DNA from: an uncultured SAR86 cluster bacterium | GTDB lineage: Bacteria > Pseudomonadota > Gammaproteobacteria > Magnimaribacterales > Magnimaribacteraceae | Length of the DNA stretch: 64,000 bases | NCBI GenBank assembly: GCA_902594545.1 | Contig: CACJMO010000002.1 | Span: 1 to 64,000 of the forward strand | Direction of reading: 5' to 3' | Shown: in pieces, positions 1 through 64,000 of the stretch | How the letters are laid out: every line of letters begins with the position of its first letter | How positions within the stretch are numbered: position 1 is the first letter of the stretch | Notes under the pieces: generated by a model | Told to the model about the DNA's origin: nothing | Database searches by the model: none | The model's input: only the letters and a program-made list of their open reading frames with translations | Position numbers and translations under genes: made by a program

Positions 1-995
1 CAGCACTGGGAGCAGTTTTTATCGCAGGAATTCTTTTTTTCATTATGAGCGTTACACCTCTGCGAAGGTGGATGCTAGACAGCATTCCTTTGAACCTAAG
101 GATAGCAATGGGTGCTGGAGTTGGACTTTTTATTGGCTTCATTGGTCTAAAAAATGGAGGAATAATAGTTTCTAATGGCGCAACATTTTTAAGCCTTGGA
201 GACTTTACAAGTTCAAGCACTCTATTAGCTGGATTAGGTTTTCTGTTGATTGCAATCCTCTCTATAAGAAAAGTTCCAGGAGCTATAATTATTGGCATAC
301 TTGCAGTTACATTCATAAGCGTAATCTTGAACTTGGTGCAGTTTGAGGGGATATTCGCTTTACCCCCGGATATCACCCCAGTATTTTTAGAATTGGATAT
401 TCTCGGTGCTCTAGATGTAGCAATGATTAGTGTGATTGTGTCATTTCTTTTCGTAAATCTATTCGATACTGCTGGAACATTATTTGGTGTAGCCTCTAGA
501 GCCAACCTGCTTGAGGAATCGGGAAATATAAGAAATATGGATAAAGCTCTTAAAGCGGATAGCAGTTCGAGTGTCTTTGGATCTTTTTTTGGTTGTGCCC
601 CAGTGACAAGTTATGTGGAGAGTTCAGCTGGAATAGAAGCTGGAGGAAGAACAGGTATTACTGCAGTCGTTGTAGGTATTTTATTTCTTCTAGCAGCTTT
701 TTTATCGCCTTTCGCAGCAGCCGTGCCTGCATACGCAACCGCTGGAGCGCTAATCTATGTAGCCATCTTAATGTTGAGCGGAATGGAAAAATTAAATTGG
801 GAGGACCAATCTGAACTTCTTCCAGCATTAGTAATGGTAGTCATGATTCCACTTACTTTCTCTATAGCAAATGGAATAGCCTTAGGATTTCTTGCTTACG
901 TTTCTATTAAAGTCTTCGTTGGAGAGATCAATAAAATCTCTTCCGGTGCTTGGTTTTTAACCTTGGTCTTTGTTGCTAAGTTTATATTTTTATAA
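1..995 (+). CDS. NCS2 family purine permease (AzgA/AdeQ-like), 5' end outside window
   Basis: Inner-membrane permease of the nucleobase:cation symporter-2 family, AzgA-like branch, expected to import adenine, guanine or hypoxanthine with protons. The reading frame is open back to the left edge (first whole codon at 3), so the visible part is the C-terminal two thirds or so of a protein usually about 430 residues. It has many hydrophobic segments, the family-typical stretch VTPLRRWMLDSIPLNL, and the conserved LFDTAGTLFGVA and GCAPVTSYVES motifs, the second being part of the substrate site in this family. The first visible ATG (45) is internal. It ends one base before the convergent YghU gene, with no clear terminator between them. 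The family call is firm; the exact base transported is not readable here. Confidence 0.9.
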   Translation, partial: ALGAVFIAGILFFIMSVTPLRRWMLDSIPLNLRIAMGAGVGLFIGFIGLKNGGIIVSNGATFLSLGDFTSSSTLLAGLGFLLIAILSIRKVPGAIIIGILAVTFISVILNLVQFEGIFALPPDITPVFLELDILGALDVAMISVIVSFLFVNLFDTAGTLFGVASRANLLEESGNIRNMDKALKADSSSSVFGSFFGCAPVTSYVESSAGIEAGGRTGITAVVVGILFLLAAFLSPFAAAVPAYATAGALIYVAILMLSGMEKLNWEDQSELLPALVMVVMIPLTFSIANGIALGFLAYVSIKVFVGEINKISSGAWFLTLVFVAKFIFL

Positions 996-996
996 A

Positions 997-1845
997 TTAA
1001 ATTTTTATATCACTTGCATCATGCCTTTCAAGAATAGCCTTATCATCTGGGCCATTTGGCTTTCTATTAACTAGAGAACCTCTCTTGTAAGCGGGCCTTT
1101 CAGTTATTTGTTTAGCCCACCTGCCAAGGTTTTTATAGGACTCCACATCAAGAAATTCTGCAGAATTATATGCATTGTTTAAAACCAATGTTCCATACCA
1201 GGAATGAATGGCTATATCTGAAATGTTGTAATCGTCACCGCAAATATATTCTCTTGAATCAAGATTTTTATCTAACAAATCTAGCTGACGCTTAACTTCC
1301 ATGGCATATCTGTTTATAGGATATTCATATTTTTCTGGGGCGTAAGCATAAAAATGGCCAAAACCACCACCTAAATAAGGCGCGCTACCCATTTGCCAAA
1401 AAAGCCAAGACATGCATTCTGCTCTCTCGGAAGGATCTGACGGAAGAAATTCTCCAAACTTTTCAGCAAGATAGACAAGGATAGCTCCAGATTCAAAAAC
1501 TCTTGTAGACGGATCTGTTGATCTATCTAACAATGCAGGTATCTTAGAGTTTGGGTTTACCTGAACAAAGCCAGAGCTAAATTGCTGACCTTCGCCTATG
1601 TTTATTATAAAAGCATCATACTCAGCACCTTCATGTCCTAAAGCCAATAATTCCTCAAGCAAAATAGTAACTTTAATTCCGTTTGGAGTGCCTAAAGAGT
1701 AAAGCTGCAAAGGATGTTTTCCAACTGGCAATTCCTTTTCATGCGTCGATCCTGCGATAGGTCTATTAATGTTTGCAAATCTACCTCCGCTCTCTTTATC
1801 CCATGTCCATACTTTAGGTGGGATATATTCAGAAGAATCACTCAT
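997..1845 (-). CDS. yghU: YghU-like glutathione S-transferase / disulfide-bond reductase
   Basis: Cytosolic GST of the YghU (nu-class) type, which in E. coli acts as a glutathione-dependent disulfide-bond reductase. The 282-residue length fits the family. The sequence follows the E. coli protein closely from memory: LQLYSLGTPNG at about 46-56 with the Thr53-Asn55 pair that replaces the usual catalytic Ser/Tyr, then FSSGFVQVNPNSKIPALLD, RVFESGAILVYLAEKFG, LGGGFGHFYAYAPEKYEY and the terminal ERHDASD. The N-terminal thioredoxin-like domain covers roughly 45-130 and the helical domain 140-260. AGGAG lies upstream of the ATG at 1845. It reads toward the purine permease and stands alone. High confidence in family; the in vivo substrate is unknown. 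Confidence 0.92.
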   Translation of the reverse strand: MSDSSEYIPPKVWTWDKESGGRFANINRPIAGSTHEKELPVGKHPLQLYSLGTPNGIKVTILLEELLALGHEGAEYDAFIINIGEGQQFSSGFVQVNPNSKIPALLDRSTDPSTRVFESGAILVYLAEKFGEFLPSDPSERAECMSWLFWQMGSAPYLGGGFGHFYAYAPEKYEYPINRYAMEVKRQLDLLDKNLDSREYICGDDYNISDIAIHSWYGTLVLNNAYNSAEFLDVESYKNLGRWAKQITERPAYKRGSLVNRKPNGPDDKAILERHDASDIKI

Positions 1846-1986
1846 AAAAACTCCTTTAGCTTTATTAATTAGTTATTTGTTTGCTTTAAGATAAGAATAA
1901 CCTAGACAAAGCTTGTTTGTAAGAGTTTTTAGGAATTCATTTGGCGATAATTGAAAAGGAATTACAGCTAGGATAAAGTCAAAAAT

Positions 1987-2436
1987 ATGAATTTACTCAA
2001 TAATGAAAATTTAAAGTGGAGACACTACAAGGACGATGAAAACTTTGATTATCCGATAGATTATTCTGATGCAGTTCTAGATGCTCGTGAAGATGGAAGA
2101 TTGGAAATATTGGTTAGGTGGGCTCCAAATTCGTATTGTCATTTTCATAGGCATACTGCCGAGACAAGTTCGGTAGTTCTGGAAGGCGAGCTTAAAGTTA
2201 CTGACATAGATCTTTTAACAGGCCAAGAGAAAAGCTCTCGAATCAGGAAAGTTGGAGATTTTGTTCATAAAGAACCTGGCGATATACATATGGAAAAAGC
2301 TGGACCAGAAGGCGCTTTGGTTCTTTTTAATATTTATGCTCCAGAAGGAGATGGAATACTGGCTGAATCTCTCAGCAAAAGCGGTGAAGTTTTAAGCACC
2401 TCATCAATGAAAAAGATATTATCAAAAAGGGTTTAA
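1987..2436 (+). CDS. Cupin-domain protein (ChrR-like cupin)
   Basis: Small single-domain cupin of 149 residues. The first cupin motif is visible as CHFHRHTAETSSVVLEGELKV (about 51-71), supplying His-x-His and Glu ligands. The second is GDFVHKEPGDIHMEKAGPEG, with the later His. These residues normally bind one divalent metal. The fold resembles ChrR-type anti-sigma cupins and small dioxygenase or isomerase cupins, but nothing in the sequence fixes a substrate. It is followed four bases later by the gene at 2440, so the two probably share a transcript. Family call is firm; function unknown. Confidence 0.8.
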   Translation: MNLLNNENLKWRHYKDDENFDYPIDYSDAVLDAREDGRLEILVRWAPNSYCHFHRHTAETSSVVLEGELKVTDIDLLTGQEKSSRIRKVGDFVHKEPGDIHMEKAGPEGALVLFNIYAPEGDGILAESLSKSGEVLSTSSMKKILSKRV

Positions 2437-2439
2437 GTT

Positions 2440-2889
2440 TTGATTGATAAAACAAAGATAATGGATTTCCTGAACTCATGGACGGAAGGAGTAGTTGAAA
2501 TTGGTCAGTTCTATATGGACGATCAAGACTACGTGAGATGCGCTGAGAGCTTTATTTCTAGGCATTATGCCTTTGGTGAAGTTGAAGTTCTCTTTAAACC
2601 TACTTTTACTAAGGAAGTAATCTTCCGAAACACTCAAAAAGAGGCTTTGTCTTATTTTGTTAAAGGGCAAATTAAAGAGGACAATGGCTTTGCTCTCAAG
2701 CCTTGGGAAAAAATAGATTTAGATGAATGCCATATGGTCCAGGAAGAAGAAAATACTTCTGTCATGGGAACACTTCTCTTCAAGCCTCTGGGTATAGATG
2801 AAATTACCAAAGTGGCCTTTACCTTTCTCCTGATAGAGATTGAAGAATCTATAAAAATTCAAGTTCATCATTCTTCACCTGTTTTATAA
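2440..2889 (+). CDS. NTF2/SnoaL-like small protein of unknown function
   Basis: 149-residue cytosolic protein with no signal peptide. The pattern VLFKPT...FRNTQKEALSYFVKG...KPWEKI...MGTLLFKP...VAFTFLLIE...KIQVHHSSPVL resembles the NTF2-like (SnoaL/CaMKII-association) cone fold, in particular a bacterial group ending in a conserved HHSS. I recall this group without a firm function. The longest frame starts with TTG at 2440, nine bases after an AAGGG that could serve as its ribosome site; an ATG at 2461 would remove seven residues and has no better site. It directly follows the cupin gene, so the two are likely co-transcribed. Function not assigned. Confidence 0.65.
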   Translation: MIDKTKIMDFLNSWTEGVVEIGQFYMDDQDYVRCAESFISRHYAFGEVEVLFKPTFTKEVIFRNTQKEALSYFVKGQIKEDNGFALKPWEKIDLDECHMVQEEENTSVMGTLLFKPLGIDEITKVAFTFLLIEIEESIKIQVHHSSPVL

Positions 2890-2982
2890 AATCTGAGTTT
2901 AAGGTCAATCTCCATATAAACTTGGTGCATCCCCTTTCCCCAACCGTCATCTATTTTTTTAACTTCAGCTCCAGAGAAATTT

Positions 2983-3384
2983 CTATGGATTGAAGCCCGG
3001 TCTTGTTACTGAGTAAGCCCAGTAGAAAAAGAGAAATTGAAGTACCAGCCTAAAATATAAAGCGGATAAAGGAATTTCTGGAAATGCTTCCGGTGTTAAA
3101 GCCATATAAATATTTGCTGGGTATACAGCTATCAGAAGAACAAATAGTCCCCATCCTGCTAGTTTCCTTGTTTTGGATAGAAGCACACCAATACCTCCTA
3201 ATATTTCAAATAAACCACTGATATAAACAGCCTCTAAATGCATTGGAAATGATGGAGGCATTATGGAAAGGTAAAAGTCAGGATTTATAAAATGATCTAC
3301 CCCAAAATAAATAAAAAAAAATGAAAGACCTAACAAATTCAAATTTCTTAAGAATCCAGAAGGTAAATTTAACAATGAACGCAT
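2983..3384 (-). CDS. DoxX-family membrane protein
   Basis: About 133 residues with four hydrophobic segments, typical of the DoxX/DoxD-like family. Recognisable parts are LGLSFFFIYFGVDHFINPDFYLSIMPP, SGLFEILGGIGVLL and GWGLFVLLIAVYPANIYMAL. DoxX-like proteins sit in the inner membrane and are loosely linked to thiol or oxidative-stress handling, but most have no proven reaction. The longest frame opens with a TTG two codons earlier (3390); the ATG at 3384 is preferred. The gene lies 18 bases downstream of the crotonase gene on the same strand and is probably co-transcribed with it. Confidence 0.8.
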   Translation of the reverse strand: MRSLLNLPSGFLRNLNLLGLSFFFIYFGVDHFINPDFYLSIMPPSFPMHLEAVYISGLFEILGGIGVLLSKTRKLAGWGLFVLLIAVYPANIYMALTPEAFPEIPLSALYFRLVLQFLFFYWAYSVTRPGFNP

Positions 3385-3402
3385 AGACAACTTAGATTTG
3401 AT

Positions 3403-4188
3403 CTACTCTTGGTTAAAAATTGGTTTTCTCTTTTCTAGAAATGCGGTCATTCCTTCAAGAGAATCTTTCGTTCCACTGTTATCTTTGACTGCTTGTTGTT
3501 CTTCTTCAATTAACTCTTTCAAAGACCGATCGGAGCTGTTGATAAGTACTTTCATCATACTTGCAACAGCCTTAGCAGGTTGATTAGCTAGTTCTTTTGC
3601 TAATTGTATTGCAGCATCTTTAAGATTTTCTAGCGGCCAGACCTCGTGGACCAAACCTATTTCTAAAGCCCTTTTACCAGAAATCTTTTTTGACCGAAGA
3701 ATCATGTCCATTGCATGGTGCTCTCCCACACATTTAGCTAGTCTTGCACTACCTCCCCAAGCGGGTACTGCTCCTAGATCTAATTCAGGAAGACCAATTT
3801 GAGCATCCTCAGATGCAGCTAACCTAAAATGGCAACCCAAAGGAATCTCTAAGCCACCTCCTAGACAGTATCCAAATAAAGTAACGATCCAGGGTTTATT
3901 CATGTTTTCTATTTTCTCAATAACAGACAATCTTTGATCAAACAAAGCATCCCTGCTCCCTTTACGTTCTATACCTTCAGGAAGTTGCTTCAAATTCATT
4001 CCTACTGAAAAGTTATCTAGCCCGGAAGCAGTTAATACAACTGCTCTTATGGATGTGTCAACTGAGATTTTGTTAACCATGTCCTCTAGTTGATCCATAA
4101 AATCTAGGGACATTCGATTATAAGGAGCATCATTAATAGTCAATATAGCTACCGCATCATTAGTTTCATATAAAAGAATTTCAGACAT
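3403..4188 (-). CDS. Enoyl-CoA hydratase/isomerase (crotonase family)
   Basis: 261-residue crotonase acting on acyl-CoA thioesters. The oxyanion-hole region and both glutamates used by true hydratases can be seen: LGGGLEIPLG gives Glu114, and GLPELDLGAVPAWGG gives Glu135. It is therefore competent for water addition to an enoyl-CoA, though other crotonase reactions share this layout. The ATG at 4188 follows a GGAGGA ribosome site. DoxX lies just downstream on the same strand. The divergent metal operon starts 70 bases upstream, so the two promoters face each other. Substrate chain length or aromaticity cannot be read from sequence. Confidence 0.87.
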   Translation of the reverse strand: MSEILLYETNDAVAILTINDAPYNRMSLDFMDQLEDMVNKISVDTSIRAVVLTASGLDNFSVGMNLKQLPEGIERKGSRDALFDQRLSVIEKIENMNKPWIVTLFGYCLGGGLEIPLGCHFRLAASEDAQIGLPELDLGAVPAWGGSARLAKCVGEHHAMDMILRSKKISGKRALEIGLVHEVWPLENLKDAAIQLAKELANQPAKAVASMMKVLINSSDRSLKELIEEEQQAVKDNSGTKDSLEGMTAFLEKRKPIFNQE

Positions 4189-4248
4189 GCATCCTCCAAT
4201 AATCCTTAGGTTACTCTTTATCTAGTTAGTAAGCAAAATCTAGTTTAA

Positions 4249-4267
4249 TATACCCCCTATGGGTATA
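4249..4267 (+). promoter_or_regulatory. CsoR-type operator over the start codon of the metal operon
   Basis: A perfect 7-bp inverted repeat, TATACCC-CCTAT-GGGTATA. The G/C tract flanked by TA matches the operator style known for CsoR/RcnR-family repressors (ATACCC...GGGTAT). It covers the ATG at 4259-4261. A possible -10 box TAATAT (4246-4251) overlaps its left arm and would place the transcription start at about 4258-4259. Because a csoR-like gene closes the operon (5643-5900), the simplest reading is autorepression relieved by metal. The palindrome is seen directly; binding is inferred. Confidence 0.72.
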
Positions 4268-4861
4268 AAAAGAACATTACTTTTTTTGTTTTTTATTTGC
4301 GGAGTTATAGAAGCAAGACCCATCTCTTATTCGGGTGGATCAACTGTAATGAGCAACACTGATAACATGCGCGATACTCTTTATTACCACTATTCGCCTA
4401 CGTATAAGTATTCTTTAGGATTGGAAGCCATAAAAGACAGTTACTTTAACACTGACTACTCTTACTTCAGGTTGACCTACTTGCTTAATAGAAAGAATAC
4501 CCGTTTCTCGCAAAGGAATTTATATTTTCAATCAGGGGTGAGCTCCAAAGGCCTTAACAACAATTTCATAGGAGTGCATGGTGACTGGGAAACTAGGAGA
4601 TGGTTTGTAGGGTTTGGCTACAAAAAGGTAAGTAACGATATTATCGAATACGACGATAAATTCCTACAGCTAGGGGTGGCGCCCTATTTAGGTGAATATG
4701 GCGATTTTCATACATGGATTATGGTGAAATCAAAGAAGAATGATCTATTAGAGAGTTGGTCTACTTTACCAGTATTAAAGTTTTTTAAGGGAAATTTTTT
4801 AATTGAGTTCGGTTACAACAATAAGACTGAATGGGACTCACATATGATGTATAGATTTTAG
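4259..4861 (+). CDS. Exported, probably outer-membrane beta protein of the metal operon
   Basis: 200 residues with an N-terminal signal peptide (MGIKRTLLFLFFICGVIEA) and a mature part rich in alternating aromatic and polar strands that ends in ...MMYRF. A C-terminal Phe is typical of outer-membrane beta-barrel proteins. I do not recognise a named family. It is first in the operon with MerP-like, MerT-like and CsoR-like genes, so a role in metal entry, exit or envelope sensing is plausible but unproven. The ATG sits inside the operator, and no ribosome site precedes it, so the transcript may be leaderless. No alternative Met start gives a complete signal peptide. Confidence 0.65.
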   Translation: MGIKRTLLFLFFICGVIEARPISYSGGSTVMSNTDNMRDTLYYHYSPTYKYSLGLEAIKDSYFNTDYSYFRLTYLLNRKNTRFSQRNLYFQSGVSSKGLNNNFIGVHGDWETRRWFVGFGYKKVSNDIIEYDDKFLQLGVAPYLGEYGDFHTWIMVKSKKNDLLESWSTLPVLKFFKGNFLIEFGYNNKTEWDSHMMYRF

Positions 4862-4869
4862 GAGATGAT

Positions 4870-5274
4870 ATGAATAAATTAATAATTCTTGGCTTAGCTT
4901 TTATGATTTCGTATTTATCTTTTACAGAAGAAAGTATGCATCAGGCTCATGAAGGACATATTCACGGTGCGCTGGTCGATGGAAGCAATCTTGATGTTGA
5001 CCCTGAAAGATATAAAGAATTTATGAAGGGACTTGAAAACTGCCAGATAGCTGTGGTCAGTGTGATTGGAATGGTCTGTGACTTTTGTGCACAAGGCATT
5101 GAAAAGACCTTTGAAAAAGATGAGACTGTAAAGAAGATAGACGTAGATCTAAATAAGGGTAAGGTTTTAATAGCTTATTCAAAAAATAAAAAAATTGAAT
5201 ATAAAGAAATTGAGCAAAAAATCCTATCAAATGGTCAAAACGCGACAGGCTTAAAGGTTATAAATATCAATTAA
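4870..5274 (+). CDS. Periplasmic MerP-like heavy-metal-associated (HMA) protein
   Basis: 134 residues: a hydrophobic export segment (about 3-18), a His-rich linker HQAHEGHIHG (24-33), then an HMA domain with the metal motif GMVCDFC (Cys70 and Cys73) and the KKIDVDLNKGKVLIAY strand typical of MerP/CopZ folds. Such proteins bind one soft metal ion (Hg, Cu, Zn) between two cysteines and hand it to a membrane partner, here probably the MerT-like protein. GGAG lies six bases before its ATG. Its stop overlaps the start of the next gene. The ion is uncertain; a CsoR-type regulator rather than MerR favours copper or another monovalent metal over mercury. Confidence 0.82.
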   Translation: MNKLIILGLAFMISYLSFTEESMHQAHEGHIHGALVDGSNLDVDPERYKEFMKGLENCQIAVVSVIGMVCDFCAQGIEKTFEKDETVKKIDVDLNKGKVLIAYSKNKKIEYKEIEQKILSNGQNATGLKVININ

Positions 5275-5639
5275 TGGAAGATAAATCTGTAAACATTCTC
5301 TCGCTATTTGCATCCTCATCAACATTAATATGTTGTGCCCTACCGGCAATGTTTGTAGCTTTAGGTGCGGGAGCCTCTTTTGCCGCATTAGTTACAAATT
5401 TTCCTTTTTTAATTGTCTTATCTCAATACAAAACTTCTATAACTATATTTGCATTCACTATGATAATTATTGCAGGTTACGCTAACTACAAAACTTATCA
5501 TATGCCCTGTCCTGCTGATCCAGAACTTGGTAGAGCTTGTTTACAAACAAGAAAAAGATCAAGGGTGCTATACTATTTCTCGACGCTGGTTTTTGTTGTT
5601 GCAACATCATTTACTTATATAGTTCCAGCCTATTTATAA
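5274..5639 (+). CDS. MerT-like metal transport membrane protein
   Basis: 121 residues with three predicted membrane helices. The first contains the vicinal pair Cys20-Cys21 (STLICCALPAMF), and the loop between helices 2 and 3 carries Cys79 and Cys89 (MPCPADPELGRAC). This is the cysteine layout of MerT, which moves metal from periplasmic MerP to the cytosol. Its start codon overlaps the stop of the MerP-like gene, implying coupled translation. No mercuric reductase is visible in the window, so detoxification of mercury by this operon alone looks unlikely. It may import or export another soft metal. Confidence 0.8.
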   Translation: MEDKSVNILSLFASSSTLICCALPAMFVALGAGASFAALVTNFPFLIVLSQYKTSITIFAFTMIIIAGYANYKTYHMPCPADPELGRACLQTRKRSRVLYYFSTLVFVVATSFTYIVPAYL

Positions 5640-5642
5640 AAT

Positions 5643-5900
5643 ATGAAAAATCCTTGCCACAAAGATCAAATATCCAGCATCAGAAGAATCGAAGGTCAAA
5701 TTCGTGGTATTGAAAAAATGATTGAGAACGGAGAATACTGTATCGATATTCTTAATCAATTGAAGGCAGCAAAAAACTCAATAGCCAGCGTCGAGGGAAA
5801 AATTCTCAAAACTCACATAGAAGATTGTGTCAAAGAATCCCTATCAGGGGATCAATTTGAGGAAAAGGTTGACGAGATAATCAAGACCCTAAAAAGATAA
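5643..5900 (+). CDS. CsoR/RcnR/FrmR-family metal-sensing repressor
   Basis: 85-residue all-helical repressor. The start KDQISSIRRIEGQIRGIEKMIE is the family DNA-binding face. The candidate metal ligands are Cys33 (GEYCIDIL), His58 and Cys62 (KTHIEDC), which match the Cys-His-Cys set of copper-sensing CsoR; Cys5-His6 at the N terminus could add a ligand as in RcnR or FrmR relatives. It is last in the operon, four bases after the MerT-like gene. A matching palindromic operator sits at 4249-4267, suggesting autoregulation. Family is clear; Cu(I) as inducer is inferred from the ligands. Confidence 0.87.
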   Translation: MKNPCHKDQISSIRRIEGQIRGIEKMIENGEYCIDILNQLKAAKNSIASVEGKILKTHIEDCVKESLSGDQFEEKVDEIIKTLKR

Positions 5901-5921
5901 AATCAACTATATAGTTTCTTC

Positions 5922-6734
5922 CTATAGTAGATCCCCGCCTAAGACGGCAGGAGTCTCACAATATTCTCGCAGTATATAGTTTTGATGTTCTTTTATTCTT
6001 TCAGAAACTGCATTTTCTATTTGAGGTATGGAGGAGATAGCCTCAAACATTTTTAACATACCTTGATTTTGGTGAGTAGCTGGCATGACTTCTAAACTAA
6101 CTGGAGATATAGTCATGCTCATCGTCGCCCAGTAAATATCCAAAGCTGAAATACTTTCACCGACAAGATATGGCGACCCTTTTTCTGCTTGGTTTTTTAG
6201 TTGGTTATCTATCAAGCCGATTACTTCCGAAATTTTCTGAGGTGCCTTAGAGCTAGCGTTTTCACTGTAACCGTATTTTCTAGCTAATGGGTTATCAGAT
6301 AGAATTCTCATATTCCACACTAATCCATCCTCTGCCAGAACAATTGCACACATTCCAAACATATCTGATCTAAGTTCAAAGTTATCTGGTATCAACTTTG
6401 GACTATCAGCATCACCTATTTCTTCCGCTAAGGCGAGTTGCTCTATCCATACATTTCGAGGTCTTTGATCATCATGAAGCATAGTAGGTAAGCTTGTTTG
6501 GCTGGTAAGTTCATAGAGTTTCTTTTGTCTATCCTCTCCTGTATCTTTGTCTACACCCATGAGCGGATGCAGAACTCTAATAACTTTTATTTTTTTTACA
6601 TAGCAAATATTTTTTAATGCCTCAGCATACATAGCTTGCACACCTGGAACAAAAGTAATCCTGGTTCCTGCAGTCATTTCAGCTGCCGACTCAAGTGTTA
6701 TGAACTCGGGTTGATTAGTTGTACGTTTGCTCAT
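5922..6734 (-). CDS. Glutathione S-transferase-like protein
   Basis: 270 residues. The C-terminal half reads as a GST helical domain: LIDNQLKNQAEKGSPYLVGESISALDIYWATMSMTI (about 170-205) carries the conserved SALDIYW motif found at the N-cap box of GSTs. The N-terminal half (ALKNICYVKKIKVIRV...LPTMLHDDQRPRNVWIEQLALAEEI) is a diverged thioredoxin-like domain with a cis-Pro equivalent in SLPTML. No clear catalytic Ser, Cys or Tyr can be placed. It lies 24 bases downstream of the class III aminotransferase on the same strand, so the two are probably co-transcribed. Substrate unknown. Confidence 0.75.
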   Translation of the reverse strand: MSKRTTNQPEFITLESAAEMTAGTRITFVPGVQAMYAEALKNICYVKKIKVIRVLHPLMGVDKDTGEDRQKKLYELTSQTSLPTMLHDDQRPRNVWIEQLALAEEIGDADSPKLIPDNFELRSDMFGMCAIVLAEDGLVWNMRILSDNPLARKYGYSENASSKAPQKISEVIGLIDNQLKNQAEKGSPYLVGESISALDIYWATMSMTISPVSLEVMPATHQNQGMLKMFEAISSIPQIENAVSERIKEHQNYILREYCETPAVLGGDLL

Positions 6735-6758
6735 CTTATTTCTCGTTTCTAAGCAACA

Positions 6759-8129
6759 CTATAAATAGCCATCACTTCTCAAGTCTTCAAAAGTATTTTT
6801 AAAAGCATCAATGATTTTATCGATAACTTCAGGAGTGTGAGCATAAGATATAAACGCCAAATGAATTCCAGGAACAATTACATTGTGACCTAGAAGATGA
6901 AGATAAAATTCTCTTTCAATTTTATAGTAACTCCTATCAATATCACGGGAAGAATCAACAGCTTCACCTCCAAAGATCAAATGCATCATTGACCCGGCAT
7001 TCATTAATTTTGCAGGTATGTTATTCATCTTACAAAATTCATTTATTTCTTTCGCAAGGCGGTTCCCTTGTTCATGCAAGTAAGGGTAAATTGTCTCTTT
7101 ATTATCCCTAAGATATTCTAATGCTCCGATACCTCCAGCCATGGTCAGAGGATTACCACTAAAAGTTCCTCCAGCAAAAATTGCAGGTGTTTCTTCTGCA
7201 CCAGAGAAACTATTCATGACTTGTTTTGAACCAGCCACAACTCCTATCGGCATGCCACCTCCTACTGCTTTTCCATAAGTAATTAGATCAGGTTTGATGT
7301 TGTAATATTCTTGGCAACCTCCGTATTCAATTCGAAAACCCGTTATAACTTCGTCAAACATTAAGAGAACTTCACACTCTGAGCAAACTTCTCGAAGACC
7401 ATGTAAAAATTCTTCATTATCCAGACGTGGGTTTGAGCTCTGCACAGGCTCTATGACCACCATTGCTAGATCATTTTTATATTGTCTTATGAGTTCAAAA
7501 GCATTTTCATCTCGATAAGGAAGCATCAGCATCAAGTCTTTCGAGACTTCGTCAGGTATACCTGCACCAAGAGGTATGCTAGATGGAGTAGAACGATCGC
7601 TCTTGGAGTCAGCACGAATCAAAGCATAATCATGAATGCCGTGGTATGAACCATCAAATAATGCTACAACTCTTTTTCCTGTAACAGCTCTTGCAGCTCT
7701 AAAAGCAAACATAGTCGCTTCACTGCCTGAATTACAAAACATAACTTCGTCTACAGAGGGCGATGAATCTTTTATGAGTTCAGCTAGATGAGCCTGTCCC
7801 TCACTTGGTATCCCATAATGCCAGCCTTTTTTGATTTGAGATGAAAGAGCCGATTCAACAGCCTTAGGTTTATTTCCCAAAACATTTGGGCCAAATCCTC
7901 CTGTTAGATCAATGTACCGATTGCCATCCAAATCTATTAGATAGGGCCCCTCAGCAGAATCAATATAAATCTGATGAGGAAGATCTACTGTTTGTACAAT
8001 TTCTTGAGCCAAAACTTCTTGGCCTTTCGACGCAATCTTCTCTGACCTTGCAGTCCTTTCAATGAGTTTATTTCTTACTGCTAGAGAATTCTCTCCAAGA
8101 TCTTTTTGATGGGTATTTGTACCGGGCAT
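6759..8129 (-). CDS. Class III aminotransferase, glutamate-1-semialdehyde aminomutase-like
   Basis: 456-residue PLP enzyme of aminotransferase class III. Visible parts are the cofactor-phosphate region FCNSGSEATMFAFRAAR (about 131-147), the Asp of FDEVITGFR (258-266) that holds the pyridine nitrogen, and Lys287 in ITYGKAVGGGMPIG, which forms the Schiff base. The overall look is closest to HemL-like aminomutases, but the N-terminal extension of about 40 residues and the environment make it more likely a catabolic relative than the heme-pathway enzyme. GGAGA precedes the ATG at 8129. A GST-like gene follows on the same strand. The amino donor and acceptor cannot be read. Confidence 0.84.
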   Translation of the reverse strand: MPGTNTHQKDLGENSLAVRNKLIERTARSEKIASKGQEVLAQEIVQTVDLPHQIYIDSAEGPYLIDLDGNRYIDLTGGFGPNVLGNKPKAVESALSSQIKKGWHYGIPSEGQAHLAELIKDSSPSVDEVMFCNSGSEATMFAFRAARAVTGKRVVALFDGSYHGIHDYALIRADSKSDRSTPSSIPLGAGIPDEVSKDLMLMLPYRDENAFELIRQYKNDLAMVVIEPVQSSNPRLDNEEFLHGLREVCSECEVLLMFDEVITGFRIEYGGCQEYYNIKPDLITYGKAVGGGMPIGVVAGSKQVMNSFSGAEETPAIFAGGTFSGNPLTMAGGIGALEYLRDNKETIYPYLHEQGNRLAKEINEFCKMNNIPAKLMNAGSMMHLIFGGEAVDSSRDIDRSYYKIEREFYLHLLGHNVIVPGIHLAFISYAHTPEVIDKIIDAFKNTFEDLRSDGYL

Positions 8130-8208
8130 TATTTGTCTCCATTAACTAGGAAACATTAAATCAAATGATCTTTTCTATCAATTAATTATTATCTGATATT
8201 AAAAAGTT

Positions 8209-8667
8209 TTAGAGGTTGAATATTTCCTTTCCTAGATTTTCCGCAGGCCTATGAAAACCTCCCTCTAAAGTCCTAAAATCTGTTGTATATCCATCAAGAG
8301 AGTCTTTTAATTCTTGCGAAGAGTTACCAAGCACTGCAAAATTTTCTATTGAAAATAAACCACCAAAGCGTGTTTCCCAATTACTTCCTCTAAAATCTTC
8401 TACATGTTTAATAGCAGCTGTATTGGTCTTATAGACCTCATAAAGAAATACTTTGTTATCAGAACCAAAGAAATACTGATAAATCACTGTGTCAGGTTCA
8501 TTTGCAATAACCTTCTTAGTAATCTCGTAAGTAAATTTTCTGGCTTCTTCAGTTTTAGAGTCTACAACTGATAAATCCAACATAAAAATTATAGGATCTA
8601 GTTTCTCAGAGTCAGCTGAAATGAAGTTAACAGAAAGCATAATGAATAATATTTGAATGTATTTCAT
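8209..8667 (-). CDS. Exported ABM-like (dimeric alpha/beta barrel) protein
   Basis: About 152 residues with a signal peptide MKYIQILFIMLSVNFISA. The mature part PIIFMLDLSVVDSKTEEARKFTYEITKKVIANEPDTVIYQYFFGSDNKVFLYEVYKTNTAAIKHVE has the strand-helix-strand pattern of antibiotic-biosynthesis-monooxygenase folds (REACTION unknown). The longest frame starts 11 codons earlier at 8700, but ATG 8667 is preferred because AAAGGAG lies just before it and it begins the signal peptide exactly. It is followed upstream on the same strand by a cupredoxin-like and an outer-membrane-like gene; all three are exported and probably form one transcript. Confidence 0.66.
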   Translation of the reverse strand: MKYIQILFIMLSVNFISADSEKLDPIIFMLDLSVVDSKTEEARKFTYEITKKVIANEPDTVIYQYFFGSDNKVFLYEVYKTNTAAIKHVEDFRGSNWETRFGGLFSIENFAVLGNSSQELKDSLDGYTTDFRTLEGGFHRPAENLGKEIFNL

Positions 8668-8714
8668 TTTTTCTCCTTTAAATAATAGTGTATCTTCCAA
8701 AACCTAAAAAAGCT

Positions 8715-9230
8715 CTATTGAACTAGCAGTTTTCCAATTACAAACTTTCCTTTTTCTTGAATACCTGATTCTCCTATCGGCCTACCTAAGGCACTAGGTA
8801 CATTGCCTACATATAAATCAAATTCTCCTGGTTTAATTGGCACAAAACTCACATGAGCTGAACCAACCTCATCGCATTCAATGGCATTAAAACTTAACCC
8901 TTGAAGATGAATTTCAATATCACCAACTGTTACCAATCTGAGGTGAGAATTACGCAACAGTTCAGGCATTTCTATGCGCCAACCAGTTAAGTCATCTTTT
9001 ACATCTGGGCAATTAATCTTCAGACGGTAATATTTACCTACGAATAATGAAATATAAGAAGGTTCTAGTTTAGGCATCCCATTTGATTCCGTGGTTACTG
9101 TCATTTCTTTTGTTTCTGGGGGGAATTTAGCTAGGTTACCTAAAGATTGAGATAAAACAAAAGAAGAAAAAAAGAGAAAAAAAACAATTCCTAAAATCTT
9201 AGATATAGTTGGCATAGCTTGATATTCCAT
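8715..9230 (-). CDS. Exported cupredoxin-like protein lacking obvious copper site
   Basis: 171 residues with a hydrophobic signal segment (ISKILGIVFFLFFSSFVLSQ). The mature beta-rich part, LFVGKYYRLKINCPD ... EIHLQGLSFNAIECDEVGSAHVSFVPIKPGEFDLYVGN, follows the strand order of cupredoxin-like domains, but the usual C-terminal Cys/His/Met copper ligands are not evident. The two remaining cysteines could pair. ATG 9230 and ATG 9215 are both possible starts; the second gives a more compact signal peptide. It sits 12 bases from the outer-membrane-like gene upstream. Function unknown; an envelope redox or scaffold role is only a guess. Confidence 0.6.
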   Translation of the reverse strand: MEYQAMPTISKILGIVFFLFFSSFVLSQSLGNLAKFPPETKEMTVTTESNGMPKLEPSYISLFVGKYYRLKINCPDVKDDLTGWRIEMPELLRNSHLRLVTVGDIEIHLQGLSFNAIECDEVGSAHVSFVPIKPGEFDLYVGNVPSALGRPIGESGIQEKGKFVIGKLLVQ

Positions 9231-9242
9231 TGATCCAGTGAT

Positions 9243-10115
9243 CTAAAAAGTTAATGAATACCCTACTTTAAAATTCCAAAAACTGTCTCTATCACTCAAC
9301 TCAACTGGTCTATTTACGTCAAGAGGTGTGTATGAAGAAGCGAAACTTAGAACTTTATTTATATCATGGGCATAATCTATACCTATTGAGTAAGTGAGAG
9401 TTGTTCCATCAGAGCTTATATCTACTAATTCTTGCCCATATTTAAGTGGAGCATCTACCTTTACTGAGGGATCCATTTGAGTCGAGGCAAAAGCCAACCA
9501 AGGGGTAAATCTGTTTCCAAAATTTTTAAATACTAAAGAAGCTTCAATGCCTTTATGATCGATTGAAAGTTTATCTTTTGAAATATCAATACATCCTGAA
9601 AGGTTCCCGGGTGTGAAGGGCTCTATTGCGACAACATCCTTACTGCAAGTCACATCAGCTTCTGCTTTACCTTTTGAAATGTAAATTCGAATTCCTAAAT
9701 CTACATTTTCTCCCTTAATAAATTTCCGAGATAAAGCAAGTCCCCATATATTTTCTGGTTTAGCGCCATCAATTTCAAAAGGTGGGGTCCAGGACAGCTC
9801 TACAGACGTGTCCGATGTAAGACCGTAATTGAACCTTAATCTTCCAAAAACTGGAGATTTGTTTAAATCCTCATCCTTGATTCCATTAAAACCAACTTTC
9901 TGCTGTTCTTCAGATAGGCTTGGAATAGTACTTAGGTCAGCAGATATACTTAGCTTTCCTTTATTTAGATCATATGAAGGGTTCAGTCCCAGATTTAATG
10001 CCGAAGCTGAGGTATATGCCATGGCCCATCCTTCAGGACTTTCGAAATCAACATCTTGAGAAAAGACAACAGAACTCAAGCAGGAAAAAAGTAGTATTTT
10101 TAAAGTTTTTAACAT
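9243..10115 (-). CDS. Outer-membrane beta-barrel protein, unknown family
   Basis: 290 residues: signal peptide MLKTLKILLFSCLSSVVFS, then alternating strands such as LSISADLSTIPSL, FGRLRFNYGLTSDTSVELSWTPPF, IWGLALSRKFIKG and TYSIGIDYAHDI, ending in FWNFKVGYSLTF. The terminal aromatic and amphipathic strands are typical of BAM-assembled barrels. It contains two cysteines (CSKDVV...GCIDIS) that may form a loop disulfide. It is the promoter-proximal member of a three-gene exported set (8209-10115). It is reminiscent of small transporter-like barrels or meta-pathway porins, but I cannot name it. No substrate can be inferred. Confidence 0.65.
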   Translation of the reverse strand: MLKTLKILLFSCLSSVVFSQDVDFESPEGWAMAYTSASALNLGLNPSYDLNKGKLSISADLSTIPSLSEEQQKVGFNGIKDEDLNKSPVFGRLRFNYGLTSDTSVELSWTPPFEIDGAKPENIWGLALSRKFIKGENVDLGIRIYISKGKAEADVTCSKDVVAIEPFTPGNLSGCIDISKDKLSIDHKGIEASLVFKNFGNRFTPWLAFASTQMDPSVKVDAPLKYGQELVDISSDGTTLTYSIGIDYAHDINKVLSFASSYTPLDVNRPVELSDRDSFWNFKVGYSLTF

Positions 10116-10143
10116 ATCAAAATGTAATTGATTGGTATAAATT

Positions 10144-10896
10144 TTATTCTAAAAAATTATTGCGAACCATATCCATCTGATCTTTAGTAACACCAATCTT
10201 TTCAAGATACTCAATCGCACTACCCCATTTTGATTCCACTCCATCCAAAAAGTCTTTCATTGCATCTTTTGGGACTCCTGCAATAGATATAAGTTTCTCT
10301 CGATCATATCCTTCTGGATATCCAACTGTTCTTTCAATGAAGTCGGCTTGTCTCTCTGTATCAAGATTAGTTAGCAAATAATCAGCCTCAATAATATCTC
10401 GGCTCACGCCTAAAACAGACAGCAAAAAAGCCGTTGATACACCAGTTCTGTCTTTGCCTGCAGTGCAATGTAAAAGTAAAGGTAAATTTCTTTCATCGGC
10501 AAAAATCTTAAATAATCTCAGCCAAGATTCAGGGCCGAATTCTAAGTAACCTAAATAACGCTTCCCAGATATACCAGTATCTCCTACTAGTTTATTTAAT
10601 CTATCACTGCCTCCTTCAGGAATAACAGAAATGTTTATATATTTAGCGCCCATTGTTTTCAAAGGCCCCTTACCTTGATCTATTACTTCCTCTTGCTTAC
10701 GTAAATCGATTTGAGTTGCGATATTGAGATCAGCTAGCTTAGCAAGATCCTTATTGGTCATTCTGTCTTGTCTTCCAGCTCGAAAGTAGAGGCCCTTTTT
10801 TACTCTTCTACCATCTTTATTAAGATAACCACCTATATCTCTAAAGTTAAAACATCCCTCAAAGGGATAGTGTCTTACTGAATAATCATTTATCAT
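10144..10896 (-). CDS. Tyrosine-specific protein phosphatase (Y_phosphatase3 type)
   Basis: 250-residue cysteine phosphatase. The P-loop is HCTAGKDRTG with nucleophile Cys144 and Arg150, in the form CxxGKDRTG typical of the bacterial Y_phosphatase3/MptpB group, which can act on phosphotyrosine and phosphoinositides. The start FEGCFNFRDIGGY is the family-typical N-terminal motif. The general acid would be an Asp upstream, not placed with confidence. A good ribosome site (AGGA) precedes the ATG at 10896. It lies 26 bases downstream of the DUF5916 gene on the same strand and is possibly co-transcribed with it. Confidence 0.86.
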   Translation of the reverse strand: MINDYSVRHYPFEGCFNFRDIGGYLNKDGRRVKKGLYFRAGRQDRMTNKDLAKLADLNIATQIDLRKQEEVIDQGKGPLKTMGAKYINISVIPEGGSDRLNKLVGDTGISGKRYLGYLEFGPESWLRLFKIFADERNLPLLLHCTAGKDRTGVSTAFLLSVLGVSRDIIEADYLLTNLDTERQADFIERTVGYPEGYDREKLISIAGVPKDAMKDFLDGVESKWGSAIEYLEKIGVTKDQMDMVRNNFLE

Positions 10897-10922
10897 TTTT
10901 TTTCCTACAAGCTTAAAGTTAA

Positions 10923-13214
10923 TCAGAATCTGTATCTTAATTTGACTGTAATAGTATCTGTTTCAGGATCATCCCAAGGTCTCTGATATATCTCACCTAA
11001 GTTATCCTCTTCATCATATTGAACTACACGTCCACCTTTCGTATAAACCAAATAAAAATAAGAGAGAGGTTTTATTTCATATCGATATCGAATTTGAAAA
11101 GCTAAGTCACTTAATGTTATCGGTGGTAAAGGAACATCAGCTCGAATTAGGTCTCCAAAGTTACTAGCCAAATAAGCTTTCGGCGATCTAGCCGTAAATG
11201 CAACCATCTGTGCCTTAAGCCTCAATTCATGTTTGTCTCCTTTGAACCAATTTATCCCAGCCACAGTTAGCCTTTGTCTTTTTTCGTAAGTCCCCAATAG
11301 ATTGTTTTCTAACCAATTTAACCAATCATTCTCTCGTAAATCTTGATAAAAAATTGAATAAGAGATTGAGTCAGCTGGAGTGTACTCAAACAAAAAATCA
11401 TAAGCTTTGTTCCAACCAAGAGCTGAGACATACTCTTCACCTTTTCTCCTCATGAATCCGGCCATATATCTATACTGCTTCCCAGACATATTCATATACT
11501 GAATTTCATAACCATAGCCTTTTGGCATATTAATATATGGAGACTCTTTGTATTTTCTAGTTATTTGATTGTCCCTACCTGAAGTTCTGAAGAAAGTCTT
11601 CAATTTCAAATCAGTGAAATTTTTAAAACCATTATCTAATGTCACAGAAAAACTCGATGGTTCTTTATTCCAATCAGTATCAGCCATCAGTGCATAATCG
11701 AGGGTATAGTTCCTTTCTCTACTCAAAGAGCTCGAAGGTAAATCAGTATTCTTAAATTGAGTTCTTCCAGTAAGCATTAAATAGTCATTCTTCCATAGAT
11801 AGCCCATATCGCTTAGATCAATTCTGTCATCGAAATAATAGATTCCAGCCCCTGTTGAAAAGTTTTTATTGGGGGTTCTCAAATATCCTACTCTGAATCC
11901 ATATCCATTCTCATGGTTAATCTTTGAGTTAAGCAGAACTCCATTCACTCTAATATTATCGTTAGGTTTATACTCAAAATCACTAGCATGAACAGTGGCT
12001 TCACGATCTAATACCGGCCTATCAACATGTGTTCCTAAATAACCCAAGGTCAGATTTTCAGAATTTTTTCTTAATCTTAAGGCATAAAAATCTCTTCCTT
12101 CACTGAAGGTTTCATCTGCTTCACTTGCTCCTAAGAATCCAATATCTAAATTTTCAGTTTGCTGTATATATCTTAGAGCGAAATCTATATCGGATGTTCC
12201 TATCTGGGTTTGGTTGCATAAATCGGCATTTAAGCCCGAAAGGTTTGAGCAGCTATAATCTGGTGCAGCTCCTATTCTTCTAGTATTGATAACATAGAAT
12301 GTTTCATAACCTTGAATATTAAATAAAGACTGATTCTCTGCAAAAAAGGGTCTCTTGTCTGAATAGTAAGTCTCATAAGCAGAAAAATTAACTACCAGTT
12401 CATCACTCTCTACTTGGCCAAAATCTGGGTTAAAAGTAGCGTTTAGTTGTCTTGAAGAATCAATTTTCCAAAAAATCTCAGCCCCCCCTTTTGTATCGGA
12501 AAGCTCTGTTGCAGAATCATCCGAGAATGTGAGATACGGAAAAATATCTAGTTGAGAAGATTCATATTTCTTTACTTTTATTGTAGGAAAAATTGATAAA
12601 AACTTTTCTTGGTAAGGACTGCCTCTACAAGTAGCAAATACCCTAAATTCAGAGATAATTAATCGATAAAAGCAAATTCCAATTTCTCTTTCTTCAGTAC
12701 TTACTGATTTCATGGGGGCAATAGACCAAGGAATCAATATTTCCGAAGTCCAGCCATTCTCTTGGACTGAAGTAGCTTGTTTCCAATCTCCATCCCAATC
12801 ATCATTCATTTCGTTTTCGTTAACAACAACACCATCAATTATTGAGCCTCCTGCGTTTACGATGAAACGATAGCCTGTTCTCTTATCGTTATCGAAATCT
12901 AACGTCACACCATTTTGGTCTCCTATAGGCGGCCTGACACCTTGATCTCTTTGGTGTTGATTAAGTCTAATGGTGTCTTTAGGCTGGGTATTTATGAAAC
13001 CAAAATACATACCCTTCTCATCTTCTCGAATGAGAATTTTTGTATCGTTATGTCCTGTATCTAAAGAATAAGGATAAACTTCATAAAACTCGTTAATTTC
13101 TCTTGCACTAGTCCATTCATCTTCGTTCAGAAGGCCGTCTATAACTATTTCCGAGAAGAGTGCGGGGCAGAAAGCAATTAAAGATATTAGAAACCTTTGC
13201 TTCCGTGCTGACAT
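10923..13214 (-). CDS. DUF5916 outer-membrane protein with N-terminal CBM9-like domain
   Basis: 763 residues. After a signal peptide (RFLISLIAFCPALFSE) comes VIDGLLNEDEWTSAREINEFYEVYPY, the usual opening of a CBM9-like sugar-binding fold (about 23-215). The rest follows the DUF5916 pattern (FNPDFGQVESDELVVNFSAYETYYSDKRPFFAENQSLF), continuing into a long series of amphipathic strands and ending in VKLRYRF as an outer-membrane barrel does. Family members are common in Bacteroidetes and marine gammaproteobacteria; no reaction is established, but glycan or hydrolase-associated roles are proposed. It is alone apart from the phosphatase gene downstream. Domain call is confident, function unknown. 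Confidence 0.82.
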   Translation of the reverse strand: MSARKQRFLISLIAFCPALFSEIVIDGLLNEDEWTSAREINEFYEVYPYSLDTGHNDTKILIREDEKGMYFGFINTQPKDTIRLNQHQRDQGVRPPIGDQNGVTLDFDNDKRTGYRFIVNAGGSIIDGVVVNENEMNDDWDGDWKQATSVQENGWTSEILIPWSIAPMKSVSTEEREIGICFYRLIISEFRVFATCRGSPYQEKFLSIFPTIKVKKYESSQLDIFPYLTFSDDSATELSDTKGGAEIFWKIDSSRQLNATFNPDFGQVESDELVVNFSAYETYYSDKRPFFAENQSLFNIQGYETFYVINTRRIGAAPDYSCSNLSGLNADLCNQTQIGTSDIDFALRYIQQTENLDIGFLGASEADETFSEGRDFYALRLRKNSENLTLGYLGTHVDRPVLDREATVHASDFEYKPNDNIRVNGVLLNSKINHENGYGFRVGYLRTPNKNFSTGAGIYYFDDRIDLSDMGYLWKNDYLMLTGRTQFKNTDLPSSSLSRERNYTLDYALMADTDWNKEPSSFSVTLDNGFKNFTDLKLKTFFRTSGRDNQITRKYKESPYINMPKGYGYEIQYMNMSGKQYRYMAGFMRRKGEEYVSALGWNKAYDFLFEYTPADSISYSIFYQDLRENDWLNWLENNLLGTYEKRQRLTVAGINWFKGDKHELRLKAQMVAFTARSPKAYLASNFGDLIRADVPLPPITLSDLAFQIRYRYEIKPLSYFYLVYTKGGRVVQYDEEDNLGEIYQRPWDDPETDTITVKLRYRF

Positions 13215-13330
13215 ATGTATTTCCCCTTTAGATTTAATGCTTTAAGAGAAGTAATGGTAAAACAGGGGCTATTGAGAGTCATTATTTATTGGAGGTATAG
13301 TTTTGCATGTAAAAGTAAACAAAACTTCAA

Positions 13331-14692
13331 TCAGTGTATTCGGGCCCCTTGCTTGATTAATGCTTTTTGCACTTTTTTGATATCCACTTTAGAAACATCT
13401 TCATTTGTTTCGATCGAGGTTGCTGCCGCAACGCCTGCTCCTTGACCATTGACAGCACAACACATCATATTTCGGACAGCAGCATGAGAGCCTTTATCTC
13501 CACCAACACATCGACCGGTAACTAATAAATTTTCTATACCTTTAGGTATCATTGCTCTATAAGGCAATTGGAAATACCTACCTGTTGTTGGCAAAACAAG
13601 AACTCCATAGCCATCAATAAATTCAGGAAATATACCAATACTATCCTCAAATTTAGCTTCATTATGAACATCACGAGCAGTCATGTTGTAAACAGCATCA
13701 ATTTTTCTGGTATCTCTGACTCCTAGAGTCATACCGAAGTTTCTTAATTTAGCATCCTCGCAACCTGGGTTATATTCTTTTAGGGCTTTGATAGCCAACA
13801 TTGCCTGCCTGCGACCTTCCATCTCACCCTTTGTAAGATGATCCGGGTCAGTTGCATCAAGTCCAGCCAGATGAATTATATTCAAGTAACTCAGGTCACC
13901 CTGTTCGCTTATGGCCCCCCAAGTTCCAGTGATAGTTGTTAAATTCTCTGGTATTAATCCTGATTTAATTGCCTTTTTAAATGGCTTCTTTAAATAAGGA
14001 GAAAATAAGTCATCTTCTTTTCCAGAGGTTTTCATTGCCCATCCAGGACCAAACCAGTCGCTATAGGTATGTGGATCTGACTTAACATCCTCGATAAAAC
14101 GAGTTTTATCGACTCCATTCATTGAAAACATAACAGAAGCAGCCATCATATCTTCAACGGGTGTTTTATTTACAATCGCACCTGCTCTAAAAGCGATATC
14201 AGCATCGCCTGTTGCATCTATAACACGCTTTGCCAAAATTGCTTCTCGACCTGCCTTGCTTTCCACTATTACACCTTGTATTACATGGTTCTCAACAATG
14301 GTAGCTACCATTGTTCTATGTAACATAGGAAAAATGCCAGCCTCTTCAACTAGCACATCAGCCACATACTTAAACGCTTCGCCGTCAATTGCATGGCTAT
14401 TAGATTGAGGTTCTGGGTTTGATGCACCCATTGATTTTGCTCTCTCTTCAAATTCTATACCGATCCCCTCACTATCAATAGTTTTGTCATGACGATACCA
14501 AGCAAGCCCTTCAACACCCACTTGTGTAAGATTGCCCCCGAAGCAGCCATAACGCTCAAGCAAGGTAGTTTCTGCACCGGCTCTAGCTGAAGCTATAGCA
14601 GCAGCTAGTCCTCCGGGGCCACTACCAACAACCAGTACTTCTGTACGATGAATTATTGGCGTTTCTCTTGCTAGTTCATTAATAGTTTCCAT
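13331..14692 (-). CDS. FAD-dependent oxidoreductase (FAD_oxidored family)
   Basis: 453 residues. The N terminus carries a Rossmann dinucleotide motif, VLVVGSGPGGLAAAIASARAGAETTLLERYGCFGG (about 19-53). It continues with AGREAILAKRVIDATGDADIAFRAGA and ends with the FAD-closing segment YRAMIPKGIENLLVTGRCVGGDKGSHAAVRNM. This order is typical of the FAD_oxidored (PF12831) family, which includes CoB-CoM reductase-like and xanthan-lyase-associated proteins with unknown substrates. Cys47 in RYGCFGGN is conserved in that family. No neighbouring gene explains the substrate. The 116-bp gap to the DUF5916 gene holds nothing I can name. Confidence 0.82.
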   Translation of the reverse strand: METINELARETPIIHRTEVLVVGSGPGGLAAAIASARAGAETTLLERYGCFGGNLTQVGVEGLAWYRHDKTIDSEGIGIEFEERAKSMGASNPEPQSNSHAIDGEAFKYVADVLVEEAGIFPMLHRTMVATIVENHVIQGVIVESKAGREAILAKRVIDATGDADIAFRAGAIVNKTPVEDMMAASVMFSMNGVDKTRFIEDVKSDPHTYSDWFGPGWAMKTSGKEDDLFSPYLKKPFKKAIKSGLIPENLTTITGTWGAISEQGDLSYLNIIHLAGLDATDPDHLTKGEMEGRRQAMLAIKALKEYNPGCEDAKLRNFGMTLGVRDTRKIDAVYNMTARDVHNEAKFEDSIGIFPEFIDGYGVLVLPTTGRYFQLPYRAMIPKGIENLLVTGRCVGGDKGSHAAVRNMMCCAVNGQGAGVAAATSIETNEDVSKVDIKKVQKALIKQGARIH

Positions 14693-14750
14693 AAGTACCC
14701 TTCTTTGTTTCTAGTGTATAGCTTTACCAATAACAGTCTTCATTTTTAAT

Positions 14751-15761
14751 CTAAATTCTATTTTTACACTCTTTACCGCTCAACATATCTAAAAATAAAT
14801 TCCACTGACTTTGATCCAAATCACGACCTGTCCACCAAATCGCATGTTCAGCCAAGTCTTGCTGATCATCAATAACTAATCCCCACATTGCATCGATTTC
14901 ATTGGGTAACATTGAGTAACGAACATCTGTTACTAAATTTTTTTCTTCATCAAAACCTAAATAGTCCTGAGAGAACCATCGAAACCTTTCAATATCCTTA
15001 GCTTGCTGACTTTTTTTATCAAGACCCGGTAGATGTTGTTGGTAGTCAAAAATGCTAATACTTTCTCCTGAACATACCGTTGAAGATTGAACCGTTCTAA
15101 TTGCATCAACATAAAACACATCTTGATATTGATAAATGGATTTCCATAAAATTATATTTCCGAAAGACGGTTTTAACGTAAGGCGTTCGGCATCATGTCC
15201 TCTTGATTTGGCTAATTCATTGGCACCTGATAAGGCTCTTTCATATTGAACAAAACCCAAACTGAGATAAAAAATAATCCATCCAATTGAAAAAAAACTA
15301 AATATCTTTTTACGAGTTTTAATGGCGGTACCGACAAGAATTAATGCAGGAATAGTAAAGAGAGGATCAACAATAGATATATTATTCCAAGTTATCCTCT
15401 CATTTGAAAAAGGCCAAAAAAGCAATGTTCCATAAGAGGTACACGCGTCTAGAAGTCCATGCGTTGCATATCCTAAGAAACTAGCAATGTAGACAGTCTT
15501 AAAATTCATTGAGCTCTTCATGAAAGGTGAGATGAAAAGAGCAACTATTAAAGATCCAATTGGAATAAAGAAAAGCGAATGGGTAAACTGTCTATGATAT
15601 TCAAGGAATAAAATAGGATCATTGGAGGATTGAATTAAGACATCAAGATCGGGTGCCATCCCAGCAAGAAAACCAATGACACCAATCTTGAAAAGATTGT
15701 TTTTATTGCCGGTAGATTGCGCAAAGGCGGCTCCGACTGTTCCTTGAGATAGTGGATCCAT
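14751..15761 (-). CDS. Inner-membrane metal-dependent hydrolase, YdjM/DUF457-like
   Basis: 336 residues. The N-terminal part MDPLSQGTVGAAFAQ...GFLAGMAPDLDVL...YHRQFTHSLFFIPIGS is diagnostic for the LexA-binding/YdjM-type inner-membrane hydrolase family: the acidic APDLD and the histidine FTHS are putative metal ligands. Further TM segments follow (SFLGYATHGLLDACTSYGTLLFWPFS gives another His and Asp). The last 150 residues are soluble. No reaction has been shown for these proteins; in some species they are DNA-damage regulated. No LexA box was spotted upstream by eye. Single gene with 50-60 bp gaps either side. Confidence 0.8.
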   Translation of the reverse strand: MDPLSQGTVGAAFAQSTGNKNNLFKIGVIGFLAGMAPDLDVLIQSSNDPILFLEYHRQFTHSLFFIPIGSLIVALFISPFMKSSMNFKTVYIASFLGYATHGLLDACTSYGTLLFWPFSNERITWNNISIVDPLFTIPALILVGTAIKTRKKIFSFFSIGWIIFYLSLGFVQYERALSGANELAKSRGHDAERLTLKPSFGNIILWKSIYQYQDVFYVDAIRTVQSSTVCSGESISIFDYQQHLPGLDKKSQQAKDIERFRWFSQDYLGFDEEKNLVTDVRYSMLPNEIDAMWGLVIDDQQDLAEHAIWWTGRDLDQSQWNLFLDMLSGKECKNRI

Positions 15762-15820
15762 TGTTCAATTAGTAATGGAGTAATTCTATGTTAAGCAAAG
15801 GGTACTTTATTGCAATTTAA

Positions 15821-16207
15821 TTAAAGCGTTTTACTTACTTTTTCATAGAATTCTTTACTGAATTCTTCTACTCCTTTTGATTCTCCTAAATCTTTAAAAG
15901 ACTTGCTGTCCATTAATTCTACCAAATCTTCTTCTGTTTCAGCGATAACGCAAGGAAATGCATAATTCTTTTCTTTAATTTTTTGAGGTGTTTCGTCTCT
16001 ATGCAACACTTCTACCGTATATTCCTCCTGAAGTTTCTTTATAAATTTCTGCCATTCAAATTTAACAAAGAATTTTCCATGAGAGATGTCACACAGTTCA
16101 CAAGCAATCTGTTTCTTTAAGAGGTTCTTATCAATCCAATACTTGAGTTCATTAAGGAGACCTCCATCAGCATTGTAGATAAAGAAAAGGGCTTTAACTT
16201 CTTTCAT
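15821..16207 (-). CDS. Conserved small CxxC protein, unknown function
   Basis: 128 residues, no signal peptide. It opens with ALFFIYNADGGLLNELKYWIDKNLLKKQIACELCDISHGKFFVK. The pair Cys39-x-x-Cys42 followed by HG is shared with a small family I recall as YNADSG...CxLCxLTHG, sometimes mislabelled GTPase in databases. The fold could be thioredoxin-like, but no catalytic residues can be assigned. It lies six bases downstream of the NAD(P)-binding protein gene, so they probably share a transcript. Confidence 0.6.
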   Translation of the reverse strand: MKEVKALFFIYNADGGLLNELKYWIDKNLLKKQIACELCDISHGKFFVKFEWQKFIKKLQEEYTVEVLHRDETPQKIKEKNYAFPCVIAETEEDLVELMDSKSFKDLGESKGVEEFSKEFYEKVSKTL

Positions 16208-16213
16208 GCGTAG

Positions 16214-16861
16214 TTATTTAAAATCACTGTAATAAAAGTGATTCGCTCCAGCTTTTGGTTCTAGAGAATTATCAACTACACATCTAGCCACTTTTTTTGA
16301 AGAAATGCTTCTAAATTTTTTTAAAGATCCAATTAAAAAAGGGTCACTCAGAACTGATATTGCATCTGCTATTAAAATATCCAATCTTGATTTGTTTCCT
16401 CTTAGGTGGCCTGGGTGGAATATATTAGTGCTCTTAAAACCGAGATTGACAATTTCTGCCTCTAGTTTTCCTTTTGTCTGAAGATAAAAATTCTTCGAAT
16501 CTGGATTCGAGCCAACAGACGAAATGAGAGAAACACTTTGTGCCCCTGCTTCTCTAGCTCTTTTAGCGATTTCTAACTGATAGGTAAAATCAACAAGAAA
16601 AAAATCCTTCTTAAGATTTGCGCTCATAAATCCCATAACATTTTGATAATAAAGTGGATATCCTAAAGATAGATATACGTGATCTACGCCATTAAGATCC
16701 CATGAAGGTATATTTTCAAAGTCTAAAATTAATTCCTTTGCACAATCAGGTAAATTCATTACGGATCTTCTGCCGAGAGCTATCGTTGATCTATCTTTTA
16801 AACCTAATTCCTGAAGAATATCATTACCCAAAAGGCCTGTTGATCCTGCAACCAAATTCAT
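16214..16861 (-). CDS. NAD(P)-binding atypical SDR, TIP30/YwnB-like
   Basis: 215 residues with a Rossmann start MNLVAGSTGLLGNDILQEL (Gly motif GSTGLLG) and a later SLISSVGSNPDSKNFYLQTKGKLEAEI in which the Ser and the Tyr-x-x-x-Lys-like pair (YLQTKGK) match atypical short-chain dehydrogenases of the HIM1/TIP30/NAD(P)H-binding group. The segment STNIFHPGHLRGNKS fits the substrate side of the same group. Such proteins can be reductases or redox-sensing adaptors; no substrate is indicated. It is the first gene of a two-gene minus-strand unit with the CxxC protein. Confidence 0.77.
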   Translation of the reverse strand: MNLVAGSTGLLGNDILQELGLKDRSTIALGRRSVMNLPDCAKELILDFENIPSWDLNGVDHVYLSLGYPLYYQNVMGFMSANLKKDFFLVDFTYQLEIAKRAREAGAQSVSLISSVGSNPDSKNFYLQTKGKLEAEIVNLGFKSTNIFHPGHLRGNKSRLDILIADAISVLSDPFLIGSLKKFRSISSKKVARCVVDNSLEPKAGANHFYYSDFK

Positions 16862-16968
16862 AAATACTCCAATTTATAAATCTTTATTGTAAATGAATAA
16901 TTCTACCTACTTTGTATAAGAATTTTATGTATAGTATTTTCATTCTTGAACTTTAATAGAGATATATT

Positions 16969-17691
16969 GTGATAAAACTTGATAAAACAGATTCTATTTA
17001 TTTATTGACAATGGATGCCGACGAAAATCGTTGGAACACTAACTTTGTAAGAGAGTTCTCAAAAGTCTTAGACGAAATTGAAAATGATGAAGGGCCTGGA
17101 GCTTTAGTTACCTCTTCTAATAATCCTAAGTTTTTTTCTAATGGCCTTGATCTTGAATGGGCACAAGATCCAGATAGCCATCCTGATGGAGGCGATAGAA
17201 ATGTGTTTGGTGAAGAGTTCATGTATCTGATGGGTCGAGTGATTACATTGCCGATTCCTACCATATGTGCCATTAACGGACATGCTTTTGGTGCAGGATT
17301 CATGTTAGCCCTATCGCATGATGTAAGGTTAATGAGAGAAGACAGAGGATTTCTTTGCGCCAATGAAATGCAACTTGGCTTATCTATACCTAAACCTGAG
17401 CTTGCTTTATTTCGACACAAAGTTCCTGCAAATGCTTTTTTTGAAACTGTGCAGTTATCTAAACGGTGGACCGGTAATGAAGCACTTAATGCAGGAATTG
17501 TTCAAGGAGTTAGTCGACTGGAAGAATTGCAGGCAGAGGCCCTTCAAAAAGCTCAAGAGTTGGCGCCATTAGCTAATAATCGAGATAACTTTGGAAAACA
17601 GAAAGAGGTTTTATATGGAGAAAATTCAGCCATAAATCTCACACACGGACCTGCTTACATGCTCAAAAATTCGAAGCAGTTTAATTCTTAA
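16969..17691 (+). CDS. Enoyl-CoA hydratase/isomerase (crotonase family), GTG start
   Basis: 240 residues. NNPKFFSNGLDLEWAQ and INGHAFGAGFMLALSHDVRLM form the acyl-CoA and oxyanion-hole motifs of crotonases. In place of the first hydratase glutamate the sequence reads FGAGFMLAL, and the second region reads ANEMQLGLSIPK. The paired hydratase glutamates are thus not both present, so delta3-delta2 enoyl-CoA isomerase or another crotonase reaction is more likely than hydration. The start is GTG at 16969; no in-frame ATG precedes it, and AGAG lies a few bases before. The gene overlaps the convergent phospholipase C gene by 11 bases. Confidence 0.78.
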   Translation: MIKLDKTDSIYLLTMDADENRWNTNFVREFSKVLDEIENDEGPGALVTSSNNPKFFSNGLDLEWAQDPDSHPDGGDRNVFGEEFMYLMGRVITLPIPTICAINGHAFGAGFMLALSHDVRLMREDRGFLCANEMQLGLSIPKPELALFRHKVPANAFFETVQLSKRWTGNEALNAGIVQGVSRLEELQAEALQKAQELAPLANNRDNFGKQKEVLYGENSAINLTHGPAYMLKNSKQFNS

Positions 17692-18646
17692 TCTGACAGT
17701 GGTCTGGAGCCGTGACGGGATTGCATTGAACTGGTTGAGGTAAGCTGACTTGATATCCATTACCAAAATGAGTAGCGGGTAAGTAATAATCTGTACTTAC
17801 TACCTGAGCCCCGCTTTTAAAAGCTGCGATTTTTCTGCTTGTATCATTATCTCGAGCTTCACGAGTATCTGCATCCGCGCGAGTACGGATCATATATCCG
17901 GCTTTAACTAATCTTTGAATTTCATCAAACTCTTTGATTGGATCATTAATGATCATGATTGCGGCTGCAGGATGTCCCTCCGGTGCATTAGTAAACATAG
18001 GGCGCTGTTGCCAACCTTCATAATACATATCACGCTTTGCACCTCCTTCGTCCAGAATTAAGATGAATTTACCTCTAGCTTCGTCTAACAATGGCCACTT
18101 CAAATCAACTATATCCTTCGGGCGTATAAGTTTCTCTCCTAACTTTTCTTCAATAATAGAGTCCATTAAGCTGAAGGCCTCTTGACTGAAAGGCTGTGGT
18201 GAAGGTAAACCAAAAATATAATCGTCTTTAGCATTGAAGCTAATCCATATAGGAGAATGAGTCGAGTTATTCTGTGACCAAGCAATAATTTGATTTAGGC
18301 AAATACGAAGCGAAGTGCAGTTACTATTCATATCAATTTGCTGTACATGGCCAACTAGAAATCTTTCTTCATCAGCAAGATAAAAAACATCCAATTCTAA
18401 CTTACGAATACCTAGGTCAAGTTGATCGCCTAAAGGAATATGTTCATATTCAAGACTCTCCAATAGACTAGGATTCACTTTCATCAATTGTTTCACAAAA
18501 CCATCAGGCATGGCTTGTTTATAGCTGTTATGACTTCCAACAAACTGTATATGATTGATCTTAATATCTAAATTAGTAGATTCGGGTAGAACCATTTGAT
18601 TAAAAAGAGTAAGGATAGTTAATATAGAAAGTTTTATTATTTTCAT
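17681..18646 (-). CDS. Secreted Ca2+-dependent phosphoinositide-specific phospholipase C-like enzyme
   Basis: About 321 residues with a signal peptide (MKIIKLSILTILTLFNQMVLPES). The body matches the PI-PLC-C1 type: HIQFVGSHNSYKQ (first catalytic His), LGDQLDLGIRKLELDVFY (Glu and Asp metal ligands), RFLVGHV (second His), and later LDEARGKFILILDEG and SGAQVVSTDYYLP. It is expected to cut phospholipid headgroups in the periplasm or outside. The longest frame begins at 18700 inside the upstream plsC gene; ATG 18646, preceded by AAGGAG and starting the signal peptide, is preferred. Two C-terminal cysteines may pair. It is probably co-transcribed with plsC. Confidence 0.78.
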   Translation of the reverse strand: MKIIKLSILTILTLFNQMVLPESTNLDIKINHIQFVGSHNSYKQAMPDGFVKQLMKVNPSLLESLEYEHIPLGDQLDLGIRKLELDVFYLADEERFLVGHVQQIDMNSNCTSLRICLNQIIAWSQNNSTHSPIWISFNAKDDYIFGLPSPQPFSQEAFSLMDSIIEEKLGEKLIRPKDIVDLKWPLLDEARGKFILILDEGGAKRDMYYEGWQQRPMFTNAPEGHPAAAIMIINDPIKEFDEIQRLVKAGYMIRTRADADTREARDNDTSRKIAAFKSGAQVVSTDYYLPATHFGNGYQVSLPQPVQCNPVTAPDHCQIKN

Positions 18647-18662
18647 CACTCCTTCGTTATCT

Positions 18663-19244
18663 TTATGATAACTCTGGACGCTTTCCAGTAAAGTTATCAA
18701 AATAATCTTTAATAAATCTTAGATCTTTGTCCTTATTACCAGAAGGACTAAAAAAATCTCCAAACTCGATAGTCTTATTCGAGAAATCGACTCCGACCAT
18801 CATGATTTTACTGTTGGTTTCATTTGCAATTCGTAAAAAACCCGATTTGAGTCGCTCTACTTTTTTTCTAGTTCCCTCTGGTGATATAGCGATGGCAAAG
18901 CCTTTGTACTTCTTAGTAATATTGTAAATTTCACCCTTTAATGCTTCAGGATTTATTCTATTTACTGGTATTCCACCCATTTTCTTAAGTAGCCTGCGAA
19001 AACCTTTTTTAAAAATTGAATTTTTGCCTACCCAATGAATGCGGACATCAAGGCTTAATATAAGTGACATAGCAAGAACAAAATCCCAGTTTGAAGTATG
19101 TGGTCCGGCCACCAGCACCACACGCTGATCTTCAGGTAGTTTACCAGTAGTTTTCCAGCCTGATATTTTCATTAAGAATTTGCCCAGCCAAATAACAAGC
19201 CTAGGCCTTCGTGCGCGCAAATGTTCCGGAGTAAAAAATTTCAT
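18663..19244 (-). CDS. PlsC-like 1-acyl-glycerol-3-phosphate acyltransferase
   Basis: 193 residues. The acyltransferase motif I appears as HTSNWDF (His49 and Asp54, H-x4-D), then VNRINPEALK as the glycerophosphate-binding block, and SPEGTRK as motif III. A short N-terminal amphipathic region anchors it at the membrane. Compared with housekeeping PlsC (about 240 residues) it is short and belongs to the smaller acyltransferases often seen beside lipid-modifying genes. It precedes the secreted phospholipase C gene by 17 bases, pairing a phospholipid-cutting with a phospholipid-building enzyme. Acyl acceptor not determined. Confidence 0.83.
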   Translation of the reverse strand: MKFFTPEHLRARRPRLVIWLGKFLMKISGWKTTGKLPEDQRVVLVAGPHTSNWDFVLAMSLILSLDVRIHWVGKNSIFKKGFRRLLKKMGGIPVNRINPEALKGEIYNITKKYKGFAIAISPEGTRKKVERLKSGFLRIANETNSKIMMVGVDFSNKTIEFGDFFSPSGNKDKDLRFIKDYFDNFTGKRPELS

Positions 19245-19246
19245 CT

Positions 19247-19254
19247 TAGTATCT
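19247..19254. repeat. Left copy of 8-bp direct repeat flanking the GC-rich insert
   Basis: TAGTATCT, between the plsC start and the GC-rich pair of genes. An identical copy lies at 20895-20902, just beyond the other end of the GC-rich segment. The position and length resemble a target-site duplication, but 8 bases can also match by chance. Confidence 0.4.
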
Positions 19255-19272
19255 TAGAATTTCTTTATAGAA

Positions 19273-20118
19273 CTATCTGCGAACCATAACCTTGGAATCT
19301 TTATTTAGATCACCGTTAGGATCAACCAGATGCCCACTAGGAAAAGTCACAGTTGTAGCGGGCGTAGTCGTGTCTAGACATAGAAAGTGGTTGTTATCTG
19401 CGTCGTTTAGATCTGCCAATGCTGCCGGACTCACCTCTGACCGAGAGCCATCCGCTGCGGTGAGGCTTACCTTATATAACGTCCTCTGTGCCTCGCCCAA
19501 CTCTTCTCTGTTGGGCAGTCTCACGCCACCTGTCCAGGTCACCCGCACCACCTGTTCGGTGGCAGTGGGGCAAGACGTTCCCCGACCTGACAGCGACCAT
19601 ATATCCTTTGGCACCGCAGTAGCCAAAATAATCTCTGGGCCGGCTTCGAGAGGAATAACTGAGACTTGAGTACCACGAAAGTTCACCTGAGGGCTGTCGG
19701 TGGCATCTGAGAGCAAATCATCTACGATCAACACTTTAACTGGAGGGTCATCATCGGCATTACCGAATTCACCAATCAGCAAAACCGTCCGATTTTCATC
19801 CTTGTCGCCTGCTGGGCGTAGGGTGACACACATAGGTGTGTTAGTGGCTCCGGACTGCCTGACCACACGAAAGTCTTCAGCTTGCAGAGAATCTGGCTTA
19901 ATGGTGTGACTTAAAACCACCGGCATACCGTCCTCACCCCCCGCGCCTAAACACAAGACATTAGCGCCAAAGGGCAGTTTGTTGTCTAACCCAAAGAAAG
20001 CTGAAAGCGGGCGTGCTGATTGCTCCGCTGCTTGCTGCTGAGCACCTTCTGCAAAAATGAAGCATGCATGAGCCAAACCAAACAAGGCAGCCGCTATACA
20101 TAAACTATTCTTTTTCAT
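19273..20118 (-). CDS. Exported protein of unknown function in GC-rich insert
   Basis: 281 residues with a signal peptide (LCIAAALFGLAHACFIFAEG) and a mature beta-rich region. It contains four or five cysteines (NVLCLGAGGEDGMP, TPMCVTLRP, TSCPTATEQ, FLCLDTTT) that may pair in the periplasm. I do not recognise the family. Base composition is unlike its neighbours: a hand-counted line from this gene (19501-19560) is 37 of 60 G+C. Its start overlaps the stop of the dienelactone hydrolase gene, so the two are translationally coupled and likely arrived together. No function assigned. Confidence 0.62.
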   Translation of the reverse strand: MKKNSLCIAAALFGLAHACFIFAEGAQQQAAEQSARPLSAFFGLDNKLPFGANVLCLGAGGEDGMPVVLSHTIKPDSLQAEDFRVVRQSGATNTPMCVTLRPAGDKDENRTVLLIGEFGNADDDPPVKVLIVDDLLSDATDSPQVNFRGTQVSVIPLEAGPEIILATAVPKDIWSLSGRGTSCPTATEQVVRVTWTGGVRLPNREELGEAQRTLYKVSLTAADGSRSEVSPAALADLNDADNNHFLCLDTTTPATTVTFPSGHLVDPNGDLNKDSKVMVRR

Positions 20119-20882
20119 AAATGACTACCAAAATATTGAATTACATTGTCCAGGGCCTCGCGTGTTGGATGCCCCGATTGATCGACAAAATCTAGTGTTA
20201 GTACAGAGTGACCTTTGCCCGGCAATGTTATCTCTTGAACTCTTATGTTGCCGTCATCATTAAAAGCGCGATGCACGCATTTGGATTTTTCTTGCGTACA
20301 CAGTGGATCATCCTCAAAACGTAAAACTCGCATGGGGCCTTTCGCATTGAGAGCGTTACGACTTTGTTCGATGTCATCAGCCGACATATGCAAATTTCCC
20401 TGTTTGAAAAAAGGCATTGCCGGTTGTGATGCTACGGCTGCAAGGACACTGTCGTCACCAATAAGCTGTATCGCAAAGTTGCCCGTGAGGCACATGCCAA
20501 TAACTCCTACGCCTTTAACACCCCGTTGATCCCTGACTTCTCTGCAGAGCAGACGAACCCAATCGGCTATCGGACTCGATCGATCGCTGGTCATTAATCG
20601 AAACTCCTTTCTGAGGCACATGACTCTAACAAGGTTCCCACCGATTGATGTTTTACCCAAAGGTCCGAATAAGTGTGGCATGACAACCTCAAAGCCTGCA
20701 TTAACCAGTTCATCCGCTAAAGACAGTGTTTCCTGACCGATACCCGGAAGCTCTTGGAGTAATACGACCGGGGCGCCTGAGCCTCTGCGGTAGACATCGT
20801 GTGTAATAAGATATCCGTTAGACGCATGAGCCTCGAAGATCGTCTTTTGATAGCCACTAATTTGCGTTACAGTATTTCCCAT
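20115..20882 (-). CDS. Dienelactone hydrolase family protein
   Basis: 255-residue alpha/beta hydrolase of the dienelactone hydrolase type. The nucleophile elbow is GMCLTG with Cys131 in place of Ser, the acid is Asp191 or Asp192 in FEDDPLC, and the base is His225 in GKGHSVLTLDF. LLQELPGIGQETLSLADELVNAGFEVVMPHLFGP is the typical N-terminal family block. Family members open lactone rings in chlorocatechol breakdown, though many act on unknown esters. It lies in a GC-rich insert and overlaps the downstream exported-protein gene by four bases. Family certain, substrate unknown. Confidence 0.85.
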   Translation of the reverse strand: MGNTVTQISGYQKTIFEAHASNGYLITHDVYRRGSGAPVVLLQELPGIGQETLSLADELVNAGFEVVMPHLFGPLGKTSIGGNLVRVMCLRKEFRLMTSDRSSPIADWVRLLCREVRDQRGVKGVGVIGMCLTGNFAIQLIGDDSVLAAVASQPAMPFFKQGNLHMSADDIEQSRNALNAKGPMRVLRFEDDPLCTQEKSKCVHRAFNDDGNIRVQEITLPGKGHSVLTLDFVDQSGHPTREALDNVIQYFGSHL

Positions 20883-20894
20883 TCGCTTTTCTCC

Positions 20895-20902
20895 TAGTAT
20901 CT
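20895..20902. repeat. Right copy of 8-bp direct repeat flanking the GC-rich insert
   Basis: TAGTATCT again, 12 bases beyond the start codon of the dienelactone hydrolase gene, where composition returns to AT-rich within a few dozen bases. See the copy at 19247-19254. Confidence 0.4.
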
Positions 20903-20990
20903 CGGCGTTTTACGATCTATTAACTAATCCCACTCAGCAAAATGATGTCCTGAAACTCTTGATAAAAAGGCATCTAAAAAAAGTTTGTAT

Positions 20991-21257
20991 TTACTTTGTA
21001 TCAATTATTTTTTCATCCCCTGCTTTTTTATTTTTGTAATATCCCTGGAAAGCAATATAAGTCTGTATCAAGTTAGCAATTACAAAAGCAAATAAATCTA
21101 CAAAGATAAAAACTGCTGCTCCAGAAAATCTTGCTACGCCAGTAAGAATATAACCATTTAATCTTGTTTCATGCTTAACAGAACTAACCAAATATAAACT
21201 CAAAATGCTTAAAACTAAAATTACCCATTGTCCATATTGTAAGAAATTCTCGATCAT
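20991..21257 (-). CDS. Small integral membrane protein, unknown function
   Basis: 88 residues with hydrophobic segments at about 10-26 (GQWVILVLSILSLYLVS) and 42-72 (GVARFSGAAVFIFVDLFAFVIANLIQTYIAFQGY), and a charged C-terminal tail KNKKAGDEKIIDTK. The pattern is two or three membrane helices with the tail in the cytosol. No family recognised; a distant likeness to half-length PnuC-type pieces was considered and not supported by motifs. It stands alone between the GC-rich insert and the amine oxidase gene. Coding is supported by length and membrane composition only. Confidence 0.6.
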   Translation of the reverse strand: MIENFLQYGQWVILVLSILSLYLVSSVKHETRLNGYILTGVARFSGAAVFIFVDLFAFVIANLIQTYIAFQGYYKNKKAGDEKIIDTK

Positions 21258-21392
21258 TATTTACCCCTTTAGATTATTGATTTTAATTTACTTTTTGTGT
21301 TTTAACCCTAGTAAATAAAAAAACTATTAAATTAAGGCTTTTAAGCCTATTGAAATAGACTTTATAACTAGTTTGTAACTCTCTTACCAGGG

Positions 21393-22583
21393 TTATAGGT
21401 TTGTCAAAAGTTTATCGATGGAGTGATATCCTGAGACTATAGCTCCAGGAACACCTAGCTGATGGTGTAAGTCATAAAGTTCACCTGCAAAGAAAACCTT
21501 ACCATTCAATGGTTCATTTAGTTTTTGAATTATTGACTGATTAATTTGAAACGACTCTATCCAAGTTCCTAGGGTAAATTCATGCCGTCCCCAGTCTTCA
21601 AAAACATATTCTCCAGTATATGTCTTTGATGCTTTTCCTTCATAAATCTTATCCAGCTCTTCTAAAGCTTTTAAAACTATTTGTTCTTCAGATTCTAAAC
21701 AGTAAAAATCCTCGACTCCGCTTCCTTGAATAAGTAAACCCAAAATGTGATTTTTAGAATCTTTTTTGAAAGCCATATCATAATATCCTTTCTCTCCTGT
21801 TTTGGCTTTGCACATAATAATATCTGAATAGAATTTTTCTGAAAATTTCATGACTAGCTTAAATCCAGGCATAAAATTAATAGATTCCATTGCATCTTGC
21901 TTTTCTTTACTGAGATGAGGAATGAAATTGATATATTCAGATTTCAAGACACCAATAGATGCAGTAACGAGTACTTTGTCTGCCTTATACATCTGTCCAG
22001 ATTTAGTTACTACATCCACTTTATCTTTAGAGTAGTCAATTTGGGTAACAGGAGAATTAAATTCGATCTTATCTTTCACCTCTTCTGCAAAATTTTTGTC
22101 TACAAAATTAAACCACGAGGAATTCTTAAATTTAAATTCAGGAAAAAATTTAAACCTAAAGAAAAATAGTAATTTCATTATTGATGAATTTAGCCAGCTA
22201 ACAATCTTGCCATATGAACTAGAGCCAAAGTCTTTATCAAACTTATAAAAAGTATTGTAAGGCACGGTTTCCTCATCAACTTGATCTCCTGATTTGCCTT
22301 TAAGACGATTTAACACATTAGGCAAATGATGTATCCACTCTGCTCCCAAGTCGATTGGAAAATCCGCCAAAGTTGTGTTTTCCTTTAGTCTCCCTCCATA
22401 TCTGTTAGAAGCTTCAAGAATAAGATAATCAATATTATTTCTTTGTAATATTTTCGCTGCAGCCAATCCTGAAGCACCGGCACCTATGATGATAATCTTC
22501 CCCTGATAGTTATATTTTTTATGTAGAGCATTATCCTCTGGAAACATATCCAAAGCTCTTGAGCCCCATCTGAAAACCTTCAT
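21393..22583 (-). CDS. Flavin monoamine oxidase family protein
   Basis: 396 residues. The FAD-binding start is IIIIGAGASGLAAAKILQRNNIDYLILEASNRYGGR (about 31-66), followed by FPIDLGAEWIHH, the amine-oxidase signature at the flavin. The C-terminal part has the second flavin motif in KVFFAGELYDLHHQLGVPGAIVSGYHS. These are typical of polyamine or monoamine oxidases and phytoene-desaturase relatives. It lacks a signal peptide and is shorter than most (about 450). Its start overlaps the stop of the DUF2306-like gene by four bases, so the two are coupled. Amine substrate unknown. Confidence 0.84.
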   Translation of the reverse strand: MKVFRWGSRALDMFPEDNALHKKYNYQGKIIIIGAGASGLAAAKILQRNNIDYLILEASNRYGGRLKENTTLADFPIDLGAEWIHHLPNVLNRLKGKSGDQVDEETVPYNTFYKFDKDFGSSSYGKIVSWLNSSIMKLLFFFRFKFFPEFKFKNSSWFNFVDKNFAEEVKDKIEFNSPVTQIDYSKDKVDVVTKSGQMYKADKVLVTASIGVLKSEYINFIPHLSKEKQDAMESINFMPGFKLVMKFSEKFYSDIIMCKAKTGEKGYYDMAFKKDSKNHILGLLIQGSGVEDFYCLESEEQIVLKALEELDKIYEGKASKTYTGEYVFEDWGRHEFTLGTWIESFQINQSIIQKLNEPLNGKVFFAGELYDLHHQLGVPGAIVSGYHSIDKLLTNL

Positions 22584-23197
22584 TTTAATATTTTAAAATT
22601 CCACCAAAAGATAACTGGAGTTATCAGAAAGGTTGGAAGCACCCACCATACCCATTCGGGTTCAAAAGGAGGATTAACAACTAAAACAGCTGTAATAACT
22701 GCAATAGTTCCTCCCATCATATTAGTTAAGTGCCTTGAGATTCTTTCTTTTCCTGTAGCAGAATTGTTTTTATAACTCCTAAAATCAGCGTAACCCAAGG
22801 TTATAGATAAAAATCCGAAAACTAAAAGCACGATATATTGTGTATTACTATTCAAGAAATAGATTGCAGCTAATATCAACATTCCTAGTCCTGATAAAAT
22901 CATTAAGCTGACAGCAATCCAATCTAAACTAGTTGCGATACCCTTTCTATTTCTAGCAAAGCGCATTCCTGCAAAAGCTAAATAGAAAGAAAAGATAGCT
23001 ATTAAAAACAAAAAGATGTTGCTACTGATAATCGACATTGGAATAGCTGTTAAGAAGATAGTAGCCATACCCCAGAAATATGCTTTACCTGAAAGCACAT
23101 GCAGTCTTTTACCTTTCTCAGATGAAACTGAAAGAGCAGCACTAGTCAAAGCAATTATTCCTGCAAGAATATGAATCGGTAATAGAATTTGTATCAT
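22580..23197 (-). CDS. DUF2306-like membrane protein
   Basis: 205 residues with six or seven hydrophobic helices. The N-terminal IHILAGIIALTSAALSVSSEKGKRLHVLSGKAYFWGM gives the His-bearing first helix and the GKRLHVLSGK loop seen in DUF2306 proteins, and a later ISRHLTNMMGG adds another conserved His. These histidines could bind heme or metal, but the family has no established function. The gene is translationally coupled with the amine oxidase downstream (ATGA overlap). Confidence 0.72.
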   Translation of the reverse strand: MIQILLPIHILAGIIALTSAALSVSSEKGKRLHVLSGKAYFWGMATIFLTAIPMSIISSNIFLFLIAIFSFYLAFAGMRFARNRKGIATSLDWIAVSLMILSGLGMLILAAIYFLNSNTQYIVLLVFGFLSITLGYADFRSYKNNSATGKERISRHLTNMMGGTIAVITAVLVVNPPFEPEWVWWVLPTFLITPVIFWWNFKILK

Positions 23198-23390
23198 CTC
23201 ATTCCCACTCCATAGTTACTCAAAAATTACCCCAGTAAACACAAGGGTTTCCGAGGGAGAAAAATTAGTTTGTAGTGACTTTGTAGTGCTTAGGTATAAC
23301 ATCATTTTTTTATTCTTCTCATACCTGTTGTTTCATCAGTAGCTTAGGAGTCCCATACTACATATTATGTAGCTATGTAATATTGGATGA

Positions 23391-25598
23391 TTAAAAATCT
23401 ATATGTTCCCAATTTTCAAAATCATCTTCTCTTAGTTGATTTCCTTTACCTTTATAAAGCATCCAAGAGCCTCTCATGTTTTTATCAGTATTTGTAACTA
23501 TTCCGCCCATAAAATTCTTATCTTTTTTCAGATACTTAATCAAAGCATCACTCTTTTTTCCTGCATTCTTAAGTATGATCCCGCTTTTGGTATCAAAGAA
23601 ACCTATTTTCTTATTCTTGAATAAAACTATAAAATCTACAAAGAAAAGTCTTACTTTATGATCTTCTTCATACTGAATGGCAAATGATTTTCTATCTTGT
23701 TCACCATTCTTAAACCACCAAATAACTTTACTAGACTGTTCCAAGTAATTTATGAATTCTTCTTCTGGCTTTGAAAGAATTGAATAATAAAAAGGTTGCA
23801 TCAAAGATTTCTTATAAGATTGAGTTTTAACATCTGTTGAATAAAGAGTTGATTCTGGAATATTCCATTCACTATCTTTTAGAATTGCTTCATCAAGTTC
23901 TTTTACATATCCTTGATAGTCAATTTTTGATGAATCAATAACTTTTTTAAAGTGGTTTAAATTTTTATCATCTAAAATTATCTTTACTATATTCGTGAAA
24001 TTATCAGAAATATCTAAATTCAACTCCAACTCAAAAAAAGAATAAATTGATTCTTTTACCCTATCTATGGAACGTTGTTCAGGAAAAAAAGGTGAGAGAT
24101 TATCTCTAATAAAGTAATCAAATAATTTCTGTAAGTCCTCTATATTTTCAACATCTATAGATAATTGTTTAAGCTCTAGCTTGTTATCAATTTCATCTAA
24201 ATTATTAAATTTTGCTTCTTTAACTATGCTCTGGGTTACCTTGTTATTTTTTTTTGAGATTTTATTATTCAAATGGTACTTTCTAGTATTCTCCAGAAAA
24301 ATGGAGATAAACTTAATACCAAGTCTCGTTTTTTCCCTTTTTCTTTGTCTGTAGTAAGACTCTAGTAATAAATTAGTTTTGTGCGCTCTTCGAGATCTAT
24401 GAAGAGATAGATAACCTGAAGAAAGATCTTCATGAACCTTGACATTCTCAAGGTTGGTATAAATATAGGCTTGGTTGAGAGACTCATCTTGATAATGCCC
24501 AATCAAAGGCTCGGGCATTCTCATAATTCTTCCAATTGTTTGGATCGAAAATGTAATGCTTTTCCAGTCTCTAAATAACAATAAAACTTGAGCTCTAGGG
24601 CAGTCCCATCCTATTGAAATTGCTTGTTTAAAAATTAATACTTCAACTTTATTAGTATTATCTTCAACTTTTTCGAGATTCGTTTTCTCATTGGAAAGGT
24701 ATATTGCCAATTTTCCATTACTTACTGATATATCATGCTTTTTATCTAGTAATTCTATTATTCTTTTTTTTTGTATTTCTTCCTGAGAGAGTTTGCTTGG
24801 AGGAAGTTGTATTAGCAGTAAAGGATTAACTTTTATTTTATTTTTTTTGTAAGTTTTTTGAAGATCTGCTCTTTTTTTTAAAGCATCTTCCAAAACCAAT
24901 GCGTCACTTCCATCTGTATTTGCAACTTTAATTTGATTACCAGTTAATTCATTCCCATAACCATCTTGGAGTAATACTGTTTCTTTTATCATTCCTTCAT
25001 GTTTGACATCTTCAATGTAAACAGTAGAAATTTCATCTGGGCTATCGGCTACGGGAGTAGCAGACACTTCAATTGCTAAGCTAGGATTTATATCTGAAAT
25101 TAATTTCCTAGAGATTTCACTGGTAGCATGATGGTGACTCTCATCAATTATGAGAACAACTTTTCTACCAGCCAAACTAGTGTTTTCAATAATTTTATCT
25201 AAGTAAAAATCTCTTTCATTGTGTCGTATTATTATATTCTCCTCTTTATTGATGCTTTCCCAGTTTAAAAATAGTATCTGCTTGTTTAGTATTTCATTAT
25301 CAATCAAATCATCAAACTCTAGACACTCAAGAACATTTTTGTCTTCATAATATGCCTCTAATTTTGCTTTGCTTTGAGTATGAAGCGCCCTTGGGGCAGT
25401 CCAAATAAAAGCAATTTCTTTATGCACTTCATTGTCGATAACTAGTTGTTTAAGAAATTCAGCAGTGATTACTGTTTTTCCTGATCCTGTAGGAGCCTTG
25501 AGGATGAGAACTTTGCTTCCTTGTCTCCCTAAAAGCTTCTTGCTCTTGGATAAAAGATCGTCAACAGCTTCAGCTTGATAATTCTTTAAAAAAAACAT
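23391..25598 (-). CDS. res: Type III restriction enzyme Res subunit (helicase-nuclease)
   Basis: 735 residues. The SF2 translocase part has APTGSGKTVITAEF (Walker A, about 35-48), IIDESHHHA (motif II, DESH), EVSATPV (motif III) and QTIGRIMRMPEP (motif VI). The C-terminal nuclease region is RLFFVDFIVLFKNKKIGFFDTKSG (about 655-680), giving the Asp and then Asp-x-Lys of a PD-(D/E)xK core. It is shorter than classical Res (about 900 or more). It forms the DNA-cutting complex with the Mod subunit encoded just upstream; the TAATG overlap couples their translation. No frameshift or simple repeat that would cause phase variation was seen. Confidence 0.87.
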   Translation of the reverse strand: MFFLKNYQAEAVDDLLSKSKKLLGRQGSKVLILKAPTGSGKTVITAEFLKQLVIDNEVHKEIAFIWTAPRALHTQSKAKLEAYYEDKNVLECLEFDDLIDNEILNKQILFLNWESINKEENIIIRHNERDFYLDKIIENTSLAGRKVVLIIDESHHHATSEISRKLISDINPSLAIEVSATPVADSPDEISTVYIEDVKHEGMIKETVLLQDGYGNELTGNQIKVANTDGSDALVLEDALKKRADLQKTYKKNKIKVNPLLLIQLPPSKLSQEEIQKKRIIELLDKKHDISVSNGKLAIYLSNEKTNLEKVEDNTNKVEVLIFKQAISIGWDCPRAQVLLLFRDWKSITFSIQTIGRIMRMPEPLIGHYQDESLNQAYIYTNLENVKVHEDLSSGYLSLHRSRRAHKTNLLLESYYRQRKREKTRLGIKFISIFLENTRKYHLNNKISKKNNKVTQSIVKEAKFNNLDEIDNKLELKQLSIDVENIEDLQKLFDYFIRDNLSPFFPEQRSIDRVKESIYSFFELELNLDISDNFTNIVKIILDDKNLNHFKKVIDSSKIDYQGYVKELDEAILKDSEWNIPESTLYSTDVKTQSYKKSLMQPFYYSILSKPEEEFINYLEQSSKVIWWFKNGEQDRKSFAIQYEEDHKVRLFFVDFIVLFKNKKIGFFDTKSGIILKNAGKKSDALIKYLKKDKNFMGGIVTNTDKNMRGSWMLYKGKGNQLREDDFENWEHIDF

Positions 25599-27271
25599 TA
25601 ATTCTTTCCTAAAATCCTATTATAAATTTCTATTATCGAACCAGGCATAGGTATAACTTTTTTAACTTGTGAAAGATCTTCAAATTCATCTTGAAAATCA
25701 TCATTTCCTAGAGAAAAAATATAAACATGGAAGGGTTTATCTATTTTAGTAATAGACTTAACTATTTCTTCATATGCTAAAAGATCAAATATTATGACTA
25801 CATGTAAATAATCAGATCTATAAATCGAAAATTGATCTTTCTTAACAATTACTTCTTCAAAACTATTTTCTTTAAGACAAATTAAATCTGTAGCATTAGA
25901 CATAAATAGTTTTTTATCTTTGTCAGTTCTTTGGTTAGGAATAAGTGATGTTTGAAAATATTTGAGGTTACCTCCCAGTGCTGCGATATCTTTTCCGCTT
26001 CTAATTTGTTTATAACCATTGATAACTTTACTTAATCTTTCATAAGTAATATCTCTGGCTATATTTGATTCATTGTTTGTGCATAAAATAAATCTTCTTT
26101 TTCCTGAATCTTCTTTATTCAGTTCCAATACAGCATGCCCTGTTGTTCCAGAGCCCGCGAAAAAATCCAAAATTAAGGCATCCTCATTGCCTTTGATTGA
26201 CTTAATAAACTCTTTTATTAGATGCAGAGATTTAGGAAATGGGAAATCTACTTTAATTATTTCTCTAAGAAGCTTTGTTCCATATGAGTTTGCATTGAAT
26301 AATGTATCGTTCCAAACAGTTTTATACGTAAAGTGTGTTTTTCTTCTCTCAATGTCAAAGATATTTCTGCTTTTATTAAATTTAACCGACAGTTCATTTC
26401 TAATTGAGTCGACATTATGTCTTGCAAAAGTCCATTTTCTCTCTTCTCCACTTGCATCAATTGGATAAACATCGATTGAGCCATCCTTATTTTTTATATT
26501 TTCTGACTCAGGATGAAAAGAATCCTTACAAACGTCTCCAAAAGAAATAATTTTATTATCTTTTATTTTTATTGGGTAAAAGCAATTCTTTGCATCTGTC
26601 CTCAGGTGACTTCCAGTAGAAACATCTCTTAAGGGACGAATGTCTGGTTCTTCTTCTCTATTCTGAAGATTAATCTTTTTACCTGGTTTAAATACAAAGA
26701 AAGCAAATTCATTATTGTATGAGAAGTTTTTTCCCTGAACACCTCCTGGATTATGAACTACTGTAATACAGTGAATCTCATAGCCTTTGAATAAGTCTTC
26801 TAACAAAACACCTAGGTGATTTTTTTCATTTTTATCAATAGAGCAAATTAAAACGCCATCCTTCTTTAGAACTTGTTTGGCTAATAAAAGTCTAGAATTC
26901 ATCATAGATAGCCACTTGCTATGCCTATAATCCTCCCCTACGTATTTATTGTTATATTTCCAATCCTCTGCGCCTGTATTGTATGGTGGATCTATATAAA
27001 TGATGTCAACTTTATTTCGGTGAGTAAAAGCTAAAGCTGCTAGGGAGTGGTAATTGTCACCTTCAATTAGGTAGTTCGTATTTTCATCTTCGTTTGTATT
27101 AATTGATAGTGATTTTTCTTCAATTAGGTTAATGAAATTATTTTTTGACTCAGCAACAATCTCCTCAGTTTCAGTTTCCCAAACCAAACCAAATTTCTTA
27201 CTTCTTTTTAGAAGTTTTATCTGCTTTATTAGCTCGTCTTTTGAAAGCTTATTTAGTTTTTCTTCAGTCAT
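25598..27271 (-). CDS. mod: Type III restriction-modification DNA methyltransferase Mod subunit
   Basis: 557-residue N6-adenine (or N4-cytosine) methyltransferase of the beta class: catalytic motif IV IYIDPPYNTGAED comes first (Asp94-Pro-Pro-Tyr97), and the AdoMet-binding motif DFFAGSGTTGHAVLEL comes later (about 370-385), with the target-recognition region in between. This order together with an adjacent Res gene is the type III layout. Mod alone methylates one strand of a 5-6 bp site and guides Res. The N terminus is Lys-rich and may help dimerise. The recognition sequence cannot be read from sequence. A 19-bp palindrome lies about 75-90 bp upstream. Confidence 0.88.
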   Translation of the reverse strand: MTEEKLNKLSKDELIKQIKLLKRSKKFGLVWETETEEIVAESKNNFINLIEEKSLSINTNEDENTNYLIEGDNYHSLAALAFTHRNKVDIIYIDPPYNTGAEDWKYNNKYVGEDYRHSKWLSMMNSRLLLAKQVLKKDGVLICSIDKNEKNHLGVLLEDLFKGYEIHCITVVHNPGGVQGKNFSYNNEFAFFVFKPGKKINLQNREEEPDIRPLRDVSTGSHLRTDAKNCFYPIKIKDNKIISFGDVCKDSFHPESENIKNKDGSIDVYPIDASGEERKWTFARHNVDSIRNELSVKFNKSRNIFDIERRKTHFTYKTVWNDTLFNANSYGTKLLREIIKVDFPFPKSLHLIKEFIKSIKGNEDALILDFFAGSGTTGHAVLELNKEDSGKRRFILCTNNESNIARDITYERLSKVINGYKQIRSGKDIAALGGNLKYFQTSLIPNQRTDKDKKLFMSNATDLICLKENSFEEVIVKKDQFSIYRSDYLHVVIIFDLLAYEEIVKSITKIDKPFHVYIFSLGNDDFQDEFEDLSQVKKVIPMPGSIIEIYNRILGKN

Positions 27272-27343
27272 GTCTAGATGTTATGTACCTAGTATAAATT
27301 TATCTTCGTATAATTACTTTAGATAAACGATTCATCTGAAAAT

Positions 27344-27362
27344 TTGTTTCATAATGAAACAA
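27344..27362. promoter_or_regulatory. 19-bp palindrome upstream of mod
   Basis: TTGTTTCA-TAA-TGAAACAA, a perfect 8-bp inverted repeat in the 239-bp gap between the R-M genes and guaA. It could be a repressor site for the restriction genes or a simple hairpin. No controller (C) protein gene is visible in the window. The rest of this gap holds a possible TATACT box (27291-27296, minus strand) and nothing else I can name. Confidence 0.3.
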
Positions 27363-27475
27363 GTCATAATCGTTTGCAATGGCTACTCTAGTTTGTGAGT
27401 TTCTTTGTAGTAAGATTTTTAAAAGTCAATAAAATCAATAACTTAAAAAATCAGATTTAGAAATTTGAAGTTCTA

Positions 27476-27498
27476 AAACCCAGTGTTTATAAGGGTTT
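27476..27498 (-). terminator. Possible terminator after guaA
   Basis: AAACCC and GGGTTT arms (27476-27481 and 27493-27498) form a six-base stem with an 11-nt loop, 13 bases beyond the guaA stop. On the transcribed strand it is followed by only a short T run, so it is a weak candidate. Confidence 0.33.
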
Positions 27499-27510
27499 CA
27501 GAGCGACTGC

Positions 27511-29070
27511 TCACTCCCACTCAATAGTAGCTGGTGGTTTACTAGAAATATCGTAAGTTACACGAGATACTTCAGGAATTTCATTGATGATTCTATCAGA
27601 AACTTTTTCTAAGAAAGTATGTGGGAGTTTAGCTGACTTGGCAGTCATAAAATCTATAGTTTCAACTGCTCTTAGAGCAATGACATATTCGTAACGCCTT
27701 GCATCCCCTACTACTCCAACGGATTTGACCGGTAAAAATACTGCAAAAGCTTGACTTACTTTCTCATAATAACCACCTTTAACCAACTCATTAATAAAAA
27801 TGTCATCAGCTAATTGAAGGGTTTTAATATAAGGTCTTTTAATTTCACCAAGAATTCGGACACCTAAGCCTGGACCTGGAAATGGGTGTCTAAATAATAT
27901 TTCTTTTGGCAAACCAAGCTCTAAACCAATCTTTCTGACTTCATCTTTAAATAGTTCCTTCAAGGGCTCTATCACTGGCAGATTAAGATAACTCGGCAGC
28001 CCTCCTACATTGTGATGAGATTTTATTACATGCGCTGACCCATTCTTTGTGCCAGCAGATTCAATAACATCAGGATAAATTGTTCCCTGTGCTAACCATT
28101 GAATTTTTTTATTTCTTTTTGCCTCTTTTAGAAAGACATCTATAAATGTTTTTCCAATAGCTTTGCGTTTCTGCTCCGGATCTTTTTTTCCTTTCAAATC
28201 TTTTAAGAATTGATTACCAGCATTAGCTCTTTTTACTTTTATTCCAAATTTACCTTTGAAAGTCTCCATCACTTGGTCACCTTCATTCAACCTAAGGAGT
28301 CCATTGTCCACAAAGATACAGGTTAACTGATTGCCTATAGCTTTTGAGAGTAGTGCTGCTACAACAGCCGAATCAACGCCCCCAGATAAACCCAAAAGTA
28401 CTTCTTGATCTCCTACTTGATCTTTTATTTCCCTAACTGCTCGATCAATTATATTTTTAGAATTCCACAAACCTTTGCACCCTGCTATATCTCTAACAAA
28501 ATTTTTCAATATCCTTTTGCCTTGGGGTGTATGAGTTACTTCAGGATGAAACTGGAGACCGAATATCTTCTTTGTTGGATGATGAAAGGCTGCTATGGGA
28601 CTGTTGTTGGTTGTTGCGCAAACTTTAAATCCTTTAGGAAGTTTGGATACGTGATCTCCATGGCTCATCCAAACACTGATTTTGTTTGCATTTATCCCTT
28701 TAAAAAGTCCTGACGCTTTATTTTTCAATAATAAATCTGCATGTCCAAATTCTCGCTTTTCTGCTAATTCAACTTTTCCTTTCAGTTGCTTGGCTATGGA
28801 TTGCATGCCATAGCAAATGCCAAGAAGTGGGATGCCTAAATCAAACACCTTCTCAGGGATTTTAGGAGAGCCCTTTTGTTTTACTGTTTCTGGACCTCCG
28901 GAAAGAATGATTCCTTTAGCATTAAAGTCTTTAATTGATTTAAGAGAAGCGCGGTGATTATAGATTTCACAATAAACTCCTAACTCTCTAACCCTTCTAG
29001 CGATAAGCTGAGTGTATTGAGAACCGAAATCAATAATTAAAATTTTATCGGCAAGGATATTCTTTGCCAT
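27511..29070 (-). CDS. guaA: GMP synthase (glutamine-hydrolysing)
   Basis: Converts XMP to GMP with ATP and glutamine. The 519-residue protein has the class I amidotransferase domain first: ILSGGPETV, then LLGICYGMQ with the nucleophile Cys, then [10 protein letters not shown] with the His-Glu pair. The ATP-pyrophosphatase domain follows ([17 protein letters not shown], the SGGxDS P-loop), and the dimerisation domain ends in [17 protein letters not shown], the usual GuaA terminus. The longest frame adds one TTG codon; ATG 29070 is preferred. It lies five bases downstream of guaB, the usual guaBA operon. Confidence 0.97.
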
Positions 29071-29075
29071 CAAAG

Positions 29076-30545
29076 TTAGCTGATTCTGTAGTTAGGAGCT
29101 TCTTTAGTGACACTAACGTCATGAACATGACTTTCACTGACACCCGCAGAAGTTGTCTGAACGAATTTGGGTTTTGTTCGCATAGTTTCAATATCATGTG
29201 AACCTGTATATCCCATACTCTGTCTGAGTCCTCCAATCATTTGGTGGATAACAGCCTGAAGCCACCCTTTGTAAGGCACTCTCCCTTCAATGCCTTCTGG
29301 AACTAATTTTTCAGTTGCCTCAGAACTTTCTTGGAAATATCTATCTGAAGAGCCTTGATCACCTGACATTGCGCCTATAGATCCCATGCCTCTATAGGAT
29401 TTATAGCTTCTTCCTTGGTATAACTCTAATTCACCTGGAGCTTCTTCTGTTCCAGCGAGAACACTTCCGAGCATCACTGTATGGCCTCCAGCGGCAATTG
29501 CCTTAGCGATATCTCCAGAAAATCTAATGCCTCCATCAGCAATAATCGGCACATCGGTTTTCTTCAACGCTTCAGTAACTTGAGCTACGGCCGTAACTTG
29601 GGGAACACCGACACCGGTTACAATCCTTGTCGTACAAATTGATCCAGGACCAATACCCACCTTAACAGCATCAGCACCTGCCTTTACCAGAGCAAGAGCT
29701 CCTTCTCCGGTAGCTACATTACCGCCAATTATTTGTATATCTTTGAAGGTATTTTTAATTTCTGTGATTTTACTAAGAACTCCTTCAGAATGACCATGAG
29801 CACTGTCGGCTACCAAAACATCGACCCCAGCGTTGATCAATGCCTCGCATCTATCCAAGGTATCAGGCTTGGTTCCAATAGCTGCTCCGGCCAGAAGCCT
29901 TCCTTCACTGTCACGAGCTGCATCAGGGAAATCCAATGATTTATTAATATCTTTAAGGGTTACAAGTCCAGTGAGTTGAAATGAATCATCAATCAGTAAT
30001 ATCTTCTCAATCCTATTTTCCTGAAGTAATCGTTTAATAACATCAGGGCTTTCGCCTTCTTTTGCAGTCACCAACCTCTCTTTAGGTGTCATGATTTCAG
30101 AGACTTTAGCAGTTAGATTTTCCTGATATCTGAAATCTCTGCTGGTGACTATTCCCACTAGTTCACCATTATCAACAACCGGCATTCCGGATATATTTAA
30201 TTCTTTGGTTAGCTGAATAAGCTCTCCTACTTCATTATCAGATCGGATTGTTATTGGATCACGCACGATACCACTTTCATATTTTTTAACTTTCCTGACT
30301 TCAGCAGCCTGATTTTCAATAGAAAGGTTTTTATGAATTATTCCGATGCCACCTAACTCACTTAAAGCAATTCCCATCCTAGATTCAGTCACTGTATCCA
30401 TAGCTGCAGAAAGTAGCGGAATATTTAAATCGAGTGTTCGGGTCAGGCGAGTTTGTAATTTGACGTCTTTTGGAAGAATATCCGAGTGATCCGGAACCAA
30501 GAGGACGTCATCAAAGGTAAGTGCTTGGTCAACGATACGTAACAT
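29076..30545 (-). CDS. guaB: Inosine-5'-monophosphate dehydrogenase
   Basis: Makes XMP from IMP with NAD+, the first committed step to GMP. 489 residues: the barrel start [18 protein letters not shown], two CBS domains (about 95-205: [33 protein letters not shown]), and the catalytic loop [23 protein letters not shown] with the active-site Cys. The mobile flap is [22 protein letters not shown], with the Arg-Tyr pair further on. Upstream, TATAAT at 30552-30557 lies only six bases from the ATG, and there is no good ribosome site, so the message may be leaderless. guaA follows directly. Confidence 0.97.
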
Positions 30546-30551
30546 CTTTAA

Positions 30552-30557
30552 ATTATA
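30552..30557 (-). promoter_or_regulatory. -10 box of guaBA, very close to the start codon
   Basis: On the minus strand this reads TATAAT. A GTGAAA-like -35 stands 16 bases upstream. The start point predicted (about 30545) coincides with the guaB ATG, which would give a leaderless or nearly leaderless transcript. Confidence 0.45.
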
Positions 30558-30636
30558 CAGAACTTCTAAAATTTTTCACCCAGTAGTCCGATTTTGGAGT
30601 CTCAACTGATGTATAGTTATGAAAAAAGGAGAGAAT

Positions 30637-31611
30637 ATGATTTCTGAACTACAAAAACCTGTGAATTCAGGATTTGATGCTAGAAGTGAGCCTTCTGAAA
30701 TATTAGAAGGTGTGGATTTAAGCGGTAAAGTCGCAATGGTAACTGGCGGTTACTCTGGAATAGGTTTAGAGACTTCCCGAGCTCTAAAAGAAGCTGGAGC
30801 AAGAGTTATAGTACCTGCGAGAAGAACCGAAGTTGCTAAATCTGAATTAAATGGTGTGATTGGAGACGAGGATATATTTGAACTGGATTTAGCTAATCCC
30901 GCATCTGTCTATAAATTCGTCGAAGGTTTTGTCGAATCAAATATTCCTCTAGATATTCTTATCAATAATGCAGCCGTTATGGCATGCCCTCAAATGCCTA
31001 CCAAAGAAGGATGGGATTTACAATTTGCTGTCAATCATATCGGTCATTTCATACTGACAAAAGGTTTATTACCTTCAATGGTTAAATCTTCAGAAGCAAG
31101 ATTGGTTACCCTGTCATCAACAGGACATAAACTTTCTGGAATTCAATGGGAAGATGTGCATTTCGAAAATTCCTATGATAAATGGAAGGCCTACGGGCAA
31201 TCTAAAACTGCCGCAAGCCTATTAGCAGTTGAAGTTGGAAATAGAATGAGAGATGAAGGCATTAAGACCTATTCTGTGCATCCAGGTGGTATCTTTACCC
31301 CCTTACAAAGACACTTGGAAAAAGAAGAAATGATTGCTCTGGGTTGGCTGGGTGAAGATGGAGAATTATCTGAAATGGCAGCTGCAAACTTTAAATCTCC
31401 TACTCAAGGTGCTGGGACAAGTTTGTGGGCTGCTACCAGTCCAATGCTCAATGATGTTAGTGGTGTTTACTGCGAAAACTGTGATGTAGCTGCGAGGCAA
31501 GAAGATGGCCCAATGGCCAGGTACATTGGTGTAGCTGATTGGGCAGTAGATACTGATGAAGCATCTAAGCTTTGGGATTTAACGGAACACACGCTAGAAT
31601 CTTTGAGTTAA
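30637..31611 (+). CDS. Short-chain dehydrogenase/reductase, retinol dehydrogenase/POR-like
   Basis: About 324 residues of the SDR superfamily. VAMVTGGYSGIGLETSRAL is the cofactor-binding TGxxxGIG motif, INNAAVMACP the NAG equivalent, RLVTLSSTGH the catalytic Ser, and YGQSKTAASLLAVEV the catalytic Tyr-x-x-x-Lys. Arg residues after the second strand (PARRTEVAK) suggest NADP(H). The longest frame starts at 30619, but the ATG at 30637 follows AAAAGGAG and is preferred. It precedes an MFS transporter gene by 28 bases, likely in one operon. Substrate not known. Confidence 0.87.
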   Translation: MISELQKPVNSGFDARSEPSEILEGVDLSGKVAMVTGGYSGIGLETSRALKEAGARVIVPARRTEVAKSELNGVIGDEDIFELDLANPASVYKFVEGFVESNIPLDILINNAAVMACPQMPTKEGWDLQFAVNHIGHFILTKGLLPSMVKSSEARLVTLSSTGHKLSGIQWEDVHFENSYDKWKAYGQSKTAASLLAVEVGNRMRDEGIKTYSVHPGGIFTPLQRHLEKEEMIALGWLGEDGELSEMAAANFKSPTQGAGTSLWAATSPMLNDVSGVYCENCDVAARQEDGPMARYIGVADWAVDTDEASKLWDLTEHTLESLS

Positions 31612-31639
31612 AATACTCCTTACTTCCCGTTAAACATTA

Positions 31640-32884
31640 ATGAATAAATTCTTTGGATGGCGCATGGTCGCTATAGCAATAGCTATAGACTTTTTTGCTG
31701 TGGGCTTTGCATTTCAATCTTATCCAGTTATTCAATTGCAACTTGAGAAAGAGCTTCAATTATCAAGATTTTTAACCACCTTAACCATTCCGATCTTTAT
31801 GATTTGCTCTGCTTTGTTCTTTCCTGTTGTAGGAAAATTACTTGATCAGCACTCAGTAAAAAGAATACTAGTTTGGGGAGGTTTTATATATTCACTGAGC
31901 CTGATGGGGCTTTATTTTACAGTTAACTATTTAAGTTTTATTGTTGTTTACGCCCTTCCGATAGCACTTGGCGCTACTTTAATGGGAAATCTTTCAACAT
32001 CGAAACTCGTTTCATCATGGTTTGAGCAGCAGGCTGGACGAGCGCTGGGTATTGCGGCCATGGGGGTTTCTTTTGCTGGATTCATTTTCCCTAATCTTAC
32101 TCAATACTTTCTGATGGATGTTTTACTCCTAGAGTGGAGAGAAGTTTATCTCGTGTTTGGGATCTTCTTATTAATAATCATAACTCCCTTGATGTTTCTG
32201 TTGGTCATAGACAAACCAGAAGATGTAAATCAAGAGATAGATGGTGGATTTAATAAAGAAGAAAAGGAATCTGAAGAATTAATAGGTTTTGAATGGCAAA
32301 TCAAAGACCTTTTAAAAAATAAAAACTTTTGGATTCTAACCGCCGTCTTTTCTCTTCAGTTTTCTTCCATGATGGCTATTCTTGCTCATATCACTTTTTA
32401 TGCCGCAGAAAAGGGTTGGGCGGATCAAGCTGCCTTCATTTTTGCAATGTACGCTATTCCCGCAATGATCAGTAAAGTAGTTTTTGGATGGCTAGTAGAA
32501 AAAAAATTAGATCCGAGAGCTGCGGTTTCTATCTCTCTTGCTTTGCAGGCCCTTGGACTTATTCTCATTTTATCCGCTCAAACACCAACACAACTGGCAT
32601 TTGTAATAGCAATTTTTGGGTTCGGTGGAGGAGCAGGGCTTCCAATGAGTAATATCTTGTTTAGAAACACGTTCACACCAAAGAGTTTTGGGACTTCAAG
32701 AGGTTTGGCTCAACCATTTATAGCTCTTACACAGGCAACCGGAACTCCGGTAGTTGCGATCCTTTTTCAGTATTACGGTAATTACGATAATGCCTTTTTG
32801 TTGCTAATAGGTATGGTCGTCGCAGCTATATTTATAGTATGGCTTTTAAAAAAACCTCAAGCTGATTTGTCGGTCAATTCCTGA
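31640..32884 (+). CDS. MFS transporter (monocarboxylate-transporter-like)
   Basis: 414 residues with twelve predicted transmembrane helices in two bundles of six, joined by a charged loop at about 195-225 (DKPEDVNQEIDGGFNKEEKESEEL). The first cytoplasmic loop has the MFS-like sequence VVGKLLDQHSVKRILVWGG. The overall pattern, with the long central loop and LGIAAMGVSFAGFIFPNL, suits the oxalate/monocarboxylate branch of the superfamily. It follows an SDR gene, so the pair may handle a common compound. Its last 28 bases overlap the end of the convergent alpha/beta hydrolase gene. Confidence 0.82.
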   Translation: MNKFFGWRMVAIAIAIDFFAVGFAFQSYPVIQLQLEKELQLSRFLTTLTIPIFMICSALFFPVVGKLLDQHSVKRILVWGGFIYSLSLMGLYFTVNYLSFIVVYALPIALGATLMGNLSTSKLVSSWFEQQAGRALGIAAMGVSFAGFIFPNLTQYFLMDVLLLEWREVYLVFGIFLLIIITPLMFLLVIDKPEDVNQEIDGGFNKEEKESEELIGFEWQIKDLLKNKNFWILTAVFSLQFSSMMAILAHITFYAAEKGWADQAAFIFAMYAIPAMISKVVFGWLVEKKLDPRAAVSISLALQALGLILILSAQTPTQLAFVIAIFGFGGGAGLPMSNILFRNTFTPKSFGTSRGLAQPFIALTQATGTPVVAILFQYYGNYDNAFLLLIGMVVAAIFIVWLLKKPQADLSVNS

Positions 32885-33744
32885 ATCAAAGAGTCTAGAT
32901 TTTCGATAAAAGGTAAAGGTTGATCCAACATTAAATGATGCTGTGCATCTTTTAATCCTACAATTGGAGAACCTTCAGGCAATAGATCGCTCATGTCTTT
33001 GACTCCAGATTTTGCGTTAAATTCTATCGTATGCTCTCCGTAATAAAATCCTACTGGACATTCGAGTTCATTTAGAATCTTAGAATGGTCTGAGCCGATA
33101 ATTAATCCATCGTAAGCAGCTGGATCAAAAGTCCATGCCCAACCTTCTTCAGTTTGTCGAATCGAATGATCTGCAATGTAGTCAACTAAGAACTGATTCA
33201 CGCAAGATTGAGGAGGCATTAATCTGAACCTATCCAGCAATTCTTGCCTATCTTGTACGATCCTAGGTGGTCTGGCTGGCGCTCTTCCTTCATACCACTC
33301 ATGATGATTTTCAGGCTTATAGACTACAAAATCTACCAATAATAATCCTGCCATTTCACTGGAATATTTAGATGCTGTTATAAGAGAAACCATCCCTCCA
33401 AAGCTGTGTCCTACAATTACAGGATTCTCCATTCCCGCATCTTCTACTACACCCCAAACATCATCTACAAAAGTATCCCTTGTATAGAAGGATCTCCAGT
33501 CGCTTCCTCCCATTCCAGAAAAGCTCATAACAACAAAGTGATATTTATCAGACATGAGTGCTCCAATAAATTTAAACCAATGAGCATGTGCATTGGTTCC
33601 GTGCAACATGATTACGCTTTGGTTTTTAGGATCACCCCACTCCATGTACTCTATTTTGGCACCATTTACTTCAACGGACTTAGCCTTGCATTCTTTGTTG
33701 ATAGCTTGGTCAAACCAATCTGGATTAGTGTGTATAAGTTCCAT
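32857..33744 (-). CDS. Alpha/beta hydrolase
   Basis: 295 residues. The oxyanion motif is MLHGTNAHAHWF, the nucleophile elbow GHSFGG (Ser in VIVGHSFGGMVSL), and the catalytic His lies in AQHHLMLDQPLPF near the C terminus. An Asp upstream (about 235-255) should complete the triad. The cap region between about 145 and 205 is moderately long, as in esterases and epoxide- or C-C-bond hydrolases. No secretion signal. It overlaps the convergent MFS gene tail. The substrate cannot be read. Confidence 0.82.
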   Translation of the reverse strand: MELIHTNPDWFDQAINKECKAKSVEVNGAKIEYMEWGDPKNQSVIMLHGTNAHAHWFKFIGALMSDKYHFVVMSFSGMGGSDWRSFYTRDTFVDDVWGVVEDAGMENPVIVGHSFGGMVSLITASKYSSEMAGLLLVDFVVYKPENHHEWYEGRAPARPPRIVQDRQELLDRFRLMPPQSCVNQFLVDYIADHSIRQTEEGWAWTFDPAAYDGLIIGSDHSKILNELECPVGFYYGEHTIEFNAKSGVKDMSDLLPEGSPIVGLKDAQHHLMLDQPLPFIENLDSLIQELTDKSA

Positions 33745-33805
33745 CTTCAGACTTTAAAAAAGCGACGATATTAGAATATTCTTTATGATATTTGAACCTT
33801 TAAAT

Positions 33806-34144
33806 TTAAGAATTCAAGGCATCTGTTTTTGCGGCAGCAATGAAGTCGTTTTTATGAAGACCACCAATCTTATGAGTCCACCAAGTTACTTCTACCCTGC
33901 CCCATTCAAGCAATATAGCAGGATGATGATCTTCCTCTTCAGCCAATGCGGCTACTTTTTTTGTAAATGTCAGAGAATCTTCATAATTATCAAAGTTAAA
34001 AACTTTGTTTAACATCAAAACAGAATCTTTTGTAATAGGTTGCCAATCGGGTATTTCTTTTAATAATAAAGGCAACTCATCATCAGTAACTCGAGGAGCA
34101 TCTGCTCTACAAGCTTCACATTTTTGTTTGACTAATTCTTCCAT
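33806..34144 (-). CDS. phhB: 4a-hydroxytetrahydrobiopterin dehydratase (pterin-4-alpha-carbinolamine dehydratase)
   Basis: 112 residues of the PCD/DCoH family, which dehydrates 4a-carbinolamine tetrahydropterin to regenerate the cofactor of phenylalanine hydroxylase; some homologues have other roles, such as moco-related. Recognisable motif: EEEDHHPAILLEWGRVEVTWWTHKIGGLHKNDFIAAAKTD, where the paired histidines in DHHP are catalytic. The N-terminal CEAC cysteine pair is also seen in other bacterial members. The gene starts two bases after fumC ends on the same strand. No phenylalanine hydroxylase is visible in the window. Confidence 0.92.
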   Translation of the reverse strand: MEELVKQKCEACRADAPRVTDDELPLLLKEIPDWQPITKDSVLMLNKVFNFDNYEDSLTFTKKVAALAEEEDHHPAILLEWGRVEVTWWTHKIGGLHKNDFIAAAKTDALNS

Positions 34145-34146
34145 GA

Positions 34147-35553
34147 TTATTTGCTTATTCCTCCCTTGGTTAATTTAGAGGGGTCTAATAATTTTTTTAA
34201 CTGAGCTACACTTAAGTCGGTTTCTTCATTAGCTACCTCTATTATTGGCCTTCCAGATTTGTAAGCTTTTTTCGCAATTTCTGCTGCTTTTTCATACCCT
34301 ATGATTGGGTTTAAAGCAGTAACCAATATAGGGTTTCTTGACAATGAAGCTTCGAGGTTTTTCTTATTAACCTTAAAAGTCTTGATCCCCTTTGTTGATA
34401 AAACATTCATAGCTCCAGCTAAAAGATTAATGCTTTTCAGTAAGTTATAAGCTATCACTGGAAGCATAACATTCAGCTGAAAGTTTCCTGCCTGAGCGGC
34501 GACAGTTATTGAGGCGTCATTGCCTATTACGTCAGCAGAGACCATTGTCACAGCTTCAGGTATGACCGGATTCACTTTACCAGGCATTATGCTGCTACCG
34601 GGCTGAAGGGCCTGCAATTCAATTTCTGATAATCCTGCTAAAGGACCGCTGTTCATCCACCTTAAGTCGTTGGCAATTTTCATGAGAATAACTGCAAGGT
34701 TCTTAAGTTCACCTGAAAGCTGGACTGAACTGTCTTGTGCACTCAATTCATGAAAGAAGTTACCACTAGGAACACATTTGCATTTATTACCTGATAGTTT
34801 TGTGAGCTCCTGAGCAAAGAATTTAGCAAATTGCTTATGGGCATTAATGCCACTTCCAACGGCGGTTCCACCCTGTGGCAGTTCCAGGAATCTCTCTTCG
34901 ATAACACTTAACATTTTACGCGAGGCATGCAGCTGACTTGACCATGCCAAGAGCTCATCAGAAAAATCAACAGGCATGGCATCCATTAAATGAGTTCTCC
35001 CAGTTTTGGTAATGCCCTCCAAAGTTTTTGCCTTTTTTTCTATCTCATCAATTAATTTATCCAAAGCTGGATAGAGTTTCTTTGTCAGATCCATGTGTGC
35101 TGAGACCTTTATTGCAGTAGGTATAACATCATTACTGCTTTGACTCATATTGACATCATCATTGGATCCTATTTTAAGTTTTGAGTTTTTACTGGCTAGA
35201 TTTGCAATAACTTCATTTGCATTCATATTCGAACTTGTACCGGATCCCGTTTGAAATACGTCAATCGGAAATTCGTGATGATGCTTTTCTTGCCATACTT
35301 CTTTAGCTGCTCTGGATATAGCTTTAGCTTTGTTTGCAGGTAAGAGTTTTAGTCTGGCATTGGCCCTTGCAGCAGCATCCTTGATTAGCCCTAAAGAACT
35401 TACAAAAGACTTCGTAAAGGGGAAGTCCATTTTAATTCCGCTTATAGGAAAATTATCTACCGCTCTTTGTGTTTGAGCTCCCCATAAAGCTTTCTTAGGT
35501 ACCTTAACTTCACCCAAGCTATCTCTTTCAATTCTGTAATTTTTAGTTGCCAT
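34147..35553 (-). CDS. fumC: Fumarate hydratase class II
   Basis: About 468 residues, the usual length of FumC. It interconverts fumarate and malate in the TCA cycle as an oxygen-stable tetramer. Motifs: FQTGSGTSSNMNANEVIANLA, TGRTHLMDAMPVDFSDELLAW (catalytic His in the second conserved block), and the GSSIMPGKVNPVIPEAV signature with the mobile Ser loop. The longest frame begins with TTG at 35595; the ATG at 35553 (MATKNYRIERDSLGEV) gives the typical FumC start and is preferred. phhB follows two bases later. Confidence 0.95.
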   Translation of the reverse strand: MATKNYRIERDSLGEVKVPKKALWGAQTQRAVDNFPISGIKMDFPFTKSFVSSLGLIKDAAARANARLKLLPANKAKAISRAAKEVWQEKHHHEFPIDVFQTGSGTSSNMNANEVIANLASKNSKLKIGSNDDVNMSQSSNDVIPTAIKVSAHMDLTKKLYPALDKLIDEIEKKAKTLEGITKTGRTHLMDAMPVDFSDELLAWSSQLHASRKMLSVIEERFLELPQGGTAVGSGINAHKQFAKFFAQELTKLSGNKCKCVPSGNFFHELSAQDSSVQLSGELKNLAVILMKIANDLRWMNSGPLAGLSEIELQALQPGSSIMPGKVNPVIPEAVTMVSADVIGNDASITVAAQAGNFQLNVMLPVIAYNLLKSINLLAGAMNVLSTKGIKTFKVNKKNLEASLSRNPILVTALNPIIGYEKAAEIAKKAYKSGRPIIEVANEETDLSVAQLKKLLDPSKLTKGGISK

Positions 35554-35646
35554 TAAATTTTTGTGTTTTTGATTGAATGGGTTATATTTTAGCAAATATG
35601 GTAGATTAATTACCTGAATTTATCAGATCACGGCGCTGGAGAGAAA

Positions 35647-36444
35647 ATGAAAAATATCGATGTAACAAAAGGAAGGGTTGAACAAAGGGGAAAAGGCAAT
35701 CTAAACCCACCTGAATTTAAGTCCATTGAAGAAGAAAGAAGACATGGACTGGAAAGATTGGCAAGTGCCTTCAGGATGTTTGCCCACTTTGGATTTGATG
35801 AGGGTCTGGCAGGACATATAACTCTTAGAGATCCTGAGTATAAAGATCACTTCTGGGTAAATCCATTTGGTGTTCATTTCGGTCAAATGAAGGTTTCTGA
35901 TTTGTTGCTGGTTAGTCATGACGGTGACATTGTCATAGGTAACAGGCCTGTCAATAATGCTGCTTTTGCAATACATTCGAGATTACACATGAATCATCCC
36001 GATTTAAATGCTGCGGCTCATTCGCATTCTATGTACGGAAAAACTTTTTCTACTATGGGCAGACTATTAGAACCCATTACTCAAGACTCCTGCGCTTTTT
36101 ACGATAATCATGTCCTTTTTGATGACTATACGGGTGTTGTTTTAGATACAAGCGAAGGTGACAGAATCGCAGAAGCTCTTGGGGATAAAAAGGCAGCTAT
36201 ACTCAAAAATCATGGCCTTTTAACAACCGGTACAACTGTTGATGAAGCGGCATGGGGATTCCTTTCTATGGACAGATGTTGTCAGTCTCAGTTGTTGGCT
36301 GAAACCGTAGGTCAAATGGAAAGAATTCCAGATGAAGTGGCTGAATTAACCAAAAGCCAAGTTGGCTCTCCTATAGGAATGTGGATGAGCTATCAGCCAA
36401 TCTATGACTTAATGCTTGATAAAGATGACAGTTTCTTGAATTAG
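35647..36444 (+). CDS. Class II aldolase/adducin family protein
   Basis: 265 residues. The zinc-binding and catalytic blocks are AAHSHSMYGKTFSTMG (two of the three His ligands) and KNHGLLTTGTTVDEAAW (third His), with GFDEGLAGHITLRDPEY as the N-terminal phosphate/Gly block. Members include sugar-phosphate aldolases and epimerases, but the bacterial group with this long N terminus and a VHFGQMKVSDLLLVSHDG segment acts on unknown substrates. GGAG lies before the ATG. Its stop overlaps the convergent OYE gene by four bases. Confidence 0.82.
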   Translation: MKNIDVTKGRVEQRGKGNLNPPEFKSIEEERRHGLERLASAFRMFAHFGFDEGLAGHITLRDPEYKDHFWVNPFGVHFGQMKVSDLLLVSHDGDIVIGNRPVNNAAFAIHSRLHMNHPDLNAAAHSHSMYGKTFSTMGRLLEPITQDSCAFYDNHVLFDDYTGVVLDTSEGDRIAEALGDKKAAILKNHGLLTTGTTVDEAAWGFLSMDRCCQSQLLAETVGQMERIPDEVAELTKSQVGSPIGMWMSYQPIYDLMLDKDDSFLN

Positions 36445-37547
36445 GCCTTTTTTAAAGCCTCTTTCATCTTGTCGTCATAACCTTCAACAAATCCCCAATT
36501 TGACATGTAGTTAATGAATTTTGGTGAAAGTCCTTCTTTTGCCAGATATTCTGCAGATACTGGAATGGTTGGAGGTTCAAATCCAGGATCAGCCTCAAAA
36601 AGTTTTGGAAAGTCATGATTTAAGATTGCCGCTCTTCCTAACATCACCCAATCAACATCATCTATTGCTTTGACCGCATCTTGCGGTGTTCTGATGTTTC
36701 CTGCCACACCTAAGCGAGTATTGCCACGTTCTAATTCGGCAAAATGTTTGATTAAGCTTTTGCCCTTAAATTCTTCTTCTTGAGGTTCATTGAAACAATT
36801 CCAAAGGGACATATCTAAAAAATCTAAATTACCCGACACCATAAGATCTTGAGCAAGGGCTTTTGACTCTCCAAGTTTTATCCCAAATCTTTCAGATGAC
36901 AATCTAACTCCTAACATAAAGTCTTCAGAGCATTCAGACCTAATTCCATCAATTATTTCTTTTAGTAAACGAGACCTTCCTTCTAAATCTCCCCCATACT
37001 CGTCTTCACGTAAGTTCACTTCATCGCTCAAAAACTGACAAATAATGTACCCGTGAGCTCCATGTAGCTCTACCCCATGAAATCCTGCTTTTTCTGATCT
37101 TACTGCTCCAGCAATAAAATCATCCCTCAAGGTTTTAACTTCATCTAGACTGAGAGCTCTTGCTGAAAATTCTTCATTGTCCGAGGGACACACAGGGTCT
37201 TCACCAATTAATTCTTTTGGCGATCGCATCCCGGCATGATGAAGTTGAACGATAGAAATGCTGTCTAATCTATTTATTTCCTCTGCTAGCCTTGTTAGAC
37301 CCACTAGATGATCATCTGAAAATACGCCCATTTGACCTGGGAAACCTTTTCCAATGGCTTGGATATGAGAAGCGCATGTCATTGTTAAACCAAAACCGCC
37401 TTTTGCTCTCATGGTTAACCAATGGAATTCTTCATCCGACATAATTCCATCTTCATGACTTTGGGAATTTGTTAACGGAGCAAGCATGAACCTGTTCTTC
37501 ATCTCAGGTCCTCTTGAAAAGTCTAAACTTGTAAGAATCTTACTCAC
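36441..37547 (-). CDS. NADH:flavin oxidoreductase, old yellow enzyme family
   Basis: 368 residues with the OYE barrel motifs: KNRFMLAPLTNSQSHEDG at the first strand, VQLHHAGMRSP, then GFHGVELHGAHGYIICQFLSDEVNLREDEYGGDLEGRSRLLKEII with the His-x-x-His pair that binds the substrate carbonyl, and LGVAGNIRTPQDAVKAIDDVDWVMLGRAAI binding FMN phosphate. There is no C-terminal Fe-S/FAD extension, so it is a single-domain ene-reductase. It shares eight bases with the upstream chromene-carboxylate isomerase-like gene, so both are likely in one operon for cyclic or enone compounds. Confidence 0.88.
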   Translation of the reverse strand: MSKILTSLDFSRGPEMKNRFMLAPLTNSQSHEDGIMSDEEFHWLTMRAKGGFGLTMTCASHIQAIGKGFPGQMGVFSDDHLVGLTRLAEEINRLDSISIVQLHHAGMRSPKELIGEDPVCPSDNEEFSARALSLDEVKTLRDDFIAGAVRSEKAGFHGVELHGAHGYIICQFLSDEVNLREDEYGGDLEGRSRLLKEIIDGIRSECSEDFMLGVRLSSERFGIKLGESKALAQDLMVSGNLDFLDMSLWNCFNEPQEEEFKGKSLIKHFAELERGNTRLGVAGNIRTPQDAVKAIDDVDWVMLGRAAILNHDFPKLFEADPGFEPPTIPVSAEYLAKEGLSPKFINYMSNWGFVEGYDDKMKEALKKA

Positions 37548-38142
37548 TTAATTTCTCCTCAACTTGCCATAAATTATCTTTTCCAAAATACATTTCGTCA
37601 CCAACAAAAAAAGTAGGAATACCGAATACTCCTCGTTCAGCAGCTGCCTCTGTATTAGAGATTAGTTTAGCTTTCACTTCAGCATCTTGCATCTGAGCCA
37701 TAAGTTTTTCAGCATCCAGACCTGATTCTTCAAAAGCAGCTTTAATTACATCTGGATCATCCATCTTTTTAGGTTGTTCCCACATATGGACAAGAACCTT
37801 ATCAATATAATCTTCCAAGTAACCGTCCATTTCTGCTGCAACAGCCCCCCTAATTATCTGTAAACTAATTACAGGAAAATGAGGATTCATCTGAAAATCA
37901 TGAAGTCCATGCCTTTCAATGAAACGTTGCATCTCTATATTTTGGTACTCATTCTTATTCTTCACGCCGAAGAACTGCTCCATTGGAGGTTTATTATTCG
38001 TCAATTTAAAAATACCCCCGAGCAATACCGGGATGTAATTTACTGTTACACCTGTCCTTTCTTTTATGGACTGAATTACCTTATGACTTAGGTAAGCGTT
38101 TGGGCTTGCAAAGTCAAAATAAAAGTCTACTTGTTTAGTCAT
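37540..38142 (-). CDS. 2-hydroxychromene-2-carboxylate isomerase / DSBA-like thioredoxin-fold protein
   Basis: 200 residues, HCCA isomerase (kappa-class GST) family. The opening VDFYFDFASPNAYLSHKVIQSIKERTGVTVNYIPVLLGGIFKLTNNKPP is diagnostic: SP-N replaces the CxxC of DsbA with a Ser as glutathione-activating residue. The C-terminal block GVFGIPTFFVGDEMYFGKDNLWQVEE is also typical. In naphthalene catabolism the enzyme isomerises HCCA using glutathione; in other genomes it occurs with unrelated pathways. Overlaps the OYE gene start by eight bases and follows the lipoprotein esterase gene by 14. Confidence 0.88.
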   Translation of the reverse strand: MTKQVDFYFDFASPNAYLSHKVIQSIKERTGVTVNYIPVLLGGIFKLTNNKPPMEQFFGVKNKNEYQNIEMQRFIERHGLHDFQMNPHFPVISLQIIRGAVAAEMDGYLEDYIDKVLVHMWEQPKKMDDPDVIKAAFEESGLDAEKLMAQMQDAEVKAKLISNTEAAAERGVFGIPTFFVGDEMYFGKDNLWQVEEKLSE

Positions 38143-38156
38143 TTAAATTTTCTCCT

Positions 38157-40046
38157 TTATTCATCTAGATTGTCTAGATCTTCTAAAATTTCTTCCTCTG
38201 AGGATTCAATCATATCAAGTATGATTGAATAATCACGGTCTTGGCATGAACCTCCCATGAAACTATTGAACACCTCTTTTGAAACTCCATTCCCGTCTCC
38301 GTAAGACAAGCCAAACAGCATTTCACATTTCTCTTGATCACTTAGTCTTGAATCTTCAGACATTCTATCCAGCAGATACTCTTGTGTGTACTCCACGGAG
38401 GACATATAAACTCCTTGATCATTCTCAGAGTCCAAAACAATATATTTTTCTCTATCGGATGACCAGGCTCTCCATTCCGGTAAATCATTATTGCGACCTT
38501 TTCCAGGACTTCCACTGTAAGCAAATTCTGCCCAGTAAGATTGAATTTGGTCAGATAGCTTCTTGCCAGCAGGATATGCTCCCTCTCCAAATAAAAAGTT
38601 TTTAATTATGTAACTATCAAAAGAACCAAATACAAATAAGATCTCCATTGCATGTGCAGCACCGATTAACTGGGACAAATCCATGCCGTTAATTGTTGAG
38701 AGTTCATCCCAATCAAATCTATAAGCATAAGTATTTTGATGTCCTGAATCGATTAGTTGCTTTGAAGGTGTATCTACTGCCCTTTGTTTCCAGAAAGATG
38801 AACCATAAAAGTTAAGTGCTTCATAGTAATCAGGATCAATAATTTCGAGAGGCATTTCGTCTATTCCGGCTGTCTTATAAAGCCCTGTAGCAGGACCCCA
38901 CTCAACAAAATTTCTATTTAGAGAATTAAAAAACTTATTTTCGTCTTTATTGGTTCCAGTGATTATTGGAACTCGCGATAAATTGGAATTAGTAAATGAT
39001 TCTTGTATACCTCCTTTGTGTATAACATGACCATCAGGAAAGACCCGAGTCATACCATTACGTTTAGGACTTGAATCTGAAGCAGCTCCAAACAAATCAC
39101 TAGGTTCTTGCGAATAAAAAACTCTTCTGATTTCTTCATCAGTCATCTCAGATTGAAGAACATTTGCTTCTTCCATGTCAGATGCCATGTCATTAGCTAT
39201 CAAAATACGACTGAAAACTTCTAATCCGCTGGTTGTAGGAGCGATTCTGTCCTCAGGAGTAAAGCTTTCTGCAGCATCAATAGAACCAGTAGACATTATT
39301 CCACTTTGAACAATAGCTTTATGATAAAGCCCTTCTGCAAGGGGAGAAGCAAAAATTGCTGCTGTATTATGACCACCTGCAGACTCTCCAAAAACGGTTA
39401 CATTATTTGGATCTCCTCCGAAGTTTCCTATGTTTTTATTAATCCATTCAAGTGCTTTGATAGTATCAAGAGTTCCATAGTTTCCTGATTTATCTTTTTC
39501 TGAGGCTCCATCTTGAGAGAGTGCCGGGTGTCTAAACCATCCTAAAGGACCCATTCTGTATTGGATTGTAACTACCACTACCTTGTGTTTAGCAACCAAA
39601 AGGCTTGGGTCATAAACATGAGCACTACCGACAACGTTCGCTCCTCCGTGAATCCACATCATGACAGGTAATTGGGTCTTAGAGTCTTTGATTTCTTCTG
39701 GTGTTAATTCAGGTGTCCATACATTTAAATAAAGACAATCTTCACTGCCACCCCAATCACCATCGCCTTCTACACCCCAACTAGATCGTTGAAAGCAAGC
39801 TGGTTTAAATTCTAATGCCTGAAGAACATCCGACCAAGGTGCAGGATCTTTTGGTGCCTTCCATCTCAAATCAGAAATGGGTGGCTCAGCAAAGGGTATA
39901 CCTTTCCAAACATAGGTATCATTTTCACCCTGAGCTCCAATCACGGACCCTTCTGAAATTTCTCTAAGGGAATTTTGCTCACTGGTTTGGCTGCAGCTCA
40001 CAATCCATATAACTAAAATCAATAACAAATACAGTCTAAGTTTCAT
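38157..40046 (-). CDS. Type B carboxylesterase, predicted lipoprotein
   Basis: About 629 residues. The start MKLRLYLLLILVIWIVSCSQ has a signal with a lipobox-like VSC, so the mature protein is probably lipid-anchored. The esterase part has AFKPACFQRSSWG...EDCLYLNVWTPE, the oxyanion MMWIHGGANVVG, the nucleophile in FGESAGGHNTAA, Glu in NKDENKFF and His in IGAAHAMEILF. The last 70 residues (EKCEMLFGLSYGDGN...) are an extension. The ATG at 40046 after GAGGA is chosen over 40070, which would overlap the upstream SDR. Likely hydrolyses esters in the periplasm. Confidence 0.85.
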   Translation of the reverse strand: MKLRLYLLLILVIWIVSCSQTSEQNSLREISEGSVIGAQGENDTYVWKGIPFAEPPISDLRWKAPKDPAPWSDVLQALEFKPACFQRSSWGVEGDGDWGGSEDCLYLNVWTPELTPEEIKDSKTQLPVMMWIHGGANVVGSAHVYDPSLLVAKHKVVVVTIQYRMGPLGWFRHPALSQDGASEKDKSGNYGTLDTIKALEWINKNIGNFGGDPNNVTVFGESAGGHNTAAIFASPLAEGLYHKAIVQSGIMSTGSIDAAESFTPEDRIAPTTSGLEVFSRILIANDMASDMEEANVLQSEMTDEEIRRVFYSQEPSDLFGAASDSSPKRNGMTRVFPDGHVIHKGGIQESFTNSNLSRVPIITGTNKDENKFFNSLNRNFVEWGPATGLYKTAGIDEMPLEIIDPDYYEALNFYGSSFWKQRAVDTPSKQLIDSGHQNTYAYRFDWDELSTINGMDLSQLIGAAHAMEILFVFGSFDSYIIKNFLFGEGAYPAGKKLSDQIQSYWAEFAYSGSPGKGRNNDLPEWRAWSSDREKYIVLDSENDQGVYMSSVEYTQEYLLDRMSEDSRLSDQEKCEMLFGLSYGDGNGVSKEVFNSFMGGSCQDRDYSIILDMIESSEEEILEDLDNLDE

Positions 40047-40051
40047 ATTCC

Positions 40052-40780
40052 TCACCATGTTTCTGACCACGGTCTTAAATCTATCTCAAAGGACCAGGTG
40101 CTTTTCTTTTGTTTGTGTAGCATCAAAAAATTTTCAGCAATGCTATCAATATTCAATTTTCCATCTTCACCCTTACTGTTAGCAAAGTCAGGAAACCTTA
40201 GGTTTACTTTATCTCCATCAATAATTCCATCCACAATAACGTGTGCAACATGAACACCTTGCGGCCCAAATTCTCTTGCTAAACCTTGAGCAAGTGAACG
40301 TTCTGCACTTTTGGCTGCTGCAAAAGCTGTAAATGGTGGTTTCGACCTAATGGAAGCAGTCGCTCCGGTAAATATCAAAGACCCACCTCCGACTACTAAA
40401 CGAGGTATAGCTTCTTGGGAGACCAGGAAAGCTCCTTTAGCACAGACGTCCCAGAGCTCTTGAAAGAACTCTAGATCCATTTCTAAAAAAGGTTTGGCAT
40501 TATTGTTTCCGGCATTATAAATAACAGATACTAGGTCATTCCCTGATTCATCTATATGTTTAAATATATTGGCTATATCAGCTTGTTGCGTCACATCTCC
40601 AACAATTCCTTTTATCGAGCCGTTGGAAATGGTTAATTTATCAAGGGCTTGCATATTCTCTTGATTTCTTCCACATCCAAAGACTTGATATCCTTCTTCT
40701 GCAAACTTCTTGCACAAAGCTACGCCCAGACCTTGTTCAGGACCAACGCCCAAAACTAAAACAGATTGGTTTCTCCCCAT
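40052..40780 (-). CDS. SDR-family protein with Phe in place of catalytic Tyr
   Basis: 242 residues. VLVLGVGPEQGLGVALCKKF is the cofactor-binding glycine motif, VIYNAGNNN matches NAG, and the catalytic serine position reads FTGATAS. Where a Tyr-x-x-x-Lys is expected there is PPFTAFAAAKSAERSLAQGLAREF: the position has Phe and the Lys is kept. A subgroup of SDRs has this FAxxK form and may use a different acid or be non-redox. It ends six bases before the lipoprotein esterase gene (same strand). Ordinary reductase activity is doubtful. Confidence 0.78.
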   Translation of the reverse strand: MGRNQSVLVLGVGPEQGLGVALCKKFAEEGYQVFGCGRNQENMQALDKLTISNGSIKGIVGDVTQQADIANIFKHIDESGNDLVSVIYNAGNNNAKPFLEMDLEFFQELWDVCAKGAFLVSQEAIPRLVVGGGSLIFTGATASIRSKPPFTAFAAAKSAERSLAQGLAREFGPQGVHVAHVIVDGIIDGDKVNLRFPDFANSKGEDGKLNIDSIAENFLMLHKQKKSTWSFEIDLRPWSETW

Positions 40781-40911
40781 TAGTCAATTATAGGCAACTC
40801 ATAAGACTTTTTAAGCATTAATAGAACTATATACTTGCATGTTTTAAAGCTTGCATGACGGATGTTAGTTACGTAAATTAAAGGTATAAAGTTTAAAAAG
40901 GAGATCACATA

Positions 40912-42129
40912 ATGCAGATATCACCCATACCTACTCTATCTGAAGAAATAAATGATATACGTCTTAGAACTGCAGATATTGTAGCCAATAGGATTATACC
41001 TAATGAAGCTACTATTTACGCAGGAGGAGATAAATCTAAGAAATTAAGAAAAGAAATCAATGAAGAAGTAAAAAAACAAGGTTTATGGGCTCCTCACTTA
41101 CCAACTGAGTATGGAGGCATGGACAATGGTTTCCTTGAGTTGGCATACATGAATGAAATTTTAGCTTGGTCTCCTCTAGGAAACAGATTATTTGGTGTGA
41201 TTGCGCCTAATTCTGGTAACCAAAAAATATTAGTGAAATATGGAACTGATGAACAAAAGAAAAAATGGCTTATCCCTTTGATAAATCAGGAAATGGAATC
41301 CGGTTTTTCTATGACTGAACCAGATTCAGCTGGCTCAGATCCTAGATCTTTAAAGACGACAGCTGTTAAAGATGGAGATGAATGGGTCATAAATGGTCAT
41401 AAAATCATGACTTCAAATGGTAACCGAGCTGACTTTCTTGTTGTCATGTGTCGTACAGAAGAGGACGGCGATGAAGGCGGTGCTAATTCAAAAATGACGC
41501 AAATCATAGTACCAACTGACAGCCCTGGTTTAACAAAAGTTAGGTCAGTTCCTATTTGGGGTCATACAGGTGGCGACCATATGGAAATCAAATATGAGAA
41601 TGTAAGAGTACCTCTAGAAAACGCTCTTGGAGCAAGAGGGTCAGGACACCAAGCAGCGCAGGACAGGCTTGGGGCTGGTAGAGTTTATCACTGCATGAAT
41701 ACGATCGGGCAAATGTGGAGAGCATTTGACATTATGGTTAAGTACTCCACAGAGAGAGAAGTTCATGGAGGAAAATTGGAAACTAAACAGTTCATTCAAG
41801 GTTTCATTGCAGATTCATACATGGACATTCAGGCTTCAAGGCTCATGACAATCCATTGTGCTGAAATTATGGATAAAGAGGGAGATGCAAGAGTCGATAT
41901 TTCTGCGATAAAAGTTTTTGTCCCCGCTGCAGGAACAAGAGTTGTGGATAGAGCAATCCAAATGCATGGATGGAGAGGTGTATCAAGCGACACTCCACTT
42001 GCAGGTATGTATCAAGGCTTCAGAACCCTTAGATTAGCTGATGGTCCAGATGAAGTTCACAGAATTCTTATTGCTAAAGAAATATTGAAAAAATATCACG
42101 ATGGATTGTCTTGGGATTTTGGCGTTTAG
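40912..42129 (+). CDS. Acyl-CoA dehydrogenase
   Basis: 405 residues, three-domain acyl-CoA dehydrogenase fold. MESGFSMTEPDSAGSDPRSLKTTAVKDGDEWVINGHKIMTSNGNRADFLVVMCRTE binds FAD and the acyl-CoA in the middle domain. The C-terminal domain ends with MHGWRGVSSDTPLAGMYQGFRTLRLADGPDEVHRILIAKEI, where the usual catalytic Glu position is DGPDEVH. It probably introduces a 2,3-double bond into an acyl-CoA. AAAAAGGAG lies before the ATG. It converges with a thioesterase gene. The chain length and branching are not determined. Confidence 0.89.
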   Translation: MQISPIPTLSEEINDIRLRTADIVANRIIPNEATIYAGGDKSKKLRKEINEEVKKQGLWAPHLPTEYGGMDNGFLELAYMNEILAWSPLGNRLFGVIAPNSGNQKILVKYGTDEQKKKWLIPLINQEMESGFSMTEPDSAGSDPRSLKTTAVKDGDEWVINGHKIMTSNGNRADFLVVMCRTEEDGDEGGANSKMTQIIVPTDSPGLTKVRSVPIWGHTGGDHMEIKYENVRVPLENALGARGSGHQAAQDRLGAGRVYHCMNTIGQMWRAFDIMVKYSTEREVHGGKLETKQFIQGFIADSYMDIQASRLMTIHCAEIMDKEGDARVDISAIKVFVPAAGTRVVDRAIQMHGWRGVSSDTPLAGMYQGFRTLRLADGPDEVHRILIAKEILKKYHDGLSWDFGV

Positions 42130-42138
42130 CAACAATCT

Positions 42139-42555
42139 CTAATCGATAGTTACTAATCGAACAGTCGAAGAAGAAGTAGCAACTAACTTTTCCTCTTGAT
42201 AAAGTTTGCTGCTCATAAAAGCAGTACTTTTTCCAAGCTGGACTACCTCGGCTTTAGCAATCAACTTGCCTTGTCTGGTCGGTGCAAGGAAACTGACATT
42301 CAAGTCCAAAGTCATAGGGATTACCTTAAATTCGAAAAGCCCCATGAGTAAATGTGCCATAGGCGCGTCCAACATTCCTGTGACAAATCCTCCTTGGACA
42401 ACCTTTCCATCTGAATGAGTAAATTCATAGATCGCTTCGAATTCCATCTCAATTTCAGCCGGTTCAGAAGAGAAATGAGTAACAGTCGCACCTAAAGTAT
42501 CGGTACAAGGTGCTGTTTTATTTTGAAAAGCTTTGAGTATCGTTGCATCATCCAT
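42139..42555 (-). CDS. Hotdog-fold thioesterase (PaaI-like)
   Basis: 138 residues in a single hotdog domain. FTHSDGKVVQGGFVTGMLDAPMAHLLMGLF is the central helix region with the catalytic Asp position (MLDAPM), followed by LDLNVSFLAPTRQGKLIAKAEVVQLGKSTAFMSSKLYQEEKLVATSSSTVRLV as the four-strand sheet. This layout is typical of PaaI-type acyl-CoA thioesterases, which release CoA from stalled aryl or acyl thioesters. Divergent gap upstream contains structured repeats. If the minus-strand promoter at 42852 is real, a long leader of about 290 nt would precede this gene. Confidence 0.83.
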   Translation of the reverse strand: MDDATILKAFQNKTAPCTDTLGATVTHFSSEPAEIEMEFEAIYEFTHSDGKVVQGGFVTGMLDAPMAHLLMGLFEFKVIPMTLDLNVSFLAPTRQGKLIAKAEVVQLGKSTAFMSSKLYQEEKLVATSSSTVRLVTID

Positions 42556-42654
42556 AAGGGTCGGCAGTTTAACTCATTGATGTAAAGGGTGGTAGATGAA
42601 ACTTTTGCTGCGCCCAACCAAAAATTAATTTTCAAGTTCCACCTACCATGGAGA

Positions 42655-42711
42655 GCAGGATACAGCTAAATTCAGCTAGTGCAGCTTAAATGGGTGACTA
42701 CTGCATCCTGC
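42655..42711. ncRNA. Long hairpin next to the tandem RNA modules
   Basis: Arms 42655-42665 (GCAGGATACAG) and 42701-42711 (CTGCATCCTGC) pair over 11 positions; the one non-Watson-Crick pair is A-C on the plus strand, G-U on the minus strand. The loop region has three CAGCT or CAGCT-like blocks (42663, 42673, 42682). Just upstream, TACCATGGAGAG (42644-42655) resembles the core of the tandem modules. Strand and role are unresolved. Confidence covers the presence of the structure, not its function. Confidence 0.5.
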
Positions 42712-42716
42712 TTAAG

Positions 42717-42771
42717 AACTGAGGAGTTACCTTGGAGAGGTTTTCTGGGGAGAATTATACGTCTCTCAGTT
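42717..42771. ncRNA. Tandem structured RNA module 1 (three-way junction)
   Basis: Outer stem P1 pairs 42717-42725 with 42762-42771 (one bulged C, one G-U on the plus strand). Inside are two small hairpins: P2, ACCT-TGGAG-AGGT (42729-42741), and P3, TTCT-GGGG-AGAA (42743-42754), leaving ATTATACG before P1 closes. P2, P3 and most junction bases are identical to module 2; the P1 bases differ but still pair. This covariation points to a real RNA fold. It fits no riboswitch or ribozyme core that I know. Confidence 0.62.
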
Positions 42772-42777
42772 TCTAAA

Positions 42778-42845
42778 CAATATCGAGGGAGTTACCTTGG
42801 AGAGGTTTATTTCTGGGGAGAATTTTTTAACGTCCCTTGATATTG
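42778..42845. ncRNA. Tandem structured RNA module 2 (three-way junction)
   Basis: P1 arms 42778-42790 (CAATATCGAGGGA) and 42833-42845 (TCCCTTGATATTG) pair at all 13 positions with one G-U on the plus strand (42785 and 42838); on the minus strand that pair is A-C. P2 is ACCT-TGGAG-AGGT (42794-42806) and P3 TTCT-GGGG-AGAA (42811-42822). A 20-base and a 14-base block are identical with module 1. Together the pair occupies about 130 nt in the divergent gap between a thioesterase and a GST gene. Confidence 0.62.
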
Positions 42846-42851
42846 ATGACA

Positions 42852-42880
42852 ATTATATATAACTATAAATATTTTGTATA
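42852..42880 (-). promoter_or_regulatory. Putative minus-strand promoter at the edge of the RNA modules
   Basis: On the minus strand: TATACA (42875-42880), a 17-base spacer, then TATAAT (42852-42857). The predicted start is about 42845, the first base of module 2 on that strand, so a transcript would begin in the structured region and run toward the thioesterase gene. A plus-strand TATAGT (42877-42882) could serve the GST gene. Confidence 0.45.
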
Positions 42881-42930
42881 GTACTAAAGTAAAAAAATTT
42901 ATTTATGTTTTTTTACCCTTTTTTTATGAT

Positions 42931-42957
42931 TTAGCCCTTTTTATTTATTTGGGCTAA
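42931..42957. repeat. Inverted repeat upstream of the GST gene
   Basis: TTAGCCC (42931-42937) and GGGCTAA (42951-42957) with a 13-base AT-only spacer, 30 bases before the GST start. It could be a repressor operator or a hairpin in the leader; no T run follows, so it is a poor terminator. Confidence 0.4.
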
Positions 42958-42987
42958 TATGAATTTAGTGAACAATAAAATTAAATT

Positions 42988-43611
42988 ATGAATTTAGAAT
43001 TCTGGGGAGCCGGAACGGCTAGAACTCTAAGACCTATCTGGGTTGCTGAAGAACTGAATTTGAAATATTTACTGCACCCTATTGGTCCAAGAACAGGTGA
43101 AACGCAAACAGAGGATTACAAAGCTCTGAATCCTAAACAAAAAATACCTTGTATAAGAAATAATGAATTTCTACTATCTGAGAGCGTGGCCATATGTAGG
43201 TACTTGCAAGGCCTAAAAAATTCCCCGAATCTATTCAAGCCAAGTGATCCTGAATCTATAGCCCTTGAAGATCAATGGTGCAATTTTATTTATGGCGAAC
43301 TTGATGAAACATCTCTTTATGTGATGCGTAGACATTATGATTTGAAAGCAATCTATGGAAGCTCTTCGATAGTAGTAGAAAGTTGTAGAGAATACTTTTA
43401 TAGAAATTTGAAAGTTATCGAAAATACTTTACATAATCAAGATACATTGTTTGGATATGATTTTGGTTTGGCTGATATTTTATTAGTAACCTGTTTAGAT
43501 TGGGCTGTGGCTTATGATTTTGAACTTCCAGAAAATATTTCTAATTATCATAAAAAAATAAAGCTCAGGGATGGGTACAAAAAAGCAGTAAAAATTAATT
43601 ATGGTTTATAA
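42988..43611 (+). CDS. Glutathione S-transferase family protein
   Basis: 207 residues. N-terminal thioredoxin-like domain: NLEFWGAGTARTLRPIWVAEELNL (the RT segment is where the GSH-activating residue should lie), then NPKQKIPCIRNNEFLLSESVAICRYL with the cis-Pro and the ESxAI glutathione-binding motif. The helical domain has GYDFGLADILLVTCLDWAVAYD (LADI N-cap box). It is the first gene after the structured intergenic region and lies two bases before a CoA-transferase gene, with which it is probably co-transcribed. Substrate unknown. Confidence 0.85.
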   Translation: MNLEFWGAGTARTLRPIWVAEELNLKYLLHPIGPRTGETQTEDYKALNPKQKIPCIRNNEFLLSESVAICRYLQGLKNSPNLFKPSDPESIALEDQWCNFIYGELDETSLYVMRRHYDLKAIYGSSSIVVESCREYFYRNLKVIENTLHNQDTLFGYDFGLADILLVTCLDWAVAYDFELPENISNYHKKIKLRDGYKKAVKINYGL

Positions 43612-43613
43612 AA

Positions 43614-44804
43614 ATGGGTCCATTATCTGGAGTTAAAGTAATTGATTTGACCAGTATGGTTTCTGGTCCAATGGGAGCCATGATGCTTGCAGATCAAGGA
43701 GCTGAAGTTATAAAAATTGAGCCAATTGCCGGGGAGCAACTTAGGCATATGGCCACTCCTTACAATGGTGTAAATCCAGCCTTTTTTTCATGCAACAGGG
43801 GAAAGAAATCACTTGCGATTGATTTAAAGTCAAGCGAGGGTAAAGCCATATTACTTGAGCTAATAAAAGAATCAGATGTATTCATGCAAAACTTCAGACC
43901 AGGAACCACTGACAGAATGGGTTTTGGATATGAAGAATTAAAAAAGACCAATCCTAATCTGATTTATTTATCCATAAGTGGTTTTGGAGACAAGGGTCCT
44001 TACTCTCAATCTAGAGTGTATGACCCAGTGATACAAGCTCTTTCCGGTGCTACAGATATTCAAGCTGATAGAAATACAGGAACTCCTAAAATGTTCAGAG
44101 TGGTAGTGGCTGATAAAGTAACTTCCTTGACTGCGGCACAAGCTGTTTCATCTGCACTTTATGCAAGGGAGAAAAATTCCAAAGGACAACACATCAAGCT
44201 ATCGATGCTAGATTCTGTTATAGCCTTCTTCTGGCCCGAAGGAATGACAGGGCTTGTTTTCAAGGAAAATGAATTTGACGTTAGGAAGCTCCAAGGATCT
44301 CAGGACCTTATATACAAGGCCAAGGATAGATACATAACAGCAGGAGCTGTTTCAGATGCTGAGTGGATAGGTATGTGCAAAGCCTTGAATATGGAAGAAT
44401 TGATCAATGACGAAAGATTTGCTACTTCATCAGCCAGAGTAATCAATGCAGAAGAGAGAAAGACACTAACAGGTAAAGAAATTCTTAAATGGGAAAGTGA
44501 AGAAATTCTAACTAGATTTCAAGAAGAAGGTGTGCCCAGTGCTCCTTTACTGGATCGCATGGAGTTAATGGATCATGAACAAATTCTTGAAAATCAAACA
44601 ATCTTAAGAGAAGAATATGAAGGCTTCGGTGAAGTAAGGCAAGCAAGACCTGCCGCAAGATTTGAAAGTACTCCAAGTAAAATTTCTAGACCGGCTCCCA
44701 AATTAGGTGAGCATGGAAAAGAGATCCTGACTTCTTTAGGGATATCAAAAGAAGAGCAAGAAAAGCTAATTAAAGAGAATAAAATATATGTCTCTGAGAG
44801 TTAA
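43614..44804 (+). CDS. Family III CoA-transferase (CaiB/BaiF)
   Basis: 396 residues. GVKVIDLTSMVSGPMGAMMLADQGAEVIKIEP is the diagnostic N-terminal block, and FFSCNRGKKSLAIDLKSSEGKAILLELIKESDVFMQNFRPGTTDRMGFGYEEL the central one. The catalytic Asp is expected in the region YDPVIQALSG. It moves CoA between carboxylates, for example in carnitine, bile acid or aromatic acid catabolism. It is coupled with a GST gene upstream and ends before a strong terminator. The acid substrate is unknown. Confidence 0.9.
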   Translation: MGPLSGVKVIDLTSMVSGPMGAMMLADQGAEVIKIEPIAGEQLRHMATPYNGVNPAFFSCNRGKKSLAIDLKSSEGKAILLELIKESDVFMQNFRPGTTDRMGFGYEELKKTNPNLIYLSISGFGDKGPYSQSRVYDPVIQALSGATDIQADRNTGTPKMFRVVVADKVTSLTAAQAVSSALYAREKNSKGQHIKLSMLDSVIAFFWPEGMTGLVFKENEFDVRKLQGSQDLIYKAKDRYITAGAVSDAEWIGMCKALNMEELINDERFATSSARVINAEERKTLTGKEILKWESEEILTRFQEEGVPSAPLLDRMELMDHEQILENQTILREEYEGFGEVRQARPAARFESTPSKISRPAPKLGEHGKEILTSLGISKEEQEKLIKENKIYVSES

Positions 44805-44810
44805 TATGAA

Positions 44811-44837
44811 AAAGGGGCCGAAGCCCCTTTATTTTTT
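44811..44837. terminator. Rho-independent terminator, usable in both directions
   Basis: AAAGGGGC-CGAA-GCCCCTTT (44811-44830), an eight-base perfect stem, followed by ATTTTTT on the plus strand. AAs before the left arm supply a T run for the minus strand. It stands between the convergent CoA-transferase and exported ABM-like genes. Confidence 0.9.
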
Positions 44838-44847
44838 ATTGAAAGAA

Positions 44848-45564
44848 TTAGTTTGCAGAATAAGTTTGCTCACATTCCTCAAAATTATCTGAAATTATTG
44901 TTCCTCCAACAGCCTGAAGGGCTAACCATTCATCTGCCCATTCAGCCTTGCCGTCAAAATACTCATCAAATAATTTACCAAAAGAAGAAGCATCTGTGGT
45001 TACACTTCTGACCATCACTGTTTGTGCTTCGTGCACTCCCCCACCTATTGAAATGAAAACTCCATTAAAGAAATCAGAGTGCCCTGCTTCAATGATTGCT
45101 TTTTCAAGAGCTGTCATGCCATCAACAAAAGCTTGTAGCTTATCTGACGGTACATTTACTCTTTGTACTCTTTCATAACCAGGATCTAATCTCCAAGGTT
45201 TTGCTGCTTTCCACGTTAGAGCATATTTAGGATCTCTCAATTCAGCAAAGCTTGCTGGGGCATCTTGAGGATCATAATTTAATGAACCCACTAAAGCGGC
45301 TTCTACACTTGGAAAGGCACTCCATACCATCATCTGACCATCATAATCGTGTCCAGACCTTGTAATGCAAACCCCGGCATCAGTTGCGCCTGTGGCGGCA
45401 AAAGCTGATGTATTAGACTTGAGAGTATCTACATATTTATCAATATCAGGTGCAGCCAGCATTAAAGTTGTGAATGCTCCATCTGTTGTTCCTCTATTTA
45501 AGGGTTCATCTGAATAAATTCCAAATGAGAGGATTAAACCCATAGTTAAAATTAAATTTTTCAT
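44848..45564 (-). CDS. Exported ABM-like two-domain protein, unknown function
   Basis: 238 residues: signal MKNLILTMGLILSFGIYS, then two similar segments, GAFTTLMLAAPDIDKYVDTLKSNTSAFAATGATDAGVCITRSGHDYDGQMMVWSAFPSVEAAL and RVQRVNVPSDKLQAFVDGMTALEKAIIEAGHSDFFNGVFISIGGGVHEAQTVMVRSVT. Each reads as a ferredoxin-like alpha/beta unit, suggesting a duplicated dimeric-barrel domain. Two cysteines (GVCITR and EECEQT) may pair. I know no reaction. The small cytosolic protein gene upstream (45586) may share the fold, and both are probably co-transcribed. Confidence 0.62.
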   Translation of the reverse strand: MKNLILTMGLILSFGIYSDEPLNRGTTDGAFTTLMLAAPDIDKYVDTLKSNTSAFAATGATDAGVCITRSGHDYDGQMMVWSAFPSVEAALVGSLNYDPQDAPASFAELRDPKYALTWKAAKPWRLDPGYERVQRVNVPSDKLQAFVDGMTALEKAIIEAGHSDFFNGVFISIGGGVHEAQTVMVRSVTTDASSFGKLFDEYFDGKAEWADEWLALQAVGGTIISDNFEECEQTYSAN

Positions 45565-45585
45565 TGTTTTCCTTTTTTAGATTAA

Positions 45586-45903
45586 CTAGCTATCAATAGC
45601 ATCATAGTAAATAGTGGTCCCCAAATTTTTTAAATCTGGATAGTTATCTCCAATATATTGAATGAAGCCCTCCCACCATTCTGAACCGAACATAGCATCA
45701 GAAAATTTACCGTAAGCTTCTTGTGAATCAAATTCTATACAATAGTAGACTTGTTCCATATTGCCTCCGGAACTAGCTTTCCATAATCTTGGGTTCTTAG
45801 CCCCCATCGATTCATGAATGGGTCCTGATTGCTTGGATCCTTCTATTAGCATTTCCAGTGCCTTCGGGGTTCCTTCCCACGTTGTTACTGCTTGAATTTT
45901 CAT
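45586..45903 (-). CDS. Small cytosolic ABM-like protein
   Basis: 105 residues, no signal peptide. MKIQAVTTWEGTPKALEMLIEGSKQSGPIHESMGAKNPRLWKASSGGNMEQVYYCIEFDSQEAYGKFSDAMFGSEWWEGFIQYI has the strand-helix-strand-strand spacing of a dimeric alpha/beta barrel unit. GGAGA precedes the ATG. It lies 21 bases upstream of the exported ABM-like gene on the same strand. No catalytic residues can be placed and no function is assigned. Confidence 0.6.
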   Translation of the reverse strand: MKIQAVTTWEGTPKALEMLIEGSKQSGPIHESMGAKNPRLWKASSGGNMEQVYYCIEFDSQEAYGKFSDAMFGSEWWEGFIQYIGDNYPDLKNLGTTIYYDAIDS

Positions 45904-45971
45904 TTTATTCTCTCCTTTTGAAAAAACATTCTTTCAATATATCGGAGTTTGAACAAATTTTCATTTAAAAA

Positions 45972-46048
45972 TGGTCGGGACGGCTGGATTTGAACCAGCG
46001 ACCACCACACCCCCAGTGTGGTGCGCTACCAGACTGCGCCACGCCCCG
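45972..46048 (-). tRNA. tRNA-Pro, anticodon GGG
   Basis: Cloverleaf on the minus strand: acceptor CGGGGCG with CGTCCCG, D-loop with AGTCTGGTAGCG, anticodon stem CCACA/TGTGG with loop CTGGGGG (anticodon GGG, decoding CCC and CCU), T-arm CTGGTTCAAATCCAG, and an encoded 3' CCA (45972-45974). It lies two bases downstream of the merR gene, the position it has in other gammaproteobacteria after ihfA-merR, so it may be cut out of the same transcript. Confidence 0.96.
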
Positions 46049-46049
46049 A

Positions 46050-46373
46050 TTACTTTATGGCTTTTAGAAGAGCCTCAAGATCTTCTATGATTGGTTTCAC
46101 TCTTGTATCGCTATTATCTTCTTTAGTGACCGTGAGTAAATTTCTTTTTGCTCCTGCTATAGTCATTCCATCTTTGTATAAAAGAGATTGAATTTTTTTA
46201 ATTAGAGCGATGTCGGCCTTTTGATAATAACGTCTATTGCCCTTTCTAGTTATAGGCTTTAAATCTTTAAATTCTTTTTCCCAAAATCTCAAAGTGTGCG
46301 GTTTGATATCACAAAGCTCAGAAACTTCAGTAATGGAATAATATTTTTTATATTGGGGAGTATCGTTAGTCAT
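46050..46373 (-). CDS. MerR-family transcriptional regulator
   Basis: 107 residues, an N-terminal winged-helix domain [69 protein letters not shown]. There is no metal-binding C-terminal domain; it ends in a short helical tail. It is the conserved small MerR relative that follows ihfA in many gammaproteobacteria, function unknown. Its start overlaps the ihfA stop by eight bases and its stop is two bases from tRNA-Pro. Confidence 0.87.
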
Positions 46374-46663
46374 GGGATGAAGCTATTTTCTGTCTTAGCT
46401 TATTGCCAGCTCTAAATGTTACGACTCTCCTGGCGCTTATTGTTACATCTTCTCCTGTCTTGGGATTCCTTCCAGGTCTAGCCTTTTTATTGATAAGCTC
46501 AAAATTACCAAAACCAGAAATTTTTACATCTTCATTGTTAATTAAAGATTGCTTAATCTCATCAAAAAAAGTCTTCAACTATCGTTTTACACTCACTTTT
46601 ATTTAAGCCTAACTCTTTATGTAGATGTTCCGTGATATCTGCTTTTGTGATGGTCTTGCTCAT
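46366..46663 (-). pseudogene. ihfA: Integration host factor alpha, frameshifted at a T7 run
   Basis: IHF-alpha bends DNA with IHF-beta. From ATG 46663 (directly after the pheT stop) the frame reads MSKTITKADITEHLHKEL and on to IVEDFF, then hits TGA at codon 34 because of seven T (plus strand A, 46564-46570). Six T would continue as [40 protein letters not shown] and on to the family end, 98 residues in total as expected. The remaining open frame (46366-46578) starts with TTG and would lack the first third. Sequencing or assembly error, a true mutation, or transcriptional slippage at the run could explain this. Confidence 0.82.
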
Positions 46664-48697
46664 TTAGACTCTCAACTCTCCGCCCAATTCTTTCTTTACC
46701 GAGTTTACAATTTTTTCAACAGCTTTATCAATATCTGAATCCAGAAGTGTTTTTGTATTTGATTGCCATGTAATACTAAGAGCTATACTCTTTTTATGGT
46801 CGTCAACTCCCTTGCCTTCATAAACATCAAATATCTCGAGACGTTTGTAATATTCACCAGCAGAACCTTTAATAACTTTCTCTACTGAAAAAGCATCAAT
46901 CTCTTTATTTATTAGAAAAGCTAGATCTCGCGAACTTGATGGAAACTTTGAAAATTCCTTGAAAGACTTAAAACTATCAAATGATAATTTATCTACATCT
47001 ATAGAAAAAAGGAACAAATCTTCTTTAACTCCGAGTTTGTCTAAAATGTCAGGGTGAATAGATCCTAAAAAACCAACATTTTCTTTTCCACAGAAAATAT
47101 AGCTAGACATACCAGGATGAAGAAAGTCGATGTTACAGTTTTTGAGAGAACTAATTTGATTTGAATCGGTTAGTAAGTCCTGAACAGCTCCTTTTAGATC
47201 GTAAAAAGTTACTTCAGTGGATTTATCTTTCCAATTATCCGATTGCTTTCTACCGCTGATTAACCCAGCCACCAATTTTTGTTCAACTACTTCTTTGGAA
47301 TTTTTTGTATGAAATGTATTTCCTATCTCAAATAGTCTCTGATTTTCTTGACCATGATTGAGGTTGTATAGAAAAGTATTTATAAGTCCAGAGGCAAGAT
47401 TTGTTCTCATAACACTCATGTTTTGAGATAAGGGATTGGCAACATCTAAAGTCTTTTGCTTTTGACCAAACAAGTTGTGGTCTTCTTTACTAATAAAAGC
47501 GTAACTGACTATTTCATTAAAGCCTTGTGAAACCAATGAATTGCGTAGATGACTTTCATTAGATTGAATTTGTTTTTTATAAACTGGAGATAAAGATTCT
47601 CTTGGCAGTGAATCATAACCTTCCATTCTTGCCAGCTCTTCAACAAGGTCTGCTTCTATATTGATATCGTATCTCCATGATGGAGACAAAACAGAAATGT
47701 CTCCACTTTTAGTATTTTCTGGTGATAAACCAAGGCTGTTAAAGTATTTTTTTGCAGAAGAGTTAGAAATGGTTGTGCCTAAGATCTTATTGGTTCTTTC
47801 TATATCTACATTAATTCTTTTATGTTTTGGCAATTCTTTAGCTCTTGAAGCTGAGATTATGGAGCTTACCTCGCCTCCTACAGTTTCTTTTAACAGTGAG
47901 GTGGCTCTATTTAGAGCAATCTCTTGAATCTCATAGTCTATGCCTCTTTCAAAACGCAACGAAGCATCCGTTTGAAAACCAAATCTTCTTGCCTTTCCTC
48001 TTATAATTGAAGGTTTAAAGTAAGCACTCTCTAGAAAGATGGAAGAAGTAGATGGAGTTACTGATGTATCTTTTCCACCCATAATTCCTGCAAAAGCAAC
48101 TGCACTTTTATCATCAGAAATTACAAGACAAGTGTCATCAAGAACTAATTCCTGGTCATCAAGCAATGTTAAATGTTCTTTTTTCTTGGCTAATCTCACG
48201 GATATATCACCTGTAAGCTTATCTCGATCAAAGGCATGCAAAGGCTGTCCAAACTCTAAAAGGATATAGTTTGTGATGTCCACAACAGGATCAATTAATT
48301 TTTGGTCGCTTAATCTAAGTCTCTCAGCAATGAGAGGTAAAGAGACTGAGTCCATATTGAAGTTTCTTACGGTTCTTCCGCAATAAATTGGACCTTCTGC
48401 ACATACATTGACAGAAATATTATCTTCAAAAGTTGATTTTATAGCCTGTATCTTTGGAAGTTTAAATTTAACATTATTTATAGCAGCCAGCTCTCGGGCT
48501 ACTCCCAATACGCTGAAACAATCTCCTCTATTAGGAGTAATATCAAGCTTGATAATTGAATCATTACCAGTGATTTTTGATTTTATATTTTCGAAGCTGT
48601 CTACTTCAATACCAGCCATAGTTAGCTGATAGCAAATATCTTCAGTAGATAAATCTATATCAATAAAGTCTCTTAACCAATTTTTACTAAATTGCAT
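46664..48697 (-). CDS. pheT: Phenylalanine-tRNA ligase beta subunit, lacking the B2 domain
   Basis: 677 residues, about 115 shorter than E. coli PheT. B1 begins MQFSKNWLRDFID...MAGIEVD (27-33) and then jumps to DITPNRGDCFSVLGVARELAAINN at about 52-75, so the intervening EMAP-like tRNA-binding domain B2 (roughly 110 residues) is absent. Editing domain B3/B4 is present (VVDITNYILLEFGQPLHAFD, FAGIMGG), as are B5 (INVDIERTNKILG), the catalytic-like B6/B7 and the C-terminal FDX-ACB domain (SKFPSSSRDLAFLIN). The frame is continuous, so this is not a frameshift. It follows pheS by one base. Confidence 0.93.
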   Translation of the reverse strand: MQFSKNWLRDFIDIDLSTEDICYQLTMAGIEVDSFENIKSKITGNDSIIKLDITPNRGDCFSVLGVARELAAINNVKFKLPKIQAIKSTFEDNISVNVCAEGPIYCGRTVRNFNMDSVSLPLIAERLRLSDQKLIDPVVDITNYILLEFGQPLHAFDRDKLTGDISVRLAKKKEHLTLLDDQELVLDDTCLVISDDKSAVAFAGIMGGKDTSVTPSTSSIFLESAYFKPSIIRGKARRFGFQTDASLRFERGIDYEIQEIALNRATSLLKETVGGEVSSIISASRAKELPKHKRINVDIERTNKILGTTISNSSAKKYFNSLGLSPENTKSGDISVLSPSWRYDINIEADLVEELARMEGYDSLPRESLSPVYKKQIQSNESHLRNSLVSQGFNEIVSYAFISKEDHNLFGQKQKTLDVANPLSQNMSVMRTNLASGLINTFLYNLNHGQENQRLFEIGNTFHTKNSKEVVEQKLVAGLISGRKQSDNWKDKSTEVTFYDLKGAVQDLLTDSNQISSLKNCNIDFLHPGMSSYIFCGKENVGFLGSIHPDILDKLGVKEDLFLFSIDVDKLSFDSFKSFKEFSKFPSSSRDLAFLINKEIDAFSVEKVIKGSAGEYYKRLEIFDVYEGKGVDDHKKSIALSITWQSNTKTLLDSDIDKAVEKIVNSVKKELGGELRV

Positions 48698-48698
48698 A

Positions 48699-49694
48699 TT
48701 AAAACTGTTTCAAGAAACGCAGATCATTTTCAAAAAATGCCCTTAAATCAGGAATATCATATTTGAGCATTGCCATACGTTCGACACCAAGTCCAAACGC
48801 AAATCCACTATATTCTTTAGTATCTACTCCAACACCTTCTAAAACATTGGGGTGAACCATTCCACATCCTAAAACTTCTAGCCAATTCTTCTTCCAACGT
48901 ATATCGGCCTCTGCGGAAGGTTCTGTAAAAGGAAAGTAAGATGGTCTAAACCTCAATTCAACTTTTTCTCCAAAAAAATCTTCTAGGAAATCGTTCAACA
49001 AGCCTTTCAACTGAGCAAAGGAAGCATCCTTTTCCACTACCAGCCCTTCTATTTGATGGAACATAGGCGTATGAGTGAGATCTGAATCTTTTCTGTAAAC
49101 CTTACCAGGACATATGATTCTGTGAGGAGGTTCACTTTTTTCCATTGTCCTAATTTGTACTGGAGAGGTGTGTGTCCTGAGGAGGCCTGAATTACTAAGA
49201 TAGAAAGTATCATGCATATCCTTTGCAGGATGATCCTTAGGAACGTTAAGAGCTTCAAAATTGTAATAATCTATCTCAGCTTCAGGGCCTGTCTCAATAT
49301 CAAATCCCATCCTTTCAAAGAAGTCAGATATCTCTTTAATTGTCTGCGAAACAGGATGTAATGATCCTTTATAACTCTGAAAACCCGGAAGTGTTACATC
49401 AACACTGTCTTTTGCAAGTCTTTCGGAATTAACTAGAGCAATTAGAGTTTGAGATGTTGATGTATATAAACTTTCTAGCTCTTCTTTTAGCTTGTTGAGT
49501 AAAAGGCCAGCATCTTTTCTCTTGTCTTGAGGTAAAGATCCAAGTGATTTAAGTAGAATATTAACTTCACCTTTTTTTCCTAGAAACGATCTGTAAATAT
49601 CGTCTAACTCAGGTTTAGAAGAAGCAGCATCAAAGACATGCTTTGATCTTGAGCTAATATCTGATATCTGTTTTTTTAACGAATTTAAGTCCAT
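48699..49694 (-). CDS. pheS: Phenylalanine-tRNA ligase alpha subunit
   Basis: 331 residues, the normal PheS length. An N-terminal coiled coil (about 1-85) is followed by the class II core: motif 2 region SPVQIRTMEKSEPPHRIICPGKVYRKDSDLTHTPMFHQIEGLVV, then ADIRWKKNWLEVLGCGMVHPNVL and motif 3 GFAFGLGVERMAMLKYDIPDLR. With PheT it forms the alpha2beta2 enzyme that charges tRNA-Phe. It follows rplT by 58 bases and overlaps no gene; pheT starts one base later. Confidence 0.97.
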   Translation of the reverse strand: MDLNSLKKQISDISSRSKHVFDAASSKPELDDIYRSFLGKKGEVNILLKSLGSLPQDKRKDAGLLLNKLKEELESLYTSTSQTLIALVNSERLAKDSVDVTLPGFQSYKGSLHPVSQTIKEISDFFERMGFDIETGPEAEIDYYNFEALNVPKDHPAKDMHDTFYLSNSGLLRTHTSPVQIRTMEKSEPPHRIICPGKVYRKDSDLTHTPMFHQIEGLVVEKDASFAQLKGLLNDFLEDFFGEKVELRFRPSYFPFTEPSAEADIRWKKNWLEVLGCGMVHPNVLEGVGVDTKEYSGFAFGLGVERMAMLKYDIPDLRAFFENDLRFLKQF

Positions 49695-49752
49695 GATCTT
49701 TCAACCCTAGACCATTATACTCATATTAGAATATTGCTTTTTAGAATTAATA

Positions 49753-50112
49753 CTAAGCAGCTAAGTTAGCTTTAGCTTGTTCTGCAATTTGAGAAAAAGC
49801 TTCTTTGTCATTCACTGCAATGCTTGCTAAGACTTTTCTATCAAGATCGATATTGGCCTTCTTAAGACCTGCAATGAGCTTACTGTAAGTAAGTCCATTC
49901 TCTCTTGCAGCCGCATTAATCCTGACTATCCAAAGTGAGCGAAAAACTCTTTTCTTAACGCGCCTATCTCTGTAAGCATACTGACCAGCGCGCATAACAG
50001 CTTGCTTAGCAACTTTGTAGGTTCTGCTTCTAGCACCTCTGAAACCTTTGGCTTGCCTTAGAACTTTCTTATGCCTCGCTTTGGCTTGGACACCTCTTTT
50101 TACTCTTGCCAT
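49753..50112 (-). CDS. rplT: 50S ribosomal protein L20
   Basis: 119 residues, the usual length. [70 protein letters not shown] is the basic extension that reaches into 23S rRNA, followed by [29 protein letters not shown]. In E. coli L20 also represses its own operon by binding an mRNA pseudoknot near rpmI; I could not confirm such a fold here. It follows rpmI by ten bases. Confidence 0.97.
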
Positions 50113-50122
50113 TTTCTTCTCA

Positions 50123-50320
50123 CTAAGTTTTTATTTTTAACATCTTATCAACCAATTGCTGATCGCCTTTAGCGATCTCAGTAGTGCCTCTAAGTTGCCT
50201 TTTTCTTTTTGTCTTCATTTTGGTCAGGATATGACTCTTATTAGCCTTCTTTCTTTTTAATCCTGAACCAGTAGCTTTAAATCTTTTACTCGCTCCGCTA
50301 TGTACTTTTAATTTACTCAT
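50123..50320 (-). CDS. rpmI: 50S ribosomal protein L35
   Basis: 65 residues, basic. [61 protein letters not shown] matches L35, including the KRFK and SHIL blocks, though the usual MPKMKTHRGAAKRFK start is diverged. It sits two bases after infC and ten before rplT in the conserved order. Confidence 0.94.
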
Positions 50321-50322
50321 AA

Positions 50323-50865
50323 TTAGTTCTTTTTATTTGGTGCCATCATCATCACTAACTGTCTTCCTTCCAGTGTAGGGAATTGTTCAACACTTGCCAT
50401 ACTCTCTAAGTCAGATTCAACCCTTTTCAAAAGCTCCATGCCAATTTGTTGATGAGCCATCTCTCTGCCTCTAAATCTCAATGTAATCTTTGCCTTATCT
50501 CCGTTTTCTATAAAACTCTTAATTTTGTTAACTTTTATTTCGTAATCGTTCTTTTCCGTTACAGGTCTAAACTTTATTTCTTTAATTTGTTGTCTTTTCT
50601 GTTTCTTCTTGGAAGCTGCTTTCTGCTTTTTTGCATCAAAAACATGTTTGCCATGATTTAGAAGGCGACAAACTAACGGATCCCCGTCTTTTGCCATTTG
50701 CACTAAATCTAAACTTGCTTCTTCTGCTTTTGCTAAAGCTTCATTTAAACTTACAATTCCTAACTGTTCTCCAGACTCACTAATGAGTCTTATTTTATCT
50801 GCTCGTATCTCACCATTTATTGGCAAACGTTTTTCAGACTTCTTAAAAGATTTTCTCTGAGCTAT
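50323..50865 (-). CDS. infC: Translation initiation factor IF-3, apparent AUA start
   Basis: IF-3 blocks subunit joining and checks start-codon fidelity. Core motifs: LPINGEIRADKIRLISESGEQLGIVSLNEALAKAEEASLDLVQM and ITLRFRGREMAHQQIGMELL. The first ATG/GTG/TTG is a TTG at 50826, giving only 167 residues and no ribosome site. Upstream the frame stays open as AQRKSFKKSEKR back to an ATA at 50865-50863, six bases after GGAG. Using ATA gives 180 residues, exactly the E. coli length. E. coli infC also uses a rare AUU start that IF-3 itself discriminates against. No other start fits between the stop and the ATA. Confidence 0.9.
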   Translation of the reverse strand: MAQRKSFKKSEKRLPINGEIRADKIRLISESGEQLGIVSLNEALAKAEEASLDLVQMAKDGDPLVCRLLNHGKHVFDAKKQKAASKKKQKRQQIKEIKFRPVTEKNDYEIKVNKIKSFIENGDKAKITLRFRGREMAHQQIGMELLKRVESDLESMASVEQFPTLEGRQLVMMMAPNKKN

Positions 50866-50881
50866 GTGATTCTCCTATTAA

Positions 50882-52807
50882 CTATTTTTTCTCTTGCACT
50901 GTTTGCTGAAGCATGTGGATAAAATCATCAATAGACATTTCTCCAAGGTCTTCTCCGCCTCTAGCACGAACAGAAATAGTATTATTCTCCATCTCTCTGT
51001 TCCCTGCTATCAAAAGAAAAGGTGTCTTCTGTAAAGAGTGGTCGCGAATTTTATAAGTGATCTTCTCATTCCTCAAGTCCGAATGAGCTCTAATTCCACT
51101 TTTTTTCAATAAATTAGCTAAATTTTGGCAATAATCAGCTTGTTTATCAGTAATATTAAGTATTTCAGCTTGAATTGGAGACAACCAAGCAGGTAAAGCA
51201 CCTCCATAATGTTCTATCAGTACTCCAATAAATCTCTCGAATGAACCAAGTACTGCTCTGTGTATCATCACTGGATTATACCTTTCACTATCAGAGCCTA
51301 CGAATTTAGCATCCAATCGCTCGGGAAGAATGAAATCGGCTTGAAAAGTTCCACATTGCCAATCTCTGCCGAGGGCGTCGATGAGTACAAAGTCCAATTT
51401 AGGGCCGTAAAAAGCACCATCTCCCTCTACTATCTCATAAGGGAGGTTTAAATTCTTTATAGCGTTTTCTAAAGCAAGTTCTGCTTTATCCCAAACCTCC
51501 TCAGAACCTGCACGTACCTCTGGCCTGGTGGAAAGTTTTATTTCAAAATTATCAAATCCTAAAGTCGAATAGATATCAGACAGTAGTTCTATGAATTGTC
51601 TAGTCTCATCTTGGATCTGATCTTCGGTGCAAAAAATATGTCCATCATCTTGGGTAAAACCTCTAACCCTCATAAGTCCATGTAAAGTTCCTGACGCTTC
51701 ATACCTGTGGCAAGATCCAAATTCCGATAGGCGAAGGGGTAAATCTCTGTAAGATCTTAAACCCTGATTGAAGACTTGAACATGACAAGGACAATTCATA
51801 GGCTTGAGTGCATTGGTTCTTTTTTCATTTGCGTGATCTTCGTCTATCTCCGTAATAAACATATTTTCTCTATATTTATCCCAATGACCCGAAGCCTCCC
51901 AAAGCTTTCTATCTACGATTTGAGGTGTATTGATCTCTTGATAGTCATACTCATCTTGTTTGGTTTTAATAAAATCTTTTAGGGCCGAATAAATTGCCCA
52001 TCCCTTAGGATGCCAAAAAACCATACCTGGAGCCTCTTCCTGAAAATGAAATAAATCAAGCTGTCTGCCAAGTTTTCGATGATCTCTTTTTTCTGCTTCT
52101 TCTTGCTGAGTGAGATAATCCTCTAAATCCTTGCTATTTGGCCATGCGGTTCCGTAGATTCTCTGAAGCATCTCATTTTTAGAATTACCCTTCCAGTAAG
52201 CACCTGAAATTCTCATTAACTTAAATGCTTTCAGATGTCTCATATTTGTAACATGAGGACCTCGACACATATCGATGTATTCTTCGTGATGATAAAGAGC
52301 GATAATTTCTTCTTCCGGAATCTCTTGAGCTAAAGTTACTTTGAAGGGCTCATTTCTCTCTTCAAAAGTATTTACAGCCTTTTCTTTAGTAACAACTTCT
52401 TTCACTACATCATATTTAGTTTTAGCAAGCTGCTTCATTCTTTTCTCAATCTCGACTAGATCATCATCTGAGAGTGATTTATCTAGCTTTATATCGTAAT
52501 AAAAGCCATCTTTTATGACAGGACCAATGGCCATTTGAGCAGTTGGATGAATTTGCTTTAGGGCATGCGCAAAGAGATGTGCACAAGAGTGCCTTACTAT
52601 TTCCAACCCTTCTGGGTCATTAATGGTAACTATCTCTAGATTGCAGTCTTCGGATATTAAATCAGAAGCATCTACAAGGTTGCCATTAACTTTTCCGGCA
52701 ACAGTAGCTTTCGCTAACCCTGACCCAATGTCTTTAGCGACCTCATCAACAGTGATAGGTTGGTCAAATTCTCTTATAGATTTATCTGGAAGTGTAATTT
52801 GAGGCAT
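50882..52807 (-). CDS. thrS: Threonine-tRNA ligase
   Basis: 641 residues, full length. Order: TGS domain (about 1-62, [28 protein letters not shown]), editing domain with [15 protein letters not shown] and the HxxxH metal site plus [10 protein letters not shown], then the class II core ([73 protein letters not shown]) and the anticodon-binding domain at the end. It leads the thrS-infC-rpmI-rplT cluster. E. coli thrS is autoregulated through its leader; only about 50 bases of leader seem available here. Confidence 0.97.
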
Positions 52808-52860
52808 TTTCAGTGGTGTCCCATACTAAAGGTCACTTGTGTTAAAAAAAACTATTGTAA

Positions 52861-52866
52861 ATTATA
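52861..52866 (-). promoter_or_regulatory. Possible -10 box for thrS
   Basis: Reads TATAAT on the minus strand, about 54 bases before the thrS start, inside the end of pdxH's downstream gap. No convincing -35 could be placed. Weak candidate. Confidence 0.3.
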
Positions 52867-52873
52867 TTTTCAA

Positions 52874-53476
52874 TTAAGGCGATAAGAGACTTGTTTTCCA
52901 ACCAGTTCCATCTTTGGTATATAAGGTTCTCTTGTGCAGTCTATTGCTTTGATCTATCCAAAACTCTACAGAGTCAGGTTTGACCAAGAAACCTCCCCAT
53001 CTATCAGGTCTTTTAATATCTTTATCAGAATTTTCCTCTTCAAAAATTTTGGATGTTTGTACTAAAGATTCGTAAGATTCTATTTTGGAACTTTGTAAAG
53101 AAACAGAAGCAGAAATTTGAGATCCTCTTGGACGTGAAGCAAAATAATCATCATTTTCTTCTGCGCTTACCCTAGAGCAAGTTCCTTCAATCCTAATTTG
53201 TTTGTTTGTTTTTGCCCACCAAAAAGTCAATGCTGCGTGAGGAAAATCTGTTATCTGTTGTCCTTTATTGCCCTCATAGTCTGTAAAAAAAACAAAACCT
53301 TCATTAGAAATCCTTTTTAATAGCACCATTCTAGAACTAGGCTTGCCTTCAGAATTCAATGAGGCAATATTCATAGCATGTGGAAGAGCAACAGATTGGT
53401 CTTGGGCTTCTTTAATCCATTGATAAGCTTTTAAAATTGGATCTTGTAAGTTATCAGATACTTCGAATAGTTCCAT
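52874..53476 (-). CDS. pdxH: Pyridoxamine/pyridoxine 5'-phosphate oxidase
   Basis: 200 residues. FMN-binding motifs: KPSSRMVLLKRISNEGFVFFTDYEGNKGQQI, ALTFWWAKTNKQIRIEGTCSRVSAEENDDYFASRPRGSQ, and the C-terminal WGGFLVKPDSVEFWIDQSNRLHKRTLY followed by WKTSLLSP. It makes pyridoxal phosphate, the cofactor used by the aminotransferases in the window. The DoxX gene lies upstream on the same strand with no gap, so the two may share a promoter. Confidence 0.93.
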   Translation of the reverse strand: MELFEVSDNLQDPILKAYQWIKEAQDQSVALPHAMNIASLNSEGKPSSRMVLLKRISNEGFVFFTDYEGNKGQQITDFPHAALTFWWAKTNKQIRIEGTCSRVSAEENDDYFASRPRGSQISASVSLQSSKIESYESLVQTSKIFEEENSDKDIKRPDRWGGFLVKPDSVEFWIDQSNRLHKRTLYTKDGTGWKTSLLSP

Positions 53477-53917
53477 TTATTTCTTAGATGAGACCCAATA
53501 GTCAAGACTTAAAAACTTACCACCTCCGAAACAGAGCAAAGTTAAAATCATTAAACTGTAAGTTGCTGCAAACTCAATACCATTTGCTTCATGAGCCCAG
53601 CCATTTTGATAATGAACTAGATAACCAGCGAAAAACATAACGATCAATAATGGTAGAGACATCCAGCGAACAAAAAGTCCTACCAACAGAAGTGCCGCCC
53701 CGCCAGCTTCAATCAGAATAATCATCCACGACAAGATGTCAGGAAGTGGCACTCCTAAAGTTCCCAAATATCCAGAAAATTTATCAAAATTGTCTATCTT
53801 TCCAGTTCCGGCATACCAAAATACAAAAAAAAGGTACACTCTGATTAAAGTTAAAGGTACAAAACTTAGTGTTTCAAAATTTTTAAGTAGATTATGAATA
53901 TTCAATATTATTTTCAT
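53477..53917 (-). CDS. DoxX-family membrane protein
   Basis: 146 residues with four hydrophobic helices: VPLTLIRVYLFFVFWYAGTGKIDNFDKFSGYLGTLGVPLPDILSWMIILIEAGGAALLLVGLFVRWMSLPLLIVMFFAGYLVHYQNGW. It fits DoxX better than the copy at 2983, with the typical FSGYLGTLGVP loop and Glu in IEAGG. Inner-membrane, function unproven. It sits between the FabH-like gene and pdxH with one-base spacings, indicating one transcript. Confidence 0.8.
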   Translation of the reverse strand: MKIILNIHNLLKNFETLSFVPLTLIRVYLFFVFWYAGTGKIDNFDKFSGYLGTLGVPLPDILSWMIILIEAGGAALLLVGLFVRWMSLPLLIVMFFAGYLVHYQNGWAHEANGIEFAATYSLMILTLLCFGGGKFLSLDYWVSSKK

Positions 53918-53918
53918 G

Positions 53919-55031
53919 CTAAACCTTTTGAATAACTACACTACCAACAGAATAACCTGCTCCAAAGGAACTGATGACACCAATATCATCGGAGAGAAAA
54001 TCCTCTTTGTACTTATGAAAAGCTATTATTGAACCTGCGGAACTAGTATTGGCGTATTCATTTAATATGATTGGCATTTCTTCTCTATTTGGCTCCCTAC
54101 CAAGAAGTTTTTTTGCGATGAGCTGATTCATACTCAGATTTGCTTGATGCAACCAGAGTCTTTTAATTTGATCTGTAGAAAGATCTAGGCTTTGTAAATG
54201 ATCATTTATATGGGCCTGAACCATGGGCACCACTTCCTTAAAAACACTTCTGCCCTTCTGTATAAAAAGTTTATCAGCTGCATGAGGATCTGAATCCTCT
54301 GAAGTGTTTAGAAAACCAAAATTATTTCTAATGTTGTTGGAAAACTTCGTTTGCAATTTGGTGCCGAGTATTTTGAAGGCTTTGTTATTTTCAGAATTCC
54401 TTTCCAAGACAACAGCTGTACATGCATCTCCAAAAATGAAATGAGCATCTCTATCTCTAAAATTTAAATGTCCTGAGCATATTTCAGGGTTTACGACTAA
54501 TACTCGATCGGCTACGCCGGACTGAATATCATTGAATGCATTTTGAATTGAAAAAGTTGCTGATGAGCATGCCACATTCATATCATAAGCATATCCTGAA
54601 ATATCAAGCTCTTGCTGAATTTCAATGGCTATCGCAGGATAAGCTCTTTGAAGGTTGGCACAACCACAAATAACTGCATCAATATCGGAAGCCTCTAAAT
54701 TAGCTTCGCTTAAAGCTTGATTGGATGCATCAATAGCCATCTCAGCCAAAATTGAGATTTCATCATTGCTTCTTTCTTTAAGCTTAGGCCTCATCCTGGA
54801 AACATCGAGTATTCCTTCTTTGTCCTGAACATATCGTCGTTCGATCCCAGAAGCCTTCTTGATAAACTCCGTGGATGATGGTGTTAAAGGCTCTACTTCA
54901 CCTTCTTCTATAAGAGTTTTGTTTTCTTGATTAAATTGTTCAACATAAGAATTAAAGCTCTTAACCAGCTCTTCATTGGAAATAAACTCTTTAGGAGTAA
55001 ATAAACCAGTACCAGAAATATACACAGACAT
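53919..55031 (-). CDS. Beta-ketoacyl-ACP synthase III-like (medium-chain type, PA3286-like)
   Basis: 370 residues. The catalytic Cys155 lies in MNVACSSATF, the His in LWLHQANLSMNQLI, and the Asn in NEYANTSSAG, the full thiolase-superfamily triad. The long N-terminal insertion (NSYVEQFNQENKTLIEEGEVEPLTPSSTEFIKKASGIERRYV) matches the Pseudomonas aeruginosa PA3286-like group, which primes fatty acid synthesis from medium-chain acyl-CoA rather than acetyl-CoA. Here it may recycle exogenous fatty acyl-CoA. It is followed by DoxX and pdxH in one apparent operon. Confidence 0.86.
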   Translation of the reverse strand: MSVYISGTGLFTPKEFISNEELVKSFNSYVEQFNQENKTLIEEGEVEPLTPSSTEFIKKASGIERRYVQDKEGILDVSRMRPKLKERSNDEISILAEMAIDASNQALSEANLEASDIDAVICGCANLQRAYPAIAIEIQQELDISGYAYDMNVACSSATFSIQNAFNDIQSGVADRVLVVNPEICSGHLNFRDRDAHFIFGDACTAVVLERNSENNKAFKILGTKLQTKFSNNIRNNFGFLNTSEDSDPHAADKLFIQKGRSVFKEVVPMVQAHINDHLQSLDLSTDQIKRLWLHQANLSMNQLIAKKLLGREPNREEMPIILNEYANTSSAGSIIAFHKYKEDFLSDDIGVISSFGAGYSVGSVVIQKV

Positions 55032-55064
55032 AATTGAATAATAAGGTAAAAGGAAACTTAAATC

Positions 55065-55799
55065 CTAGTTTAATTTATTTTTTTTCTCTATCTCCTCAAA
55101 TGCAGTTTGTATCTCAATAAACTTTTCCTTAGCTTTATCTAGAAGCTCATCCGGCAGGCCTTTTGATATTAATGTATCAGGATGAAACTCTTTTCTTTTT
55201 CTTTGGTAGGTTTTCTTTATCTCATTAAACGACATGCTCTCATCAACACCTAAAATGCTGTAGGCATTATTTAAGTTAGCTACAAATTTTTTCTTATTTG
55301 TTTCAAATAGATTCGGATCAATATTAAAAATATTTATAGCACTAATCAATAAAGCCTCTTCAGCTTTATCAAGACGGCCATCAGCCATGGATAATTCAAA
55401 TAGAAGTTCATAGAACATTACAAGAGAAGAAGGATTTGAGGCCAATAATGATGCTAGCTGTTTTGCATAAGCTTCAAAAGAATTTCTGTCATCTTTTGCA
55501 TGATTGAATACCTGTATGGCAAATGCTCTCTGATCTGGAGGAAAATTGAATCTCTCTTTAATAAATTGATCAACTTTATTAATTTCTTCTTTTGAAACCC
55601 TGCCGTCAGCTTTAGCTATTTTTGCAAAGCATGCAAAAAGAGCTATAAAAAAAGCAGCTTGATTTTTCTGATTATTACTTGGCCTTCTTCCATCATCATC
55701 CGATAGTTTAGATCCAATAATTGCACCTAGTATTCCTCCAATAGGTCCACCAATGGTGAAGCCTATCATCCCTCCTATTCCTGCTTTCCAAAAACTCAT
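55065..55799 (-). CDS. djlA: DjlA-like co-chaperone with TerB and J domains
   Basis: 244 residues. A Gly-rich hydrophobic N terminus (AGIGGMIGFTIGGPIGGILGAIIGSKL) anchors it to the membrane. The TerB domain covers about 48-160 (ALFACFAKIAKADGRVSKEEINKVDQFI, ELSMADGRLDKAEEALLISAI). A C-terminal J domain has YSILGVDESMSFNEIKKTYQRKRKEFHPDTLISKGLP with the essential His-Pro-Asp. This order is that of DjlA, a membrane partner of DnaK. Standalone gene; no DnaK in the window. Confidence 0.88.
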   Translation of the reverse strand: MSFWKAGIGGMIGFTIGGPIGGILGAIIGSKLSDDDGRRPSNNQKNQAAFFIALFACFAKIAKADGRVSKEEINKVDQFIKERFNFPPDQRAFAIQVFNHAKDDRNSFEAYAKQLASLLASNPSSLVMFYELLFELSMADGRLDKAEEALLISAINIFNIDPNLFETNKKKFVANLNNAYSILGVDESMSFNEIKKTYQRKRKEFHPDTLISKGLPDELLDKAKEKFIEIQTAFEEIEKKNKLN

Positions 55800-55861
55800 A
55801 TCTCAACTATTGTAATTAACTGAAATTTATATAAAACTAGTTTCGAAATACGGGGGAAAAA

Positions 55862-56269
55862 ATGAGTTTACCAGTCGTTGATTACTTAAAGTTACCTGAA
55901 GGAGAAGATCCTTACCTTGAAGGTCATAAATGCTCTGAGTGTGGATCTATTTTTTTAGGGGCTAGAAATGTTTGTTCTAACTGTTTTGCAAGAGATAGTA
56001 TTGAAGCAGTTAAATTAGGAACTACAGGAAAATTATATTCTTATTCAATTGTGTTCAGGTCTTTTCCTGGAATTGAAGTTCCTTATATTTCAGCAATTGT
56101 TGACTTAGATGGAGGGGGTACAATTAAAGGTAATCTTATTGGCTGTGAGCCTGACCCTGAAAAAATAGAATTTGATATGCCCGTAGAAGTAGTTTTTGAT
56201 GATGCTTTGGGCAGAAAAGATAAAGATGGTAATAGCTATATCAGCTATTTCTTCAAACCAATATCATAG
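55862..56269 (+). CDS. OB-fold Zn-ribbon protein (DUF35), thiolase partner
   Basis: 135 residues. The N-terminal zinc ribbon has CSECGSIFLGARNVCSNC (four cysteines), followed by the OB-fold VKLGTTGKLYSYSIVFRSFPGIEVPYISAIVDLDGGGTIKGNL. DUF35 proteins bind a thiolase-like or HMG-CoA synthase-like partner and position acyl-CoA, sometimes with an aldolase activity in steroid side-chain removal. The thiolase gene follows eleven bases later, so they likely form one complex. GGGGG AA precedes the ATG. Confidence 0.88.
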   Translation: MSLPVVDYLKLPEGEDPYLEGHKCSECGSIFLGARNVCSNCFARDSIEAVKLGTTGKLYSYSIVFRSFPGIEVPYISAIVDLDGGGTIKGNLIGCEPDPEKIEFDMPVEVVFDDALGRKDKDGNSYISYFFKPIS

Positions 56270-56280
56270 AGGAGAAAGTT

Positions 56281-57420
56281 ATGAGTGATGTATATGTATT
56301 AGGTGTAGATATGATTAAGTTTGGACGGTTTCCTGAAAGGACCGTTCCTGATTTAGGGGCAGAAGCTGCTTTACTAGCGTTAGATGATGCCGGTCTAAAT
56401 ATTGGTAATATGGAAGCTTTCTATTGCGGAAATTTGGGGCAAGCTAATGCTATGGTTGGTCAAAGAATACTTCAAGAGATAGGCCAAACAGGAATACCTG
56501 TCATAAATTGTTCTAATGCATGCGCCACTGGTGCAACTGCTTTTAGAGAAGCTTGGACTTCTATCAAAGCAGGGCTTTATGACGTGGTTCTTGCTGTTGG
56601 AGTAGAGCAAATGGGAACAGGTTTATTAGGAGGAGCTGGCGGAGGAGCAGGCATTCCAAAAGAAGGCCTACTGGGATCAGGAACTATGCCGGCCGTATTT
56701 GCTGAAGCTGGCATGGAACATGCAAGGCAATATGGAACAACTTTCGAACAATTTGCAAAAATTTCTGTCAAAAACCATCATCATTCGACTATGAATCCAA
56801 AGGCCCGATATCAAATAGAAACTCCTTTAGAAGAAGTCATGAATGCTGAAATGATTTCCTATCCCAATACAAAGTTAATGTGTTCAGTAAATGTTGATGG
56901 AGCTGCGGCGGCTGTCTTAGTCTCAGAAAAGAAAGCAAAAGAGCTGGGAATGCAAAGAGCTGTGAGAATTAAAGCTTCTGTAATGACTAGCGATCCATAT
57001 CAGGAAAGAGATCTTGTAATGCCAGATGTAAATTCTTGTACAAGGAAAGCTGCTGCAGAAGCTTATGAAATGGCTGGTCTTGATTCTAGTGATGTAGATC
57101 TTGTTGAACTACACGACTGTTTTGCAACTGCAGAAATGCTTCACTATGAAAATCTAGGTTTATGTAAGGATGGAGAAGCCGGAAGATTAATTGATGAAGG
57201 AGAAGTTGAACTTGGAGGAAGAATTCCTGTCAATGTTTCCGGTGGTCTACTTTCAAAGGGACACCCTTTAGGTGCAACCGGTATAGCTAATATTTATGAA
57301 GTTTGTACTCACTTAAGAGGTGAAGCAGGAGAAAGGCAAGTAGAGAATGCTAAAATTGGTATGACACATGTTATAGGCTTAGGAAGCGCCTGTGGCATTC
57401 ACATTCTTGAAAAAGTCTAA
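56281..57420 (+). CDS. Thiolase-family enzyme (SCP2-thiolase-like)
   Basis: 379 residues. INCSNACATGATAFREAW contains the acyl-accepting Cys81, LHDCFATAEMLHYENLGL a His position (with HDC), and GGLLSKGHPLGATGIANIYEVCTHLRGEAG the second His (GHPLGATG); near the C terminus the usual Cys-Gly pair reads GSACGIH. This SCP2-like subtype acts with a DUF35 partner, encoded just upstream. It may be a beta-ketothiolase or a C-C lyase/aldolase partner. GAGG lies before the ATG. Confidence 0.87.
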   Translation: MSDVYVLGVDMIKFGRFPERTVPDLGAEAALLALDDAGLNIGNMEAFYCGNLGQANAMVGQRILQEIGQTGIPVINCSNACATGATAFREAWTSIKAGLYDVVLAVGVEQMGTGLLGGAGGGAGIPKEGLLGSGTMPAVFAEAGMEHARQYGTTFEQFAKISVKNHHHSTMNPKARYQIETPLEEVMNAEMISYPNTKLMCSVNVDGAAAAVLVSEKKAKELGMQRAVRIKASVMTSDPYQERDLVMPDVNSCTRKAAAEAYEMAGLDSSDVDLVELHDCFATAEMLHYENLGLCKDGEAGRLIDEGEVELGGRIPVNVSGGLLSKGHPLGATGIANIYEVCTHLRGEAGERQVENAKIGMTHVIGLGSACGIHILEKV

Positions 57421-57426
57421 CTTTTA

Positions 57427-57918
57427 ATGAAAATTGGCGTTGTTAGCGATACGCATAACAACCTTAAGAATATAGAAATAATCATCAAACTATTTAATGA
57501 TGAAAAAGTCCCTCTGGTCATTCACACAGGTGATATATCTAATGCCAACACCTTAGAACAATTTTCTAAGCTTGATTCTGAACTTATTGGCGTTTACGGA
57601 AACAATGATAGGAATGAATCAGGCCTTGAGGAAGTAGCTCAAAGAAATAAGTTTCAGTTTCAGGAGCCGCCAAGAAAATTAGACCTGCTTAATAGAAAAA
57701 TTGTTATTTTTCATGAACCAGACAATATAGATCAATTCTTATCAGAGAATAAATCAATCAATGTGGTTCTTTATGGGCACACTCACCGCTATGAAAATAA
57801 AACAAAAAACGGTGTTCTTTATTTTAATCCCGGCGAGTCTGCAGGCATGCAAAAAGGTAGCAATGCAATAGGAATTCTTGATCTAGTAAATTTGGAAGCT
57901 AAAAGAATTTTCTTTTAA
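57427..57918 (+). CDS. YfcE-type metallophosphoesterase
   Basis: 163 residues. Metal-binding motifs in order: GVVSDTHNN, IHTGDIS, GNNDRN, FHEPDN and YGHTHRYEN, all parts of the dinuclear phosphoesterase site, in the compact YfcE/MJ0936 form. It cuts phosphodiesters in vitro; the natural substrate is unknown. Follows the thiolase gene by six bases. Its last 20 bases overlap the end of the convergent membrane-protein gene. Confidence 0.86.
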   Translation: MKIGVVSDTHNNLKNIEIIIKLFNDEKVPLVIHTGDISNANTLEQFSKLDSELIGVYGNNDRNESGLEEVAQRNKFQFQEPPRKLDLLNRKIVIFHEPDNIDQFLSENKSINVVLYGHTHRYENKTKNGVLYFNPGESAGMQKGSNAIGILDLVNLEAKRIFF

Positions 57919-58189
57919 AAATCCTAAATATTATTAGAACTAGAATGGTAGTTGGGATGGTAATCACTAATGGTCGTAATGGCCTTAGGGACAGATTGTT
58001 TTCAAATAATATATTAAAAAAAAAGGTAAATAAGGAAGGTGCGTAATCTGTATTAGAAATCTCTATTTGTGCAGGGGTTATTAATAACAAAAAAGATAGA
58101 AAAAAGATTTCTGAATAGTATTTTTTTCTAATTTTTGCAATTATCGAACATATTAAAAGTGAACAGAATAGGTAAATAAACCAATACAT
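57899..58189 (-). CDS. Small membrane protein, unknown function
   Basis: 96 residues, two or three hydrophobic helices: MYWFIYLFCSLLICSIIAKI, YSEIFFLSFLLLITPAQIEI and LVITIPTTILVLIIFRIFKRKFF, with a basic C-terminal tail in the cytosol. No family recognised. It begins four bases after the rnd gene on the same strand, so they are probably co-transcribed. Coding support is moderate. Confidence 0.58.
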   Translation of the reverse strand: MYWFIYLFCSLLICSIIAKIRKKYYSEIFFLSFLLLITPAQIEISNTDYAPSLFTFFFNILFENNLSLRPLRPLVITIPTTILVLIIFRIFKRKFF

Positions 58190-58193
58190 AGTG

Positions 58194-59018
58194 TTATTTG
58201 AGCAGATTATAGATATCTTCTCTAATTAGCTGACTTCTCCACGCCGTAATTTCCTTGCAAGCAATTTCTATACCTTTTTTAAAAACTAACCTTAAAAATT
58301 CCTTTTGAGCTTTCTTCGAAAAAAATAAAGTTGGATTAATCTTTTCTCTTTTTGAAATTGTTTCAACAATTTTATTTAATCTTATCAAAAGATCTGTTTC
58401 TTCTGCTTTAGTTATGCTTCTCTCTAAATCATCATGTCCTTGTGGATTGAATGTCACTTCTATTAATCTTTCAATTTCTTGATTATGCCATTCAAGTTTC
58501 TTCGTTCTATTTAATTGCTCTGCTTGAGCTTTATATAGATAAATTAAATACTCTACGTCTAATACTGCATATTTTAGCTGTGAATCAGATAAAGGTCTCC
58601 GGATCCAATTTGATCTTGTTTCATTTTTATTGAGGACAATTCCCATCTCTTGCTCTACTAGACCTTGATACCCGATAGAAAAATTTCCGCCTAAAAGAGA
58701 ATTTGCAACCTGTGTATCGAAAATATTTACCATTTCTTTTTTTGTCCATGCAAAAATAGCTTCTAAATCTTCTTTACAAGAATGAAATATCTTAGTGACA
58801 GAAGGGGAAAACAGAAAGTCAGCATTAGAGCCGGGGTCGTCTATTAGGATAGCGTCAATAAGATAAATCTCATCTTCATCATTTACTTGCAGTAAAGATA
58901 ACTTCATATTGTCTTTTGTAGTTCTCCTAAATTCTGTATCTAAACCCAAATAAGGCTTACGAGATAGCTCCCTATTTAGGTAAGCAAGATCGCTAATTGA
59001 GTCTATAAGTATGAACAA
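58194..59018 (-). CDS. rnd: Ribonuclease D, shorter than usual
   Basis: 274 residues compared with about 375 in E. coli. The DEDDy exonuclease core is whole: YLGLDTEFRR (Asp27, Glu29), IFHSCKEDLEAI, NIFDTQVANSLLGG, and the final YAVLDVEYLIYLY with Tyr and Asp. It trims 3' ends of tRNA and other small RNAs. Only about 90 residues remain after the core (LLIRLNKIVETISKREKINPTLFFSKKAQKEFLRLV), enough for roughly one HRDC domain, not two. A small membrane protein gene follows. Confidence 0.86.
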   Translation of the reverse strand: MFILIDSISDLAYLNRELSRKPYLGLDTEFRRTTKDNMKLSLLQVNDEDEIYLIDAILIDDPGSNADFLFSPSVTKIFHSCKEDLEAIFAWTKKEMVNIFDTQVANSLLGGNFSIGYQGLVEQEMGIVLNKNETRSNWIRRPLSDSQLKYAVLDVEYLIYLYKAQAEQLNRTKKLEWHNQEIERLIEVTFNPQGHDDLERSITKAEETDLLIRLNKIVETISKREKINPTLFFSKKAQKEFLRLVFKKGIEIACKEITAWRSQLIREDIYNLLK

Positions 59019-59029
59019 ATTACTTAATC

Positions 59030-60955
59030 TTAATTATCTCTTTGAAGATAAACTATATCGACTATTTCATCTTCTGGCGTATAACCAGAAACCACAGTCT
59101 TTAGTATATTTCTTAAGGCTACAACATCTCCATTTTTTTCTGCTTCAGATAAGGAATTAAGATGTACTTCTAACTCTTTAGCTTCTAGAAATTCTTCCTC
59201 AGCTCTTAAAATCTGTTCATGTTCTGTTGAACTTACATTTCCCCCAATAAGCAGCTCTTCATAAAGTTTTTCACCTGGTCTAAGACCTGTAAAGATAATT
59301 TCTATATCCCCTTCGGGGTTACTCTCTTCTTTGACCTCCATTCCACTAAGATTAATTAATCTTTTTGCCAAATCATAAATTTTTACAGGCTCTCCCATGT
59401 CCAAGACAAAAACGTCACCACCTTTACCCATTGCTCCAGCCTGAATAACAAGCTCAGCGGCTTCAGGAATAGACATGAAGTATCTAGTTACGTCTTTATG
59501 GGTGACTGTTACAGGACCTCCTTGTTGTATTTGTTGTTGAAACAACGGTATAGCTGAACCGGAAGAACCTAGAACATTACCAAACCTAACCATAGTCATT
59601 CTTGTTTTACTATTTACTTTTTTATCTACTGAGTATGCCTGCAAGATCATCTCAGAGAATCTTTTTGTTGCTCCCATTATGTTTGTGGGTCTAACAGCTT
59701 TATCAGTAGATATTAGTACAAAAGTTTCCACTTCATTTTCTAATGCTGACCTCATACAAGAGAGTGTTCCAAAAATGTTATTATTAACCCCTTCAAAAGG
59801 ATTTTCTTCAACTAATGGTACATGCTTGTAGGCGGCAGTATGGTAAATTGTCTCAACTCCAAAAACCTTTAAAATTTCTGAAATCCTTTCCTGATTTGTT
59901 ACATTTGCTATAACTGGAAAGATATTAACTCTATCCATATATAAATCTAATTCATTTTTTATGGAATATAATGAGTATTCGTTAGAATCCAAGATCACCA
60001 AAATTTTTGGATCATTTCTTATTACCTGTCTTGCAAGCTCTGATCCTATTGAGCCTCCAGCTCCTGTAATTAAAACAATCTTATCTTTAATATTTCTATC
60101 AAGAAGCTCAGAATCTGCTTCTATTTCATATCTTCCCAATAAATCACTTGTGTCAACTTCTTTTAATTCAGAGACCATTACTTTCCCTTGAGCAAGTTCA
60201 GCCAATCCAGGTAAGATTCGTACTTTAACTTTATATTTCTCTATTTCTTCAAATAATTCTTTTAAGATGGACTTTGAAGCAGAAGGTATAGCAATTAAGA
60301 CCTCATCTACTTTTTCTCTTTCTACTAAGCTTCTAAGCTTGACTGGGTTCAAAACCTTTAAGCCTCCAACAAATGTCCCATGAAGAGATGGGTTTCTATC
60401 GATGAATGCTACTGGTTTCATTTCTGAGCTTACACGTAAGGCTCCTGCCAGTTGAATGCCAGCATCTCCTGCACCATAGATTGCCACTTTCTTGCCATTA
60501 GAAGCCTCGCTAAAATAATAATTAGCAAATATTCTCGATCCAATAATAAGGACTATTGAACTCAACAGACCTATCGACCATCCTGCAAGAGTTACCAAAG
60601 ATTTATCTAAAACTATATAGGGAGTAAATTGATTTAATGTAGACAAAAGTAATAAGTTTTTGAAAATCAAAATTAATACAAACGACAGAACAATTGACTT
60701 TATCAGTAGATAGATAGATGAGAAGTCTAAGAATCTCAGAACTGACCTATAAACACCGGATAAATAAAATATAAAAACTGTGAAGATTGGAATCAAAAAT
60801 AATCTTAAGTAATCATCACTTTCTAGAAGATGGGGGTCAACATCACTTGCGGTGATAGCAAGAGAAGATGCAATACATATTAGAAAAAAATCGTTTAGAC
60901 AGACTAATATCTGTTTACTGAGTCTGCTGGAAGAGAGGAGGTTTTTTTTTAACAT
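59030..60955 (-). CDS. UDP-sugar 4,6-dehydratase (PglF/WbpM/CapD-like), membrane-anchored
   Basis: 641 residues. Four N-terminal membrane helices (about 15-150), a small Rossmann domain (VAIYGAGDAGIQLAGAL), and the SDR dehydratase with ITGAGGSIGSELARQVIRNDPKILVILDSNEYSLYSI. The catalytic region reads STDKAVRPTNIMGATKRFSEM: as in WbpM and PglF the usual Tyr is replaced by Met, with Thr-Asp-Lys nearby. It makes the UDP-4-keto-6-deoxy-GlcNAc intermediate. It lies last in the order PglC, D, E, F. Confidence 0.9.
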   Translation of the reverse strand: MLKKNLLSSSRLSKQILVCLNDFFLICIASSLAITASDVDPHLLESDDYLRLFLIPIFTVFIFYLSGVYRSVLRFLDFSSIYLLIKSIVLSFVLILIFKNLLLLSTLNQFTPYIVLDKSLVTLAGWSIGLLSSIVLIIGSRIFANYYFSEASNGKKVAIYGAGDAGIQLAGALRVSSEMKPVAFIDRNPSLHGTFVGGLKVLNPVKLRSLVEREKVDEVLIAIPSASKSILKELFEEIEKYKVKVRILPGLAELAQGKVMVSELKEVDTSDLLGRYEIEADSELLDRNIKDKIVLITGAGGSIGSELARQVIRNDPKILVILDSNEYSLYSIKNELDLYMDRVNIFPVIANVTNQERISEILKVFGVETIYHTAAYKHVPLVEENPFEGVNNNIFGTLSCMRSALENEVETFVLISTDKAVRPTNIMGATKRFSEMILQAYSVDKKVNSKTRMTMVRFGNVLGSSGSAIPLFQQQIQQGGPVTVTHKDVTRYFMSIPEAAELVIQAGAMGKGGDVFVLDMGEPVKIYDLAKRLINLSGMEVKEESNPEGDIEIIFTGLRPGEKLYEELLIGGNVSSTEHEQILRAEEEFLEAKELEVHLNSLSEAEKNGDVVALRNILKTVVSGYTPEDEIVDIVYLQRDN

Positions 60956-61000
60956 TTATTCTTCTTTCCTCTGTATCCTGAAACAATATATAGAAATGAC

Positions 61001-62176
61001 TTAACTAACCTCAGTAAAAACTTTTGTAAGTATCTCACATGTGTAGTCTAGATCACTCTCTGAAAGAGTTGGATGAACGAGAAATGCGATAGAAGTTTCA
61101 CTTAATTCTTCTGCAACTTTCAGTCTCTTTTGGGGCCTGAAATTAGTTTTATCAAAAGCTACCTCACGATAAATCTCTGAGCATGATCCTTCCAGGCAAG
61201 GTATACCATAAGAGTTAATTTCTTGAATAAGCTTCTGCCGGTTCCATCCAGACTTTAGTCCGTCAGGTTTCAAATAAGTATAAAACTTATAATAGGCATG
61301 ACGTATATCAGGAGAAGGAGTAGGAGTTCTTAGAATGGAAGGAAACCTATCACACACCTTCTTAATAATCTCTGCATTAATATTTCTTCTCTCTATCCAT
61401 CCATCCAGCAATTTAAGCTGATGTTTTCCCAAAACTGATTGAATTTCAGTCATTCTGAAATTGGAACCAAAAGACTCGTGAAGCCATCTAAATCCGGGAG
61501 GATGTTCTTTTTTATAAACTGCATCATAATTTTTTCCATGATCTTTGTATTCCCACATTCTTTGCCAGAGAATCCTGTCATCTGTGACCACCATGCCTCC
61601 CTCTCCTCCTGTTGACATTATTTTATCCTGACAAAAGGACCAGCACCCAATATGTCCTATAGATCCAACTGCCCTACCCTTATATATTGTCCCATGAGCT
61701 TGTGCGCAATCCTCTATTACATAAAGATTTCTTTTTTGTGCTAAATGTAAGATAGGATCCATATCGCAAGGCCATCCAGCTAAGTGAACGCAAATAATTG
61801 CCTTGGTTTTATCTGTTAAAACTTTTTTAATTGATTCTTCTGTAATATTTCCGCTATCCGGAGATACGTCTGCAAAAATAGGCTTAGCTCCAGCATTTAC
61901 GATACACGAAACAGAAGCAATGAAAGATCTGGGGGTCACTATCACCTCATCATCCTTTTTTAAATCAAGAACTTTCAATGCTAGCTCCAGAGCTAAGGTA
62001 CCATTTGCTAGTGCTATTGCGTGTTTTGTTCCAACATACTTAGCAAATTCTTTTTCAAAATTTTTGCCTTGTTCTCCCGTCCAGTAATTGACTTTATTAG
62101 ACTTAAGCACGTCAGAAACTTTATTTATTTCTTCAGCAGAATAATGAGGCCATTGACCAAGTACTTTTTTTACCAT
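61001..62176 (-). CDS. DegT/DnrJ/EryC1-type sugar aminotransferase (PglE-like)
   Basis: 391 residues of the PLP sugar-aminotransferase family. YVIEDCAQAHGTIYKGRAVGSIGHIGCWSFCQDKIMSTGGEGG carries the Asp (ED) and the Schiff-base Lys (CQDKIMS). It likely aminates the 4-keto group made by the dehydratase encoded downstream, as PglE does. The next gene upstream encodes the acetyltransferase. Substrate assignment comes from the neighbourhood, so GDP-perosamine-type activity remains possible. Confidence 0.87.
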   Translation of the reverse strand: MVKKVLGQWPHYSAEEINKVSDVLKSNKVNYWTGEQGKNFEKEFAKYVGTKHAIALANGTLALELALKVLDLKKDDEVIVTPRSFIASVSCIVNAGAKPIFADVSPDSGNITEESIKKVLTDKTKAIICVHLAGWPCDMDPILHLAQKRNLYVIEDCAQAHGTIYKGRAVGSIGHIGCWSFCQDKIMSTGGEGGMVVTDDRILWQRMWEYKDHGKNYDAVYKKEHPPGFRWLHESFGSNFRMTEIQSVLGKHQLKLLDGWIERRNINAEIIKKVCDRFPSILRTPTPSPDIRHAYYKFYTYLKPDGLKSGWNRQKLIQEINSYGIPCLEGSCSEIYREVAFDKTNFRPQKRLKVAEELSETSIAFLVHPTLSESDLDYTCEILTKVFTEVS

Positions 62177-62177
62177 C

Positions 62178-62789
62178 TTATGTTCTTTTTAAACTCTTAG
62201 TTTTTGTTGATGAGATGCTGATAATATCATCCTCTAAATCCTTGTTGATATAAGTCAAAGCGTCAACTTTATTATTTTTTCCTAGCTTCACGCCTTGATA
62301 AACAAAGGCATTTGACCCAATTAGGCTTTCGCTACCTATACACACGTTCCCACTAATTCTTGCACCGGGCAATACGATAGTATTATTTCCCAAGTTAACA
62401 TCGTGACCTATGGAACAATTTAAGTTTAACTGACAAAAATCACCTATTTTTGCATCAGAAGATATTGATGCATTAGCAGCTATGTAACAACCAACACCAA
62501 TTTTTGCTGATTTAGCTATGTAAGCTGATCTATTGATAACAGTAAAAGGAATAAGCTTATTTTTTAAACAAAAACTTATACAGTCTTTTCGCAGAGATGC
62601 TTCAGAAAAGCCTATATTAAAATGAATGTGATTAGCCTCCTGTAGGTCTAAGATTGAATTATCTTTGCTTTCTTCTCCATAGAAATACAATCTTTTAATT
62701 TGATCAAAGTGGCCATCATAAGACTCCTGTACTACCTCTTCAATTTCTTTTGCAGTCGACTCGGTCCCAAAAATATAAAGTACTTTCAT
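62178..62789 (-). CDS. PglD/NeuD-like sugar N-acetyltransferase
   Basis: 203 residues. An N-terminal Rossmann-like half (LYIFGTESTAKEIEEVV) is followed by a left-handed beta-helix with hexapeptide repeats: IGVGCYIAANASISSDAKIGDFCQLNLNCSIGHDVNLGNNTIVLPGARISGNVCIGSESLIGSNAFV. The His in SIGHDV is the catalytic base position in PglD. It should acetylate the 4-amino sugar to give the diacetyl form. It lies one base from the aminotransferase gene. Confidence 0.87.
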   Translation of the reverse strand: MKVLYIFGTESTAKEIEEVVQESYDGHFDQIKRLYFYGEESKDNSILDLQEANHIHFNIGFSEASLRKDCISFCLKNKLIPFTVINRSAYIAKSAKIGVGCYIAANASISSDAKIGDFCQLNLNCSIGHDVNLGNNTIVLPGARISGNVCIGSESLIGSNAFVYQGVKLGKNNKVDALTYINKDLEDDIISISSTKTKSLKRT

Positions 62790-62796
62790 GAAAATT

Positions 62797-63393
62797 TTAT
62801 TTCTTCCTTAATACATCTAACCTTGGCATGATAGTCTCATTATGAGGTGAAATACCAGACCTAGTTATAACTATCTTAATAGTCAAGAATAGGATTTTTA
62901 GATTAAGAAAAAAAGAACGATTTTGTACATAAAGGTTGTCGAAATAGAATTTTTCTTCCCAAGTGAGTGCGTTTCTTCCTTCTACCTGAGCCAAACCAGT
63001 CAAACCTGGCCTGACTTGATGTCTTTTTTTTTCTTCATCAGAGTAAAAGGGGAGGTATTCTGGTAGTAAAGGTCGCGGACCTATAAAACTCATATCTCCC
63101 TTTAAAATATTCAAAACAGAAGGCAGTTCATCCAAACTTGAAGAACGCAATAGTTGGCCCAATTTTGTTAATCTCTTCTCATCAGGTAATAAATTTCCCG
63201 AAGAATCATAAACTTCCTTCATAGTCTTCAGTTTAATTAACTTAAATTTTTTTTCGCTCTTGCCAATCCTCTCTTGAACAAATATTGGATTGGGGTCTAT
63301 AAAGAACACCACTAAGAGAATAATAAAGGTAAATGGAACAAATAAAAAAAGCAGTGTGAAAAGGGAAAATATAATATCTGCCGTTCTATTCAC
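62797..63393 (-). CDS. Initiating phosphoglycosyl transferase (PglC-like sugar transferase)
   Basis: About 198 residues in the bacterial sugar-transferase family. A membrane helix RTADIIFSLFTLLFLFVPFTFIILLVVFFI is followed by PIFVQERIGKSEKKFKLIKLKTMKE, DELPSVLNILKGDMSFIGPRPLLPEY and RPGLTGLAQVEGRNALTWEEKFYFDNLYV. The Asp-Glu pair in SLDELP is the PglC-type active site. It moves phospho-sugar from UDP to undecaprenyl phosphate. GTG 63393, one base after the upstream stop, is preferred; ATG 63444 would add 17 residues overlapping the LuxC-like gene. Confidence 0.87.
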   Translation of the reverse strand: MNRTADIIFSLFTLLFLFVPFTFIILLVVFFIDPNPIFVQERIGKSEKKFKLIKLKTMKEVYDSSGNLLPDEKRLTKLGQLLRSSSLDELPSVLNILKGDMSFIGPRPLLPEYLPFYSDEEKKRHQVRPGLTGLAQVEGRNALTWEEKFYFDNLYVQNRSFFLNLKILFLTIKIVITRSGISPHNETIMPRLDVLRKK

Positions 63394-63394
63394 T

Positions 63395-64000
63395 TTAGTT
63401 TGAGGAAATCCATTTGACCATACTCTGCATTGGCAAGTAACCATCCCATGGATTCTGATATATTGACATAGAACCTAAATTAGGAAAGCGATCAACGCCA
63501 TATCTGGCCAGCTCAGTCATGACAAGAGGCTTGGCCTGAGGTGGGACAAACAAACCTACTGACTGTATATTAGAGGGAAGCATATTCCCTAGATTGTCTA
63601 TTGATTCAATTTCTGAGATAAAGATACTCCTTCCATAGAGTGGCTCTTCTAGTTTAGGTTTATCATACCTAATGAAGATATTCCAATTGCCTGTTTTGCT
63701 TGTTTTACCCTCCAAGGTATCTTGGGAGTTATAAATGAATTCTTTGAGTAGAATGTTAAAAGTATCAATTGGTTCCTTAGTGAGTTCATTAAGTCGTGAC
63801 TTTTTTTCAAATACCTCTTCTATAGCCTCTGCAATATATGAAAGATTGAATCTAGAACCTTTTTCTATTATTAAATTATGAGGAGCATTACATCCAGTTT
63901 GATCGAACGCATAAATATCATTAGCTAATTTTTCTGCCATGTCTTTGACATCATCTTCAGATTCCAGCTTAGCCGAAGAGACATAAGCTAAAGAAATTTT
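63395..64000 (-). CDS. LuxC-like acyl-CoA reductase, start outside window
   Basis: The frame is open to the right edge, so this is the C-terminal part. NDIYAFDQTGCNAPHNLIIEKG matches the Cys block of LuxC-type long-chain acyl-CoA reductases (DQxGCxxPH), where the Cys carries the acyl thioester; MTELARYGVDRFPNLGSMSIYQNPWDGYLPMQSMVKWISS matches the family end (DRxxxxG...WDG). The first Met seen (63940) is internal: about 20 codons upstream also fit. It precedes the pglC-like gene by one base. It may make a lipid or aldehyde group for the glycan; this is inferred. Confidence 0.78.
   Translation of the reverse strand, partial: KISLAYVSSAKLESEDDVKDMAEKLANDIYAFDQTGCNAPHNLIIEKGSRFNLSYIAEAIEEVFEKKSRLNELTKEPIDTFNILLKEFIYNSQDTLEGKTSKTGNWNIFIRYDKPKLEEPLYGRSIFISEIESIDNLGNMLPSNIQSVGLFVPPQAKPLVMTELARYGVDRFPNLGSMSIYQNPWDGYLPMQSMVKWISSN

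Follow-up and report, generated by a model that had tools for sequence, protein, structure and literature searches.

Introduction

What are the two similar hairpin modules at positions 42717-42845 of a 64,000-nucleotide stretch of DNA from an uncultured SAR86 bacterium (the window): a selected RNA and, if so, encoded on which strand, dependent on which gene and acting on what? In the surface ocean, SAR86 belongs to the most abundant bacterial groups (PMC11582366). The preliminary description of the locus, made from the letters alone, proposed an unrecognised tandem RNA and left its strand open. A conserved small RNA (sRNA) without Hfq or ProQ would show post-transcriptional regulation lacking the standard chaperones in a streamlined gammaproteobacterium. 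The literature searched, outside which most subscription journals lie, held no prior description of this RNA, and combining SAR86 with sRNA or Hfq retrieved no work on SAR86 small RNAs there; the RNA may have been detected earlier as an unnamed ocean transcript.

Results

Extent and domains of the element

Identical blocks are indeed shared by the two modules, and the lengths first given for them (20 and 14 bases) were too short: the longer is identical in 21/21 nt (42723-42743 and 42788-42808), the shorter in 15/15 nt (42742-42756 and 42810-42824). The two small hairpins of each module are real, the exact two-hairpin junction being the minimum-energy fold on the minus strand; on the plus strand, the predicted fold merges both small hairpins into one. 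Both outer stems exist as well, with arms unlike in sequence between the modules and still pairing; the stem 42778-42790/42833-42845 comprises 13 pairs, one of them G-U, as read on the plus strand. The pair of modules folds beyond dinucleotide shuffles (plus z -2.7, minus z -3.0), as does the module at 42776-42846 (plus z -5.3, minus z -4.2); the other module, taken by itself, shows no convincing excess (z -0.8 and -1.5).

The element at 42717-42845 is thus real, yet covers just the 5' half of a conserved RNA (Table 1), the 5' end of which would lie near 42845, judging from the promoter, and the 3' end of which is approximate. Both sides have changed in 7 of 12 pairs of the third-domain stem and in 7 of 15 pairs of the fourth-domain helix. 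The 3' domain bears GGUUGGGCG in its loop, and this 3' loop is especially invariant among relatives.

Table 1 Features of the putative small RNA and its promoter in the window. Empty cells, no remark.
Feature	Position	Strand	Basis or remark
Whole small RNA, ~255 nt	42590-42846	minus	conserved as one unit across relatives; model R1 match 42585-42715, minus
Promoter, -35 TATACA, 17 bp, -10 TATAAT	42880-42875 (-35); 42857-42852 (-10)	minus	consensus scan
Module 1, outer stem 42833-42845 with 42778-42790	42778-42845	minus	minimum-energy fold; outer-stem covariation
Module 1 hairpin UUCU-CCCC-AGAA	42811-42822	minus	
Module 1 hairpin ACCU-CUCCA-AGGU	42794-42806	minus	decayed in three g4 loci
Module 2, outer stem AACUGAG/CUCAGUU	42718-42771	minus	minimum-energy fold
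Module 2 hairpin UUCU-CCCC-AGAA	42743-42754	minus	
Module 2 hairpin ACCU-CUCCA-AGGU	42729-42741	minus	
Third domain, 11-12 bp stem GCAGGAUGCAG/CUGUAUCCUGC, loop with invariant CACCC	42655-42711	minus	
Fourth domain, long helix around nearly invariant GGUUGGGCGCAGC (42607-42619)	42591-42648	minus	

Distribution among SAR86 relatives

A search with 211 surrounding bases against the host genome and relatives retrieved a single full locus from the host and, from some two dozen relatives in its genus and family, long matches; all relatives with a taxon name were SAR86 cluster or Gammaproteobacteria. Matches on other contigs (Lachnospiraceae, Verrucomicrobia etc.) lacked the RNA context under the filter applied. 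Two covariance models were then used, R1 for the 3' half and R2 for the form found in a second family (f3). R1 matched 26/35 genomes of family f1 and 13 genomes of f3, R2 matched 36/40 f3 genomes, and both combined placed the RNA in 62/75 genomes of the two families. A lack of homologues with compensating changes had been named in the preliminary description as refuting its proposal. Neither model matched any of the 128 genomes of families f2 and f4. Short-pattern matches in f2, f4 and a few others were rejected, since their context varied and they look like chance. Most genomes are incomplete, so that absence from a single genome means little. As a separate observation, three viral contigs (L199, L200, L201) gave matches to a short pattern taken from the C-rich core.

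The tandem arrangement holds for the copy in the window and is not essential: two modules occur in genera g1, g4 and g5; one in g2, g7 and every f3 locus read. Three g4 loci show a decayed second loop in module 1 and an intact one in module 2.

The designation as unrecognised stands: Rfam (release 15) yields only a tRNA in the window and no family above the gathering threshold for the RNA; relaxed thresholds, applied to the region and to f1 and f3 relatives, gave chance-level matches only. The RNA is new to this catalogue. 6S RNA (RF00013) was discarded as an identity, a separate 6S gene being present elsewhere in 39/41 SAR86 genomes, the host included.

Selection on structure

In the 3' half, standard pairs occupy 97.0% of cells against 90.9% in shuffles (0/500 as high); 14 pairs have changed on both sides against 6.1 (0/500 as high) and two-sided cells number 53 against 14.2 (exceeding all 500). 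Slid structures pair in 33-48%. The f3 form is 99.5% paired, with 47 two-sided cells against 17.9 in shuffles (0/500); its changed pairs (11) lie near the shuffle mean and its further pair types under it, both being expected where two clades dominate. Across 79 distinct modules, the pairing score of a module's own arms is 9.0, compared with 5.6 for arms of modules with other stems and 5.2 for shuffled arms. Kinship of the sequences inflates counts of this sort in all these alignments.

Covariation is strong in the outer stems, and the C-rich loops that they enclose (UUCU-CCCC-AGAA, CUCUCC) are constant. CUCCC(C) and CUCUCC are unpaired and constant across the 79 modules, few decayed copies excepted, while the stems differ. 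In f3, CUCUCC is kept though its small hairpin is lost, so the sequence itself seems selected. A selected structured RNA with compensating stems, as first proposed, is well supported by two-sided changes beyond those of shuffles. A kissing interaction CACCC-GGUUGGG was rejected, being broken without compensation in two sequences (L031, L032), and a coding function was set aside, no long conserved open reading frame lying within the RNA.

An ordinary dispersed DNA repeat with random arms had been named as an outcome that would overturn the RNA; folding by chance, with no function as RNA, belongs to the same rival reading. Two identical DNA blocks 65-68 bp apart do resemble a repeat; a single conserved syntenic locus across two families and the compensating changes make this reading extremely improbable. 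Genomes carry the RNA at a single locus, the exceptions being one genome with a second contig copy and a few with weak echoes on the reverse strand.

Strand and transcription unit

The preliminary description had weighed G-U pairs favouring plus against a promoter favouring minus, and of these only the second held. The G-U column of the 13-bp stem varies freely (U-A 6, A-U 6, A-A 5, A-C 1). The sigma70-type promoter is conserved, its position kept and its spacer largely the same in f1 relatives, and intrinsic terminators follow on the same strand in two genera: the second hairpin and then seven T in g12, a strong hairpin and then T-rich tracts in g17. The window's family has no clear terminator at the RNA 3' end, and none was seen in the window's copy. 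On the minus strand, G-U cells outnumber A-C cells 123:5 and 54:0 in two alignments including the 3' domain, the structures of which were predicted on minus, a choice that favours the excess there; the ratio is 7:4 for module 1 alone and 40 against 33 for the outer stems of all modules, neither of which decides the strand. Promoter and terminators agree on minus independently of this excess. The plus-strand reading was rejected, since promoter, terminators, G-U bias and fold all contradict it, and encoding on the minus strand is well supported. As a side observation, the f3 RNA is preceded by repeated TTATAAC motifs (L119, L122-L126, L067-L079), unlike the TATACA-17-TATAAT of f1; a regulator possibly acts at this promoter region.

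The strand bears directly on a CsrB/RsmZ-like sponge, which would be read on plus and expose GGA (UUGGAG, GGGGAG) in its loops for CsrA. GGA does lie within the plus-strand hairpin loops, and CsrA was found in 27/41 genomes, only in f1 and f3, the RNA-bearing families; none turned up in genomes of f2 or f4, of which several are >90% complete. The SAR86 order comprises four families in two pairs (PMC11582366); f1 and f3 are probably one of these pairs, judging from genome counts, so the shared distribution of CsrA and the RNA may go back to one evolutionary event within one clade. It may keep a Csr link possible and does not show one. Against the sponge stand the promoter, terminators and G-U excess on minus and the merging of its hairpins in the plus-strand fold; the loops of the strand judged to be transcribed are CCCC and CUCCA, with no GGA. 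We consider a Csr sponge very unlikely.

Neighbouring genes

The usual neighbour in f1 is a hot-dog thioesterase gene; in f3, it is a photolyase-like gene (the name comes from its N-terminal sequence and not from a family search), beyond which lies a thioesterase-like gene. The same acyl-CoA dehydrogenase gene adjoins both arrangements, which identifies them as the same locus. In several g1 genomes, other genes, e.g. a wzz/rfbB/rfbA-like island, lie between the RNA and the thioesterase gene. In g2, the RNA is preceded by a tRNA, the anticodon of which reads GGG in the sequence, and the gene after the RNA is convergent. Two further observations concern the surroundings: the gap between RNA and thioesterase gene holds differing inserts in L014, L015, L018, L107 and L108, as if it were a genomic-island site; and positions 45975-46578 (minus) of the window hold, one after another, an IHF-like gene, a MerR-like gene and a tRNA, an arrangement found immediately ahead of the RNA in g2.

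A regulator of the thioesterase or glutathione S-transferase (GST) gene had been among the roles first offered. This role finds no support: the GST gene is divergent from the RNA, and downstream genes differ between relatives. A cis-acting, riboswitch-like leader of the gene that follows, thioesterase in f1 or photolyase in f3, would accord with the same-strand orientation of that gene in most f1 and f3 loci and with the ~6 nt that separate the RNA end from the photolyase start in f3 except g17. A leader role may hold in those f3 loci; as a general reading it is unlikely: downstream genes differ within one genus, islands intervene, a -10-like TAAACT/TAAAAT lies directly before the thioesterase ATG, and the g12 and g17 terminators lie ahead of the photolyase gene. 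No fixed position 5' of one gene or pathway was found, the next gene in g2 being convergent. Since downstream genes vary (thioesterase, photolyase, islands, convergent gene), the RNA is not a riboswitch of one gene. Its conserved promoter and variable neighbours are, at the level of sequence, those of a transcription unit of its own; independence from neighbouring genes is well supported, and a standalone small RNA fits best among the roles offered.

Candidate targets

SAR86 genes make use of Shine-Dalgarno (SD) motifs: AGGAG occurs near the start in 43/432 sampled genes, against 13 and 10 in control regions. Ribosome-binding sites in general showed no enrichment over control regions in complementarity to the RNA. 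Individual candidates were ranked among leaders sampled from genome stretches of 200-430 kb.

With 24 nt around the module 2 CCCC hairpin as probe, the host class III CoA-transferase gene (Pfam PF02515) ranked 1st among 432 leaders, with -25.1 kcal/mol against -16.4 for the genuine leader that came next, a rank carrying no correction for the several probes, windows and genomes tried in turn. Its true start is reached only when alternative ATGs are allowed, and it had already been noticed as a BLAST match, so that the ranking is a check and not a blind discovery; a probe made of the whole 5' half puts it fourth. The site consists of 12 contiguous complementary bases spanning SD sequence and start codon, matched in the RNA by the module 2 CCCC hairpin and the bases just 5' of it. 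GGGGAG at this site is kept in 17/19 orthologues read and present in 2/432 first-ATG ribosome-binding sites, a pattern to be expected as well if a strong SD were conserved in its own right. The CoA-transferase gene is the likeliest candidate target.

At 34-46 bases before the start, the proteorhodopsin leaders of genus g12 (L285, L295) carry AUUUAGGAGAGUU, which complements the g12 RNA perfectly over 13 nt; near the ribosome-binding site they have UUUGGGAG, matching the g12-specific CUCCCAAA. Under the same uncorrected ranking, they come 1st of 180 and of 189 leaders with 60 upstream bases, and 7th and 11th with 30 bases; in genome G036, proteorhodopsin ranks 8th or 51st of 361. Proteorhodopsin as a target in all genera was rejected, being no outlier in the f1 genome G004 (rank 90 or 36 of 362). 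We regard this leader as a lead, a second and weaker candidate in one genus.

Discussion

Proposed mode of action

The reading that we hold to be probable, if by no means certain, is a free-standing, trans-acting, multi-domain sRNA, the C-rich loops of which pair with SD regions. The minus-strand RNA would be transcribed from its own promoter. Its working parts would be the C-rich loops (CCCC, CUCUCC), kept open by stems whose sequence can vary freely; the window's lineage carries the loop-bearing domain twice. These loops are predicted to pair with G-rich SD regions (GGGGAG, GGAGAG) of particular mRNAs and could thereby block ribosome binding and switch the messages off, the sign of regulation being inferred; the likeliest first target in the host would be the class III CoA-transferase gene. 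This would proceed without Hfq or ProQ: Hfq was found in 0/61 SAR86 genomes (26 at least 90% complete) and ProQ in 0/41 (19 at least 90% complete), with a positive E. coli control for each.

The loops could instead serve a protein, the C-rich loops and the GGUUGGGCG loop titrating it rather than binding mRNAs. Loop sequences that are almost invariant, the 3' loop above all, and a core present twice, like in sponge RNAs, would suit such a role; there is no protein candidate, and conservation of CUCUCC without its hairpin in f3 fits pairing better than one rigid protein site. We judge titration rather unlikely and retain the pairing sRNA as the preferred reading.

A wider form of the pairing reading would coordinate light and carbon use: a SAR86-specific sRNA, free of Hfq and ProQ, that pairs with proteorhodopsin and CoA-transferase leaders, lies next to a photolyase gene in one family, and has loops that changed together with the g12 proteorhodopsin leader. 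This extension is speculative, and we would give it only a small chance of being right. Named candidate targets make the sRNA idea testable. There is reportedly a SAR86 isolate, HIMB1674.

Comparison with known systems

Tandem riboswitches (glycine, mini-ykkC, glnA) likewise have two similar structured modules in a row; the SAR86 RNA differs from them in having no fixed downstream gene, a terminator in two genera, a variable tandem state and no Rfam match. CsrB and RsmZ are sponge RNAs with repeated small hairpins, and CsrA binds GGA. The SAR86 RNA shares the repeated small hairpins, and its complement shows GGA loops; the strand transcribed here, however, is the C-rich one.

Firmicutes have C-rich sRNAs that bind SD sequences and do so without Hfq (PMC4132741, PMC9410917), and nothing here makes the SAR86 RNA a member of the LhrC, RsaE or IsrR families. 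LhrC of Listeria (PMC4132741) carries multiple redundant CU-rich (UCCC) motifs, both in loops and in single-stranded stretches, blocks the SD and needs no Hfq to regulate lapB, an action comparable to that inferred for the SAR86 RNA. LhrC has 111-114 nt and five gene copies; the SAR86 RNA has one gene of ~255 nt, two loop modules with conserved 3' domains, no Rfam match and a gammaproteobacterial host. IsrR and RsaE of Staphylococcus (PMC9410917, PMC9217828) resemble it in their C-rich single-stranded loop regions, and IsrR acts on SD regions without Hfq, as the SAR86 RNA would; they differ in stem architecture, Firmicutes host and known iron or metabolic triggers, and the SAR86 RNA matches neither in Rfam. 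As far as can be judged by analogy, the SAR86 RNA would work like LhrC, RsaE and IsrR.
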